This document shows positions 1-64,000 of a stretch of 64,000 bases of DNA, piece after piece; the first letter of the stretch is position 1, and every line of letters starts with the position of its first letter. Location: NCBI GenBank assembly GCA_964017185.1, contig OZ024869.1:5478501-5542500 (forward strand), given 5' to 3'. The stretch is from Rugalucina vietnamica. Its lineage: Eukaryota > Mollusca > Bivalvia > Lucinida > Lucinidae. The translations under genes were made by a program, and so were the position numbers. The notes beneath the pieces were generated by a model. It saw only the letters and a list, made by a program, of their open reading frames with translations. It did not search any database and was not told the DNA's origin.

Positions 1-237
1 GCCCCAGTGGCTGAGCGGTTAAGAGCGCTGTTTCTTAATCACTCGATCATCTCCGCTGTGTCTGGTGTGGGTTCGAGCCCCGCTCTGGCCACATGTGAGG
101 CAAGCCAAGTTTTGCTTGCGAGTGTGTCAGGTGGTTTTTCTCGTGGTTCTCCTGTTTTCGCCACACCTATTTATTGATCCGTCTCATATAAGCTGAAATA
201 TTCTTGAAAGGGACGTAAAACTGAATTAAATCAAAAC
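1..237 (+). mobile_element. tRNA-derived SINE (Leu/Ser-like head), full copy
   Basis: The head has box A (GTGGCTGAGCGGTTAAGAGC) and box B (GGTTCGAGCCCC). A non-tRNA body (ACATGTGAGGCAAGCC..., TGAAAGGGACGTAAAACTG) follows and ends in an A-rich tail. The same head and body recur at 46879, so this is a SINE and not a functional tRNA gene. Confidence 0.85.
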
Positions 238-244
238 AAAAAAA

Positions 245-400
245 AAATGTTTTGTAGCCTCTGACCTGAAAAGTTGGTAGGTACAGAAAACTGATTGAGT
301 CAATGAAGCAATGCGAGTGTTCATTTACATATTAAAACCTTGACTAAAGGTCATTTTTCATAGACCAAAACAAGGTGATCATTGTCAGGACCATTATTCC
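245..400 (+). repeat. Fragment of AB1-type unit
   Basis: GCCTCTGACCTGAAAAGTTG and GTAGGTACAGAAAACTGATT resemble the GCCTGAGACCTGAAAAGTGG segment of the 58-61 kb units. It directly follows the SINE at 1-237. Confidence 0.45.
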
Positions 401-645
401 TCTAGTTATCTTTGTAACTGGATTGGAAATTTTTATTACGGACCAAGCATTCCAATGTATTTTGTCCAAAAAGCTTGTGTTTGTTGGCCAGAGTTATCCC
501 TGAATAAAGCTACTGTTACCACAAGCTGTTACATGAATATGTTGGTTTTTATGATTTATATTTATTGAAATCATGGTAGAGTAAGTAAGGTGCAAATCGG
601 ACAATAGGTGAAAAATAATTATTACTGTTTTCTCTATAAAACCAT

Positions 646-859
646 ATGAGCCTATGCGAAAACAAAGGCGCAGATCAGCTGTGCAGTAACTGCACAGCTG
701 ACCAGTGCCTTTGTATTCGCTACATAGATAGTACAATTCCTCCTCTACGTATACTCCAAATTTCAAGATTCCAGCTTTCTGCTGTTACTGTACAGGCCGG
801 TTTGTGTCAGACCTGGTCGGAACCCCCGAAGACCGGTTTTCTCGTGTCGCGGCTTATAT
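646..859 (+). mobile_element. MITE-P copy 1
   Basis: MITE-P is a 215-240 bp element whose ends (TGAGCCGCGTCATGAGAAAA) are imperfect inverted repeats and whose core is a palindrome around GATCAGCT...AGCTGATC. This copy is near full length with the GTGCAGTAACTGCAC core. Confidence 0.8.
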
Positions 860-1040
860 CTTGTGAGTGTACAAAGTCTTTTCACTTTGCAATCAATAGA
901 ACATCAGTTATTAGAATTCAATGAAAAAATAATAAAAAAGATCCAATTATTTTTATTTAAATAGTCTTCTTATCTGCTTTTCTTGGAAAATGTTGTGTAA
1001 CATTTGTTTTAAATGTGATCGACAGGTTTTCAGTGCATGT

Positions 1041-1232
1041 ATGAGCTGTGTCATGAGAAAACTGGAATTTTACCTGCGTGCAGATCAGCTGTGCCTTAGT
1101 TTTCGCTACATGGATAGTACAACATTTAAGTTTAAAATCCAAATTTTCAAGCTTCTAGCCTTCTCTGACTGTAGGCTGGTGGTGGTTAGTGTCAGACCTG
1201 GTCGGATACCCCGAAGATCGTTTTTCTCGAAT
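1041..1232 (+). mobile_element. MITE-P copy 2, one core arm lost
   Basis: Both ends are recognisable, but the core jumps from CAGATCAGCTGTGCC to TTTTCGCTACA, removing one hairpin arm. Confidence 0.75.
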
Positions 1233-1326
1233 TGCACTCATATATAATTGTATAATGATCTTTTAGTAAAATGGACAGATTGGTTATCACAGTGCAATCC
1301 AGACACCAAACTCAATTAAATGGGGT

Positions 1327-1513
1327 GACCAACTGCGTTATCAGTAACTGCGAAGCTGATCAGCGCTTTTGTTTTCACTACACGGATAGTACAATTCGTC
1401 TATGTTCTAAATCCAAAATTTCCAGCCTCTAGCCTTTTCTGTGCTTTTACAGCTGGGGTTGTGTCGAACCTGTTCGAAAACCACATTGTTGGTTTTCTTA
1501 TGACGTGGCTCAT
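1327..1513 (+). mobile_element. MITE-P copy 3, left end missing
   Basis: The core right arm (CTGCGAAGCTGATCAGCGC) and the right end (GGTTTTCTTATGACGTGGCT) are present; the left terminal repeat is gone. Confidence 0.75.
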
Positions 1514-1857
1514 AATTATATTGGACTCTGGAAGTGCCACTCTTCCATTTAATGACAAATTCAAAGCAGCACATTTTCATCTGTTGAGAAATCTCACCAA
1601 ATTTGTCCATTCCAATCTTCATTTATGCAGCATTTTCCTCATCTTAAAATCAATAATGGGATGCCTTCTCATGTTGCTTAAGCCATTTAGGTCAGCCCAG
1701 AGAAAACCAGCCTGTCAGAGTGAAAACATTACTTTCTAGCCTTATCATAAAAAAAATCTGTCTCCAGTTTTCATATTATCTGGCTCTGTACAGCCTCATT
1801 GTGACGGGATTCAGATATTGAGGTATTAACTGTGACTGCGACTGACATACTTTATCT

Positions 1858-2412
1858 GCGTCATGAGAAAACAAACATTATGGATAGGCTAAAACAAAGA
1901 CCAGATCAGCTTCACAGTAACTGCGAAGCTGATCAGCGCCTTTGTTTTCACTACACGGAGAGTTTGTTTGTTCTTTGTTCGGGTTTAACGTCGAACATTA
2001 TCTGTCATATCATGACGGTGTCAGGTTGTGACAGGGAGCTCAATGCTCACTTTTATAGTGCTGCCACACTGTGGTATCAGATCTCAGACACTTTCACTTG
2101 ATACCACCCCCAGTCACATTATACTGACACCGGAGCGACCAGTCCTAGCCCTACCCCGATAATCCGAGAGCCAAGCGGGGAGCAACTAGTACCATTGTTA
2201 ACGACTTTGGTATGTCCCGGCCCGGGATCGAACCTGGTACCTCACGATCTCTGAGCGGACACTCTACCTACTGAGCTACCAAGGCCGGTACGGATAGTAC
2301 AATTCTTCTACTTTCTAAAACCGAAATTTCCAGCCTCTATCCATCTTCTGTGCTTGTACAGCCCGGTTTGTGTCAACCCTATTCGGAAACCATGTTGTTT
2401 GCTTTCTCATGC
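1858..2412 (+). mobile_element. MITE-P copy 4, split by a SINE
   Basis: The left part 1858-1965 and right part 2287-2412 flank the SINE at 1966-2286. The rejoined order matches other copies. Confidence 0.78.
1966..2286 (-). mobile_element. tRNA-derived SINE (minus strand) inside a MITE-P copy
   Basis: Read on the minus strand it begins GGCCTTGGTAGCTCAGTAGG, with box B GGTTCGATCCCGGG, then a body ending near CGTTAAACCCGAACAAA. It splits a MITE-P copy at ACACGGA/TACGGA, which looks like a short target-site duplication. Confidence 0.75.
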
Positions 2413-2431
2413 AAAGGCTTATATATTGCTA

Positions 2432-2747
2432 ATGCACCAGTCATTTGCAACGACGGCCCCCTCGGGGCCGGGAATAGCGGGGACATAGCCGGGCTTAACT
2501 GCAGGGTTTTGACTTCAGCATTGTCCCCGCAGTGCCGTGGAATAGCAGGGGTTTTGATTCCTGTCCCAAAATGGCCATGAAAATTTACATTTACCTGCCG
2601 GGATTTGAGCGGGGACTTTGGCAGAGCTTTGACCATAAGAGTATCCCTGCAGTGCTGGGCATATACCCGGGCTTTGGAAAGAGAAAAGTCAATATCCCCA
2701 CTATTCCCCGGCCCCGAGGGGGACGTGGTTGCAAATGACTGGTGCAT
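2432..2747. mobile_element. GC-rich inverted-repeat element
   Basis: The left end starts ATGCACCAGTCATTTGCAAC and the right end is its exact reverse complement. The similarity continues inward over about 50 bp through CCCCCTCGGGGCCGGGAATA. No ORF with recognisable content. It begins about 20 bp after MITE-P copy 4. Confidence 0.8.
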
Positions 2748-2826
2748 AATCTCCACCAGGTTGTGGACATGAGCACGGCACATTTGAGCCGCGGCGCGAG
2801 ATAACCGGTCGACCAGCTTCAACATA

Positions 2827-3012
2827 AACCGGCCTGTACAGTCACTGTGAGTAGCAAGCTAGAAACTTGAAATTTTGGATTAAAGAAGAAGAGATATTGT
2901 ACTATCGGTGTAATGAAAACAAAGGCGCTGATCAGCTTCGCAGTTACTGCGAAGCTGATCTGCACCTTTGTTTTTGCATAGACAAAAATCCGGTTTTCTC
3001 ACAATGCAGCTC
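2827..3012 (-). mobile_element. MITE-P copy 5
   Basis: Minus orientation with an intact GCTTCGCAGTTACTGCGAAG core. The left terminal repeat is lost at the junction near 2827. Confidence 0.78.
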
Positions 3013-3025
3013 ATTTACTTCCCAT

Positions 3026-3106
3026 AGTACTGGTACTGCCCAGGAATGGTTGGTTCCATCCCGACATGACTGAAACATTGTTGACTGGGGCTTAAAACCT
3101 CAATAC
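3026..3106 (+). mobile_element. SINE tail fragment
   Basis: TAGTACTGGTACTGCCCAGG through CATGACTGAAACATTGTTGA matches the tail of the SINE at 4503; the tRNA head is absent. Confidence 0.6.
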
Positions 3107-3365
3107 CATGTGCTAATATTAGAAGCAAGCAAATAAATTAAATTATGCTCAGTTACAATATTTTCTTTGGGTTTCCACTTATTTTGCGGTCTATATTGAT
3201 AAGCCGCTGCTGTGGTTGTGCAGTAGCCAGTAGGTTGAGAGTGGGGGTTGGCCTAAACTGGGGGTACAGTACTGGGCTTGATCCTGGGCCACAAGGCAAA
3301 GTTGCTTACAGTCAGCTTTTGGATTCCCTCTGGTCACCCCATATGATCATGAAGTACTGCACATA

Positions 3366-3540
3366 ATGAGCCATGACGTAAGAAAACCAGTTTTCGGAGG
3401 TTGCAGCCAGGCCTGACAGAAACTGGCCTGTACACTCACAGAAGAAGGCTTGAAGCTTGAAATTTTGGATTTAAGTAGAAGAGGAATTGTTCTATCAAAG
3501 GTATCTTTGTTTTTGCATAGGCAAAACCCTGTTTTTTATG
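3366..3540 (-). mobile_element. MITE-P copy 6, core deleted
   Basis: The left end (ATGAGCCATGACGTAAGAAA) and flank sequence are clear, but the palindrome is reduced to a stretch before TTTGTTTTTGCATAGG. Confidence 0.7.
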
Positions 3541-4005
3541 TGTCTCTAATGTCTTGGGCTTGATACCATAGTGATAGTGAGGTGAGCTTTGAGCTCGTGT
3601 TGGCCACTAGTCGCCTTTGTGATATAACTGAAAGAATGAAACAATAATTATTATATCTTCTTATGTTTTACACATATCCTTCTCTTACATATCCTTTGCT
3701 TTGCTTGGGTAAGTGCTTTAATTACTCACTTGTATTATGGCGGGCACTTTTTACCACCTCTCTAATGAATCAAGAATCAAAGCAAATTGATTTCTCATTA
3801 CCGCAATGTTCTACTTGTGCTGGATCAGAAATTGGAGGGTGTAAGTTGTTTGCTAGAATTTGATAGAGATCACAATTTGATAGAGATCATTTGAATTTTG
3901 GTGAAAAATTAAGTCAACCACATCTTTTGGCGAACCTTGAATTTTGAAGATTTGCTTATCCTCGCATTCTGATCAGCACCTTTGAGTATGCTACAAGTTT
4001 CTTAC

Positions 4006-4234
4006 ATGAGCCTGTGGGTGCGAAAACCAACAATTTGGGTTCCGACCAGGTCCGACACAAATCAGCCTGTACAGTCACAGAAGATGGTTAGAGGTTGGAA
4101 ATTTTGGATTTAGAAAGCAGAGGAATTGTACTATCTGAGTAGCGAAAACAAAGGCGCTGATCAGCTTCGCAGTTACTGCGAAGCTGATCTGCGCCTTTGT
4201 TTTCGCCTATGCAGGTTGTTGGTTTTCCCATGCG
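4006..4234 (-). mobile_element. MITE-P copy 7, full length
   Basis: Complete copy: ATGAGCCTGTGGGTGCGAAA to CCATGCGGCGGCTCAT, core GCTTCGCAGTTACTGCGAAG perfectly paired. Confidence 0.85.
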
Positions 4235-4502
4235 GCGGCTCATATTCATTTCAAGCCTTTCTGTTTCAAGCCTTTCATGGAAGACGTTTTTTACACAGAT
4301 TTTCACTCAGAGAAATTGATGAGCCTTTTTTAAAAGAAAATGTCTGAGAATGTTATCATGTAAAATGAAGCGGCAGGCATAAATAAATATGGCCAGACAC
4401 CAAGATCAGAAGCTGTCGGCCTAGAGTGTCTAATATCAAAGTATAAATGTTGTTTATAGACCAGTATGACACATTATGAAATGGCAGCATTTCTTTCTTT
4501 TA

Positions 4503-4695
4503 GGGAGCGCGGTGGCGTAGTGGTAGAGCATCAGACTCCGAATCGAGAGGTCCTGGGTTCGAACCCCACAGGCGGCACTGTGTTGTGTCCTTGAGCAAGA
4601 CACTAACTCCCTACAGTACTGGTTAAACCCAGGAAGCGTTGGCTCCGTCCCAACATGACTGAAAAATTGTTGACTGGTACGTTAAGCCTCAATAG
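4503..4695 (+). mobile_element. tRNA-derived SINE with conserved tail, full copy
   Basis: Box A (GGTGGCGTAGTGGTAGAGCA) and box B (GGGTTCGAACCCC) are intact. The body has GTGTCCTTGAGCAAGACAC and the tail ACATGACTGAAAAATTGTTG followed by ACTGG.ACGTTAAGCC. The tail recurs alone at several sites in the window. Confidence 0.85.
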
Positions 4696-4878
4696 AAACA
4701 GACATACAAATTTCCTTCTGTTTTAATGAACAAGTTCCAGTGATTGTAATTTAAATAGTTATTAGCATGAGTCTGGTCATTCCAGAGCTGTCTTATCTCT
4801 TGTTACCAGTCAGTATCTTCTGTTAGTAAAAATATTCTTGGTGGACATTGATGACGGAAAAAATAAGCTGTTGAATTA

Positions 4879-5119
4879 TATGAGCAGAGATGCAAGAAAA
4901 CCAGGCTTTGGGGTTTTCCGATCAGGTCACAAAAACCGGCATGTACAGTCACAGGAGCAAGCTAAAAGCTTGGAATTTTGGATTTAAAAAGAAGAAGAAT
5001 TGTACTATCTGATTAGCGAAAACAAATGCGCTGATCAGCTTTGCAGTTACTGTGAAGCTGATCTGCACCTTTGTTTTTGCATAGGCAGAAATCCTGTTTT
5101 CTCAAGACGAGGCTCATAT
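4879..5119 (-). mobile_element. MITE-P copy 8
   Basis: Full length; the core has one mismatch between arms (GCTTTGCAGTTACTGTGAAG). Confidence 0.8.
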
Positions 5120-5660
5120 GATTGATGTGAAGGGCCATCTTAGTCTATTCTGTGGGACCACTTTCATTCGTTATTTCCCAGTTCACGGCTCAATGTTTGG
5201 TAATTAGAATTCTGTAAAATCAATAGAGCTCACTCCCGCACAGCTGATTACTGGAAAAATGAAACTGGGAATGAATTAAAGCTAGAGCATGATTACACAA
5301 AATCATGAGATTTACATGTATGGGCTAGACATTTGTCTTCAGTATTCTTCTGCGCTCAGCCGCTGATTAACTGTTTTTATTCACAGAACGAAACTTTGTA
5401 TTTTTGAATTGTATAGTCAAGTGTTACTTTTTTTTATTCTACTCCATTTTATGGACAGTTTAATAGGTTTTAACATGGTTTGTCCCATTTTCTTGAAGCT
5501 CTAATGCATGGTTTACATGCAATAGTTTACTAGGTAAATTTAAAATCACTTTTTTTTTCTCATTTTGAATTTGACAATTTTACAATATATTCAAGTGGCC
5601 TAATGATATACATACGTAATCTTCTATTTTCTAATTTAAATTAACGTTAGACATATTTGT
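5120..5660. other. No gene seen
   Basis: AT-rich sequence upstream of the first MED1 exon seen. No exon with a suitable start and donor and no clear repeat was recognised. Confidence 0.5.
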
Positions 5661-5860
5661 TGCAGGAGAGTGTGGTGGGCTAGTGATAGAGTGTTGGACT
5701 CTGAATTCAGAGGTCTTGGGCTCAAAACCTCTTCTTCAGCAACACATTTACATATACTCCCCAATCCCATTCCCCATAGTAGTGGTATTCCGGGAATAAT
5801 TGGCTCCATCTCGTGAGGCTGACATGAATTGTTGTTTGGGATGTAAAGAATCAAACAAAC
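5661..5860 (+). mobile_element. tRNA-derived SINE with conserved tail, diverged copy
   Basis: Head GTGGTGGGCTAGTGATAGAG and a degraded box B (GGGCTCAAAACC). The middle has TAGTGGTATTCCGGG and the tail GAATTGTTGTTTGGGATGTA. Confidence 0.7.
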
Positions 5861-5868
5861 AAAGATTT

Positions 5869-5968
5869 GCTGCTTAAAAAAGCCTATAACTGGGCAGTAA
5901 CTGCTCAGCTGATCAGCGTCTTTGTTTTCACTACACAGTACACAGATAGTACAATCCCTCTTCTTCTT
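5869..5968 (+). mobile_element. MITE-P copy 9, fragment
   Basis: Only the core (GGGCAGTAACTGCTCAGCTG) and the following GATAGTACAATCCCTCTTC are left. Confidence 0.65.
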
Positions 5969-6329
5969 AAAGACAGACAAACAAAAACTTTATTCTCTTT
6001 GTTGATTAACAACATGCAAGGGAGTTTCTCATATACAAGTCATTGTTAGCAAAGGTGACATAATTACTACTTGGTTTGATGTAGCCTTGCTTGTATCATG
6101 TATGTACTCAGGGGGAGGACATACTTTCATAAAAGTCTTGCATAATAACGGGAAAGTTCTCTTTTTTTAAGTAATTTCAAGCACAGACATGATACTCACA
6201 TGCTACAACATTATTACTGTCTTACGGTATATAATCCTTCGTAAATCAGTTGGTGACTTTGTAAGGTTTGTCTCCCATACCTTGTAGCATTTTGATTACG
6301 AAGCTTCAAGCATCATGCCACTTTCTGTT

Positions 6330-6382
6330 ACTTACAGCCGGGTTTGTGTGGGACCTGGTCGGAAACTTCGAAGACCGAACTC
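6330..6382 (+). mobile_element. MITE-P copy 10, right-end fragment
   Basis: ACAGCCGGGTTTGTGTGGGA and CCTGGTCGGAAACTTCGAAG match the right third of MITE-P. Confidence 0.55.
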
Positions 6383-6469
6383 AATTTATCAAGTTTCAGG
6401 TACGCTGAGACAAAAACTGGCTATTTTTGCTACCTTGAAATAATAGAAACTAGAAAGTTCCTATTTCGT

Positions 6470-6705
6470 TTAACTCATTTAAGCCTGGCGTCCCTTTTAT
6501 GGGACATAGGCAAACAGAATAGCCCCAGATGTGACGCCGCAGAACGCGGCGTCCCATCTGGGGCTATTCTGTTTGCTTAGAGAATTTTCATTGAAAAACT
6601 GAATATTATTTGAAAATCACTCCTGACACCCCTAAAAACGAAAGTGGACAAATCCAATTGATAGTGATGGGAAAATCCATTTGTCAAATATGGGTTAATG
6701 CAGGA
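6470..6705 (+). mobile_element. MITE-G copy 1 (long GC-rich hairpin)
   Basis: MITE-G starts TTTAACTCATTTAAGCCTGG and ends ATATGGGTTAATG. Its core is a hairpin of about 30 bp per arm (GCAAACAGAATAGCCCCAGA and its complement) around a second GCCGC/GCGGC stem. Confidence 0.8.
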
Positions 6706-6763
6706 TGATTATGATACTAACCCCAGGTTCATCAGTCACATTGCAAAATTGTTTTATTTTCAG

Positions 6764-6885
6764 ACAAAAACATTGAGGAAAGGTTGGTGCCGCCAGATCA
6801 GCTGATGACGAGGCTACGTGGTCGTGTCAATCAGTACAAGTCCTGGAATGACAGCATCAAGGCTCTCAAGATGGCCGTCCTGAAT
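6764..6885 (+). CDS. MED1: MED1 exon A (first exon seen)
   Basis: Acceptor TTTTATTTTCAG and donor GTAAGT flank 122 bp. The exon enters with two bases of a split codon and leaves in phase 0. It encodes an N-terminal helix of the Med1 fold, including LMTRLRGRVNQYKSW and IKALKMAVLN, which aligns with the human LLERL...ETIKLVRQVME stretch. Confidence 0.9.
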
Positions 6886-9800
6886 GTAAGTCACACAGTC
6901 ACCTAGTGGCTAGTGATTGAATTTGTGATAACTTATCAACAATATTGAAGTGTTAACAAATCTTAACAAATTGGTTTAGACATTTGGTATTCTACATAAA
7001 TGTAGAATATGTGTGTACATGTGGTTTTGTCCCTTTGAACAGTAGCCTGGATAAAAGCTAAGGATGAACAGTTTAAGAGTCATTGTTTTTTGTTTTGTTT
7101 TTACAGTATTCTGGTGAATTGTATTTTACATGACAAGCGGCATTACTCTGATTGTATTTTACAGGACAAGTAGTATTACTCTGTATTTGACTGGACAAGC
7201 GGTATTACTCTGTATTTGACTGGACAAGAGGTATTACTCTGATTGTATTTTACAGGACAAGTGGTATTACTCTGTATTTGGCTGGACAAGCGGTATTACT
7301 CTGTGTTTGACTGGACAAGAGGTATTACTCTGATTGTATTTTACAGGACAAGTGGTATTACTCTGTATTTTACAGGACAAGTGGTATTACTCTGTATTTG
7401 ACTGGACAAGAGGTATTACTCTGATTGTATTTTACAGGACAAGAGGTATTACTCTGTATTTTACAGGACAAGTGGTATTACTCTGTATTTGACTGGACAA
7501 GAGGTATTACTCTGATTGTATTTTACAGGACAAGAGGTATCACTCTGTATTTTACAGGACAAGTGGTATTACTCTGTATTTGACTGGACAAGAGGTATTA
7601 CTCTGATTGTGTACTGTTTACAGGTCAAGAGGTATTACTCTGTATTTTATTTTACAGGACAAGCGGTATTACTCTGATGCCCTTGAGAAGACAAGCCTAC
7701 AGTCATGTCTAGATAAACTTCACAAAGCCATGAAAAGTAAGTCAACTCTTTGTATGTTTCGTAATTTTGCATTCGCATGAGAAAACCAACAATTTGTGTT
7801 TCCGACCAGGACCGACACAAACAGGTCTGTACAGTCACAGAAGAATGCTAGAAGCTTGAAATATTGGAATGAAGAAGGAGAGGGAATGTACTATCCATGT
7901 TGCGAAAACAAAGGCGCTGATCAGCTGTGCAGTTACTGCACAGCTGATCTGTGCCTTTGTTTTCACCTATGCATATTGCTGGTTTTCTGATGTGGCGGCT
8001 CAATTTTGGCTTAGATGTTGGTTCAAATTGTGAGCAAGATTTACTTGTAGAGATAATTGTTCAAAATATTCATTTGTGGGCGTATGTATGACAACTTGCA
8101 GCAGAGCTGTTTAACTTATTTTTGACCATATATGGGGTGATATACATGTACGCCCCTAACTAGGAATTTTGAATATGGTTATCTCCATTCTATTGCTTTA
8201 TAACTTTTAAAAAGAAGAGCAGTGATAATAACTTATAAACCAGCATTTTAACACAGTGCTGATTTGCATCAAGAATGTTTTCTCATCAAGCATGAAAATG
8301 AATTTATGTGTGGAACATACTGAGATAACCACGTGCCTTGGAACAAAAACCACGTGCCTTGGAACAACCAAAGCAGATAAAATCAATATACAGCTCTAGG
8401 ATGCAAATATCAGTGTGAGAACAACTTAAAATCAAAATGATCTGTAGTAAGTTGTTCCCTGTCATGTATATAATTCCTATTGTTGCTTACTGATTTCATC
8501 TGTGTTGGTTGTTCTCAGTTGCATTGGTTGTTTCTCGGTAACCTGTGCTAACTTGTGGTTTCACTTAATCTCAATTTAAATTGATGATATATGTATTTCT
8601 GTCTCTAGTTGTGAACCAGCAGTCATTGGTTGAACGCCTGGAAGTGATAGCTCGGCAGCTTGGAATGTCCTATACACCACCAACAGCGACTGAGAGCAGG
8701 CTATTCCTGAGTGCTGAGATGTTCATTGTGGAAATTCTGCCGGACGGTCATGGCGGCGTCAAGGATGTGAAAATAGGACATCATGACAGCTCTGTGGTAA
8801 GGGGCAAGGCTAACCATCGAAGTAGGCCACGTCTCCACGAACAATGTACCTTTGACGAAGATTCTTTGACACAGAAATTTTTGCAATGAGTTTGTGTTCA
8901 CACAGCAAAGATTACTTACACTACTTCGCTCGCTCACCTTTGTCACAGATATTTGACAATGAAATATCGCCACAGAATTGAGTTTACACAAGCATATTCT
9001 TCTAAACATACTTTGTCAAAGAAAAATTGTCCATGGGAACGAGGCTGTAGTTTTATTTATGAGCACGAACATTGCAGGCATGGTCTTTGGGTAGGCAAAA
9101 AGTCTGTCAGGCAACTTAAACACAAAGACAAATACATAAAAAAAGTAAAAGCAAAATAAACAGTGATCAAAAAGTGGAGTAAATTACCGAGTAATCAAAA
9201 CTAGAACTCACATATATACAGAATAAAAAAATTTGGTCTTGAAAACCAGGGGCCAATTGTTCAAAACTTTGTTAGCTTAACATCATTGTTAAGACCATAA
9301 CTCGTTAAGTTAATGCCGACTACATAAGCAAATACACTGTTATTTTTTGTTGATAAAATGTGACAATCCTTTGCATTGCAAAGGATTCGATTCTCACATT
9401 TTTTCAAAAAAAAAAAAAAAATAAATAAAAAAAAAAAAATAACAGTGTATTTGTAATATTGCCATTTGAAATTTTAGCGAATCTTTAACTAACGATGTCG
9501 TTAATTTTGAACAACTGGTTCCAGATGTGAAATAACCAAAGCAACAGATAAACATTCCATCATAAGAGCATTTGTCCAAAATTTTAAGTCTAGCTAGCAG
9601 GATAGACTGGTTGGAATAACGTAGCTTGTTATGAAGAAAAAATGATTATTTTTGCACTGTATTTCAGACATGTGAAGATCTTGTAGAAGTCTTACGGTAA
9701 GTCTTTCTCATATTTGAGCCTTTACATCTGAAAACCAACAATGTTGACACAAACCAGGCTGTACAGTCACTAAAGCTGGCCAGAAGCTTGAAATATTGGA

Positions 9801-12800
9801 TTTAAGAAGAAGAGGGACTGTACTGTGTAGCGAAAACAGTTGCTGATCAGCCATGGCGCGGTACGAACAGCTGATCCGTGCCATTATTTTTGCCTATGTG
9901 TGTTGTATCTTTTACGAAGGCTCTTTTAAGGTCTTTTGTTGGTGATTAACAAGTTTTCTCCACTATAACACATTTTCTTTGTACTTGAAAAGTTGTTGTT
10001 TAAAGTAACCAGCTGAGGTCATTATAGTGATGATCCGTTAACATTCACAGGATACTCCTATTTTTACCCCACCTATATGTACTCATTGGTCTGTCTCGAT
10101 AGGAGTGAAAAATCCTGCAATGGCAGTTCAGCTGATTAAAAGTTACTGAATCCGAGATGGTATATTTAAAAGCAACAATGCAAAGATGGGATGAAGACAC
10201 TTTGTTAAATTTCTTCATTTTTTTCTTGCCTTGGAGAAAACAAAAAGTCATTTTAAATGCAAGAACATGTTTGTTGCCTATTTAAGAACGCAATTGTATT
10301 TCTTTTTTGTTAATAAATTGTTGATAATAATGAGAAGAAATTCCTTCGCAAGGTGTCTTCAGTGTGAAATCAAACACCATGGGCTGTGTATATATTAACT
10401 GACAACATTGCATATTAAACCTCACATATACTGATTTCATAGAATTTGGTGTCATATTTTCTCCATGTATATTTGTAAGCTCAATCTGTTGATTAAAATC
10501 TAAGGTTTATTGGAAAAACTGGTGCTAGACTTAGACTTTTTCGTTCGTCATGCCACATTATTAATGATGATATATGAGAAAAAAGGCTTAGATATCTTGT
10601 CTTCATGTATCCTTTGTAATACCAAACTGTAGCATTTATTATTACTTAGAACATTTAAATGAGCCGTGTCATGAGAAAACCAACAATGTGGTTTCCGAAC
10701 AGGTTTTGCACAAACCAAGCTGTACAAGCACACAAGATGGATAGGGGCTGGAAATTTGGATTTAGTTAGTAGAGGAATTGTACTATCCGTGTAGCGAAAT
10801 TAAAGGCATTTTTCCAACTGTTTTTCCACAAGCACACAGCCTTGAAGTGTGTCAGGGTCTTAGAATTATTATGACTAAGAGGCTGCCTTGCTAAAACTCA
10901 TGTCAGAAATCTAGAATTCATGCCGATTAAGAGTATCAAAGATAATAGCAGCCCCTTGTGGCTGAGTGGTTAAGGTTGCAGATTCCATTATTGCTCGTAT
11001 AACCCTAGCATCCTGGTTATGGATCATAGGCAAACAGAATAACCCCACATGGGGCATCCCATCTGGAGCTATTCTGTTTGCTTAGACAAAATTCATAGAA
11101 AATGATAAAAATTCAAAATCACTCCTGATTTCTGTAAAAATGAAAATGATCTCACCAGTCAGATAATGAATTTTCCAATGGGTAAAAAATAGACCCCAAT
11201 CATTGCTTATCAGTGGACCTGATGAAAACCCACTTTGAAATTGCTGTTTGCATTTGGTGAAAAGTGTTGTTTTTTTTTTTTTTTGTTTTTTTTTCTTACA
11301 ATAAAGTAGAAGTATTAGTAATAATATAGCTATAAATGAGTCTTAAGACTACATACAGTTTAATGACTTTAATACAGATTTATGACTTTCTGTTTCAGAA
11401 AAGGAGATTTTGACGAGTTTGTCACACACATGCAGGGTCTACTGAGCATCTACAGTTTACATGGGGATAAGTAAGTAAAGTTTGAAGAAAAGTATGCAAT
11501 GACCTAGATAAATAGTGGAGCACAAGACAATACAAGGCAAATGCTGTGTCGATAATAATAATTGTTCTTAAAGGTAACATCCCAATAATACCCATGGTAG
11601 TTAATTACCAGGACCCAGTTGTTCAAAGCATCGTTAGCTTAACGATATTGTTAAGACATAAATTTGTGAAGCAAATATCAGCTAAAGTAACAAATACACT
11701 GTTATTTTTTGTTAAAAAAATGTGAGAATCCTTTGCAGTGCAAAGGATTCTCTTATTTTTTCAACAAAAATAACAGTGTATTTGTAATATTCATGTTTGA
11801 AATTTTAACGAATCGTTCGTTAACAACATTGTTAATTTTGAACAACTGGGCCCAGGAAGCATTCACTCTTTCACAACAGACTTGAAAATTATTGACTGGG
11901 ACATTAAGCCATAACTTAACAAACCGTACATGTATCTTTGTATTTTCAGAAAACAGAAAAGTAAAGCGTATCTTGCTCTGTCATCCTTGGAATCAGATCT
12001 GAATGTCCTTGCTCAGTTGCAAAGGTTGGTACTGTATACATAATGATAATTGGAATGTTCAGTGAAAGATACATCAATTGTTGAAATGACCCTAAATTGT
12101 CATATAATTGAGGTGTTGAAAAGGTAGTGACAAAATATTGCATAGACTGGTTAAACTGGTAAAGATAAGTCGGTTAATTGATTGTGTACACCCTGCAGGA
12201 GATGTGATGCGCATATAGCAAAAGCTAGTTATGATATACCATAAGTCTGCAAATATAAACCGTCAAGGAATTCTTACATTAGTAAATCAAATAAGCAATG
12301 CTGTATCTGATAAATTCTTCTCTTGCTCGTTACGAAAATTTGTCCATGCAATATACTGAAATTTTTTTTTCAGCTATAGAATGAAAATTTCATTCGAAAA
12401 ATCTTATATTAAATATTTTTGCGCAAAACATTGATTATGGGCAAGACGGTTCTAACAAGTTCTCACAATTTATGTTTTGGAGCAAAAATTAGAAAAAATA
12501 AGTACGCCCCTGTTCATAACAAATTTGCTTTATAAAAGTGATGTTTAATGGGGTGTACATTTCACGGACATGTTTTCCTGATGTGCATGAGAATCAGTAA
12601 AAATGTATATTTTTAAAATTTCAGTTCTATCAGTGGAGTGGCTAACTACATACACAAGTCACCACTTGGTATTCTGTTGCCTAGGAGAGGGGGTAAGTGA
12701 TTTTACGCGGGTTCCAGCTCATATGACCTTCTTGACCTCTGATGCGATGAACTTTTATTTGTGCAAACAACTTAGGTGGAGGACATCTTAATATTCTTGG

Positions 12801-15800
12801 AATCTGGTGGCCAAGTGGTAGAAGACGCAAGAACTCCAGAGCAATAGGACGTAGTGGCCTTGACCTTGACCAATACATTTTATGCTCTCCTGAGTATTGG
12901 TCAATTGGTCAACACCCAGAAAGAGGTTGCTGGGTCCTGACATGGCTGAAAAATTGTTGACTGGGACGTTAAGCCATAACCAAACCAAAATTTCTAAAGG
13001 TTCCTCTATTATTTAAATCCAAAATTGTAAGGCTCTAAAATAGTCCTGGCAGACTATAAATTGTCTTAAAACAACACAACATTTTATCTTTTTAATTGAA
13101 CATGCAAGTTGGTACATGTTAGTACTTGTTCATGCAAACATTGCTATGGATTTTAAATGTACATATATTTAGTTTCCTTAATCCAGTTCCTATCATGAAG
13201 ACATAAATTATGGATGCTTTATGGTTTAATAATAAAATTTTTGGGTGTGCTTTTTAAAATAAAATCAAAAGAGTTTGTATTGAATTTTTGAAATGTTCAT
13301 GAGAAATTGGTTTTCAATCAAATTTGTGAATTTGTTGCCTGCCCTCACAAAGTCAACATCATTCAAGATCACTAATAAAGAACTTACTATGGCTTTAGAC
13401 TGCATGAGTAGTCACTCGTGACCTTGCTTATAATTTCGAAATAGAAAAATCGCAAAATATGTCGCACACAAATTTCCAAATTTACAGACATTTTCAGTGT
13501 GTAAAAGCAAGAAATATGAGCGTCCGCATAAGAAAACCAAGAACATGCATAGGCGAAAGCAAAGCCGCAGATCAGCTGTGCAGTAATTGATCAGCGCCTT
13601 TGTTTTCGCTACACAGATAGTACAATGCCTATTCTTCATAAATCCGAAATTTCAAGCTTCTAGCCTGCTTTAGTGACTGTACAGGTCGGTGTGTGTCAGA
13701 CCTGGTGGAAACCAAAATCGTTGGTTTTCTCATGCGAAGGCACAATTAACATCTTTGACTATATATTTTGGCAGATTACGTCATTTAATTTTTCCTTGTT
13801 AGCTCACCTGAGCCGAAGGCTCACAGGTGAGCTAATAGTATACCCATGCTCCGTCGTCCGTCCGTCCGTCGTCCGTCCGTCGTTCACAATTTCAAAGATC
13901 TTCTCCTCTGAAACCGCTTGGCCAATCAAAGCCAAACTTCGTGTGGAGCATCCTTAGGAAGGGGGAACGAAAGTTTATATAAATGGTCCAGGTCACATGA
14001 CCAAGGTGGCCGCCATGGCTGTAAATAGCAAAAACCTTTAAAAATCTTCTTCTCCAGAACCAGTGGGCCGATTTCCACGAAACTTGGTATGTAGCATTGG
14101 GGACGTGGGCCCATCATAGTTTATATAAATTATGACCCTAGGATGACCTTGACCTATTTTACGGCAAGGTCAACTTAGGTCGCCAATGCATTTGAATGGG
14201 GAAAAAATGGTAAAATGCTATTTAATGGGTAAAACTTACTGGAAATAGGCAAATGGACAGAAGATTAATGTTAATGGAAAAATTTGGCCCCTGGGGGGTT
14301 GTCTGCCCCTGCCCCGGGGCTATATACATGTATATGACCATAATATTCAAACATCTTCTTCTCTGAAACCACTATGCCAATCAAAGCCAAACTTCATGTG
14401 GAGCATCCTTGGGAAGGGGGAATGAAAGTTTATATAAATGGTCAAGGTCACATGACCAAGATGGCCGCCATGGCTATAAATAGCAAAAACGTTTAAAAAT
14501 CTTCTTCTTCAGAACCAGAAGGCCTATGATTTTGAAACTTGGTGTGAAGCATCTGGGAATGGAGCTCTACAAAGTTTATATAAGTCATGACCCTGGGATG
14601 ACCTTGACCTATTTCACGGCAAGGACAACTTAGGTCTCCCATGCATTGGAATGGGAAAAAATAGGAATATGTAATTAAATGGCAGAAAACTTGCAGTTAA
14701 TTGGCAAATGGACTGAAATTTTATGATTTGAAAAAGACATTGACTCCAGGAGTTATTCTGCCCTGCCCTAGGGTTATATACATGCATTGTACCATTCTAG
14801 TCTAACAAGTTTATTGGTACATGTATATATCTCAGGTCTCAGGTGAGCGTTTACAGGACCATTGGTCCTCTGGTATTTTTTACAGGTCATCCTATGAAAC
14901 TGATATACTTTGTGTCTCCATATGATCTACTGTGTAAGAAGACCAAATCATCCTACCCAATGACACATGAAGGTAATATTCCCCGTCTCCTACTGATTTC
15001 TTATGTTAAACCCCACTATTTGCCTAATATTTCAAACAAATATACATGCATAGTAAAAGAATCTACAATCTTTTAATGAGGAATAAGTACAAAAGTATGA
15101 GATAGAATTAAAACTTTGGGACTAGTCTGAAAGCGTTCCACCCGATAGACGCTTTAGTGTTAATGCAGTCATTATCAAAATTTTTGGATTATTATCTCCC
15201 TTGCATTATACAAAGAAAGATTTTCTGACTTGAAATTCATAATTGCTGTGCATCAAGTTTGTGCTACTGTCCTTACAACATCTTTCAGAAACCACCTTTT
15301 TCAATACTTTTTCACACTTTTCTGAAACATCTAATGTAATGGTTATGTCACCCTTTTGTATTCCAAAAATGAGGCAAAAAGTTTGAAACTCGGTTTACAA
15401 ATAAATATTCATGAGAGAAAATTATTTTAATTGTAGGCCTTTTTCCAAGGCCTATTCCAGATAGTTTTTGGGCTTAAAATGTGTACAGATTTTTAGCTCA
15501 CCTGAGCCGAAGGCTCACAGGTGAGCTTATAGTATACCCATGCTCCGTCGTCCGTCCGTCGTCCGTCCGTCGTCCGTCCGTCGTCCACAATTTCAAAGAT
15601 CTTCTCCTCTGAAACCGCTTGGCCAATCAAAGCCAAACTTCATGTGGAGCATCCTTAGGAAGGGGGAACGAAATTTTATATAAATGGTCCAGGTCACATG
15701 ACCAAGATGGCCGCCATGGCTATAAATAGCAAAAACCTTTAAAAATCTTCTTCTCCAGAACCAGTAGGCCGATTTCCATGAAACTTGGTATGTAGCATTG

Positions 15801-18800
15801 GGGATGTGGGCCCATCATAGTTTTTATAAATCATGACCCTAGGATGACCTTGACCTATTTTACGGCAAGGTCAACTTAGGTCACCAATGCATTTGAATGG
15901 GAAAAAATGGTAAAATGCTATTTAATGGGTAAAACTAACTGGGAATAGGCAAATGGACAGAAGATTAATGTTAATGGAAAATTTTAGCCCCTGGGGGGTG
16001 TCTGCCCCTGCCCCAGGGCTATATACATGTATATTTCCATAATAATGAAACATCTTCTCCCCTGAAACCGCTTGGCCAATCAAAGCCAAACTTCATATGG
16101 AGCATCCTTGGAAAGGGGGAAAGAAAGTTTATATAAATGGTCAAGGTCACATGACCAAGATGGCTGCCATGGCTATAAATAGAAAAAAACCTTTAAAAAC
16201 CTTCTTCTCCAGAACCAGAAGGCCAATGATTTTGAAACTTGGTGTGAAGCATCAGTGACTGGAGCTCTACAAAGTTTATATAAATCATGACCCTGGGATG
16301 ACCTTGACCTATTATACGGCAAGGTCAACATAGGTCGCTCATGCATTTGAATGGGGAAAAGTGTTAAAATGTCATTTGTATGGAAAACCTTGCAGGAAAT
16401 GGGCATATGGACTTAATTTTTATGATTCTGAAAAAATTTGGACCCCAGGGGTCTGTCTGCCCCCACCCCGGGGCAATATACATGTATATTACAGTGATAT
16501 TCAAAGATCTTCTTCTCTGAAACTGCTTGGCCAATCAAAGCCAAACTTTATGAGGAGTATTGTTAGGAAGTGGGAATGAAAGTATATATAAATGGTCAAG
16601 GTCACATGACCAAGATGGCTGCCATGGCTATAAATAGCAGAAACCTTTAAAAATCTTTTTCTCCAGAACCAGAAGGTCTATGATTTTGAAACTTGGCATA
16701 AAGCATCAGGCAATGGAGCTCTACAAAGTTTATATGAATCGTGACCCTTGGGTGACCTTGACCTATTTTACGGCAAGGTCAACTTAGGTCGCCCATGCAT
16801 TTGAATGGGGAAAATTGTTAAAATGTCATTTGAAGGGCAAAACTTGCTGTAAATTGGCAAATGGACTAAAGTTTTATGTTTTCAAAAAGAAATTGACTCC
16901 AGGGGTTGCTCTGACCCGGCCCTGGGGTTATATACATGTATATTATCATTCTAGTCAAACAAGTTTATTGGTATATATCTCGGGTTTCAGGTGAGCGTTT
17001 ACAGGACCATTGGTCCTCTGGTCAAAATTTTTGTAGCAATTTTAGGACTTTAGAAATTCAAAAGGGTGACAGTCAGAAAGGACCTCAGCATATCTGTTCC
17101 TTGGAGGATAGCACGGGAACAGCGTGGATAGAAAGTATTTGTCTTTTTAAACTTCAAAAAATTCAACTGAAAAAAATCTTTTGTGTTTCAGCCATTACTG
17201 ACAATGATCTAGGTCACAGTGTAACAGTCTGCCTGGAACCTTGTGCTACCACCAATAAACTACAGACCATGCCCATGATTAGTGTCAAGACACATCATCA
17301 GGATGGCAAAAGGTACAGTATTAACAACAATAGTAACCTGTCTAATGGATTTCTGATCAGGTAAAATGCGATTGGGATGTAGTACAGGATTAGGGCGAAC
17401 ACATTATGCTGTCCAGCGCCTAAAGATAGCTAGTTTTTGGGCAGATCGGACTGGAACTCTGGTTGCCATGGCAACATATACGTTTTAATGGGAAAAAAAT
17501 CTTTTTCCTTGAAACCACAAGGCCCACTGTTTTGATATTTGGTATGTGGCTATGGCTAATGGTCCTCTACATAAATTGTGCCATTCATGCCCCTGGGGTC
17601 AAAGTTGGCCACACCCCAGGGGTCACTAGTCTCCATAGACTTACTACAGGAATACCTTCAAACATCAATATCTCAAAAGCCAATCAAATTACACACACAG
17701 CAGCACTTGGTAGTAGGAAAGGTTGCATATTGTTTTTGGACAGATCAGGCTGGAACTCTGGTTGCCAAGGCAACATATACATTTTAATGGAAAAAAAATC
17801 TCTGAAACCACAAGGCACACAGCTTTTGTTTTTATATGAAGCAGATTTCAGGTGAGCATTTACAGGACCATTGGTCCTCTGGTTTCTAGTTAAGGTGGTA
17901 TGCAGTATGCAATTTAGTGTTGTTCGATTATGGAATTTTCATAATAGATCATCGAAAATAATGAGACAGGCTTTTCCTCTGATCAATTATCGATTATAAT
18001 CGAAATGTGACCAATACTGTTTTCCTTTCACAGAACTGGGAAGAGTACTCTGCCAACATAATTAAATCTAAAAATACAATGTATGGAATAGGTGGGGTAA
18101 AATTGTGTATTAAATATGTATAAAGACTTTAAATGATTACATGCAACAGAGAGGACCTGCTATTTTAGCTACGTTTTTAAAAGAGAAAAACACTTAAATC
18201 AATGTATGAGAGTGAAATTTACTTCTAAAACAGTTCCGTTATAATGCGCTGGTCGGGGTTCACAAATTGCGAGCCTGTTATACGCAAGTCGCATAACGCT
18301 ATTCTACCAAATCCGACCAGACTGTACGCCGTTTCTATAGTTCGTTTGGATGGGGGAAAGTACCTCATTAAGAACAATAAAGAAACCATTTACCTCAAGA
18401 TCTTTGTACAGTGGAATAATAAATTGCAAGTTTGCATATTTTAACATTTTAATCCATTGAAAACACTCTATAAACGATAAAATTCATTTATTTGTGATGC
18501 ACTGTTGAAAACTGATTTTAAAGCGGAAACAGAAGAAAACACCGCTCATTTCACCCAGTGAAATATACCGGACAAAACCGGTACCGATTTTACTATAAAA
18601 ATTGCCAATTTCAGTCATGGATCATGTGCAAATACTTTATTTGAAGAGCTCGCTAAGATATGATGGTATCTCAATATTTTGGACTGTAATAATCGCGCGG
18701 CTGACACGAAAACATAGAGTAACGTCACGTGCCATGATGCTTCAAGCCTTGCTTTAACGGACATTTTCTGCGTTTTTGCATTGACAAGTGACAGCTAGAA

Positions 18801-21088
18801 TGCAGGCGACCATGAACTTCCTCAAAAATCAGGTGCACCCGCTAATGGTTACGGGAATTTGTGTGTCTGATCTTACCGCCTCGGAAACTCATACGTGTGT
18901 AAAGTCATGGAGTGGGCAAAAATTGGTTGGCCAATGAGCGCTCATGTTGAATGCAGGCCGCGCCTACTATCAGCTCTGCAGATTTAATTGACGGTTGAAT
19001 TACGCATCTGCGCTAATGTTTTCATGGTAATTTAATTGGATTTAACGGACCGATATCACGTCCGCGTATTCTTCGGCGAGCATGAATGGATGGGGATCAT
19101 CTGACTAGGAATAAATGGACAATTAATTAAGTAAACGTGGGCGTAAAGGTTTGACAACTCTGTTTAATGATCTCGTTTATGTTGTGTATCCCTTGGCTTA
19201 TTTTCACAACCTTTATTACCTATCTTAACAATGGGTATCATTCACGCTCGACGGCAATGAATTTCAGGTTGCCCAGCGGGCACCCTACCATGATAGCATG
19301 AAACTTGGCTTGCAGACGTTTCAACCAGTGTCGGGCAATCAGGCAATTGCCTATTTCTTACACTGCTATTTGCCGAATTCTGGTGAATGAGGGCCCCTAC
19401 TGTTAGCAATAATCGATTCCTGGACAGCATAATCGATTGTCGCCGACCTGAACAACTTTTTTCAATTTTCGATTTTACTCGATCATCGTTACAACACTAG
19501 TATGCATTATAGATAAAGGCACTGTGTGGTAACTAAGCATCTGATCTGCACATTTGTTTATGTATTGAAAGCTGATTTTCTTATCGAAATATCTATTTAG
19601 AATAAGGAAGAGTAATCATTCACAAAACGCTCTTAAAATTTGAGAAAAATGATAGACACACTTGGATGAAAAAGAAAATGAGAGAACCAACAATGTGGTT
19701 TCCGAACAGGTCTGACACAAACTGCTCTGTACAAGTGCAGAAGATGACTAGAAACTGGAAATTTTGGATTTAGAAAGTAGAGAAATTGTACTATCCATGA
19801 AGCGAAAACAATGGCACTGATCAGCTCTGCAGTTACTGTGAAGCTGATTTGGGCCTTGTATTCACACATGCAAAATGATGGTTTTCACATGACGCAGCTC
19901 AAATAAATGTACTTTTATAGCTAAATGACACCATATACTGGAATCCTCTCTAATTACAGTTTGTAGTACTAGATAAATTAATTGTAAACATGTTGTTTCC
20001 TTTACAGTTTACCATCATTTCAAGGTCTCAACAATATGAACAGTGCGAGCCTAGCAGCCAGTTTTGTGTTAGTGTTACCCCAACCAGTGCCAGTTTCTAT
20101 GTCTATCATCAACCATATACAGATGGTCACTGGTAAGAAAGGGCTTCATTTGATGAGCAAAATGAATGGATTCACCAATCATTGTCACTTGGGTGTGTCC
20201 TCTTTAATTTTTAGTGTCTTGAGGTGTGATGTTAAAATTTTATTCCATTTTTCGATGAATCCTTCTGAGCAAATAAAATAGCCCCAGATTAAACACTACT
20301 GTCTGTGACCTCACATCTGGGGCTATACTGTATGCCTATATCCCATAAAAAGAAGCCAGGGTTAAATGAGTTAAGATTTTCGCTGAGCTTTATGTAAGAA
20401 TAAACAGCAGTTACAGTTGATCTGCAGGGTAGAGGAGTGCGGTGACTCTGAACATCATAGTCAGAATAAAAAAATGACAGTGGTCACACCATCCTTCACT
20501 GTTACAGGTCTCGATATATCCTATGGTGAAACCAAGTCTCTGTACTCTTTGATCTTGGAACAGACATCACAGGGAAAACTAAAAAATGGCACAGAATTAT
20601 TTGTGGTAAGTTGCTGTTCTGTAAGGTTGTAGGCAATAACATGACTAAAATATATAATGTGAAGAGATTAGAAAAAATGTAATAGATTATTCTTCTGCCC
20701 AAATCACTTTACAACAGTCAGAAGTTGAGGACATGTATATGCCACTAAGGGTCAGTTTAAACACCTTGAGTAATGCGTAAAATGATGTTAATTTCTAATC
20801 ACAGTTGTCAAGCTTCTATACAAATCTATGCAAAACAGTAGTTTCTCTGAAATTGTAAAAAGTATTATAACAAATATAATTTAAGTCCAAATTATCTTCT
20901 TATTATAGATATATGAGCCACTGCATCGGAAAACCAACAATCTGCATATGCGAAACGAAAGCTGCAGATCAGCTGTGCAGTTACTGCACAACTGATCAGC
21001 ACCTTTGTCTTTGCTCCATGGATAGTACTATACATCTTTTTATGTCCCCCCAACCGAAGGTGGGGGACATATTGTTTTTGGTGCGGTT

Positions 21089-21130
<42 letters not shown>

Positions 21131-24100
21131 CGCGTCGGCGTCCGCGTCCGCGTAGCTTCTTTCTTACGCGATATCTTTTGAACCAGTGGATGGATTTTGA
21201 CCAAACTTGCATAGATACATGGTTGGGAGGGGGGAAAGAGTTGATTAGATTTTGGTGACCTTGACCTCATTTTCAAGGTCACCAGCCCATGAAAACTGAT
21301 CAAATTAGGTTTTCTGACGCGATATCTTCTGAACAAATGAATGGATTTTGAGCAAACTTGCACAAGAGCATTGTTGGGAGGAGGCTCAGAGTTGATTAGA
21401 TTTTGGTGACCTTGACCTAATTTTCAAGGTCATGAGTCCATAAAAACTGTTGAAATTAGTCTTTCCAACTCAATATCTTGAAAACCAATTGATGGATTTT
21501 GACCAAACTTGCACAGAAGCATTGTTGGGAGGAGGCTCAGAGTTGATAAGATTTTGGTGACCTTGACCTAATTTTCAAGGTCACAAGTCCATAAAGAATG
21601 TTGAAATTAGTCTTTCCAATGCAATATCTTGTAAACCGATTGATGGATTTTGACTAAACTTGCACAGAAGCATTGTTGCGAGAAGGCTCAGAGTTGATTA
21701 GATTTTGGTGACCTTGACCTAATTTTCAAGGTCACGAGTCCATAAAAAATGTTGAAATTAGTCTTTCCAACGCAATATCTTATAAACCATTTGATGGATT
21801 TTGACCAAACTTGCACAGAAGCATTGTTGGGAGAAGGCTCAGAGTTGGTTAGATTTTGATGACCTTGACCTAATTCTGAAGGTCACGAGTCTATAAAACT
21901 GTTGAAATTAGTTTTTCCGATACGATATCTTGTAAACTAATGGATGGACTTTGACCAAACTTGCACAAAAGCATTGTTGGGAGGAGGCTCAGAGTTGATT
22001 AGATTTTGGTGACCTTGACCTAATTTTCAAGGTCACGAGTCCATAAAAACTGTTGAAATTAGTCTTTCCAATGCAATATCTTGTGAACCAAATGATGGTT
22101 TTTGACCAAACTTGCACAGAAGCATTGTTGGGAGGAGGCTCAGAGTTGATTAGATTTTGGTGACCTTGACAGAATTTTCAAGGTCACGAGTCCATAAAAA
22201 CTGTTGAAATTAGTCTTTCCAACTCAATATCTTGAAAACCAATAGATGGATTTTGACCAAACTTGCACAGAAGCATTGTTGCAAGAAGGCTCAGAGTTGA
22301 TTAGATTTTGGTGACCTTGATCTAATTTTCAAGGTCACGAGTCCATAAAAAATGTTGAAATTAGTCTTTCCAATGCAGTATCTTGTAAACCAATCGATGG
22401 ATTTTGACCAAACTTGCACAGAAGCATTGTTGGGAGGAGGCTCAGAGTTGATTATATTTTGGTGACCTTGACCTAATAATCAAGGTCACGAGTCCATAAA
22501 AAATGTTAAAATTAGTCTTTCCAACGCGATAACTTGTAAATGAATGGATGGATTTTGACCAAACTTGTACAGAAGCATTGTTGCGAGAAGGCGCAGAGTC
22601 GGCTAGATTTTGGTGACCTTGACCTAATTTTCAAGGTCACAAGTCCATAAAAAATGTTGAAATTAGTCTTTCCAACGCAGTATCTTGTAAATCAATTGAC
22701 AGATTTTGACCAAACTTGCACAGAAGCATTGTTGGGAGGAGGCTCAGAGTTGATTAGATTTTGGTGATCTTGACCTAATTTTCAAGGTCACGAGTCCATA
22801 AAAAATGTTGAAATTAATCTTTCCAACTCGATAACTTGTAAACCAATTGATGGATTTTGACCAAACTTGCACAGAAGCATTGTTGCGAGAAGGCTCAGAG
22901 TTGATTAGATTTCGGTGACCTTGACCTAATTTTCAAGGTCATGAGTCCATAAAAAAATGTTGAAATTAGTCTTTTCACTGCAATATCTTGTAAACCAGTT
23001 GATGGATTTTGACCAAACTTGCACAGAAGCATTGTTTGGAGGAGGCTCAAAGTTGATTAGATTTTGATTACCTTGACCTAATTTCCAAGGTCACGGGTCC
23101 ATAAAAACTGTTGAAATTAGTTTTTCCGATACGATATCTTGTAAACTAATTGATGGATTTTGACCAAACTTGCTCAGAAGCATTGTTGTGAGGAGGTTCA
23201 GAGTTTATAAGAATTTGGTGATTGTGACCCAATTTTAGACAGGGTCCAAAACAAGTTTAAACTATCACACCTTACATGGTGTCTTCCCTAGAAAAACTTC
23301 ATATCACAAGGTAACTACACTTCAATTACTAAACGGTTGGGGGGACATAGTTTTCCTCAGAAAACATTGTTTTAATTCTAAATCTGAAATTTCAAGCTTT
23401 TAGCTATTTTCTGTTGCTGTACAGCCTCGTTTGTGTCTGACCTGGTCGGAAACCTAGATGGTTGGTTGTCACAAGCAAAGGCTCATATTCGTTTTAACAT
23501 GCCATCATTAAAATGTTTAATATTGTAGACCCTTCCAGACCAGCAGCACATATATTACTTAAATGATCTCTCGGAGAGCTGTTTGGGCCAGCCAGGGGCT
23601 CTTGTTACCAAAATACCATTTACCCACCCCACTAGTGTAGCTAAAGTACTGAGCTTCCTGCGGCAGCAATTACTGTTTAACTGTGTCATACAGAGTTTGA
23701 TACGACCCCTGGCTAGTCACGGTAAGATTACCCCCTTTATTTGAGCTGCGACTTAAGAAAACAGGTCTTCGAGCTTATTGATCTGGTCTGACACAAACAT
23801 AAGAAAGGAGTGGCTTGAAATGTTGATTTAAGAAGAAGAGGTATAGTTACTGTACTTTCTGGGTAGTGAAAGCAATGGCGCTGATCAGCTGTGCAGTTAC
23901 TGCACAGCTGATCTGCACCTTCGTTTTTGCAAAGGCAAATGTTTTCTCAAGTTGGCCCATTTTTTGCTTGATTCAGTAGAACTTGAAAAAAACAATATCA
24001 AAACCCCTCAAAAGTGAATCTGTTTTGTTATGGATATGATTGGTTGATTGATAGCATCCAAGCTTGAAACCATGGACTTAAGTGGGAGCTTGTTTGTCAT

Positions 24101-27100
24101 ATTATAAAACTGTATTAGCTTCAATGATAGCTGCTTTGTATCATTTGGATGAGAGTGGTTGTTTGGCGATGATATGCAATTTGATACTAACATGTGTGCT
24201 TATCATTAATGTGGTTAGCTTAATCATGGATGTCGTGTCAGATAAATTTTGATGAATTTGTCACCATTTTTGCTTTTCCATATTTCTGACCGTTCAACAC
24301 AAGAAAAATAGTACATGAGCTGAGGCTCAAGAGTTTTAACAGCCTTAGCTCATATTAGCCTGGACTACTTTTTGTGGGACATAGGCAAACAACAGTATAG
24401 TCCCAGATGTGACGCAGCAGAATGCGGCGTCCCATCAGGGCCTGTTCTGTTTGCTTTGAGGAATTTCTCTGATAAAGGAGATTAAAATTTAAAGTCACTC
24501 CTGATGTTGCTTTAAATGATTTTTGATGCTGCCAAATGATAATGATCGTCAATTCGATTTTGTCAAAAAAGGTTAAGTATTAAAATTGTGTGTTTTTTTC
24601 ATGTTTTCAGACTATAAGACATCTCTGGTGTTTGAATTAACAGCAATGTCACATGACCACCTCAGTGTTATGTTTGAACATCCTCTACACGCAACTATGA
24701 TGACAGGTAAATAGAAAGTGTTGTTTATTCATGTACTTGTTTTTGTAGCAAACCAAAGGCAAACTTGTTAGCTGCGTTTCTGTCTTAAGTGTCGCTCATA
24801 CACTGAAAAAAAGTTATAAGAGGCCACTTTTCAAACTCATTTTTAATTTATAAGCCATGTTCAAAATTGAATGATTTTTTGCCAAAAGACTTGTATTTCA
24901 AGTAAATAAAGTTGCAAAGTGTTCAGAAATAATTTTCTTTCACTAAACGCGTTTTTCGTGTAAAAGTGCAAAAATCAGTGTTTTTGAAAAAGAAATGGGT
25001 AAAGCGCAAATTTTATTGAAATGAGGAATGGGTGTCACCAAAAGGGCCATTTCAGTTTGAAAAAACATCAAACATTCAAATTTTCTCAACTTGCAGATTT
25101 TTTACGCATTTTTAAAAAATCGCTATTTTCGAGATTTTTGGAAAAATCAACAATGTGCCTCTTAAACATGTTAATCCCTGTTAAATTTACTTTATGAGGC
25201 ATGGAAATGAGAAATATACATCGGAAGAGCTGTATTATACGATTTTCGAGGACAAACAGGTCACGATTGCCGCACACTTCCGGTTTGAATGCCAAATTTT
25301 AACGACCAAAATATCAAAATCGGTGGACGATTTTTAAAATTTTCAAAATCTATCACAGTCAAGTATTAAACATAAATGATCGCTGAAAATTTCAATTCCG
25401 TGCTGCTGCTAATAATGCAACCGGAGAAGAACAAAGTTTGTATGCAAATTGCATACAAAAAGCTGAATTCCTGTTATTCATGTTGCTGTCTTCTTGCATT
25501 TACAAAACTGAAACAAAAATTCTTATTGCAGCAACACATTTAACATGATTTTATCAATCACCATAGCAGTCAATAACACTTTCAAATAAATTAAAATGTA
25601 AAGCACAACGTAATAATATGACATTTAATTTGATGTTAATAAAGTGTGATTTTTGAAATGATTTATGAAATGAGGGTAACTTTACTCATGCTTCATCTGT
25701 GTGAAAAGTATCACACATTTTTTAATGCAGAAACTCACAGAGCCACTGGTAGACATTGGTTTATTCATATGATCATGAACTGTAATTGATCGGCTTTTTC
25801 TTTCTAAACTTGAAGGAAAAAATATAAGGAGGCCTCTTATAACTTTTTTTCAGTGTAGTTGAAACCAGTTTTGATATACAGAAAATATGATAAGAAGTAT
25901 TGTTAAAGTATATATATTGTCATAGTTGACTGCCATTGTAGGTTTAGTTTGAAATGAAATCTGAAAGAAATAAGGAGAAACATAAAAAAACTGCTGATAA
26001 AATGCATTACATGTTGTCTGAAATGGCTGATAAGGCTCTAGGTTTTATGGTAGATTACCTATATGTTTCAGTGGAGTTAGATTTGAGTGACATAACGTGC
26101 GTCAAGTGTAAGGTTTGTATGGGAAATGGAGATGACACAGTGTGTTCAGATGAGTTCATTTCCAGAGCCTTTCAAAGGTAGGTCTGCAGAGATTTTACAT
26201 TAATCAGCTGCTGCATTAAAAGCCAACAATATGCATATGTAAAAACAAAGTTTAAGGTACAGATCATTAGCTGCACAGCTGACCAGCTCCTTTGATTTTG
26301 CTCCATAAATAGTATGATGCCTCTTCTTTCTAAATCTGAAAATTGTACAGCCTGGGTTGTGCTGTTAGAAATCCAGATTGTTGGTTTCCTCAGACTAAGA
26401 CTCATTTTATTTTTATTTCTTGATGTAAGTTCAATTAGTTGTTATTGGAAAATTATGCTGGCATATTTTAAAGTTCTTTTTAGACCAATGAAGGGCTTAG
26501 TAGTTGTCATAAATTTATTTTTTATGGTATGGTAAATTAACCCTACATGACCTGAGATGTTGACCATGGATTTATAGCACTTACCCACCAGTTGTCTTTT
26601 TTTATTAATATTTTTTTTCATAGCAATGCTGTACTCTTTTGAATTTAGTAAAAAACAAATTTCTAAGTTGTATTTCTTGTTGCAGGTGTTTATCAATACC
26701 AGTTACACTACGGACTGTCATCCAGCGTGTTCAGTCAGATGTTCGGAAACTTACACCCCCTGAACCTGTGACTGTGAAACCAAATAAACCCAAGTTTAAG
26801 TGGAGATCAGAGAAAGTTAACATTCCATGTACAGTGACAAACACTAGTGTGACACTGACTCCTCAACTGGCCCATGCTAATGTGGATAGCTGGGCTTATG
26901 GACCTCATTTGGAATTGAAAAAGTACTATCTTCCCCATCAACCAAGTATGAGCAATAAATTCATGGAGCCACCCCCTCCGTCAGAAGAACATATAGAAAA
27001 GCCGTCGGCCAATCCATTATTGGCAACATTACTAGATCAGGGTTCCCCCATGACAGAACAGCACCATAATCCTGTCAGTGATAGTCCAATGTTATCAAAA

Positions 27101-30100
27101 TTGCTGGAGGAACAGACGCCGGTTACGTCTAATCCCCCTCCTGCATTTACTCAACCAAAGCAACGTAAACTCGGAAAGAGAAAATCTTCCAAAGACGTTT
27201 TGTCCGGTAAAGGACCGAAACAGCGACTGTCAGACTCAGACATTAATGAAAGACTAATCAGTGAAAGACATGGTCAGGGGATAGCAGAGAAACGGATAGA
27301 CTTAGATTCAAGTGGTGGATCATTCGAAGGTGACCAGATACGGCCACCGAGTGTTAGTAGTGTAGGAAGTATTGGGGGCCAGTCTTCGACTGGTTCCATT
27401 ATTGATCTGACAGACATTGGTGAATCGCATGTAAAGAAATTGGAATATACTCTAGACAATATAATGTCGAAGGAGGCGGGAATGGGCCACATGAACCTGA
27501 ACATGAGCATGAATAATAATCAAATGGGAGGCGCTGAAGGAATGAACTTTCAGATGCCTCATATGATGGACATGCATCATAGTCAGAACCCACACATGGG
27601 TGATGGAAGTGAGTTTATTCATCATCCGCAGTGGGGTTCGCATCCGACCCCGCCGAGACCAACGTCGAGAAACTCCCCACATCACAGTATGGTGCCAAAA
27701 AACGAGACAGCCTCTACCTCTCTTGAGGGAAACCTCACAGGGCCTGGGGACGGTAGAGACACACAAGGTCCTAACCTAACACACTGCCGACGCAATTCTG
27801 GACACGCAGTCAGACTTTCTAGTTTCAGGAGACAGAGCTCTAGGACTAGCATTGATAGCAACATGTCAGACCTTGTAAGTCCTGATGTGTTTTCTCCGAA
27901 TTCAAAGTCACCTGTGCATCATCCGTTGGCATCACCACATCGGATGGTGTCACCCAGTCATAGTTCGGCTCATAGTTCAACAGTGACTTCTCCTGTACAC
28001 CATCCTACAGTGTCGCCAAGTCATTTTTTATCAAACATTAAGTCTGAACCAGGTAATGTAGTATCTACGCCTATATCAATGACTTCACCTAGACATTCTT
28101 TAGATTCCAGGAGTGGTATTACTTCACCCAGACATTCACTTGATTCCAAAGGTGAAATCACTTCACCTAGACATTCATTGGATTCAAGGATGTCACCTCG
28201 GAATTCTTTAGATTCAAAAAGTGGGATATATCCATTACCAGGTTTAAGTAACAGTATGCCAGGAAGTTTTGCACCTTGCAGCACTCCAAGCCCTGTACTT
28301 TATTCAAGTGGGAAACCTAGTCTCTCTGCTTTAAAAGCTCAATTGGAAATGAAAAATGACATTATGAATAGTGGGTTTATGAGTTCTCAGGAAAAAGAAG
28401 GTCTTAAATCAGAGGAAAGAGTTGGGCCTCCAGGAGGGATGAAGTTAAGACTGAATATGAAGCATATTAATGATACTGTGAAACACTATGATAATGTGTC
28501 TCCACCAGAAAGTGACAAATCAAGGTCAAGCATGTTTGATTTCCATAGTGATGATGAAGAATTCTCACTTCCGCATTTGGAAAAATCAATGACTGTCATA
28601 TCATCATCACCAACAAGATTACAGATCTCAAACAAAAATAAAATGGTTAACTCGCTAAAATTCAATAAAACGGAAAAGTATAAAAGAAAAGAATCAAAGA
28701 AAAATTCCACTGGCGATTCTAGTAAAAGAAAAAGAGACAAGGATGAATCTAAAAAGGAAAAGAAAAGAAAAAAGGTTTCAAATAATTCATATTCTAAAAT
28801 AAATGATAATGCAGTGTATAAATCAACCACAGTAACAGTTGAAGGTGTTGGTGAAAACAATTTAAAACCTATGCCAAGGCTTAAAATAACCAAAAGTGGT
28901 GTTAACTTTGAAAGTGCTACAGTAGTTCCTATTGAGAGAAGTCCACAAGTGAAGGAGGAAACTGGAATTAATATAAAGACGGATAACCAGGCCAATACTG
29001 CTGCTCCAGTTGATAAAGTTAGAACTGGTAATGAAAGAATGGAGACACAAGCAATGGAAATAGGAAACATTGCAGATAAAGTTGGAATTGAGTTAACTTC
29101 AGGGATAAATGCAGAAAATGATAAATTTGTTGTAGGTCAAATAGAAGCAAATATTGATGCAAAAGAAATCTCTGCATTGCTTGAAGAAAAGGAATCACCT
29201 AAGAATGAAATCAAAATTAACAATGAAGAAGATAAAAGCATATCAGTCAATATTAACAACACTGCTGTGAAAAATGACAGAAGCTCTGCTGCTAAGTTTG
29301 AGAAAAATGCATCGTTCCACAATCATTCAGAGACATTGGAAAATCTATTAAAGGAAGGTGTAGATATCACTATTGGTGAAAAGGCTTCTTCTGACTCTTT
29401 GTTATCTAGTCTTTTGACAAAAGAAGTTGAAAAAGATGTGAAACAGAAAAGCATTGAAAAGAATGAAAGAATCAGAAATTCTTCTGTTTCCAGTGAAGGT
29501 ATTTTCGACAAAATAGCTGCAATGAAGACTGAAAATTCATCAGAAAATGAAAATGTGATAGATTTATCAAAAGACAATGCTGGTTTGGTGAATACCAAGA
29601 AAACTGTTTCCAAGTCTCAAAAACTGTTTAAAGCTCAACAAAGCACATCATCTCATCCAAAGGAGGATAAGAAAGCATCAGGCCGGACACCAACTGTGAA
29701 ATTAAAGCCAGTCACGTTTCCTAGCCCCACTTCTGCTCAGCCCCTCACCCCTACTACAAATGTTTTATCTAACTCTTCAGTTGCAAAGACAATATCTGCT
29801 TCTCCTACCTCAACCACTATAGGGAAAATTGGTGCAGTTTCCCTTGCTACATCAGGCTCTCAAAAACATTTAACACAGCCAAATAAAAGTCCACAAAACT
29901 CTCATAAACTTCCCTCAAAGGGTTCATCTGGTGCAATATTGTCCAAATCAGCAGGAAATTTGCAAAAGACTGTTCAGATTACTGGTGCAAGTGGGAAAAA
30001 TTCACCAATTTTACAATCTGGAAGCAAATCGGGTGGTTCTAATGCAAATAGAAGCACTAGTTTGTCATCTCTGAGTTCAAAATCAGACAAGTCACTTGAA

Positions 30101-32236
30101 AAGACAGCAAGAACATCGCTGTCGGGTAATAGGACATCATCTCCTTTATTGGGCAGGGAAAAAGACAGTTCAAAATCGAGAAGTTCCAGTGGAAGTCGTG
30201 ACCGTGATCGGGATAAGTCTACCTCAGCCAGTAAAACTAGTACACCTGCTACACCAGTTCTTAAGCAAGAAACTGCTGCATCAGTGCTTTCCTTTTTAAA
30301 TCCCAAAGCCAGTAGCATAGCTAAACTGCCGCCGATACCAAAAAAGTTAAGTTCTACTGATAGTGCTAAGAATTCTCCTACAACTTCCTATGTTAACTCA
30401 ACGACAACTTCTCCAGTGGTCACAAGTTCAGTTAGTCAGACCACTAGTGCTAGGACTGTGTCTTCTGGAGCAGCTTCCAATCCTAAAGGAAAGAATGTGC
30501 ATTCTAAACCAAATAACTTGAACAGACAACTCAATAATACAGTTGCTAATGCAGGAAATAGAACTGGTAACAATTCTCCAGTGAATTACTCAAATAAAAA
30601 TCATTCTAATTCATACTCAAATAAAAACAACTCAAATGCTAATAATGCAAGAATGAACAGTGCTAATAGTGGTTCTAATGCCAGTCGTGTAAATTCAGGA
30701 CAAAATGCTTCAAATGTGCCATCAAATAGAGGCAATAACAACTCAAGTCAAAATAGCAGGGGAAATGCTTCTGTGAATAACCAAAATAGGGGAGTATCAC
30801 ATAGCAATAGTAATAATAGAATGAATTCTACAAATAATGTGCCATCAAATGCTGTGTCAAATCGCTCAAACATTTCAGGAATAAACACAACATATAATCA
30901 AGGGAATAAAAATATTGCTTCAGTTCCAAATGCTCCAAGGGGTCCAGGACCCCCTGCAAGCTCAAACGCAACAACCATCAGTTCAACCCATGATGACCAT
31001 TCAAAGCCAAAACAGACTGCTCCTCAACCAACAGTACGTGGTAGGAAAAGCTCATTGTCGGCTGTGATTGATAAACTAACTTGTAAAGTCTCAGTCCCCA
31101 CATCGGAAGCAAACAAACAGGCTAAACCAAACGTTGAAAGAGTTGTTATAGATGAACCACCAGCTAGTCCGGAACCAGAAACTGCTAATGACAAAGTAGT
31201 TGATAAGGGGGAAAAAGCTAAAGTTGTTATCAATGAATCACCTGAAAGTCCTGAACCAGAGAATAAGAATTGTGGTGGTTCAGGTGCTCAAAAAAATGAA
31301 AGAACTAAAAGTGAAGGAAGTATAGTTAGTATTCCATTAGACAAACAAGTGTCTAGGTCTCCTGATATAACAAAGCAAGGAAACAGGGTTTCAGGCCATA
31401 GACAAAGCATTGGAGGTCAGGAAAAAGGGATATCTAATAGGCCAGGAAATTTATCTTTCTCAAACTCTTCAGGTGTGAAAAATAAATCAAGTCCCTCTCC
31501 TACCCTTTCTCAAAGCCCTATATCAATACCACTAACACCAAAGTCAAATGATTCACAAACTCCGTTATGGAATAAACCAAATCACCAAGTGTTAAAGAAA
31601 CAAAACAGTATAGAGAACTTGAAAACTCCCCATGAAGATACTAATGGTGAAGTAGTGGAGGACGAGGACTTGCGCATAATTCTCAATCAGAAACCACCTC
31701 AGGGTTACCACAATACACCAGGGGCTCCGGGCTCAAACAGGAGCAGGGGTTCCACTCCAGTTGACTTAAACGTCACCAGACAATCTCCAAATATTATGAA
31801 TGACAAAATGGATAAATCTAAGGAAAATAAGTTTGTGATGCCCGTGTCTAGAGCTTTATCAACGGATAAACAAAGTGAAGATTCCGAAAACCGTGTCAGT
31901 CCAAAGAAATCTAGGCCTAATTCTCGTCCCATTTTAAGTCCAGAGAGTCCATGTAGTAGTCCCGATAATGGATTAATCATAGATGTTGACAGCTCACCTA
32001 AACACATTCTCTGTAAAACAAACTCACCAATGTGCAATCAAGATGGCATCAGGAAAGATTTCAGAACTTCACCAAATTTTCTGAAAGCTGTGAAATCATC
32101 TCCCTTGTCAAAAATCAGGCCATCTCCGGGTACTTCGCCAACATCGAAAGAACGAATGTCGGATTCAAGTTCTCCATGTTTCCTTGACGATGACCTCATG
32201 GATGAAGCTTTAATAGGTGATGGTGCAGATGGTTAA
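6764..32236 (+). CDS. MED1: MED1, Mediator complex subunit 1 (15 exons; first exon not found)
   Basis: Mediator subunit 1 is a nuclear protein that links DNA-bound nuclear receptors and other activators to RNA polymerase II. Exons 6764-6885, 7658-7736, 8609-8796, 9668-9696, 11399-11470, 11950-12024, 12625-12692, 14886-14972, 17192-17312, 20008-20132, 20508-20605, 23529-23721, 24611-24706, 26072-26177 and 26686-32236 all have AG/GT borders and join in one open frame of 2,335 residues plus stop. Residues 1-500 follow the Med1 fold of human MED1 segment by segment (for example LVERLEVIARQ, YFVSPYDLL, LPQPVPVS, CLSIPVTLR). The tail holds LXXLL boxes at 598-602 (LATLL) and 622-626 (LSKLL), close to the two human NR boxes near 604 and 645. 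It also has the conserved SLSAVIDKL block and the acidic end DDDLMDEALIGDG. Human MED1 has 1,581 residues, so this tail is about 750 longer. The start codon is missing: exon 6764 begins with the last two bases of a codon, so a short upstream exon must exist. Identity is near certain; exact borders are by eye. Confidence 0.96.
7110..7657 (+). repeat. Minisatellite derived from the MED1 exon B splice acceptor
   Basis: There are 17 tandem copies of a 28-35 bp unit with core GACAAGNGGTATTACTCTG, directly before exon 7658-7736. That exon itself begins GACAAGCGGTATTACTCTG, so it forms the 18th copy. Units alternate between forms preceded by TTTTACAG (like the real acceptor) and forms preceded by GACTG. 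About eight intronic units keep TTTTACAG/GACAAG. The array therefore arose by tandem duplication across the intron-exon border. Confidence 0.93.
7658..7736 (+). CDS. MED1: MED1 exon B
   Basis: 79 bp, acceptor TTTTACAG, donor GTAAGT. It enters in phase 0 and leaves with one base. It encodes DKRYYSDALEKTSLQ followed by SCLDKLHKAMK; the second part matches human SCLETLQKALK. Its first 19 bases are repeated 17 times in the intron before it. Confidence 0.93.
7772..8012 (-). mobile_element. MITE-P copy 11, full length
   Basis: Lies in the MED1 intron between exons B and C; the core is GCTGTGCAGTTACTGCACAG. Confidence 0.82.
8335..8560 (+). repeat. Interspersed repeat, copy 1 (GTTGTTCTCAGTTGCATTGG type)
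   Basis: Shares GAACAACTT, ATGATCTGT, TTGGTTGTTCTCAGT and TTGGTTGTCTC-like blocks in the same order with 35325-35575. It lies just upstream of MED1 exon C. Confidence 0.5.
8609..8796 (+). CDS. MED1: MED1 exon C
   Basis: 188 bp, acceptor TCTCTAG, donor GTAAGG. It encodes LVERLEVIARQLGMS, then LFLSAEMFIVEILPD and VKDVKIGHHD. These align with human RLESIARQNGL, YITSDMFYVEV and CDVKVAHHGE, a strong anchor for the Med1 fold. Confidence 0.95.
9249..9524. mobile_element. MITE-N copy 1
   Basis: Inverted ends GGGGCCAATTGTTCAAAA and TTTTGAACAACTGGTTCC. Sub-terminal CAAATACACTGTTATTTTTT pairs with its complement. CCAG lies just outside both ends. The centre holds an A-run. Confidence 0.8.
9668..9696 (+). 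CDS. MED1: MED1 microexon D (29 bp)
   Basis: Only 29 bp: acceptor ATTTCAG, donor GTAAGT, encoding TCEDLVEVLR with the last codon split. It matches human CPELVQQLR. Without it the frame between exons C and E is lost, which supports its reality despite its size. Confidence 0.88.
9713..9905 (-). mobile_element. MITE-P copy 12, diverged
   Basis: The left end is intact; the core is altered (GATCAGCCATGGCGCGGTAC). MED1 intron D-E. Confidence 0.65.
9906..10658. other. Intron sequence without recognised content
   Basis: MED1 intron D-E between a MITE-P copy and the next; AT-rich, no exon-like homology. Confidence 0.5.
10659..10812 (-). mobile_element. MITE-P copy 13, truncated at the core
   Basis: ATGAGCCGTGTCATGAGAAA to CCGTGTAGCGAAATTAAAGG, then the match stops. 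Confidence 0.72.
10951..10995 (+). mobile_element. Head fragment of the same SINE
   Basis: Only GCCCCTTGTGGCTGAGTGGT and a few following bases remain. Box B is missing and a MITE-G copy follows. Confidence 0.6.
11027..11225 (+). mobile_element. MITE-G copy 2, partial
   Basis: ATAGGCAAACAGAATAACCC and GCTATTCTGTTTGCTTAGAC remain; the left end and inner stem are shortened. Confidence 0.7.
11399..11470 (+). CDS. MED1: MED1 exon E
   Basis: 72 bp, acceptor CTGTTTCAG, donor GTAAGT. It encodes KGDFDEFVTHMQGLLSIYSL, matching human KNFDEFSKHLKGLVNLYNL. Confidence 0.94.
11570..11925 (+). mobile_element. SINE tail interrupted by a MITE-N copy
   Basis: The tail's CCAGGAAGC portion and GAAAATTATTGACTGGGACA are split from the upstream ATGGTAGTTAATTACCAGG part by the inverted-repeat element at 11610-11850. 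CCAGG is present on both sides. Confidence 0.55.
11610..11850. mobile_element. MITE-N copy 2, inside a SINE tail
   Basis: ACCCAGTTGTTCAAAG and TTTTGAACAACTGGGC ends, flanked on both sides by CCAGG. The inner arms include AATCCTTTGCAGTGCAAAGG. Confidence 0.82.
11950..12024 (+). CDS. MED1: MED1 exon F
   Basis: 75 bp, acceptor TATTTTCAG, donor GTTGGT (weak). It encodes KSKAYLALSSLESDLNVLAQ, matching human KMYLALQSLEQDLSKM. It reads through in phase with exons E and G. Confidence 0.92.
12025..12624. other. MED1 intron F-G, nothing recognised
   Basis: AT-rich; GTGTACACCC and GGGTGTACAT near the ends may be remnants of an inverted-repeat element. Confidence 0.45.
12625..12692 (+). CDS. MED1: MED1 exon G
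   Basis: 68 bp, acceptor AAAATTTCAG, donor GTAAGT. It encodes SISGVANYIHKSPLGILLPR and RGG. The last residues match human VGYLTPRSGG. Confidence 0.87.
12800..12985 (+). mobile_element. tRNA-derived SINE with conserved tail, diverged copy
   Basis: Head TGGTGGCCAAGTGGTAGAAG is box-A like. The tail GACATGGCTGAAAAATTGTT with GACTGGGACGTTAAGCCATA is nearly intact. Confidence 0.65.
12986..13517. other. Intron sequence without recognised content
   Basis: Between a SINE tail and MITE-P copy 14 in MED1 intron G-H; no repeat or exon recognised. Confidence 0.5.
13518..13745 (+). mobile_element. MITE-P copy 14
   Basis: Near full length, but the core has lost part of one arm (GTGCAGTAATTGATCAGCGC). The AB1 element at 13799 begins about 50 bp later. 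Confidence 0.75.
13799..14873 (+). mobile_element. AB1 array-bearing element, copy 1 (intron G-H of MED1)
   Basis: It opens with a perfect hairpin (AGCTCACCTGAGCC/GGCTCACAGGTGAGCT), then CCGTCCGTCGT microsatellite. About two tandem units of about 456 bp follow, with CTTCTCC-GAACC and TGACCTTGACCTATTTTACG. It closes with CAGGTGAGCG (an inverted piece of the 5' hairpin), a short hairpin AGGACCATTGGTCCT and CTGG. No protein is encoded. The structure recalls pearl/cvA-type elements of oysters and non-autonomous Helitron-like elements. Confidence 0.85.
14886..14972 (+). CDS. MED1: MED1 exon H
   Basis: 87 bp, acceptor TTTTTTACAG, donor GTAATA. It encodes HPMKLIYFVSPYDLLCKKTK, matching human HLMNLKYYVSPSDLLDDKT. 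The array-bearing element upstream ends only about 12 bp before the exon, so the polypyrimidine tract is at the element junction. Confidence 0.93.
14973..15492. other. Intron sequence without recognised content
   Basis: Start of MED1 intron H-I before AB1 copy 2; nothing recognised. Confidence 0.5.
15493..17021 (+). mobile_element. AB1 element, copy 2 (intron H-I of MED1)
   Basis: Same start hairpin and same end (CAGGTGAGCGTTTACAGGAC, then CATTGGTCCTCTGG), with about three units of about 455 bp. It lies about 170 bp before exon I. Confidence 0.85.
17192..17312 (+). CDS. MED1: MED1 exon I
   Basis: 121 bp, acceptor TTGTGTTTCAG, donor GTACAG. It encodes LGHSVTVCLEPCATTNKLQT followed by MPMISVKTHHQDGK, aligning with human LGMNASVTIEGTSAVYKLP and the segment after it. 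Confidence 0.9.
17385..17881 (+). mobile_element. AB1-related 3' part
   Basis: It ends in the same CAGGTGAGCATTTACAGGAC, CATTGGTCCTCTGG. The body is different and carries two copies of CTGGAACTCTGGTTGCCA about 300 bp apart. No 5' hairpin is seen, so this is a truncated relative. Confidence 0.7.
17912..19498. mobile_element. hAT-like non-autonomous element with 8-bp target duplication
   Basis: AGTATGCA occurs at 17904-17911 and again at 19499-19506. Inside are short inverted ends (AGTGTTGTTCGA near the left, TCGTTACAACACT at the right). An 8-bp duplication with AGTGTTG-type ends fits the hAT superfamily. No transposase ORF is visible. It lies in MED1 intron I-J. Confidence 0.72.
19676..19901 (-). 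mobile_element. MITE-P copy 15
   Basis: Full-length copy just upstream of MED1 exon J; the core is GCTCTGCAGTTACTGTGAAG. Confidence 0.75.
20008..20132 (+). CDS. MED1: MED1 exon J
   Basis: 125 bp, acceptor CCTTTACAG, donor GTAAGA. It encodes MNSASLAASFVLVLPQPVPV, matching human ANSVDLPACFFLKFPQPIPV. Confidence 0.94.
20136..20376 (-). mobile_element. MITE-G copy 3, inverted
   Basis: It begins four bases after MED1 exon J and fills most of the intron before exon K. It ends CCAGGGTTAAATGAGTTAA, the reverse complement of the usual start. Confidence 0.72.
20508..20605 (+). CDS. MED1: MED1 exon K
   Basis: 98 bp, acceptor CACTGTTACAG, donor GTAAGT. It encodes LDISYGETKSLYSLILEQTS, then GKLKNGTELFV. 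It corresponds to the human LYELITQFEL region. A second in-intron AG at 20427 was not chosen because it breaks the frame. Confidence 0.88.
20910..23488 (+). mobile_element. MITE-P copy 16, split by an AB2 array element
   Basis: The left part 20910-21040 ends at GATAGTACTATACATCTTTT. The right part resumes at about 23375 (TTCTAAATCTGAAATTTCAA). The 2.3-kb element between is listed separately. Confidence 0.78.
21041..23374 (+). mobile_element. AB2 array-bearing element with 151-bp tandem array
   Basis: Start hairpin ATGTCCCCCCAACC/GGTGGGGGACAT, then a GTCGGC microsatellite (21091-21154). About 13 units of 151 bp follow, each with TGACCTTGACCTAATTTTCA and AGGTCA. Near the end is GGTTGGGGGGACAT, an inverted copy of the start, then hairpin GTTTTCCTCAGAAAAC. 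It lies in MED1 intron K-L and splits MITE-P copy 16. No coding capacity; the Arg-rich or Ala-rich frames come from the microsatellite. Confidence 0.88.
23529..23721 (+). CDS. MED1: MED1 exon L
   Basis: 193 bp, acceptor AATATTGTAG, donor GTAAGA. It encodes LPDQQHIYYLNDL, then GALVTKIPFTHPTSVAKVL and LLFNCVIQSLIRP. These align with human LPGQQHCYFLNKD, GTLVSKITFQHPGRVPLIL and VAYNTLIGSCVKR. Confidence 0.95.
23743..23961 (-). mobile_element. MITE-P copy 17
   Basis: Directly after MED1 exon L; the core GCTGTGCAGTTACTGCACAG is fully paired. Confidence 0.75.
24346..24582 (+). mobile_element. MITE-G copy 4
   Basis: AGCCTGGACTACTTTTTGTG to TTGTCAAAAAAGGTTAAG, ending about 30 bp before MED1 exon M. 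Confidence 0.72.
24611..24706 (+). CDS. MED1: MED1 exon M
   Basis: 96 bp, acceptor CATGTTTTCAG, donor GTAAAT. It encodes LVFELTAMSHDHLSVMFEHP, matching human LLQFEVCPLSESRFSVSFQHP. Confidence 0.93.
24801..25855. mobile_element. Mariner-like non-autonomous element with perfect 25-bp ends
   Basis: The left end CACTGAAAAAAAGTTATAAG continues for five more bases that pair perfectly with the right end at 25831-25855. TA lies on each side, as expected for Tc1/mariner target duplication. 1.06 kb, no transposase. MED1 intron M-N. Confidence 0.82.
26072..26177 (+). CDS. MED1: MED1 exon N
   Basis: 106 bp, acceptor ATATGTTTCAG, donor GTAGGT. It encodes VELDLSDITCVKCKVCMGNG and DEFISRAFQR, matching human VVMDVQDSTHVSCKLYKGL and DDFIAKVVQR. 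The open frame that runs in from 25954 is intron. Confidence 0.92.
26196..26404 (+). mobile_element. MITE-P copy 18, diverged
   Basis: In the last MED1 intron. The ends and GCACAGCTGACCAGCTCC are recognisable; the left arm is scrambled. Confidence 0.6.
26686..32236 (+). CDS. MED1: MED1 last exon (end of Med1 fold, NR boxes and disordered tail)
   Basis: Acceptor TTCTTGTTGCAG; stop TAA at 32234. It opens with CLSIPVTLRTVIQRV, the end of the Med1 fold. LXXLL motifs are at 27020-27034 (LATLL), 27092-27106 (LSKLL), 29336-29350 (LENLL) and 29402-29416 (LSSLL). A basic, NLS-like stretch rich in KRK is at about 28676-28790. Four SPRHSLDS-type repeats lie at 28085-28217, and an Asn/Ser-rich low-complexity tract at about 30480-30930. 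SSLSAVIDKL (31049-31078) and the acidic terminus (about 32185-32225) are conserved in human MED1. Human MED1 also puts its NR boxes and tail in one large last exon. By analogy the tail is disordered and used for activator contact and condensate formation. Confidence 0.96.
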
Positions 32237-32351
32237 CATAGCTGCTATATCAATGCGTAGCAGGGGTGCAATGCATTTCATTTTTGTAGTCAGTTTATTT
32301 TTGATCCATGGTTTGATCCATGTTTCATACCTTTATGCTGTCGTATAACTA

Positions 32352-32522
32352 ATGGCTTCAGACCCATTCCGAAACAATCTGGGCTGTACAGTCATAGAAG
32401 GTGTTAAATGCTTGAAATTTTTTGTAGCAAAAGCAATGTGCTGATAAGCTGCGAGATCACAGCACTGCTGATCTGTTCCTGTTGTTTTTCAGAAACAGGG
32501 TTTCTCAAGACTTATCTCAGTT
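32352..32522 (-). mobile_element. MITE-P copy 19, diverged
   Basis: Lies about 115 bp after the MED1 stop. CTGGGCTGTACAGTCATAGA and a decayed core (GCTGATAAGCTGCGAGATCA). If transcription continues here it is part of the 3' UTR. Confidence 0.55.
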
Positions 32523-32587
32523 TTGTTCAATTGATTTTGTTTGCATTGACTATGTAGTATTTTAGCCACACATGGTGTTTAGACTTA

Positions 32588-32812
32588 TTTGAGCTGCCAC
32601 ATCAGAAAACCAACAATCTGCATATGCGAAAACATCTCCGCAGACCAGCTTCGACGTAACCGCAAAACTGATCAGTGCCTGTTTTTCGCTACACAGATCC
32701 TACAATCCCTCTCCTTTAATCCAAAATCTCAAGACAAGCCTGCTTCTGTGACTGGCTTGTAATGAACCTGGTTGGAAACCCAAATTGTTGGTTTACTCAC
32801 ACGAAGGCTCAT
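32588..32812 (+). mobile_element. MITE-P copy 20
   Basis: TGAGCTGCCACATCAGAAAA to CTCACACGAAGGCTCAT; the core carries several changes. Confidence 0.68.
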
Positions 32813-32944
32813 GGCACCCAATGTATTTCAGATGAGGTTAGATACTGTTAGCAGTTAAAGCAAAGTACTTAGTACTCTCAGTGTATTGCACACAAAGTCA
32901 ACTTAAGCTGAGTATCAATGTAAAATAATTGACTACATAAATGA

Positions 32945-33058
32945 AATGCATAGCCTCAGCATCATGAAAAAACTACATGTTGGACAAAAACAATGGCACT
33001 GATCAGCTGGATCGTTATTTGCAGCTGATCAAAGTCTTGGTTTCAGAAGATTGGATAA
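32945..33058. mobile_element. MITE-P copy 21, core fragment
   Basis: AATGGCACTGATCAGCTGGA and TTTGCAGCTGATCAAAGTC keep the palindrome; the flanks are lost. Confidence 0.45.
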
Positions 33059-33280
33059 ATGAGCCAACATTTTGGTAGAAAAAACATTTTGCATATGCGA
33101 AAACAAAGGCGCAGATCAGCTTTGCAGTAGTGCGAAGCTGCTCAGCGCCTTTGTTTTCGCTACACGGATTGTACAATTCTATTTCTCCAGCCTCTGGCCA
33201 TAGTCTGTGTTTGTACAGCTTGGTTTGTGTCAGACCTGTTCCAAAACCACATTGTTGGCTTTCTCATGAAGCAGCTCAAA
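33059..33280 (+). mobile_element. MITE-P copy 22
   Basis: Near full length; the core (GCTTTGCAGTAGTGCGAAGC) has lost a few central bases. Confidence 0.75.
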
Positions 33281-33299
33281 GAGTGTATTTGATGATAAT

Positions 33300-33400
33300 G
33301 CTAAATTTTTCGTACAGACCTATGTTGTGGGTACTCATTAAAATCTTCTCGGCGAGGTGATTATAATGAGTATCCACAATATATTTTCATGAAGAATGTT
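33300..33400. repeat. GATTGTGGGTAC repeat, decayed copy
   Basis: CCTATGTTGTGGGTACTCAT and ATGAGTATCCACAATATATT pair around TCTTCTCGGCGAGG. Confidence 0.5.
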
Positions 33401-33437
33401 CAAATAATTATCTTTCAACTGTCTTCAATTATCGTCA

Positions 33438-33676
33438 AATGAGCTGTGTCATAAGAAAACAAACAATGTGGTTTACGAACAGGTCTGACACAAACCGAGT
33501 TGTACAATCACAGAAGATGGCTAGAAGTTGGAAATTTTTTATTTAGAATGGAGAGGAATTGTAGTATCCGTGTAGCAAAAACAAAGGCGCTGATCAGCTT
33601 CGCGGTTACCGCAAAGCTGATCTGCGCCTTTGTTTTCGCATATGCAAATGTTGGTTTTCTCATGACGATGCCCAAA
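33438..33676 (-). mobile_element. MITE-P copy 23, full length
   Basis: The core GCTTCGCGGTTACCGCAAAG carries a paired G/C change in both arms (GCGGTTACCGC instead of GCAGTTACTGC). Confidence 0.8.
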
Positions 33677-34238
33677 TACTTCTATCAAACCTTCTGTGTG
33701 GTTTTGGATTATGCAAAAACTGGTTATCTTATGAGGCTGTCCATATGTTGCGGCCCTGCATAGATTAACAGATCCTGATAGTGATAATAGATCTTATCAT
33801 AGCTTTAGAAGTTGGATAAAAGCAAACTCATGGTTTTACATTTGTAAAGTATAACAACTTAAAAACCTAAGCATGGTTTTAGCATAACACCTTTGGTGAT
33901 CAGACGTCATTTATCAAGATTTATGCACTTATGAATATAACAAGGCATTTGATTGGACAATATTTTCAAAATTTTGCAACATACTCAATATGCTGCGATA
34001 TACCGTTGGAAACCCAAATTCATAAAGTAATATTCCTTTTGATTGGTCAACCTTGTGGCTTTGGTGTCAGTGAGAACACTCTGTGTAGGTGGAAAATATG
34101 ATCTTTTCAATGATTAATATTTAAAAGAAGATGTATGAGAATAGTGAAAACGATATTTAATTTTGTTTAGGTATTATATTTATGTTCAGAAACTGCCTTT
34201 TTCGCATATCGCCTTGTCATAAAAATCTCTGGGTATAT
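33677..34238. other. Intergenic or 3'-UTR sequence, nothing recognised
   Basis: Downstream of MED1; no exon, no clear repeat. Confidence 0.45.
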
Positions 34239-34448
34239 ATGAGCCGGGTCATGAGAAAACAAGATTTTTTTTGGAAATGCGAAAAAGACGCAGATCAGCG
34301 GTGCAGTAACAGCACAGCTGATCAGCGTCTTTGTTTTTACTACATGGATAGTACAATATCTCTTCTTAAATCTGAAGTTTTAAGCTTCTAGCCTTCTTCA
34401 GGCTGGCTTGTTTAGAACGGAAGACTATTTTTCTCGTGTAGCCGGTAA
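34239..34448 (+). mobile_element. MITE-P copy 24
   Basis: ATGAGCCGGGTCATGAGAAA start; core GCGGTGCAGTAACAGCACAG. Confidence 0.75.
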
Positions 34449-34959
34449 TATGCATCCCATTTGTCAAAAATTTGACCGCAGACGCCTTGTAAATTTTACA
34501 AGTAAAAGTCCTATGCCTAAAAATAATCTTGACCAGGGCTTTTTCTTTTATGAAAACTCAAGGTACTTGCACCATGCAAAAATGCAATTTATCTTTTTTT
34601 GGTGTGTTTAAGATAGAACAGCCAGACACAAAACAATTATAATAAACTGAAGTCAGAATACTTGGAAGAAGTTTGGGACAATTTTCAAAGAAAAGAATGA
34701 AAAAAGAAAGAGAGAAAAAGTGGGGGGAAAAAAAGACTTCGGAATGCAAGAGGATGATAAAAATGTTCTTCTTGAAGTGTCCAGGACAAGATGAAATGCA
34801 TCAAGGCAGTTTCCAAACAATTTTGTTGGGAGAGTAGCTTTTTGTTTTTCTACAGGGTTACCATAAACAATGTGTTTTCTGACATTTAGTTAAATTACAG
34901 CACAATTGTTATCATGAAATTGAATTGATTCATGACAATTCTTTACATTTCAAAAACCA
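34449..34959. other. Nothing recognised
   Basis: AT-rich; an AATAAA at 34641 is 2.4 kb after the MED1 stop and could be a poly(A) signal, but there is no other support. Confidence 0.35.
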
Positions 34960-35035
34960 GAAAGGCACCTTAACTCCCCGTAGTGTTGGCTGTGTTTTGA
35001 TATGACTGAAAGTTGTTAACTGGGATGTTAAAAAT
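34960..35035 (+). mobile_element. SINE tail fragment
   Basis: CTCCCCGTAGTGTTGGCTGT and GACTGAAAGTTGTTAACTGG with GATGTTAAA match the conserved SINE tail. Confidence 0.5.
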
Positions 35036-35324
35036 CTTATTTATGTAAAAATATCTGTTACACCATGATTTTTGTTTGAATTTTATGAACACACTGAGAA
35101 GATTATTTTTGTGGTAATTTAGGATTACCGTAAGTTTAGTCAGCTGTTGGTAAATTTGCAGAAAGCAGTTATAATTATGAGATGGTTACAGCGAGTACCC
35201 ACATGTATTTTTGATGGAGAAATGAGTACTTACGAGATATGTTTTAAAGACATAACTGACAGAAGTATTCCTTAGTTATCATCAGCTATCATGACCATAT
35301 TCTCACACTTGTTATCAGAAGATG

Positions 35325-35575
35325 ACCAACGTGACTGGGAACAACTGACGCAGATATAATCAATATGCCTAGTATTCAAAAACCTGCATGGGAACAACTT
35401 TCTATAGATCAGAATGATCTGTGGAAAGTTGTTGTTCCACAGATCAGAGTATCTTTGGAAATTTGTTGTCGGACAGGTATTTATATCCTATTGTCATATT
35501 TTGATTTTATCCACATTGGTTGTTCTCTCAGTGGCGTTGGTTGTCTCTGAATACCCAGTGTGGTTCTGCTTCAAC
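35325..35575 (+). repeat. Interspersed repeat, copy 2
   Basis: Same blocks as 8335-8560. It also has a local hairpin, GATCTGTGGAA/TTCCACAGATC. Confidence 0.5.
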
Positions 35576-35806
35576 TGAGCCGCATTATTAGAAAACCAAC
35601 AATGTGGTTTCCGAACAAGTCCGACACAAACACCGAGTTGTACAAGCACAGAAGGTGGCTAGAGGCTGGAATTTTTGGATTTAGAGGAATTGTATGATCC
35701 GTGTAGCGAAAACAGAGGCGCTGATCAGCTTCGCAGTAATTTCGAAGTTGATCTGCGTCTTTGTTTTCGCATATGCAAAGTGTTGGTTTTCTCATGATGT
35801 CGCTCA
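35576..35806 (-). mobile_element. MITE-P copy 25, full length
   Basis: TGAGCCGCATTATTAGAAAA to CATGATGTCGCTCAA; core GCTTCGCAGTAATTTCGAAG. Confidence 0.78.
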
Positions 35807-35879
35807 ACTGTCTCTGATTCTGTTCATTTCAGGTCTCCATAGTCAGATAGTTATCTTAGTCATGGGTAAATACTAAAGC

Positions 35880-36448
35880 TAGTTGGCCAGATAGGAATGC
35901 TATCATAAGTGTGATGCAAAAACATAATCAAAATCTGCCTTAAGCTACCTATTGGCTGCACATTGGCTGAAACTTTCTTGCTTGAATCAAGAATTGCAAA
36001 TTGTCAGAAGAATGATGCACTTGGTATTGGCAAACTGGGGTGTTTCCCTAGAAGCAGAATGGTTAAGTTAGTGACACCAATTTGGCTTCAATTGTGGAAA
36101 CCCACAGTCAAGGAAACTCGTTGAATACCACAATTTTGAAAGATCACTGTTCTCTGGGATGTTGTATTGTTAATGTTCACAGATATCTGCTGCTGACAAT
36201 GTCTGATGTTTCAAAACATTAGAGAGGGCCTCTGCCTCTTAAAAAATCTTGCCATGTACAAGATCATCCATAGATTTCCAAACCCAACACTAGAATTAAA
36301 GATAATTTATAAATCTTCAAAATTTCATGCTTACACATTTGAACAGGGTCATTTGCCTTTGTACAGGGTCACAAAAATGCTTAAAAAATCAAAATATCTT
36401 GAAGTTTTATGAATATAATCCTGCCATTTTTCACAAAATTGCGCTAAG
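35880..36448. other. Nothing recognised
   Basis: Between MITE-P copy 25 and the T-run element; no repeat or exon seen. Confidence 0.45.
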
Positions 36449-37014
36449 GCCTAAAAAAAAAAATGTTATGTTTCCGATTTCATCATAAATTTAGCATAGG
36501 GTCGGTAGGTAGGCTTTTTTTTTTTTTTTTTTTTTTTTTTTTCCCTTGGAAAATCAGGATCGGTAGGTATTTTTTTTTTTTTTTGACCGGACTTTCTTCT
36601 TACCGCACATTTGACTCCAAATCGGAAACCTTTACACCGAGGATGGCCGTCTTCGTATAACAGGGATAACGGGACATTGTGCCGCAAGGCTTTTATTACA
36701 TTTGAAGCAGGTATGTGGCTACATTTGTCGAAATAAATGGCGACTAATGTGCTTGGTCGTGACAACACACTACACAGTAGCCATGTTGTTGTTCTTGATC
36801 GTAATTGTTAAAGACCGAAAATATCCGAAAATCGGCGCGGACAAATTCTCGTAACGAAATGATTTTGACTTTTGATAAAAACCGGAATCGTTGAACAGGG
36901 TCGGTCGCCGACTTTTTTTTTTTTTTTTTTTCTGAGCGCTAAAAAAGTTGCAGTCGGCGCAGATTTTGACCAGTCGGTCGGGAAATCGGAAACATAACAT
37001 TTTTTTTTTAAGCC
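36449..37014. mobile_element. Inverted-repeat element with T-runs
   Basis: Left GCCTAAAAAAAAAAATGTTA and right TAACATTTTTTTTTAAGCC, with TGTTTCCGATTT/AAATCGGAAACA inside, form ends of about 32 bp. T-runs of 15-25 bp follow GGTAGG and GTCGCCGAC blocks. No coding content. Confidence 0.75.
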
Positions 37015-37165
37015 TAAACTGATCTTTATAATAGCAAGATTGTGGTTTTCAACGAGTGTCCCTGACTGCACTGGTTGTAGAAATTAGTCTAACAGGATTT
37101 TGCATAAGCTCAAGCTAATTGAGGCAGATGTTAGTTTTGTTTGTGCAGCAGCACAAGGTATCATT

Positions 37166-37395
37166 TGAGCCGCGCCAGAAAACCGGTCTTTGGGGTTTCC
37201 GACCAGGTATGACTCAAAGCAGCCTGTACAGTCTCAGGAGAAGACTAGAAGAATCTTGTATTTAATAAGAAGAGAGATTGTACTATCTTTGCAGCGAAAA
37301 CAAAGGCGCTGATCAGATGTGCAGTTACTGCACAGCTGATCTGTGTCTTTGTTTTCGCCTTGGAAATAACCAGGTTTTCCCATGACATGGCTCAT
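37166..37395 (-). mobile_element. MITE-P copy 26, full length
   Basis: TGAGCCGCGCCAGAAAACCG to CCCATGACATGGCTCAT; core with GTGCAGTTACTGCAC. Confidence 0.8.
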
Positions 37396-37641
37396 GTTTG
37401 TCTGGTCAACTACATGTTTTGTTCTTGTTTACAATTTCAAAAGTTGAGTTTCTGTTTTTTACTATTTTAGTAGTCTATATTTTGTTGGGTGGGTTTTGAT
37501 AATAACTTTGCTCATTTCTCTGTTAAAACATTTTGTACTTGAAGTTAGGAATGAGCTTGTTCTCATGACCTTGTATGAGCAATGAAAAAAAATTTCCTTT
37601 TGTTATCAAAACCCATCCATCATTGGCTACAATATTTGTTA

Positions 37642-38891
37642 ATTATACCCCCCGCAAAACGAAGTTTTAGGGGGGTATACTGTTTTCAGCCTGTCCGTGA
37701 TTCCGTAATTCCGTGATTCCGTCATTCCGTCAACATTTTGACATCTTTGCTGAATAACTTAAGTAGTTTTTGTCCAATGTTCTTCAAATTTTCAACACAT
37801 CTGCACCATTAGACAACATATATGTGATATGAATTTAGGGGCCAAAGGGTCAGTTTTGCAAGAGTTATGAGACTTTTTAAACCTATACATAGAATGTTTG
37901 CCATAGGGCTAATAGTGCATACTTTGTGAAATCAATCCTCCTACAGCTTTCAATATTCTCTTTTGATACTTTGCAGATATGTGCCAGATATATTGAAGAT
38001 ATGCATGAAGAAGTATTATGCTGAAAAAATGAATTTTGACAAATTTACAGCATTTTGAACTTAGCCAATTTTCGATAATTGCCATATTCAATAATGGTTG
38101 GTAGTGCATAGTTTGTGAAATCAACTCCTCCTAGGGCTTTCAGTATTTCTTTTCAATACTTTGCAGACATGTTCCACACATATTGAAGATGTGCATGAAG
38201 AATTATAATGCTGAAAAAATAATTTTTGACAAATTTACAGCATATTTCAACATAGCCATTTTTTGACCATTGCTTATATACAATAGTGGTTGGTAGTGCA
38301 TACTTTGTGAAATCAACTCCTCCAAGGGCTTTCAGTATTTCTTTTCAATACTTTGCAGACATGTTCCACACATATTGAAGATGTGCATGAATGATTATAA
38401 TACTGAAAAAGTGATTTTTGACAAATTTAAATTATTTTTCAACATAGCCATTTATTGACCATTGCTTATATACAATAATGGTTGGTAGTGCATACTTTGT
38501 GAAATCAACTCCTCCTAGGGCTTTCAGTGTTTCCTTTAAATTCTTTGTAGATTTGTTCCAGATATATTTTAGATGTGCAAGAATAATTTTCATGCTGAAA
38601 ATTTAATTTTTGACAAATTTACAGCTTTTATTTAACTTAGCCAATTTTTTACCATTTCTCATGAGAAACAATGATCATAGTGCATACAGTGAAATCAACC
38701 TCAAGCTTTCAATATATTCTTTTAATATCTTATAGATGTGACTGGCATACTGGGGATGTACATAAAGGATTATAATGCTGAAAAGATATCTTTGACAAAT
38801 TTTCTGCATGTTTGACTTAGGAAGTTATTGGCCAGCTTCAGATAATTTTGCGGGGGGTATACTGAAAGCCTTGCTTGCAGCCAATTTCTAG
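37642..38891 (+). mobile_element. AB3 array-bearing element
   Basis: Start hairpin TATACCCCCCGCAAAACG/AGTTTTAGGGGGGTATA, then GTCCGTGATTCCGTAATTCC microsatellite. About five units spaced about 190 bp (GTGCATACTTTGTGAAATCA) follow. Near the end is TTTGCGGGGGGTATACTG, then AAGCCTTGCTT and a terminal CTAG at 38888-38891 before TTTT. Confidence 0.83.
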
Positions 38892-39587
38892 TTTTATTAT
38901 TGAAATGGACCACAGGAAAGAAAAGTCTTCAATAGATAAAAATATTGACAAACAGTTTGTAGCTTTAAAAAGTTTGATTTTTGGTCTACCGTTTACTTTT
39001 GCCTTTACACAATTTGGAAAAAATACTTCCTTTGGAGAATCAGTATAGTTTAGCATCAGAAAAAAGCTTCACTTGTCATGCTTGTGAAGTAACCAAATCA
39101 TTTCTTATTGTACTTTTTTTTTTTTCAATTTTAGCGTTTCCTGTAGTGCATTTCTTGTTTCAGATTTGTTTTTCTCAACATAATAAAATATTTTCAGATG
39201 ATATTGTATTTCTACTTCCAGTATTCAAAATATCAAGCTGTGTACTTGTACATGGGGGTGGGGGAGGATATTTCATACGATAAAAATATTTTCTCGTGTC
39301 TCATTACCCTTAAATGTCAATTGACTATTGTATTTGTGATTAAACGGAATTAAAACAAAAGAGGTACACAGTCAAGCCTAGTGGTATATGCATCAAACTG
39401 GTCTGATGTTTGTGGCTAGCACACTTCTTATTTGAATGGCTATTTACAACTTTTTCAATGGCCAAAACAGTGGGTATTTCTAAGGGAGTTAACTCAGGGG
39501 CATAATGCTTTGCACCATATTTGGGTTGGGTTTCGCCTTGGGGAAAGATGTTACTTTAAAATCATGTGTACATAACATGCACTTTAA
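38892..39587. other. Nothing recognised
   Basis: Intergenic sequence between AB3 and MITE-G copy 5. Confidence 0.45.
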
Positions 39588-39813
39588 CTCATATAAGCCT
39601 GGCGTCCTTTTTGTGGGACATAGGCAAACAGAATAGCCCCAGATGGGACGCCGCAAAACGCGGCGTCCCATCTGGGGCTATTCTGTTTGCTTAGAGAAAT
39701 TTCATCGAAAAATGGAATAAAAAAATAAAAATCACTCCTTACACCCCTAAAAATGAGAGTGGATTCACCCAAATGATAATGATGGGAGAATCCATTCGTC
39801 AAATATGGGTTAA
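39588..39813 (+). mobile_element. MITE-G copy 5, best preserved
   Basis: The hairpin arms are almost perfect (GATGGGACGCCGC/GCGGCGTCCCATC). The ends are TTAACTCATATAAGCC and ATATGGGTTAATG. Confidence 0.82.
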
Positions 39814-39973
39814 TGAATGCCCCTTGTACATCTTTAGAAAGAATCTACTCAGACCATCACAAAATGAATTTTGTATCAATTGCAATGAACAGATTTTCTG
39901 ACTGATAAGCATGTGTTTCCACATTCTGATCTGGGTATTGTTGTTTGGCTCTTTCATTGCAAGTACAAACACA

Positions 39974-41587
39974 CTCTGCATGCCAATTATCGATATTTGA
40001 CCAACGCCGGAGTGAAATAGCTAACTCCGAGGCAATAGCCAACGCCTGAGGAACAGTGTGTGAAGGGCTGTCAACGAAACTATGAAAATATTTTATAAAG
40101 CAAGCGGATAATGTATTTGTAATGATAAGTTAATGTTGTAAGACGGATTTGCTTCCAAATAAAATTGACATCATTTTACAATACTTTGTCTGAAACATAC
40201 AAACTACAAGAAAACACGCACAATTTTGGGTTTTGTCCGTCAAGATTGATTTAGAAGTCAACAATTCTTTAAAGTCAAAACTTTTCATTCTCTATTCATG
40301 CTATAATTTATAACTCATATTCGCTGTACAAACTGTTTTACTTAAAGCTCATTTCTGACGAAGCATTTAGACATTTTTCGCCACCAAAGACTCCTTGTGG
40401 AAAAAAGAATGGGATCGCCAACGCCGGAGGAAGGTTAGATATGGACATGACCAACGCCTGAGGATGATAACGTTTGCACAGAATGCTGATTCAAAACAAA
40501 AACTATTTTTACTCGACTTTTACTTGATAGAGTGATAGCAACAATATTTGGCAGCTACACCTGTATAATGATACATACGTGGAAGCACGTGCACGGTTGT
40601 GGATATACCGTGATGCATTTTTCTCCCGTATAAAGCACATACGAATGTCCATTACCATGTTTTAATACTATTCGTATTTAAAAAGCATGACATGAATATT
40701 TAAGTTATGCGTTGTAACGAAAGGTTTTCTGAATCAATATGAATGACTCGACCGAGTGAAACTGAACAATCTAAATGCCTGCAAAAGAAAATAAAATTGT
40801 GCTCTTTTAGTGTATGTTGCATTGCATGTCTGTGGCGAATCTAGCAAGCCATGAATTGTTTCAATTATTGCTCGTTTGTTTCTTCGTGTACAGAATTTTT
40901 TTTTTCGGATAAACTACGAATTTGAGACAATAAGTGTAACAAGATGACCTCAATTCTATGTGTAACAGAAACGTGCGCGCGCGATCCCACGCCAGAAGGT
41001 AAGCATCTTGTAGGAGATTATAGGCATTACAGACCATTATAGGGTGAAAGTAAATATGATAAATTGATAAAAAAAACCCATCAAATCTTGAGAACAAAAT
41101 CGGGAGTCGTAGTTGGTCTCATCTCTTCTCTAACATTTCCTCCGGCTGCAGTCGTATCTTACTCCGGCGTTAACGTTACCCTCATTTCCTCACTAAAGAG
41201 GGTCTGTTAATTAAATGCATGAAAATGTTCAAAATATACCAAATTCAAGCGTGCTTTGGTTCTGTTAATGTCTGATATATATTGTTTCCTCCATATGCAC
41301 AATTTCAACCGCGTTTAGCTGTTTACATTAGGTTGTTGTATTAACGTACATCTTTCATAAATTTATCAATAATACGAATATCTTTGCGCCTAAAATTGTT
41401 TTGAACAGCAAGCTCATTGTCATAGGGAGATATAGAATTAGGGAAACTGAGTAAAGAGCGTGTTTTTCCAACTTATTTTTACATTTTTATAAGAAGAGCA
41501 CTCTCTATTTTCCTCAGGCGTAGGCGTTATCCTCGGAGTTGGCTATCCCACTCCGGCGTTGGTCAAATATCGATATTGGCATGCAGA
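39974..41587. mobile_element. 1.6-kb element with about 75-bp inverted ends
   Basis: Left GCATGCCAATTATCGATATT, GACCAACGCCGGAGTGAAAT and CAACGCCTGAGG are mirrored at 41514-41587. Extra CAACGCC(G/T)GAGG boxes lie inside at about 40418 and 40448 and, inverted, near 41138. No ORF with recognisable content. Confidence 0.82.
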
Positions 41588-41756
41588 ATGTGACAAATCG
41601 AAAAAAAAATATAAAATCTTTATCGTGATAAAAACAAAGGTTGTTATATATCAACCTTAGGTTTCTTACATGCAGAAAACTTTTTTTTTTTTTTTTCGGA
41701 ATAGCTCATATCTATATTGAAATATATCGACAGAGAATAAAAATGAATTTTATAAT

Positions 41757-41890
41757 TGTACATAATGGGATTTAAATATACATGTATATATAGAACTAAT
41801 TTTGTGATTTAAGCATTTGTTTTAATTGTACATAAAGTAGTTTATGACTGTTGTCAAACATTGAGAAAAATGTGTATTTTTTTGTACATA
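41757..41890 (+). promoter_or_regulatory. Cluster of three TGTACATA (Pumilio-type) motifs
   Basis: TGTACATA at 41757-41764, 41827-41834 and 41883-41890 in AT-rich sequence. UGUANAUA is the Pumilio RNA-binding consensus, so this could be 3'-UTR sequence. No transcript evidence is available and the MED1 stop is 9.5 kb upstream. Confidence 0.25.
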
Positions 41891-42154
41891 ATTGTATGTA
41901 TGGATAGTTACTATTTATAGCAAAATAATGATATGTAAATTATGATGGAGCTAAGTCAATCTATGTTGGAATTCCGTGTCATTGATAACGTATTGTACAG
42001 TGTTTGTCCATATGTCTGACTGCCTTAAAACTATAATACATAGTATAATGAACAACACCACAGTCTGGTGTTTTCATTTTAATTCCTTTCATCAGGGAAA
42101 CATGTCCGTGTCATATATACCCTGTATATATAGAAAAACAGGTTAAGATGGGTG

Positions 42155-42280
42155 TACAATTTTTCTTGTTCTTGTTCCAAAACATAGATTGTGGGTACTC
42201 GTTAGAACCGCCTCACTGAGGCTTTTCTAACTTGTACCCACAATCAATTTTTTGAGCAAAAATATTAACTGCATGTATCA
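42155..42280. repeat. GATTGTGGGTAC inverted repeat, best copy
   Basis: CAAAACATAGATTGTGGGTA and TGTACCCACAATCAATTTTT form arms around CGCCTCACTGAGGC. Confidence 0.65.
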
Positions 42281-42530
42281 AATATTTTGAAAGAAATTTT
42301 CAGTTTTTAATCTTCAAGAAACATGTTTATTGCATGGGCATGTTTTCGTAATGGTACTACACCATAGCATGAACATGCAGCCATACAATGAAATAAAAAA
42401 ACAAACTCACTGATCAGGTTTGGTTCTAACCTGGCCCCGAGTTTATAAGACTTTTTTCATGCTCAGCTCAGCTGAGATTAAAATTTATCCTGCACATAAA
42501 TGTTAAAATGCCAACGATTGTTGGCATTTT

Positions 42531-44474
42531 TAGCTCACCTGAGCCATTAGGCTCACAAGGTGAGCTTATAGGATGGCCATGATCCGGCGTCCGTCCGTCG
42601 TCCACCATTTTCAAAGATCTTCTTCTCTGAAAGCGCTTAGCCAATCAAAGCCAAATTTTATTTGAAGCATCTATGGGAAGGGGGAACCAATGTGTTTATA
42701 AATAATCCAGGTCACATGACCAAGATGGCTGCCACGCCCATATATGGTAAAAACCCTTCAAAATTCTTCTTCTCCGGAACCACTGGACCGATTTCAACGA
42801 AACTTGGCATGAAGCATTGGGGACTAGAGTACTACAATGTCTTTATAAATTATGACCTTTGGATGACCTTGACCTATTTTACGGCAAGGTCAACATAGGT
42901 CGCCCATGCATTTGAATGGGGAAAATTGTTAAAATGTCATTTGAAAGGCAAATCTTGCAGGAAATGGGCAAATGGACTGAAGGTAGGTAATTCTGAAAAA
43001 AAATTGGACCCCAGTGGTTGGTCTGCCCCCACCTCGGGGCAATATACATGTTTATTACAAAAATATTCAAAGATCTTCTTCTCTGAAACCACTTGGCCAA
43101 TCAAAGCCCAATTTTATAGGAAGGATCTATGGGAAGGGGGAATCAATGTGTTTATAAATAATCCAGGTCACATGACCAAGATGGGTGCCATGCCCATATA
43201 TGGTAAAAACCCTTTAAAATTCTTCTTCTCCGGAACCTCTAGACCGATTTCAACGAAACTTGGCATGAAGCATCGGGGACTAGAGTACTACAATGTGTTT
43301 ATAAATTATGACCTTTGGATGACCTTAACCTATTTTACGACAAGGTCAACATAGGTCGCCCATGCATTTGAATGGGAAAAATTGTTAAAATGTCATTTGA
43401 AAGGCAAATCTTGCAGGAAATGGGCAAATGGACTGAAGGTAGGTAGTTCTGAAAAAAAATTGGACCCCAGGGGTTGGTCTGCCCCAACTCGGGGCAATAT
43501 ACGTGTATATTACAAAAATATTCAAAGATCTTCATCTCTTAAACCACATGGCCAATCAAAGCCCAATTTTATAGGAATCATCTATGGGAAGGGTGAATCA
43601 ATGTGTTTATAAATAATCCAGGTCACATGACCAAGATGGCCACCATGCCCATATATGGTAAAACCCTTTAAAATTCTTCTACTCCTGAACCAATGGACCG
43701 ATTTCAACGAAACATGGCATGAAGCATCGGGGACTAGAGTACTACAATGTGTTTATAAATTATGACCTTTGGATGACCTTGACCTATTTTACAGCAAGGT
43801 CAACATAGGTCGCCAATGCATTTGAATGGGGAAAACTTTTAAAATGTCATTTGAAAGTGAAAGTCTTGCAGGATACGGGCAGTAGGACTGAATATTAATG
43901 ATTCTGAAAAAAATTGGACCCCAGGGGCTCATTTGCCCAAGCCCCGGGGCAATATACATGTATATTACCATAATATTCAATATTCAAACATCTTGTCCTG
44001 TGAAACTGCATGGCCAATCAAAGCCAAATTTCATGTGAATCATCTATAGAATGGGGGAATCAATGTGTATGTAAATAATCAAGGTCACATGACCAATATG
44101 GCCGCCATGCCCATATATGGTATAAACCCTTCAAAAATCTTCTTCTCCAGAACCGGTGGATCGATTTCGAAGAAACTTGGCATGAAGCATCGATGACTCA
44201 AGTACTACAATGTATGTATAAACGATGACCCTGTGATGACCTTGACCTATTTTATGGCAAGGTCAACATGGGTTGCCTATGTATTTGAATGGGTAACCGT
44301 AAACTGTTAAAATGTCATTTGAAGGGAAAAACTTGTATGGACAGTATATTGATTATTCTGAGAAAAAAAAATGGACCAAGGGCTTCATCTGCCCCTATAC
44401 TGGGGCTATTTTCTATAACATTCGTATATTCAGCAGATCTCAGGTGAGCGTTTACAGGACCATTGGTCCTCTGG
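42531..44474 (+). mobile_element. AB1 element, copy 3
   Basis: Start AGCTCACCTGAGCCATTAGG with its complement, then CCGTCCGTCGTCC. About four units spaced 454-463 bp apart, measured at the GATGACCTTGACC motif. End CAGGTGAGCG and CATTGGTCCTCTGG. Confidence 0.85.
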
Positions 44475-44974
44475 TTTGAAAACTATTGCGGCCTGAGACC
44501 TGAAAAGTGGTAGATGCAAACAACTAATGGAGTAGATGAAGGTTTGTGATTAATTTAGATCAAGGACATCTCTTAACCATGGCCATGGTCTGTTGTCCAT
44601 ACACACTTTTCAAACATTTTCATCTCTGAAACCCCTTGCGCCAATCAAAGTGAAATTTTATGTGGAGCATCCATGGGTAGGGGGAGAAGAAAGTTTGATC
44701 TTGAAATCCGGGTCACCTGACCAAGATGGCTGCCATGCCCATATCTGATAAAAACCACTCAAAAATCTTCTTCTCCAGAACCAGCTGGCCAATTTTTACG
44801 AAACTCAGTATGTAGCATTTAGGACCTCAGTCCATCATAGCTTGTACATATGATGACCCTAGGATGACCTTGATCTATTTTACTGTAAGGTTAATTTTGG
44901 AAACATAGGCTTTTACATCGAAAAAGTCATAACTAGGTCTCAGGTGAGCGTTTACAGGACCATTGGTCCTCTGG
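44475..44974 (+). mobile_element. AB1 3' remnant adjoining copy 3
   Basis: It starts in the middle of the unit type seen at 58-61 kb (TTTGAAAACTATTGCGGCCT) and ends with its own CAGGTGAGCG and CATTGGTCCTCTGG. Probably the right half of an older element cut by or joined to copy 3. Confidence 0.7.
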
Positions 44975-45599
44975 TTTGTTCATCCTTATTGTCAGAAGAG
45001 CTTTTTTCTGAGTTAGTTTTTTGGTTAAGTGACATTGGGAATTAGAACTTTTTGATGGAAATCAGTAAACGGTTTGTTCGTAACATTTTTGGCTATTTTT
45101 GATCAGATGTTTTTATATGAGGTTAAAATTTGGCAGAATCTGACTTTTCACGGAGTTAAACAACTGAGAGAATGCAGGGTGAAATGTTCTGCTTTAGGTC
45201 CAGTGCATTCAATTTTATCAAATTCTGAAATTAACATTTCGTAACTTGTTTGACAAATTGATTTTATGAACAAATCTTTTGTTAAAATCGTAAAATGATC
45301 AACAGCAGAACTCAAGCTGTGTCACAGGAAAGCTTGCATGGTTGCATGTTGAACATGAAGAATTTAATCAGCAACCTTGAACACTTAGCGACATACAAAT
45401 ATATGTATTTTGATTCCTTTACGTCAAGAGAGTAAAATTGTATACCTCTAGCCATCTGCTGTTGTTTATGCCCTGGGTGTTGTAGGACTTGATAGGAACT
45501 CTCGAAGACATTTTCTGATGAACAGGCACATTAAATGTTCTAGCAGCAACAGAATTTTGTGATCCTATCTTACCACTGGATTTATTGCTTTAGGTTTTA
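44975..45599. other. Nothing recognised
   Basis: Intergenic sequence between AB1 remnants and MITE-P copy 27. Confidence 0.45.
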
Positions 45600-45829
45600 G
45601 TTAAGCCTTGTTATGAGAATAAAGGATTTTTGCATTTGCAAAAACAGAGGCAGATCAGGTTACTGCACAGCTAATCAGCGCCTTTGTTTCCACCTCCCGG
45701 ATTATTAGTCACCCTTCTACTTAAATAAAAAGTTTCTACTTCTAGCTATCTTCTGTGTCTGCTCAGCCCGTTTTGTGTCGGACCTGGTCGGAACCACCGA
45801 AGTCCAGTTTTCTCGTGCCACGGCTCAGG
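45600..45829 (+). mobile_element. MITE-P copy 27
   Basis: Full span, but the left core arm is mostly deleted (GCAGATCAGGTTACTGCACA). Confidence 0.7.
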
Positions 45830-46148
45830 AATGGAGACAGATTGCCTATATTATTGATGTGGTCCTATCATTTTAAGGCAAGAATCAATGTTGAAGATCC
45901 TCTTTCGATACCACTCAAAACTGAACAAAAGGCTTTAGCAACAGATGTGTTGAAAATACGTAATTAAGGAGATTAGTTTCTAGCATGTAATTGCCATGAA
46001 ACAATTCTATCTCCGATAACAATGGTAAAGAGATAAAATTTTCTGTTTACAAAAGGGGCGTTAAGCTGTTACCATAACTAACGGAATCAAATATTTCAGT
46101 TTATAGAGTTGACTGATTTTCTGAAAAACACATTATGCTTAATTAGAC

Positions 46149-46292
46149 TCATGCGCGGATCCAGAAAATGTTCTCAGGTGGGGTCCCAATTCCAAGAAGG
46201 GGTCTGACGGAAAATTTCAACATGGCAAAAATTAATAATGGCAATTCCATTGGGGTCCGGACCCCCTGTCCCCCCCTCTGGATCCACCCATG
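46149..46292. mobile_element. Short GGATCC-ended repeat
   Basis: CATGCGCGGATCCAGAAAAT at one end and CCCTCTGGATCCACCCATGA at the other are inverted. The middle has GGGGTCCGGACCCC. Confidence 0.62.
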
Positions 46293-46549
46293 AGACTTGA
46301 CTGGTCTGGAAAACATTAAGGATGGACAAAGTTTTGGCATTAAGCTGAGAATATGAATCATGATCCAGATTGTGACGTCAAATGCCAAGACTATAAATAT
46401 ACATATAAGCCATAAACTGTCTTTGGACTTTCCAACAGTGTCAGACACGCTTGACGCTGCACAGACAAAACATTTGCAAGAAGTATGAAATTTCAGATTC
46501 TTGAGGTGAAGGGTTTTACTAATTTTGTCGTGTAAGCAAAGCTGTTGAT

Positions 46550-46612
46550 CATAAGGCAATTTAGCATATGCAAAAACAGTAATTGTTGGTTTTCTCATGC
46601 AGAGGTTCAGAT
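46550..46612 (+). mobile_element. MITE-P copy 28, fragment
   Basis: GCATATGCAAAAACAG and TGTTGGTTTTCTCATGCAGA match the inner and terminal parts. Confidence 0.45.
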
Positions 46613-46878
46613 GATATTTTCTGTGATGCTTCATTAACGAGCTAGGAAGCTGCTTCTAGAACCGAACAATTAATTGGTAAATGGCAGCGGACAAAGGGTG
46701 AAAATTGTGGCCATTTAAAATTGATTTAAATCCTCCAGTTATTTCTTTACTGACCATTAATCCTCATGTTTTCTGTTTATTTTGTCTACCTGTCCGTTGA
46801 ACTCATTATTTTTATATTTGGTTGAGGCTAGCTGGATGACTACCTTATTAGGAAAGAGCTAGTCATCTTGCTCTTCGG

Positions 46879-47112
46879 CAGCCCCTGTGGCTGAGCGGTT
46901 TGGAGCACTGTTTCTTAATTGATCATCTCACCGCTGTGTCTGGTGTGGGTTTGAGCCCTGCTCTGGCTACATGTGAGACAAGCCAATTTCTGCTTGCGGG
47001 TGTGCCAGGTGGTTTTTCTTGGGGTTCTCCCGTTTTCGCCCCACCTGCTGATTGGCCCGTCGCATATGAGCTGAAATAATCTTGAAAGGGACGTAGAGCT
47101 GAAAAAAAAAAA
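46879..47112 (+). mobile_element. tRNA-derived SINE, second copy
   Basis: Same head and body as 1-237 (GCCCCTGTGGCTGAGCGGTT, GGTTTGAGCCC, CTTGAAAGGGACGTAGAGCT), ending in an A-run at about 47101-47110. Confidence 0.85.
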
Positions 47113-48101
47113 TCTTGCTCTTCATGCATGTTGTAACATTTTTGTGCTGTTATATATATACTGTACTTTCTTGTTGAATTAAGCCCTTTTATGAAAACTC
47201 ACTGCACTTCTCATTTCCGCTGTGATTGTTGTGGCAAAGTTTTTAAACTATCAAAAAAAAATTCCTTGGCATCCACAGTACTGTTATCATGGCATGATAT
47301 GTTTGCTTACCCCAATCCCCTGTGTTGTCTGTCCTAATTTCATCACAGTGAACTGAAACATGGCTGCCATGCCTGGGAGCATAGTGTTAACGCTATACAA
47401 TAGGCTATAAATATTCTTGAATTGCATCATAGAATTGCAGCACATCTGATATACTGTACGTCAAAATTGAGTTAGTGACATGTTATTTTGCCATTTATGA
47501 TTTCAAAAACATAATGTAAGTAACCTAGTTTTTGCGCAGTCAGTTGCTGACAATCTGAGTGCATGACTGTGGTAATTATGAGTTCCTGGTATATTTTGAG
47601 TGGTTTCTTTCACTGTTTGAGAACAATCTCAAGTGGATTAAGGGTATATTTTTTGCTAGCTCAATCAGATTCTCATCAAGACAATACCACGCTTCTCAAA
47701 TGTCCGTACCACATCCTTGAAGACTGGACCTTATCATGTCCTTGCTGTTCCTAACACATCAGGTCCCTACCACGTCCTCAATGTGTTATTATTACAGTCC
47801 CCTTAAGCCAACATTTGTGTTGTATATCATTTCATTGAAATTGAAACATGAACGGAGAAGTACTCTTACATTTACTCTCCTTCAAGGACAACATGATTTA
47901 CTTGGTGTGCTGTTTCGCAAAAAAGACTAAATCGGGATGAGTGTGTCACTACCAGACTTAGCTGAAAGAAGGCTTCTTTATGGACATTAGGCTGATGCGA
48001 GGATGGACACGGCTGGTAATGTTGTAAGGAACAATCAAATGGTTATGCAAAGGTTGGCCGTACAGAATCTTCCGAAAATGAGTAAGGGGAATCACCAGAA
48101 A
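47113..48101. other. Nothing recognised
   Basis: Intergenic; short open frames at 47563-47930 show no homology or exon-like borders. Confidence 0.45.
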
Positions 48102-48196
48102 TGAGCCGCGTCATGAAAAAACAGATTTTTGCATATGTTAAAACAAAGGCACAGATCAGCTGTGCAGTAACTGCACAGCTGATCAGTGCCTTTTTT

Positions 48197-50032
48197 ACAG
48201 CCCCGCTTTGAAAAAGTGGGGCTATACTGGATTCACCCTGTCCTTCCGTTGTTCCGTTATTCTGTTATTCCGTCCTTCCGTCCTTCCGCCATTCCATTGA
48301 GAACCAGTCGTTAGACTTTTACCAAATTTAGCATATGCATCAATATTGACAATATCTACTTACGTGTAAATGCATGTAATTTTCCCCAAATTTGCAATAG
48401 AATTATTGCCCTTCGATTGCCCTTCATTAATGCCAGAATTTCGTTCCGCTCAATATCTTGAGAACAAATTGACAGAATCTGATCAAATTTTGTATGCACA
48501 TCAACATTGACAAGATCTAGCTTGGGATTGTTGCCCATAAAATTTTGCAAAATTTTGATGGAGTTACGGCCCTTGATTGACGTCAGAATTTTATTTCCGC
48601 TCAATATCTCGAGAATGAATTGACAGAATCTGACCAAAATGTGTATGCACATCAACATTGACAAGATCTAGCTTGGGATTGTTGCCCGTCATTCTATGTT
48701 AAATTTTGATGGAGTTATGGCCCTTGATTGACTTCAGAATTTTGTTTTTGCTCAATATCTTAAGAATGAATTGACAGAATCTTACCAAGTTTTATATGCA
48801 CATCAACATTGACAAGATCTAGCTTGGGATTGTTGCGTGACATTTTTTTGCAAAATTTTGACGGAGTTACGGCCCTTGATTGACGTCAGAATTTACTTTC
48901 TGCTCAATATCTTGAGAACAAATTGACAAAATTTATCCAAAATTTGTATGCACATCAACATTGACAAGATCTAGCTTGGGATTGTTGCCTGTCAATTTTG
49001 ACGGAGTTACGGCCCTTGATTGCGGTCAAAATTTTGTTTCCGCTCAATATCTTGAGAATCGACAGAATCTAACCAAATTTTGTATGCACATCATTGCCCG
49101 TCATTTTTTGCCAAAATTTGACAGAGTTAAGGCCCTTAATTGATGTCAGAACTTTGTTTCCGCTCAATATCTTGAGAAGGAATTGACAGAATCTAACCAA
49201 ATTTTGTATGCACATCAACATTGACAAGATCTAGCTTGGGATTGTTGCCCGTCATTCTATGTTAAATTTTGATGGAGTTATGGCCCTTGATTGACTTCAG
49301 AATTTTGTTTTTGCTCAATATCTTAAGAATGAATTGACAGAATCTTACCAAGTTTTATATGCACATCAACATTGACAAGATCTAGCTTGGGATTGTTGCG
49401 TGACATTTTTTTGCAAAATTTTGACGGAGTTACGGCCCTTGATTGACGTCAGAATTTACTTTCTGCTCAATATCTTGAGAACAAATTGACAAAATTTATC
49501 CAAAATTTGTATGCACATCAACATTGACAAGATCTAGCTTGGGATTGTTGCCTGTCAATTTTGACGGAGTTACGGCCCTTGATTGCGGTCAAAATTTTGT
49601 TTCCGCTCAATATCTTGAGAATCGACAGAATCTAACCAAATTTTGTATGCACATCATTGCCCGTCATTTTTTGCCAAAATTTGACAGAGTTAAGGCCCTT
49701 AATTGATGTCAGAACTTTGTTTCCGCTCAATATCTTGAGAAGGAATTGACAGAATCTAACCAAATTTTGTATGCACATCAACATTGACAAGATCTAGCTT
49801 GGGATTGTTGCCCGTCATTTTTTGCCAAAATTTGACAGAGTTAAGGCCCTTGATTGATGTCAGAACTTCGTTTCAGCTCAATATCTTAAGAACGAATTGG
49901 GGGAATCTTACCATTTTTTACCTGCATCAACATTAACAAAATCTACCTTGGGATTGTTACCTGTCATTGTTTTTCTCACCCTGGAAAAAAGCTCAGAAGC
50001 GGGGCTATAGTCAGATCCTCTGACAGTTCTAG
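48197..50032 (+). mobile_element. AB4 array-bearing element
   Basis: Start hairpin AGCCCCGCTTT/AAAGTGGGGCT, then TTCCGTTGTTCCGTTATTCT microsatellite. Units of 151-152 bp carry ACATTGACAAGATCTAGCTT and GGAGTTACGGCCCTTGATTG. Near the end is AGAAGCGGGGCTATAG, then hairpin TCAGATCCTCTGA and terminal CTAG at 50029-50032 before TTTT. It splits MITE-P copy 29. Confidence 0.86.
48644..49817 (+). repeat. 563-bp tandem duplication inside AB4
   Basis: 48644-49254 and 49207-49817 match base for base by eye, offset by 563 bp. Other AB4 units differ from each other by 10-20 per cent. This is a recent duplication, or an assembly artefact. Confidence 0.85.
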
Positions 50033-50208
50033 TTTTCGCTACACAGATAGTACTATTCCTCTTCTACTTATGTCCAAGATTTCAAGCAACTGGCCATCTT
50101 CTGTAGCTGCACAGGCCGGTTTGTGTCAGACCTGGTGGGAAACCCTGAAGACCGGTTTTCGCGCATGACGGCTCAAATGTCAACAGTCAAGTAAGTACAC
50201 TGTAACAC

Positions 50209-50345
50209 ATGCTGTTGTTGACTGGGACGCTGTGCTTGATTTGGGTGCAGGGAGCATGCCTCCGGGGAGAGCATTCCTGTACACTGGAACAAATGACAGG
50301 CTGTATGTCCAAGGCAGATGGGTTAAATCCAAATTGCTGTCATTC
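50209..50345 (+). CDS. Candidate first exon with signal peptide (upstream of the modular gene)
   Basis: ATG at 50209 opens a hydrophobic start (MLLLTGTLCLIWVQGACL) that fits a signal peptide. It is followed by cysteine-rich sequence (CTLEQMTGCMS, NPNCCHS). A GT at 50346 would end the exon after two bases of a codon, the phase needed by exon 54802. That donor (GTATTG) is weak; the better GT at 50351 gives the wrong phase for direct joining. It may belong to the modular gene, to another gene, or be chance. Confidence 0.33.
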
Positions 50346-50769
50346 GTATTGTAAAGGGCAATCATTCCTGTTAGGGATAACTGATGTCATAAGGGGCAAC
50401 AAATAGTTCATGTTGACTGATTTTGTTTCAGTGATAAATCGGAACTGATGATACAGCGCAATTTAAACTGTTGAACAGAATGTATGTTTTCTGTGGTGGT
50501 TCTTTTGGTTTTATGTCTTGGTGTGTAAAAAATTTTTTGTGCTGTTGGCGCCTTATGTATGTTTTCATATTTTTAGTTAAGTTAAGGTAACTGAGTGGCC
50601 ACCTATTGGGAAAATAGCTGCTCATTCGGCTTACGATATGTTTTATGGTGTGAGTACCTGATTGTTAGTTTGGTTTTTTCCCACCTCGGTTTTTGGAGTG
50701 GGAGTCTTTTTCTGATCTTTGCCTACTTGTACCTTTTTACAACCATGAAAACTGATTACACAAACAGTA

Positions 50770-50905
50770 CAGTATCTTTTTTTGTTATTTTCCTTATTTT
50801 TGCTCAAAACATAGATCGTGGGTACATATTAAAACCACCTTGATAAAGAAAGTTCTCATGAGTTTCCAAAGTCTAAAAATGTTTTAGAGCAAAATAAGAA
50901 ATTAT
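50770..50905. repeat. GATTGTGGGTAC repeat, decayed copy
   Basis: TGCTCAAAACATAGATCGTG with GGTACATATTAAAACCACCT; the right arm is weak. Confidence 0.5.
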
Positions 50906-50933
50906 GTAAACCAGTGTACACCCTAGTGTTACC

Positions 50934-51019
50934 CACTGGCACCTGATCAGTTTGTTCAGACCAAGAGTCTATATTAGAATATAGATTCTTGGTCTGAGCA
51001 AACGGATCAGGTGCCAGTG
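50934..51019. repeat. Hairpin with about 40-bp arms
   Basis: CACTGGCACCTGATCAGTTT and GTTCAGACCAAGAGTCTATA pair with TATAGATTCTTGGTCTGAGC and AAACGGATCAGGTGCCAGTG around a tiny loop, with a few mismatches. Likely a MITE; a small-RNA hairpin is less likely. Confidence 0.7.
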
Positions 51020-51185
51020 ATTTTACTGTATAAGAGTTGGGTGTATTGGGTTATATATTTTACAGACATGGTATCCTGCTGTCAAAATTGGACTGATCTG
51101 GGGTAGAAGCTTAGGGCACTATACTTCAGTGGTCAACTGCATTCCCTGATGGATGGTGTGGGCACTGCTTAAACAGGTATAGTTG

Positions 51186-51272
51186 AGTCCTGTCATGAGA
51201 TACTGTACAGGCTGGTTTGTATCAGAACTGGTCAGAAACACGGAATACTGTATTCTTGCTATGCAGCTCAGA
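51186..51272 (+). mobile_element. MITE-P copy 30, internally deleted
   Basis: GTCCTGTCATGAGA is fused directly to TACTGTACAGGCTGGTTTGT; the core is missing. Confidence 0.55.
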
Positions 51273-51739
51273 ATTGACTACTGATTTTGGATTGTATAAC
51301 ATATCCTCAAATGCCCTGTGACACATGTTCCTTACAAGCCTAATCATCCTTTGGGATCAGTTTTCTGTTTGATTTTGGCTGATAAGTCCTGAAGCAAAGA
51401 TGTATGGTTATATTCTCCTCCATATTGTTTGATCCAATCCGAGTCTTGTAGCTCTTTACTTTGTTGTGGAACATCTTTTGCTGCTTTGTCCATAGTGGGC
51501 CAGATTCACCATCACAATTGATTCCTTGCGATTATTTATCAGTTTTTTGGTTTGATACTTCACAAAATTGAGAATTTTTTTATGCGCAGGCTTTTGTTAT
51601 TTTAATCTCTCAAATCTGGTAAATAATTCTTGGCCACAGCTGTGACCAATCAACAGATTTGTTACTGGAAACTTGGCTAAAATTTAAAAACGCTCATTTA
51701 AACAGTTAAGGTGCATTTTTGATGATAATTGAAGGATAA

Positions 51740-51860
51740 TTTTGTTAATTTCTTCCTTAAGATGGATGATATGGTGCTAAATAGAATCGCCTCGATGAGG
51801 CAATTTTAATGAGACCCAATAAAATAGATTTCTATCAACTATACGCAAAATATATTTGTC
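51740..51860. repeat. GATTGTGGGTAC repeat, decayed copy
   Basis: Keeps the inner AATCGCCTCGATGAGGCAAT stem and weak flanks. Confidence 0.4.
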
Positions 51861-51886
51861 CAATTTTCATTAATGAAGCACATTTG

Positions 51887-52112
51887 AGCCGCGTCATGAG
51901 AAAACTGGATTTTCGCCTGTGCAAAAAACAGGCGCAGAACAGCTGTGCAATAAATGCACTACTGATCTGGGCCTTTGTTATCGCTACAGGGATAGTAAAT
52001 GTCCTCCTCTACTTATACCCCAAATTTCAAGATTCTAGCTTTCTTCTGTCGCTGCACAGGCCGCTTTGTGTCAGACCTGGTTGGAAACTCCGAAGACCCG
52101 TTTTCTCGTGTC
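51887..52112 (+). mobile_element. MITE-P copy 31
   Basis: TGAGCCGCGTCATGAGAAAA start is consensus-like; the core (GCTGTGCAATAAATGCACTA) is decayed. Confidence 0.75.
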
Positions 52113-52393
52113 ATGGCTCATTTCTCAGTTATCCCAACGCCTTATATGAGGCCACGTCTTCCAGTCCATTCTCATTGTGGGCTACAAGAGACGCGAGAGA
52201 CAAGTAAAGAAAATCCCACTCTGATGTAACGATAAACAAGTCAAGATTTTTTAAAAAGTGATAAGTAATTAAGAGACTTGTGAAGTCCATTTTGGACAAT
52301 GGTAAGGTATAGACTTCCTTACCTAATCGTGATACTATGGATACTGAACTTTGGACCGACTCATGGGCAAGAACAGTAAGTTTTTCTTTTTGG

Positions 52394-52464
52394 AATGAAA
52401 TTTTATAATTTTGCTTTAAATAATTAGGACTTTTAAAATTAAAGCAAAATTATAAAATTTCATT
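52394..52464. repeat. AT-rich hairpin
   Basis: AATGAAATTTTATAATTTTG and CTTTAA pair exactly with TTAAAG and CAAAATTATAAAATTTCATT, leaving a loop of about 19 bases. Confidence 0.75.
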
Positions 52465-53753
52465 AATGGCATTTCAAAGAAATTTTGCTATTTGATTATC
52501 AAAAATGAATGATGTAAATACACTCATTTAAATCAGCTAATTTCAAATACATGTAACATTCAAGTGATTTTGATAATGATTAAATGTTCAAGTATTTAAA
52601 AAAATCTTTTATCCATTTTTATAGCGATTTCATACTTAAAATAAGTTAAGCCCCTTTCCAATTTTTCTCCATCATAGCCGTAATGTTAAATTGCCTAAGT
52701 TTAACAGTTTATTTTGGAAATTTTAAAAGCGATAGGGAACTCTTACAAAATTCAAGTTAGACAACATCAACTAAAGCATGATTACACAAATCAAGTTGAA
52801 ATACAGATTGTCTTTTGATAAGTGCTTCATTATCCGAGAGTGTCCAGATTTTTGCCAATTTTACTAGAGGGATAATAGGGAGCTTCTACTGAAATGTGTC
52901 ATTCTATAGAAAACATACTGAAATATATGTAAATCATCCAATTTTTCGAAGAATAGTTAAAATGGCATGACTGTATAAATTTTCATTCAGTCAAAAGTTA
53001 TGACAAAACGAGTTTGGGGGTTTTTGCAGTAAGTCTATGAGAAAAGTTTTAGCTGGGGCATAACTTATTTTGATAAGTTTATTTTAGTCATTTTTCGATT
53101 TTGATAAAAGTGATATTTGCCTAAGAGGAGATAAATCCAGTTCTTGCAGTTTGTTTTATAAAACTGATATAAAAATAATGAGGTATACTGGTATTTAATT
53201 TTATTTTTTTTTAACAAATTAACTTCATATTTGCTAACTTTTTTTTATTGGGATGATAGAAAGTATACTACTTTATTGTTCATATTATGAATTCAGAGTC
53301 ACAACAAGCATTGAGCAAATACATGCACATACAATGAAAAGAAAAATAACAAAATACAAAAGTATTTTAGATCATTTTAAATTAGTGTTTTCCATTCTGG
53401 AATTATATTAATAATTTAATTTTCAACAACTAAGTTTCTGACATGATATCAAAAAGTGAAGTTCGTCTTCTACTAACTCAAGTGAACATAATTTACAAAT
53501 TTCTTTCTAATTTTGCTGTATCTGCCATTTTCGATTTCTAGTATTACTGCTTTCTTTTTATTCAGACAAGTTTATTCGTTTGTAATACTGTAATGTTTTA
53601 GGGCGATTTGACTTTTTCTTTATTTAGTTTGATGCATAGATTAAAAACAAAAAGTTCTAAAAAGTAGTCACAATTTGCATATCAGAGCAAAAATAATTTA
53701 CTCTAATGTACATGTGTACATTGCAGTTTAACGAAGAAGAAAATTATAGTATA
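52465..53753. other. AT-rich sequence without recognised genes
   Basis: Very AT-rich, with T-runs near 53200; no exon or repeat family recognised. If the exon at 50209 is real, this is its intron. Confidence 0.45.
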
Positions 53754-54503
53754 AAGTCCAATTCGCATGCGCCAAAAATACACGTGTGTAAATATACTCC
53801 GGGGTGCAAATTTTACTCGGGCTAAGCAAATGGCGCATGCGAACGCAAATACACACCGGAGTATATTTACATGTGGGTAAATTTACTCCTGGGTCTGACC
53901 AGATGCAAATTTTATTTTTACACAGGTGTTAATTTACTATTATGTCCCATGTGAACGCAAAGTAAAATTTACCCATGAGTATTTTTATTTCAAGTCAACA
54001 TTCTGCTTTTAGATAACAAATTTTCACATTTTTTTGTTCTTAACTCATTATATAACAGTGGAAACTGTTGACATTGTTGCGAAGTAAGAGTTTATTGCCA
54101 TTCAACACATTTTAGATCATATGGAGTGCAAACAGCCATGCTATTCATCATTCTTGGTGAGATTTCTTGGGGCATTTTAACAGTAATTCCTTGTGAAAGG
54201 ATGATAATAGGGAACTGTATAACTGCTAAGATTGAGCCTTACCATTACATGATTCTCCTCTGCTGCCAGAGTCCTACAAGAACACCTTGAAGCAGCCTCT
54301 TCTTGTTTGTAAATACAGAAAACTTAAATGAACAGGTTTGAATCCAGAAATTATTCATTTACATACAAAAATACTCCTGGTGATAAAACCCACGAGAACG
54401 CAATTTAAATTTACTCACAGGTTGATTTGCACACCGGAGTATATTTACATACCGGAGTATATTTACATGCGTGTATTTTTTGCGCATGCAATTTGGACTT
54501 TAG
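53754..54503. mobile_element. 750-bp element with about 50-bp inverted ends
   Basis: Left AAAGTCCAATTCGCATGCGC, AAAAATACACG and TAAATATACTCCGG are mirrored at 54454-54503. CACCGGAGTATATTTACA recurs several times inside in both directions, giving a multi-palindromic element. Confidence 0.8.
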
Positions 54504-54589
54504 GCTTGACAGGGTATAATGATTCGATCTTTGATGAGTGTTATTCATATAAATAAATGCCCCCTCACATCCCACTTTTACATGTTAAA

Positions 54590-54730
54590 ATTGGGGTGTA
54601 CAAGGGAATACATTTTTTCTTATGTTTGGTCCAAAACATAGATAGTGGGTACAAATTACAATAGAACCGCCTTGCAGAGGCAGTTCTATGGTGTATCCAA
54701 AATTAATGTTTTGAGCAAAAAAAAAGAAAA
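54590..54730. repeat. GATTGTGGGTAC inverted repeat, copy
   Basis: CAAAACATAGATAGTGGGTA, then ACCGCCTTGCAGAGGCAGTT, then TTTTGAGCAAAA; same plan as 42155-42280, ending about 70 bp before exon 54802. Confidence 0.6.
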
Positions 54731-54801
54731 ATATCAGAATTTTTTACATGTTAAAAAATTTGTACTATTCAGTGACATGGGTTTGTAATGATGTGTTTCA
54801 G

Positions 54802-54996
54802 GCAGCACTGGTGCAACACAACAATAGATGTGGAGGTCACCACAACAGACAGTTGCACTAGGGCTCTGACGTATTTGATGAACCCCACAATAACTTGGAG
54901 GCTAGCCAACTACAGTAATACCAATGATCAGATGGTACAGGTCTTGCAGTATTTGAGAATGAATGAATCCACGGCGCCAAACTGTACATTTGTAAG
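54802..54996 (+). CDS. Modular protein exon 1 seen (EMI-like)
   Basis: 195 bp, acceptor GATGTGTTTCAG, donor GTAAGC, phase 2 at both ends. It encodes HWCNTTIDVEV, SCTRALTYLMNPTITWRL and STAPNCTFV, with several NxT/S sequons. Confidence 0.78.
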
Positions 54997-57900
54997 GTAA
55001 GCCTTCTATTGAAACAATAAAAAACATAAAAAATTCATCAATGACTACAATGACTATTTCTCATGTGTAAATAGCTGTTTTTGGTCACTAAATTAATCCT
55101 GATGCTCCTTGCATGAAATTAGACTGAGCCAAATGTTAATGACAGGAAAGTCCATTTGTCAAAAAAAAGGGTTAAAAGAAATGAGCCACATCATGAGAAA
55201 ACCAGAATTTTGCCTATGCAAATGCAAAGGCACAGATCAGCAGCAGTGACTGCACAGCTGATCAGCGCCTTTGTTTTCACTACATGGATAGTACAATTCC
55301 TCCCCTACTTATACCAAACATTTTAAGATTCTAGCTTTCTTCTGTGGGTGTATAGGCCGGTTTGTGTTGGACCTGGTCTGAAATCGCGAAGACCGGTTTT
55401 CTCGTGTGTCCGCTCAAATGAAATTCTCTGTACAAATGTCTTGCAGTAAACAACCGGAGGATGTCGCTGAGTGTTGTAATGGATGGACAGGACCAATGTG
55501 CACAGAAGGTTCGTATATTTAAGGAATAACTTTTCATTTGGGGCAGTATATCGTCAGATTTAGGGTTGGAAAATTTAATAACGTTAAATAATGCGATACG
55601 TCAGCGGAGCAGTAAAACATGATTTCCAACTGTATATATGATTATATAGCACCCCAATTGAAAAATTTTGAAAATTGTTATCCCCATTCTATCTATAAAA
55701 TGCATTGTTTTTCACGCAAAAAAGAGCGTCACGAGCAATGTATAACCACGACGTTAACCAATCACAAGCGACGTTGCTCATGACTTTGGGTTTCTGATAT
55801 ACGTTGCAAAATTTTGATGTTATCCAATCAGACACATACATTAGACATTTAGAATTATGTATTAAAACTATGAGGACTGTTATGACTAGCAATTTTAAAG
55901 TACATGTATTCACCAATTTTGCATTGTCGGCTGGTTTCCAGTTTACAAAAAAATCAATATTGGAAATACAGGTAACCAAAACCACCCTGACCTCAAGGTC
56001 AGGGTGGTTTTGGTTACCTGTATTTCCAATATTGATTATTTATAAGCTGGAAATCAGCTGATAATGCAAAAATGGTAAATCATTTTTCATTGGCTCCATT
56101 ATAGCTTCACTAAATTGCAGCTGCTGGAGAGTATTAAATTAAGATACTGTCATTTACAGAAAATTAAATTTGTTTTAATAAAAATTGATATTTTAAAGTC
56201 TATTGAGTCATTTCTTGATAATTTTTAACAAAATGTGTTTGCGATTAAAGTTTTTATTCATAGTCTGGATTGTTAATTTCAGATTTTCTGTTCCTTTACT
56301 TTGGGCCACAGTATTTTTAGTGGTTTGAGAATTACCAGGGCCCAGTTGTTCAAAATTAATGACATCGTTAGTTAACAATTCATTAAAATTTCAAACATGA
56401 ATATTACAAATACACTGTATATTTTTAATAACAAAAAATAACAGTGTATTTGCTTATGTAGTCCCATTTACTTAACGAGTTGAACGTTAAGCAAACAAAG
56501 TTTTGAGCAACTGGCCCCAGAACATCCAAAAATGAAAAGTTTTAAGCAATGGTCACTGTTATGTTTTGTTTGATTGTCCTTTCCTGAATTGATTATTCTT
56601 GCTAACATATTTTCCTACATTCTAGGAAACTGTAGTTTGCCGTGTCATAACAACGGGACCTGTGATGGGGACAATAATATTTGTCTTTGTCCAGAGGATT
56701 ATACAGGAGCACAATGTGAAGAAAGAAGTAAGTGCCTCTTTTTCCTTATATAATTATATGAGCCTCAACATGAGAAAACAGGATTTTGAATATTTGTTTT
56801 AAAAAAACGATTGCTCCCTTAAATATAAAATAAAATTTGAAAATTTGGATTTTTCGAGCTTTTGATAGCTAGCATAAAATCTACTTGACTGCCCGAAGGC
56901 CCCCTTTTGTCAGATCCGCTCTCAGTGGGGCGGACTAGTACAGTGGTAAGCTTCACAGACTTTGGACAAGGCCCTGGTCCCTGGTTTGAGTCCTGTCCCA
57001 GTTGCACTTCATTGTGGCCTTGTTCAAGTCACATTTCCACAGCTCAGTTTGTATTATGTTCTAAGTTAGTTGCAATAAATCACACTACTGATCTTATATT
57101 ACTTGTTGAATATGGCATTGTCAGACTAAATAAAGATTCATTTATTCATTTTAGTGAAGTTTTACCACTATGTCAACTGAGAAAACTGGCTCTCTGTGAA
57201 AACATAGACGCAGATCAGCTATACAGAAATTGCATCCCTTTGATTTTGCTTCATGTATTGTACTGTTCCTCTTCTACTTACATCTGAAATTTCAAGCTTC
57301 TAACCATCTTCTGTGCCTGTACGGACAGGTTTGTGTCAGGCCGTATCAGAACCCCCAAAGACTTCTCTTCTCGCATCACAGCTCATTTTTTTCTGTTGAA
57401 TATGAAAATTTTATTTTACAGTTAAGTATTACCACTGTGTCAACTACACGGCAGAGGAGCAAGCTGACATTGATAATGGTGAAAATGAAGAGAGTGTTTG
57501 TGAATCCATACCAGCCCAGGTGTACACAAATGGTCGTAACGCAACATACTATCCTGGTTGTGTAGGTCCTGATGAGTCAGTGTGTATGTGTTGTGCAGGT
57601 AGGTCAAGTTGAAATTGCATCTTTTCATCAGAATTACATGTCTATGAAATGTATACCCCTTACACCCCTTGTTTTTGTATAGTAAAACTTGGGTGTTCCG
57701 GGATCAACATTTTGTTTCTTACTTTTGCGCCTAGACACAGATTGTGTGTATAGCTCGATTTTGACCTCAGACACGTCAAAAGATTGACGAATCTACCTAA
57801 TAGCACGTAAAAAGATATTCAGATTGTAACACAGTACAAACACTTACTGTGTATGCAACTGAAGTGTAATGAAAAACTTCGTACAGAGTTACCTTTCACG

Positions 57901-58224
57901 AACTACTTGGTGGACTTGTCGATCTTTTGACATGTCTTAGGTCAAAATCAATCTTTACATGTATTCATTTGCTAGTTTGTCATGATTGCAACAGTGTTTA
58001 AAAAAATGGAAAATACACCTTTGCATCTGATGTTTTCTGTGGATGTGGTTTCTGTATTCTTTCAGAAAACGAGCCAGATGAGCAGTACTGCTACACCAAC
58101 AATATATGTCACGGGAAGAAGGTCGAAGGTTTCGCGTTCAATACAGTTGGTCATGACTATTGTTGTGAGATTGGGGGCGTTGGCTGGGGTACACAGGGAG
58201 GTCGTTGTGACGTTTGTAACACAA
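54802..58224 (+). CDS. Secreted modular protein with EMI-like, EGF-like and TB-like modules (partial, 5 exons)
   Basis: Exons 54802-54996, 55447-55508, 56626-56727, 57422-57598 and 58066-58224 have AG/GT borders and join in one open frame of about 231 residues. The order is an N-glycosylation-rich cysteine module ending ECCNGWTGPMC (EMI-like end), a six-cysteine EGF-like module (CSLPCHNNGTC, ICLCPEDYTGAQC), a linker ending CVGPDESVCMCCA, and a cysteine module with QYCYTNNIC and YCCEIGGVGWG followed by RCDVC. The last recalls the TB domain of fibrillins and LTBPs, where a CC(C)-x-GxGWG signature is typical. Three successive exons have lengths divisible by three and start and end in phase 1, as expected for shuffled extracellular modules. 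All cysteines suggest a secreted or matrix protein. The start and the 3' end are not in the joined exons; further exons probably lie beyond 64000. The exact family is not recognised; fibrillin-like and hemicentin-like proteins are alternatives. Confidence 0.8.
55125..55176 (+). mobile_element. MITE-G right-end fragment
   Basis: TGACAGGAAAGTCCATTTGT followed by CAAAAAAAAGGGTTAA matches the end of MITE-G. Confidence 0.5.
55180..55417 (+). mobile_element. MITE-P copy 32
   Basis: Full length, ending about 30 bp before the exon at 55447. The left arm is partly lost (GATCAGCAGCAGTGACTGCA). Confidence 0.75.
55447..55508 (+). CDS. Modular protein exon 2 (end of EMI-like module)
   Basis: 62 bp, acceptor TGTCTTGCAG, donor GTTCGT (weak). 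It encodes KQPEDVAECCNGWTGPMCTE; the CCxGWxGxxC ending is typical of EMI domains. Confidence 0.76.
55904..56078. mobile_element. Long near-perfect palindrome
   Basis: The two arms of about 42 bp (55952-55993 and 55996-56037) pair with no mismatch seen and only a 2-base centre in CCCTGACCTCAAGGTCAGGG. Outside these the pairing continues for about 40 bp with scattered mismatches (CTGGTTTCCAG/CTGGAAATCAG, TTTTGCATTGTC/GATAATGCAAAA). Confidence 0.85.
56338..56519. mobile_element. MITE-N copy 3
   Basis: GCCCAGTTGTTCAAAATTAA and GTTTTGAGCAACTGGCC ends with CCAGG/CCAGA flanks; shorter centre than the other copies. Confidence 0.8.
56626..56727 (+). CDS. Modular protein exon 3 (EGF-like)
   Basis: 102 bp, acceptor CCTACATTCTAG, donor GTAAGT, phase 1-1. 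It holds exactly one six-cysteine EGF-like module: CSLPCHNNGTC, DGDNNICLC and EDYTGAQC. Confidence 0.85.
56922..57155 (+). mobile_element. SINE-like element with AATAAAG/ATTCATTT tail
   Basis: GGGGCGGACTAGTACAGTGG is box-A like and GGTTTGAGTCCTGTCCC box-B like. The body ends in ACTAAATAAAGATTCATTTA and a repeated ATTCATTT. It lies in the intron between the EGF-like exon and the next exon. Confidence 0.55.
57177..57386 (+). mobile_element. MITE-P copy 33, diverged
   Basis: CAACTGAGAAAACTGGCTCT to CTCGCATCACAGCTCAT; the right core arm is replaced. It ends about 35 bp before exon 57422. Confidence 0.62.
57422..57598 (+). CDS. Modular protein exon 4
   Basis: 177 bp, acceptor TTTTATTTTACAG, donor GTAGGT, phase 1-1. 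It encodes KYYHCVNYTAEEQADID and YYPGCVGPDESVCMCCA. The module was not identified. Confidence 0.78.
57757..57953. mobile_element. Small inverted-repeat element
   Basis: GATTTTGACCTCAGACACGT with CAAAAGATTGACGA pairs with TCGATCTTTTGACATGTC and TTAGGTCAAAATC. It lies in the intron before the TB-like exon. Confidence 0.7.
58066..58224 (+). CDS. Modular protein exon 5 (TB-like)
   Basis: 159 bp, acceptor TGTATTCTTTCAG, donor GTAAGA, phase 1-1. It encodes EQYCYTNNICHGKKV and HDYCCEIGGVGWGTQ followed by RCDVC, resembling the TB-domain cysteine/tryptophan signature. Confidence 0.78.
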
Positions 58225-58370
58225 GTAAGATTATTCGCCTAACAAATTATCCCTGGCATGTCATATGAGCTAAACCTATAGATAACTTACATTTATAGCA
58301 CTCAGGTTGGTACCTGCGTAAGTTATTATAAATATGAAATTTTGGTGGGCTCTGAGTGAATGTTTGAGAG

Positions 58371-58377
<7 letters not shown>

Positions 58378-58401
<24 letters not shown>

Positions 58402-61400
58402 CAAGGTGAGCTTATAGGATGGCCATGATCCGGCGTCCGTCCGTCCGTCCGTCGTCCGTCGTCCGTCCGTCGTCCACAATTTCAAAGATCTTCTTCTCTG
58501 AAACCCCTTGGCCGATCTTGTTGAAATTTTATGTGGAGCCTCCTTGGGTAGTGGCATTTCAAGTTTGATCGCGAAATCCAGGTCACTTGACCAAGATGGC
58601 CGCCACGCCCATATATGGTAAAAACCCTTCAAAAATCTTCTTCTCCAGAACCGGTGGGCCGATTTCCACGAAACTTGGTATGTAGCATCAATGACCTCAG
58701 CCCATCATAGTTTGATAAAATGATGACCCTTGGATGACCTTGACCTATTTTACGGCAAGGTCAAATTTGGAAACATAGGCTTTTACATGGGAAAAAGTGA
58801 AAACTATGGATTTTTTGAAAACTATTGCAGCCTGAGGCCTGAAAAGTGGTAGATGCAAACAACTAATGGTGTAGATGAAGGTATGTGATTAATATAGGTC
58901 AAGGTCATATCTTGACCTTGGCCAGTCTGTTGTCCATACACACTTTTCAAAGATCTTCTTCTCTGAAACTGCTTGGCCAATCAAAGTGAAATTTTATTTG
59001 GAGCATCCATGGGTAGGGGAGACGAAAGTTTGATCGCGAAATCCAGGTCACATGACCAAGATGGCGGCCACGCCCATATATGATAAAAACCACTCAAAAA
59101 TCTTCTTCTCCAGAACCGGTGGGCCGATTTCCACGAAACTTGGTATGTAGCATCAAGGACCTCAGCCGATCATAGTTTGATAAAATGATGACCCTTGGAT
59201 GACCTTGACCTATTTTACGGCAAGGTCAAATTTGGAAACATAGGCTTTTACATAGGAAAAAGTGAAAACTATGGATTTTTTGAAAACTATTGCAGCCTGA
59301 GGCCTGAAAAGTGGTAGATGCAAACAACTTATGGAGTAGATGAAGGTATGTGATTAATATAGGTCAAGGGCATCTCTTGACCTTGGCCAGTCTGTTGTCC
59401 ATACACACTTTACAAAGATCTTCTTCTCTGAAACTGCACGGCCAATCAAAGTGAAATTTTATGTGGAGCATCCATGGGTAGGGGAGACAAAGTTTGATCG
59501 CGAAATCCAGGTCACATGACCAAGATGGCCGCCACGCCCATATATGGTAAAAACCACTCAAAAATCTTCTTTTCCAGAACTGGTGGGCCGATTTCCACGA
59601 AACTTGGTATGTAGCATCAAGCACCTCAGCCCATCATAGTTTGATAAAATGATGACCCTTGGATGACCTTGACCTATTTTACAGCAAGGTCAAATTTGGA
59701 AACATAGGCTTTTACATAGGAAAAAGTGAAAACTATGGAATTTTTTGAAAACTGTTGCAGCCTGAGGCCTGAAAAGTGGTAGATGCAAACAACTTATGGA
59801 GTAGATGAAGGTATGTGATTAATATAGGTCAAGGTCATCTCTTGACCTTGGCCAGTCTGTTGTCCATACACTCTTTTCAAAGATCTTCTCTGAAATTTTA
59901 TGTGGAGCATCCATGGGTAGGGGAGACGAAAGTTTGATCGAGAAATACAGGTCACATGACCAAGATGGCCGCCACGCCCATATATGGTAAAAACCACTCA
60001 AAATCTTCTTCTCCAGAACTGGCTGGCCGATTTCCACGAAACTTGGTATGTAGCATCAATGACCTCAGCCCATCATAGTTTGATAAAATGATGACCCTTG
60101 GATGACCTTGACCTATTTTACGGCAAGGTCAAATTTGGAAACATTGGCTTTTACATAGGAAAAAGTGAAAACTATGGATTTTTTGAAAACTATTGCAGCC
60201 TGAGGCCTGAAAAGTGGTAGATGCAAACAACTAATGGAGTAGATGAAGGTATGTGATTAATATAGGTCAAGGTCATCTCTTGGCCTTGGCCAGTCTGTTG
60301 TCCATACACACTTTACAAAGATCTTCTTCTCTGAAACTGCTTGGCAAATCAAAGTGAAATTTTATGTGGAGCATCCATGGGTAGGGGAGACGAAAGTTTG
60401 ATCGCGAAATCTAGGTCACATGACCAAGATGGCCGCCACGCCCATATATGGTTAAAACCACTCGAAAAATCTTCTTCTCCAGAACTGGTGGGCCGATTTC
60501 CACGAAACTTTGTATGTAGCATCGAGGACCTCAGCCCATCATAGTTTGATAAAATGATGACCCTTGGATGACCTTGACCTATTTTACGACAAGGTCAAAT
60601 TTGGAAACATAGGCTTTTACATAGGTAAAAGTGAAAACTATGGATTTTTTGAAAACTATTGCAGCCTGAGGCCTGAAAAGTGGTAGATGCAAACAACTAA
60701 TGGAGTAGATGAAGGTATGTGTTTAATATAGGTCAAGGTCATCTCTTGACCTTGGCCAGTCTGTTGTCCATACACACTTTTCAAAGATCTTCTTCTCTGA
60801 AACTGCTTGGCAAATCAAAGTGAAATTTTATGTGGAGCATCCATGGGTAGGGGAGACAAAAGTTTGATCGCGAAATCCAGGTCACATGACCAAGATGGCC
60901 GCCACGCCCATATTTGGTAAAAACCTTTCAAAAATCTTCTTCTCCAGAACTGGCAGGCCAATTTTCATGAAACTTGGTATGTAGCATTTGGGACTCCAGC
61001 CCATCATAGTTTGTTGAAATGATGACCCTATGATGACCTTGACCTATTTTACGGCAAGGTCAATTTTGGAAACATAGGCTTTCACATGGGAAAAGGCGAA
61101 AGCAAACTGTTGCAGCCTGAGACCTGAAAGTTGCTAGATGCAGACAACTAATGGTGTCAATGAAGGTAAGTAATTAATGAAGGCCAAGGTCATGTCTTGA
61201 CCTTGGCCCAAGGTCATTTAAATATCAAAATTAAAATTATGGTTTTCTCAGAAATCACTGGGTTTGGAAACTATTGCAGCCTGAGACCTGAAACTTTGCA
61301 GATGCAGACAACTTATGAAGTGAATAAAGGTGTGTGAGTATTCAAGGTCAAGGTCATTTCATTATGACTTAATACTCCAAGATCAGGCTTCAGGTGAGCG

Positions 61401-61424
61401 TTCTCAGGACCAATGGTCCTCTGG
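58378..61424 (+). mobile_element. AB1 element, copy 4 (3 kb, six units)
   Basis: The same start hairpin and CCGTCCGT tract, six units spaced 439-466 bp (measured at GATGACCTTGACC: 58733, 59198, 59662, 60101, 60567, 61032), and the standard 3' end. The units include AGGTCACATGACCAAGATGG. It lies in the intron after the TB-like exon. Confidence 0.86.
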
Positions 61425-61967
61425 TTTTGAGAATTGGGAACATGAGCCTGTACCCAAAATGAAAAAGTGTATTTTGGTGAGAGGTCCCAAACCAAATGCA
61501 TTGTTGTATCTTCAACTTCATTATGAAAACTTGCCCATTGAAAAAAAAACAAAGATTTTTTTCAGCTGTAAAAATTGAAAACAAATATTAGAAATTTGAT
61601 AATTTGCCCAAAACATATTGCGATGCACAACGTTTCGTCGAAAATGGGTTTTGTCGAAAATGTTGTAACTTCAAAAATATTCACCGCAAAATTTAGAGAT
61701 TTATTCCGTAGAAGACTAGCCTATAGGTTCACATTTTGAGCCACCAACCACTAGGGTTAGGGTAAAGGTCTGGGCATGTGGACATTTTTGACAAATGTAA
61801 TTTTCGACGAAATGTCGCGGAGGCATCATATTGATTGTAGGTACATATGCACTCGTGAAAATTCTGATGTTTTCAACTCACTCGATGAAATATATTTGGT
61901 ATTCACCTCAAAAAAGCAAATTTTCTTTTTATTTTATACTTTAAACTGAAAAAAGTAGTTCCTCTTC
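61425..61967. other. Nothing recognised
   Basis: Contains TTTCGTCGAAAATG and TTTCGACGAAAT-like short inverted motifs (61630-61815), possibly another small element. Confidence 0.4.
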
Positions 61968-61974
61968 TACAGTG

Positions 61975-62105
61975 AAGATATAGGCTGATATCAGTCACTA
62001 GTGACTTTTGATATCAGTGAGATTTGATATCAGTGAAATTTCATATCAATGAAAATACCAATTTTATCAAGTTTTGATATACATTGGTTTTCACTGTAAA
62101 GTATA
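61975..62105. repeat. GATATCAGTGA short repeats
   Basis: GATATCAGT(G/C)A occurs about four times within 70 bp, and TACAGTGAA at 61968 is mirrored by TTTTCACTGTA near 62096. Confidence 0.5.
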
Positions 62106-62257
62106 AAATTAAAGTTAGAACCATCTCACTTCTTTGTTTTAGATCAAAAATGACTTAAAGTGTTTACGCCTTCACACTCCAGTTTTACTATATGAAATTG
62201 GGGTTCAAGGGGGTATACTTTTCATGGACATGTCCTTAAATGTATTTATGTATACCC

Positions 62258-62430
62258 TAAATTCATTTATGGATATTATATATTCATTTTTGGATATCCA
62301 TAATTCATTTATGGATATCCTTAAATAATTTAGGATATTCATAATTATTTTAGGATATCCTTAATTCAATTTTGGATATCTATAAATGAATTATGAATAT
62401 CCATGAAAAAATTATGGATATTCATAAATA
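62258..62430. repeat. Short-period AT palindromic array
   Basis: ATTCATTTATGGATATCC and variants repeat eight or more times at 20-25 bp spacing. Later units are in the opposite direction (AAATGAATTATGAATATCCA). GGATATCC is itself a palindrome. Confidence 0.75.
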
Positions 62431-62668
62431 AGGAATAAATAGTAAAACGGCACCCCATAGTTAATACATTTTATCATGTAAGAGGCTAAATGTTTAACAT
62501 TGGCCAATCTAGATGGAAGTGTTGTTAAACAAATGAACAAACAAACGAACAAAGAAAAACTAATGTGTGGCCATTCAGTTTGAGAGATCATGTAGATATG
62601 TTTATTTAGCAAAACAAAATTTATAATTCATAATTGTATTTTTTGAAATCCCTCAATGATATATATGA

Positions 62669-62886
62669 GCCTCCGGATGAAAAAGTCTGATCAGGTTCAA
62701 CTCAAACCGGCCTGTACAGTCACAGAAGCAGGCTAGGAGCTTGAAATTTTGGATTTAGAAAGTAGAGGAATTGTACTATCCCCGTAGCGAAAACAAAGTC
62801 ACTGATCAGCTTCGCGGTTTCTGCGAAGCTGATCTGTGTCTTTGTTTTTGCATATGCAATACATGTTTTCTCATTATGTGGCTCAA
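62669..62886 (-). mobile_element. MITE-P copy 34
   Basis: ATGAGCCTCCGGATGAAAAA to CTCATTATGTGGCTCAA; core GCTTCGCGGTTTCTGCGAAG. Confidence 0.75.
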
Positions 62887-63013
62887 ATCAGGAGGAGGAA
62901 GAGGTTCAAAGTGACTGAAATAAACAGCAAACATTATGAAAACTTTCCCATGCAATATAGAGATTTTTTCAGATGCAAAAATTGAAAATTTCATCGGAAC
63001 ATGTTTGACTTTT

Positions 63014-63108
63014 TAGCTCACCTGAGCCGTTAGGCTCACAAGGTGAGCTTATAGGATGGCCATGATCCGGCGTCCGTCGGTCGTCCGTCCGTCCGTCGTC
63101 CACCATTT
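63014..63108 (+). mobile_element. AB1 5' end cut by another AB1 copy
   Basis: Only the start hairpin, the CCGTCC tract and CCACCATTT are present before a second start hairpin begins at 63111. The rest of this element would lie beyond the window. Confidence 0.75.
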
Positions 63109-64000
63109 TTAGCTCACCTGAGCCAAAGGCTCACAAGGTGAGCTTATAGGATGGCCATGATCCGGCGTCCGTCCGTCGTCCGTCGTCCACAATTTCAAAG
63201 ATCTTCTTCTCTGAAACCGCTTAGCCGATCTTGTTGAAATTTTATGTGGAGCCTCCTTGGGTAGTGGCATTTTAAGTTTGATCGCGAAATTCAGGTCACA
63301 TGACCAAGATAGCCGCCACGCCCATATATGGTAAAAACCACTCAAAAATCTTCTTCTCCAGAACCGATGGGCCGATTTCCACGAAACTTGGTATGTAGCA
63401 TCGAGGACTTCAGCCCATCATAATTTGATAAAATGATGACCCTTGGATGACCTTGACCTATTTTACGGCAAGGTCAAATTTGGAAACATAGGCTTTTACA
63501 TGGGAAAAAGTGAAAACTATGGATTTTTTGAAAACTATTGCAGCCTGAGGCCTGAAAAGTGGTAGATGCAAACAACTAATGGAGTAGATGAAGGTATGTG
63601 ATTAATATAGGTCAAGGTCATATCTTGACCTTGGCCAGTCTGTTGTCCATACACACTTTACAAAGATCTTCTTCTCTGAAACTGCTTGGCCAATCAAAGT
63701 GAAATTTTATGTGGAGCATCCATGGGTAGGGGAGACGAAAGTTTGATCGCGAAATCCAGGTCACATGACCAAGATGGCCGCCACGCCCATATATGGTAAA
63801 AACCACTCAAAAATCTTCTTCTCCAGAACTGGTGAGCCGATTTCCACGAAACTTGGTATGTAGCATCAAGGACCTCAGCCCATCATAGTTTGATAAAATG
63901 ATGACCCTTGGATGACCTTGACCTATTTTACGGTAAGGTCAAATTTGGAAACATAGGCTTGTACATAGGAAAAAGTGAAAACTATGGAATTTTTTGAAAA
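63109..64000 (+). mobile_element. AB1 element, copy 5 (runs off the window)
   Basis: Start hairpin AGCTCACCTGAGCCAAAGGC with complement, CCGTCCGTCGT tract, then units of the 58-61 kb type. Open at the right edge. Confidence 0.83.

Follow-up and report, generated by a model that had tools for sequence, protein, structure and literature searches.

The closest described relatives of the array reported here are the "mirage" minisatellites of amphioxus, known from Adh3 and from the globin genes BflGb6 and BflGb9 (PMC3087553). As described there, these are minisatellite-like repeats that span an intron/exon boundary, as do the arrays found here in MED1 and CCT3; like those of the present genome, they affect both 3′ and 5′ borders at several loci and retain AG or GT signals in many units. 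Unit lengths are comparable, at 10–72 bp (Adh3) and 150–160 bp (globins) in amphioxus and 29–37, 101, and 178 bp here. The present case differs in its gene (MED1), its 17 units, and its 1.09-Gb genome, and whereas splicing and length variation were examined in the amphioxus mirages (PMC3087553), the MED1 array is known here from one assembly and one haplotype. Part of the amphioxus description is that normal splicing goes on unimpaired and that array length is unstable, between haplotypes or somatically (PMC3087553).

Several other systems offer partial parallels. The human ABCA7 intron-18 VNTR is a 25-bp minisatellite whose length correlates with expression and exon 19 skipping; it lies flush with an exon and includes its splice site, as the MED1 array does, and a repeat-borne cryptic donor retains one 25-bp unit out of frame (PMC5954066). 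Unlike the MED1 array, it is on the donor side and begins at the GT, its length effects have been measured, and the published description of the repeat, so far as it bears on this point, includes no exon copy (PMC5954066). Human tandem repeats at exon–intron borders, which average ~30 bp in one study, share the border location and altered splicing but involve recently duplicated paralogs and transcripts of altered structure, so that the likeness is one of description (PMC2812944). The FAM20C VNTR is a further relative (PMC5941971). In a Drosophila case of intron gain or shift, tandem duplication affected coding sequence close to a splice site and left one copy intronic, as in MED1, although the outcome there was a new intron position, while in MED1 the position is kept and only the 3′ border is multiplied (PMC2891723). 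Border arrays as a kind are already in print with the amphioxus mirages (PMC3087553), and we make no claim that they are unpublished outside amphioxus; the addition made here is their recurrence in this genome.

A multiplied 3′ border in MED1

The window, meaning the whole 64-kb stretch of DNA analysed, contains a gene that the first-pass annotation named MED1, an assignment borne out by sequence matches. Translation of the exons at 6764–6885, 7658–7736, and 8609–8796 (+ strand) yields a protein with matches to the Pfam Med1 domain (E 6.9e-11) and, in the PDB, to two MED1 chains (E 7e-13 and 1.4e-12), both of which we take to be mammalian. The exon that precedes the affected intron (DKNIEERLVPPDQ...KALKMAVLN, 6764–6885), which aligns with these chains, ends in phase 0 and is followed by a GTAAGT donor at 6886. 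Sequence reading likewise places a GTAAGT donor at 7737, directly after the 79-nt exon DKRYYSDALEKTSLQSCLDKLHKAMK (7658–7736), and the next exon, IVNQQSLVERLEVIARQLGM... (8609–8796), carries the Pfam Med1 match and yielded no local copies. The PDB chains align across the phase-0 junction (...KMAVLN/DKRYYSD...), with EKR opposite DKR; this protein is two residues longer than the chains just before the junction, and over the first seven residues of the exon (DKRYYSD) it is identical to them at K and R only.

The intron ahead of this exon contains a border minisatellite (7120–7657, + strand) of 17 units, each composed of the intron end joined to the first 19–21 nt of exon 7658–7736. Run on the window, TRF reports an array at 7120–7676 with a 29-bp period (18.1 copies, 81% match) and also with a 91-bp period (6.0 copies, 94% match). 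Searching both strands of the window with the first 19 nt of the exon, GACAAGCGGTATTACTCTG, and allowing up to 4 substitutions, recovered 18 matches (the 17 units and the exon itself), all inside 7132–7676, while the opposite strand gave none. Both analyses uphold the initial count of 17 tandem near-copies ahead of the exon, and reading the units one by one agrees that the real exon is itself the last unit of the array.

Divergence between the units and the exon is low (18 of 323 positions, over 17 × 19) and is dominated by a single site with eight C-to-A and six C-to-T changes. Most units are 29 or 33 bp long, the others 34 or 37 bp, and three main kinds of linker occur among the 17: ATTGTATTTTACAG exactly in five units, TATTTGACTG in five, and TATTTTACAG in three, the remaining four being further variants seen once each. 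The 33-bp units remain exon-like for 21 nt (GACAAGCGGTATTACTCTGAT) before passing into intron-like linker, which places the breakpoint inside the exon. Fifteen of the units (2–16) form five triplets in a 91-bp register starting at 7165, 7256, 7347, 7438, and 7529. Triplets 1–4 are mutually identical at 85–90 of 91 positions, whereas the fifth agrees with the others at 77–83 of 91 in ungapped comparison, owing to an insertion towards its end. Units 16 and 17 carry linkers that no other unit shares, and unit 1 has changes peculiar to it. Ahead of the first complete unit, a 13-nt stretch at 7118–7130 (+ strand), ATTGTATTTTACA, matches the 33-bp linker at 13 of 13 positions and is the remnant of a further unit; its alignment score of 26 was reached by none of just under 2000 random window segments.

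A dispersed repeat or transposon was considered and set aside, since a genome search that skipped very common words placed the array at one location in the 1.09 Gb, a genome about twice the size of that of amphioxus. In genome searches whose best candidates were scored, the array, the Med1 domain, and the MED1 exons all led to this one gene, with no second MED1 copy among the scored candidates. Viral and prokaryotic contig collections, where few relatives are to be expected, gave none of the MED1 stretch by tblastn.

Decoy acceptors, reading frames, and the choice of splice site

The initial estimate that about eight units keep the motif TTTTACAG/GACAAG proves exact. These eight decoy acceptors lie within 7157–7557 (+ strand), with the acceptor G at 7164, 7255, 7346, 7375, 7437, 7466, 7528, and 7557, and each leads to a premature stop. 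A ninth, altered decoy, GTTTACAG/GTCAAG (7606–7623, + strand), has its G at 7623, 34 nt ahead of the exon. The remaining eight of the 17 units have no AG at the border, seven ending in CTG and the first in CAT, a loss that approximately two independent changes would account for.

Splicing to any decoy is predicted to ruin the frame, as the first-pass annotation had proposed. Frame reading over 7062–7631 took all 40 upstream AGs in that range to a stop before the exon end, and therefore 7657 is the only acceptor among those tested that gives MED1. Reading on from the last decoy (7623) leads to a TGA at 7675, soon after the true exon start, as had been stated. The nearest in-frame stop 5′ of the exon is a TGA at 7604. 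Skipping the exon would also shift the frame, as it is 79 nt long, and exons begun at upstream acceptors would measure 113 to 630 nt. This frame trap needs no special design: the 33-bp unit has a TGA in one frame, and the 91-bp triplets rotate it through all three. The units also differ from a tandem duplication of the kind that yields mutually exclusive exons, in that they hold 19–21 nt of the exon without its own donor and every tested decoy AG is non-productive.

The further idea that the cell faces many nearly identical acceptors holds for the near-copies of the border, but the sites are not quite equivalent, as the true acceptor has a longer T-rich tract than the decoys. Scored with a rough acceptor matrix, 7657 is the best AG in the intron (8.48), that at 7106 the second-best (8.27), and the other border AGs range from 6.5 to 3.1, the lowest being the ninth decoy (3.06). 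With the same rough matrix, the MED1 exons before and after this one have acceptors that score 1.43 and 0.13. The true 3′ splice site region (7632–7657, + strand) combines the lengthened T-rich tract with CAG, and candidate branch-point adenines for it are 7637 (UUAC, 20 nt) and 7620 (UUUAC, 37 nt). AG-free zones before the border AGs span 19–27 nt (24 nt before 7657), so short that the branch point has to be provided by each unit itself. The second-best AG ends a T-rich tract plus CAG located before the array (7083–7106, + strand) and followed by TATTCTGG, where the frame stops after 8 codons, at 7131; this stretch may represent the polypyrimidine tract and acceptor of the ancestral intron. 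For AG-independent introns, the first AG past the branch point is described as the 3′ site, with AGs within ~12–15 nt of the branch point open to bypass (PMC1431707). Both the strength of the AG at 7106, close to that of the true site in the rough matrix (8.27 vs 8.48), and a simple rule of scanning to the first AG, which would favour upstream sites, weigh against the choice of 7657.

Exon copies in CCT3, AP-2 alpha, and other genes

Comparable arrays occur elsewhere in the genome. The first was met on contig C8 during a search of chaperonin exons for reference splice sites, which gave tandem matches within one gene; this gene is CCT3 (TCP-1 gamma) by its best PDB match (E 1.1e-53), and its region was read as a 32-kb stretch joined from five pieces. 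At C8:61639494–61640640 (loci L038 and L041), the 3′ splice site of an exon is repeated in a 101-bp unit that provides nine acceptors, with the real exon last. All eight decoys stop after 15 codons, and the array is broken by an insertion of ~330 bp. At C8:61644564–61645927 (L039), it is a 5′ splice site that is multiplied, in a 178-bp unit present 7.7 times with eight donors, the real one first, and the copies are 92–94% identical to the exon end. The 3′ array has the architecture of the MED1 array and the 5′ array is its mirror image; the exon parts of both are well conserved relative to the PDB chain. A third CCT3 repeat (C8:61636713–61637110, L038:1214–1611) comprises 2.8 copies of a 144-bp unit containing a whole exon, whose copies have AG and GT at their borders and might be usable as alternative exons. 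Near C8:61648223, the peptide LEVIPRTLIQN occurs twice in one open stretch of CCT3, a further partial exon duplication.

In the AP-2 alpha region (C10:12624–12630 kb), local copies were found at three of the four sampled exons, the exception being L073: L072 has an array on its donor side (186 bp × 2.8), L074 a copied acceptor that forms a decoy, and L076 an internal copy. The gene was identified at L072, with L074 and L076 assigned by position.

In a survey, each conserved exon was searched against its flanking DNA (750 bp on either side, same strand; blastn E ≤ 1e-4, ≥75% identity, ≥20 nt), and a case was counted where the copied stretch included 18 nt or more of HMM-matched coding sequence. 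Local copies of coding sequence were found at 10 of 63 sampled loci, from three families in one genome: four of 28 for TCP1, three of 23 for class-I tRNA synthetases, and three of 12 for adaptins, the latter two families having been chosen after the first CCT3 sighting. Same-sized flanking segments, unscreened for exons or dispersed repeats, had a local copy in 28 of 126 cases. An earlier run, in which flanks reached at most 1.5 kb and no coding sequence was required in the copy, had given 6/30 TCP1 loci (4/28 after merging) against 43/120 controls, and 4/23 synthetase loci against 35/92 controls. Copies of exons are thus rarer than copies of flanking sequence, yet exons are far from spared.

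Read by eye, the copies fall at 3′ borders in TCP-1 alpha (L019), a tRNA synthetase (L049), and AP-2 alpha (L074), and at 5′ borders in CCT3 (L023), a synthetase (L054), and AP-2 alpha (L072), with one whole-exon copy (L028) and internal pieces at three loci (L015, L046, and L076). The case at L046, one of the ten, is a 24-nt exon-internal copy accompanied by a longer match that is probably a dispersed repeat, and the matches at L061 look like dispersed repeats and were not counted. Two TCP1 loci (L029 and L030) were dropped as part of the same array as L028, and 27 of 57 TCP1 rows were given no locus; L014 and L033 share one open stretch and may be a single exon. Among the adaptin rows, 24 of 36 were dropped, the first being a single 1440-bp match and the seventh lying in L066, without a copy. 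The adaptin exon copies at L066 were also left uncounted, as diverged exons kilobases apart without a border array. Here three diverged versions of one adaptin exon (C13:11421171, 11423414, and 11426838) lie 2–3 kb apart, each open over the match, and could be old alternative exons; one has a 61-nt, 75% match beside it.

This recurrence, together with the published amphioxus mirages (PMC3087553), runs counter to the initial view that it is unusual for coding sequence to seed an array of this kind.

Origin of the arrays

We consider it very probable that the MED1 array is a mirage-type minisatellite, in which an intron/exon border was duplicated locally in tandem, so that its copies came to lie within that same intron. 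The unit spans the authentic boundary in all 17 cases (linker plus 19–21 nt of exon) and is minisatellite-sized (29, 33, 34, or 37 bp, with 91-bp triplets), and the AG is kept in 9 of 17 upstream units (many, not all). Pairwise comparison of triplets and linkers finds the inner units homogenised with the boundary units left out. More than one locus and both border types are affected, as seen in the CCT3 3′ and 5′ arrays and the AP-2 alpha 5′ array. The array fits the mirage description in every structural feature tested.

In this scenario, a short piece comprising the 3′ intron end and the first ~21 nt of the next MED1 exon would have been duplicated in tandem and then expanded by slippage or unequal exchange, latterly as 91-bp triplets, and the array may be unstable in length. 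As the 3′-most unit alone continues into the remainder of the exon, this last unit would stay the real exon start while the others lie inside the intron and would be spliced away. Each AG-bearing unit comes close to a complete 3′ splice site, because the exon-derived TATTAC and the linker TTTTAC can serve the next AG as a branch point and short tract. The last acceptor would usually be preferred, favoured by the strongest tract near the exon and by pairing with the intact donor at 7737 through exon definition, and decoy use would presumably yield a premature-stop mRNA subject to nonsense-mediated decay.

One alternative is that the array is a regulatory device, its decoys yielding non-productive mRNA that tunes the level of MED1, with copy number under selection. 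The uniformly non-productive outcome of the 40 tested decoys and the full border motif kept in eight units are in keeping with this, and human intronic VNTRs are reported to be able to alter splicing, in TERT and in ABCA7 (for ABCA7, PMC5954066). A repeat with a shifting frame and an in-unit stop gives the same outcome without selection, however, and the AG losses in 8/17 units through about two changes show, in our reading, no sign of keeping or purging. Similar arrays also occur in unrelated housekeeping genes (CCT3 and AP-2 alpha), as a mutational process predicts, and we judge the regulatory reading improbable.

Two observations support the direction from exon to array: the PDB alignment continues across the exon start, pairing DKR with EKR, and CCT3 of this genome points the same way. 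The exon start is weakly conserved relative to the PDB MED1 chains, and the suggested direction therefore rests partly on the CCT3 analogy. The reverse order, in which an ordinary intronic repeat came first and its last unit was captured as the MED1 exon start, making the first codons repeat-derived, finds some support in the sparse identity over DKRYYSD (K and R only) and in the two extra residues just before the junction. Seven captured codons should nevertheless have added about seven residues, while the alignment is longer by only two, and in CCT3 the repeats contain coding sequence that is strongly conserved (PVDINNREEMMKI vs PVDVNNREMMLSI), so that the exon clearly seeded that array. We regard the reverse order as quite improbable for MED1. 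An assembly artefact is highly improbable: misassembly is a known risk at tandem repeats, and one aberrantly assembled allele appears in the amphioxus mirage paper (PMC3087553), but the ordered variants among units, the regular triplet pattern, the chromosome-sized contig (C1, 102 Mb), and similar arrays at other loci all speak against it.

As duplicated borders, the arrays offer a test of how one acceptor is selected by the splicing machinery from a row of near-identical neighbours. Within this one genome the real site is the last unit at 3′ borders and the first at 5′ borders, and these two layouts place opposite demands on a first-site rule. The arrays also show concretely how tandem duplication could lead to splicing variation and new introns in a genome other than amphioxus, and they could mislead gene-prediction programs. 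Their occurrence in genes expected to be essential (MED1, CCT3, and AP-2 alpha) means that tolerance of them must be high. It is possible, though on balance we lean slightly against it, that local duplication of short DNA stretches is frequent in this lineage, exons included, leaving a genome littered with exon-border arrays, perhaps a source of decoys, length-dependent splicing variation between individuals, and in time new introns. Such a genome would be a "mirage genome" in an animal other than amphioxus.

Tandem arrays of other kinds are also present. Dispersed arrays with 454–466-bp units (TTCAAAGATCTTCT...CCAAGATGGC) occur in the window at 13891–14784, 15592–16945, 42610–44335, and 58480–61208, as well as on C8 near 61651910; most are preceded by short TCCGTC-type repeats, and they look like a mobile element carrying tandem repeats. 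Arrays with a 151-bp unit lie at 21158–23236 (13.8 copies) and 48419–50015 of the window.
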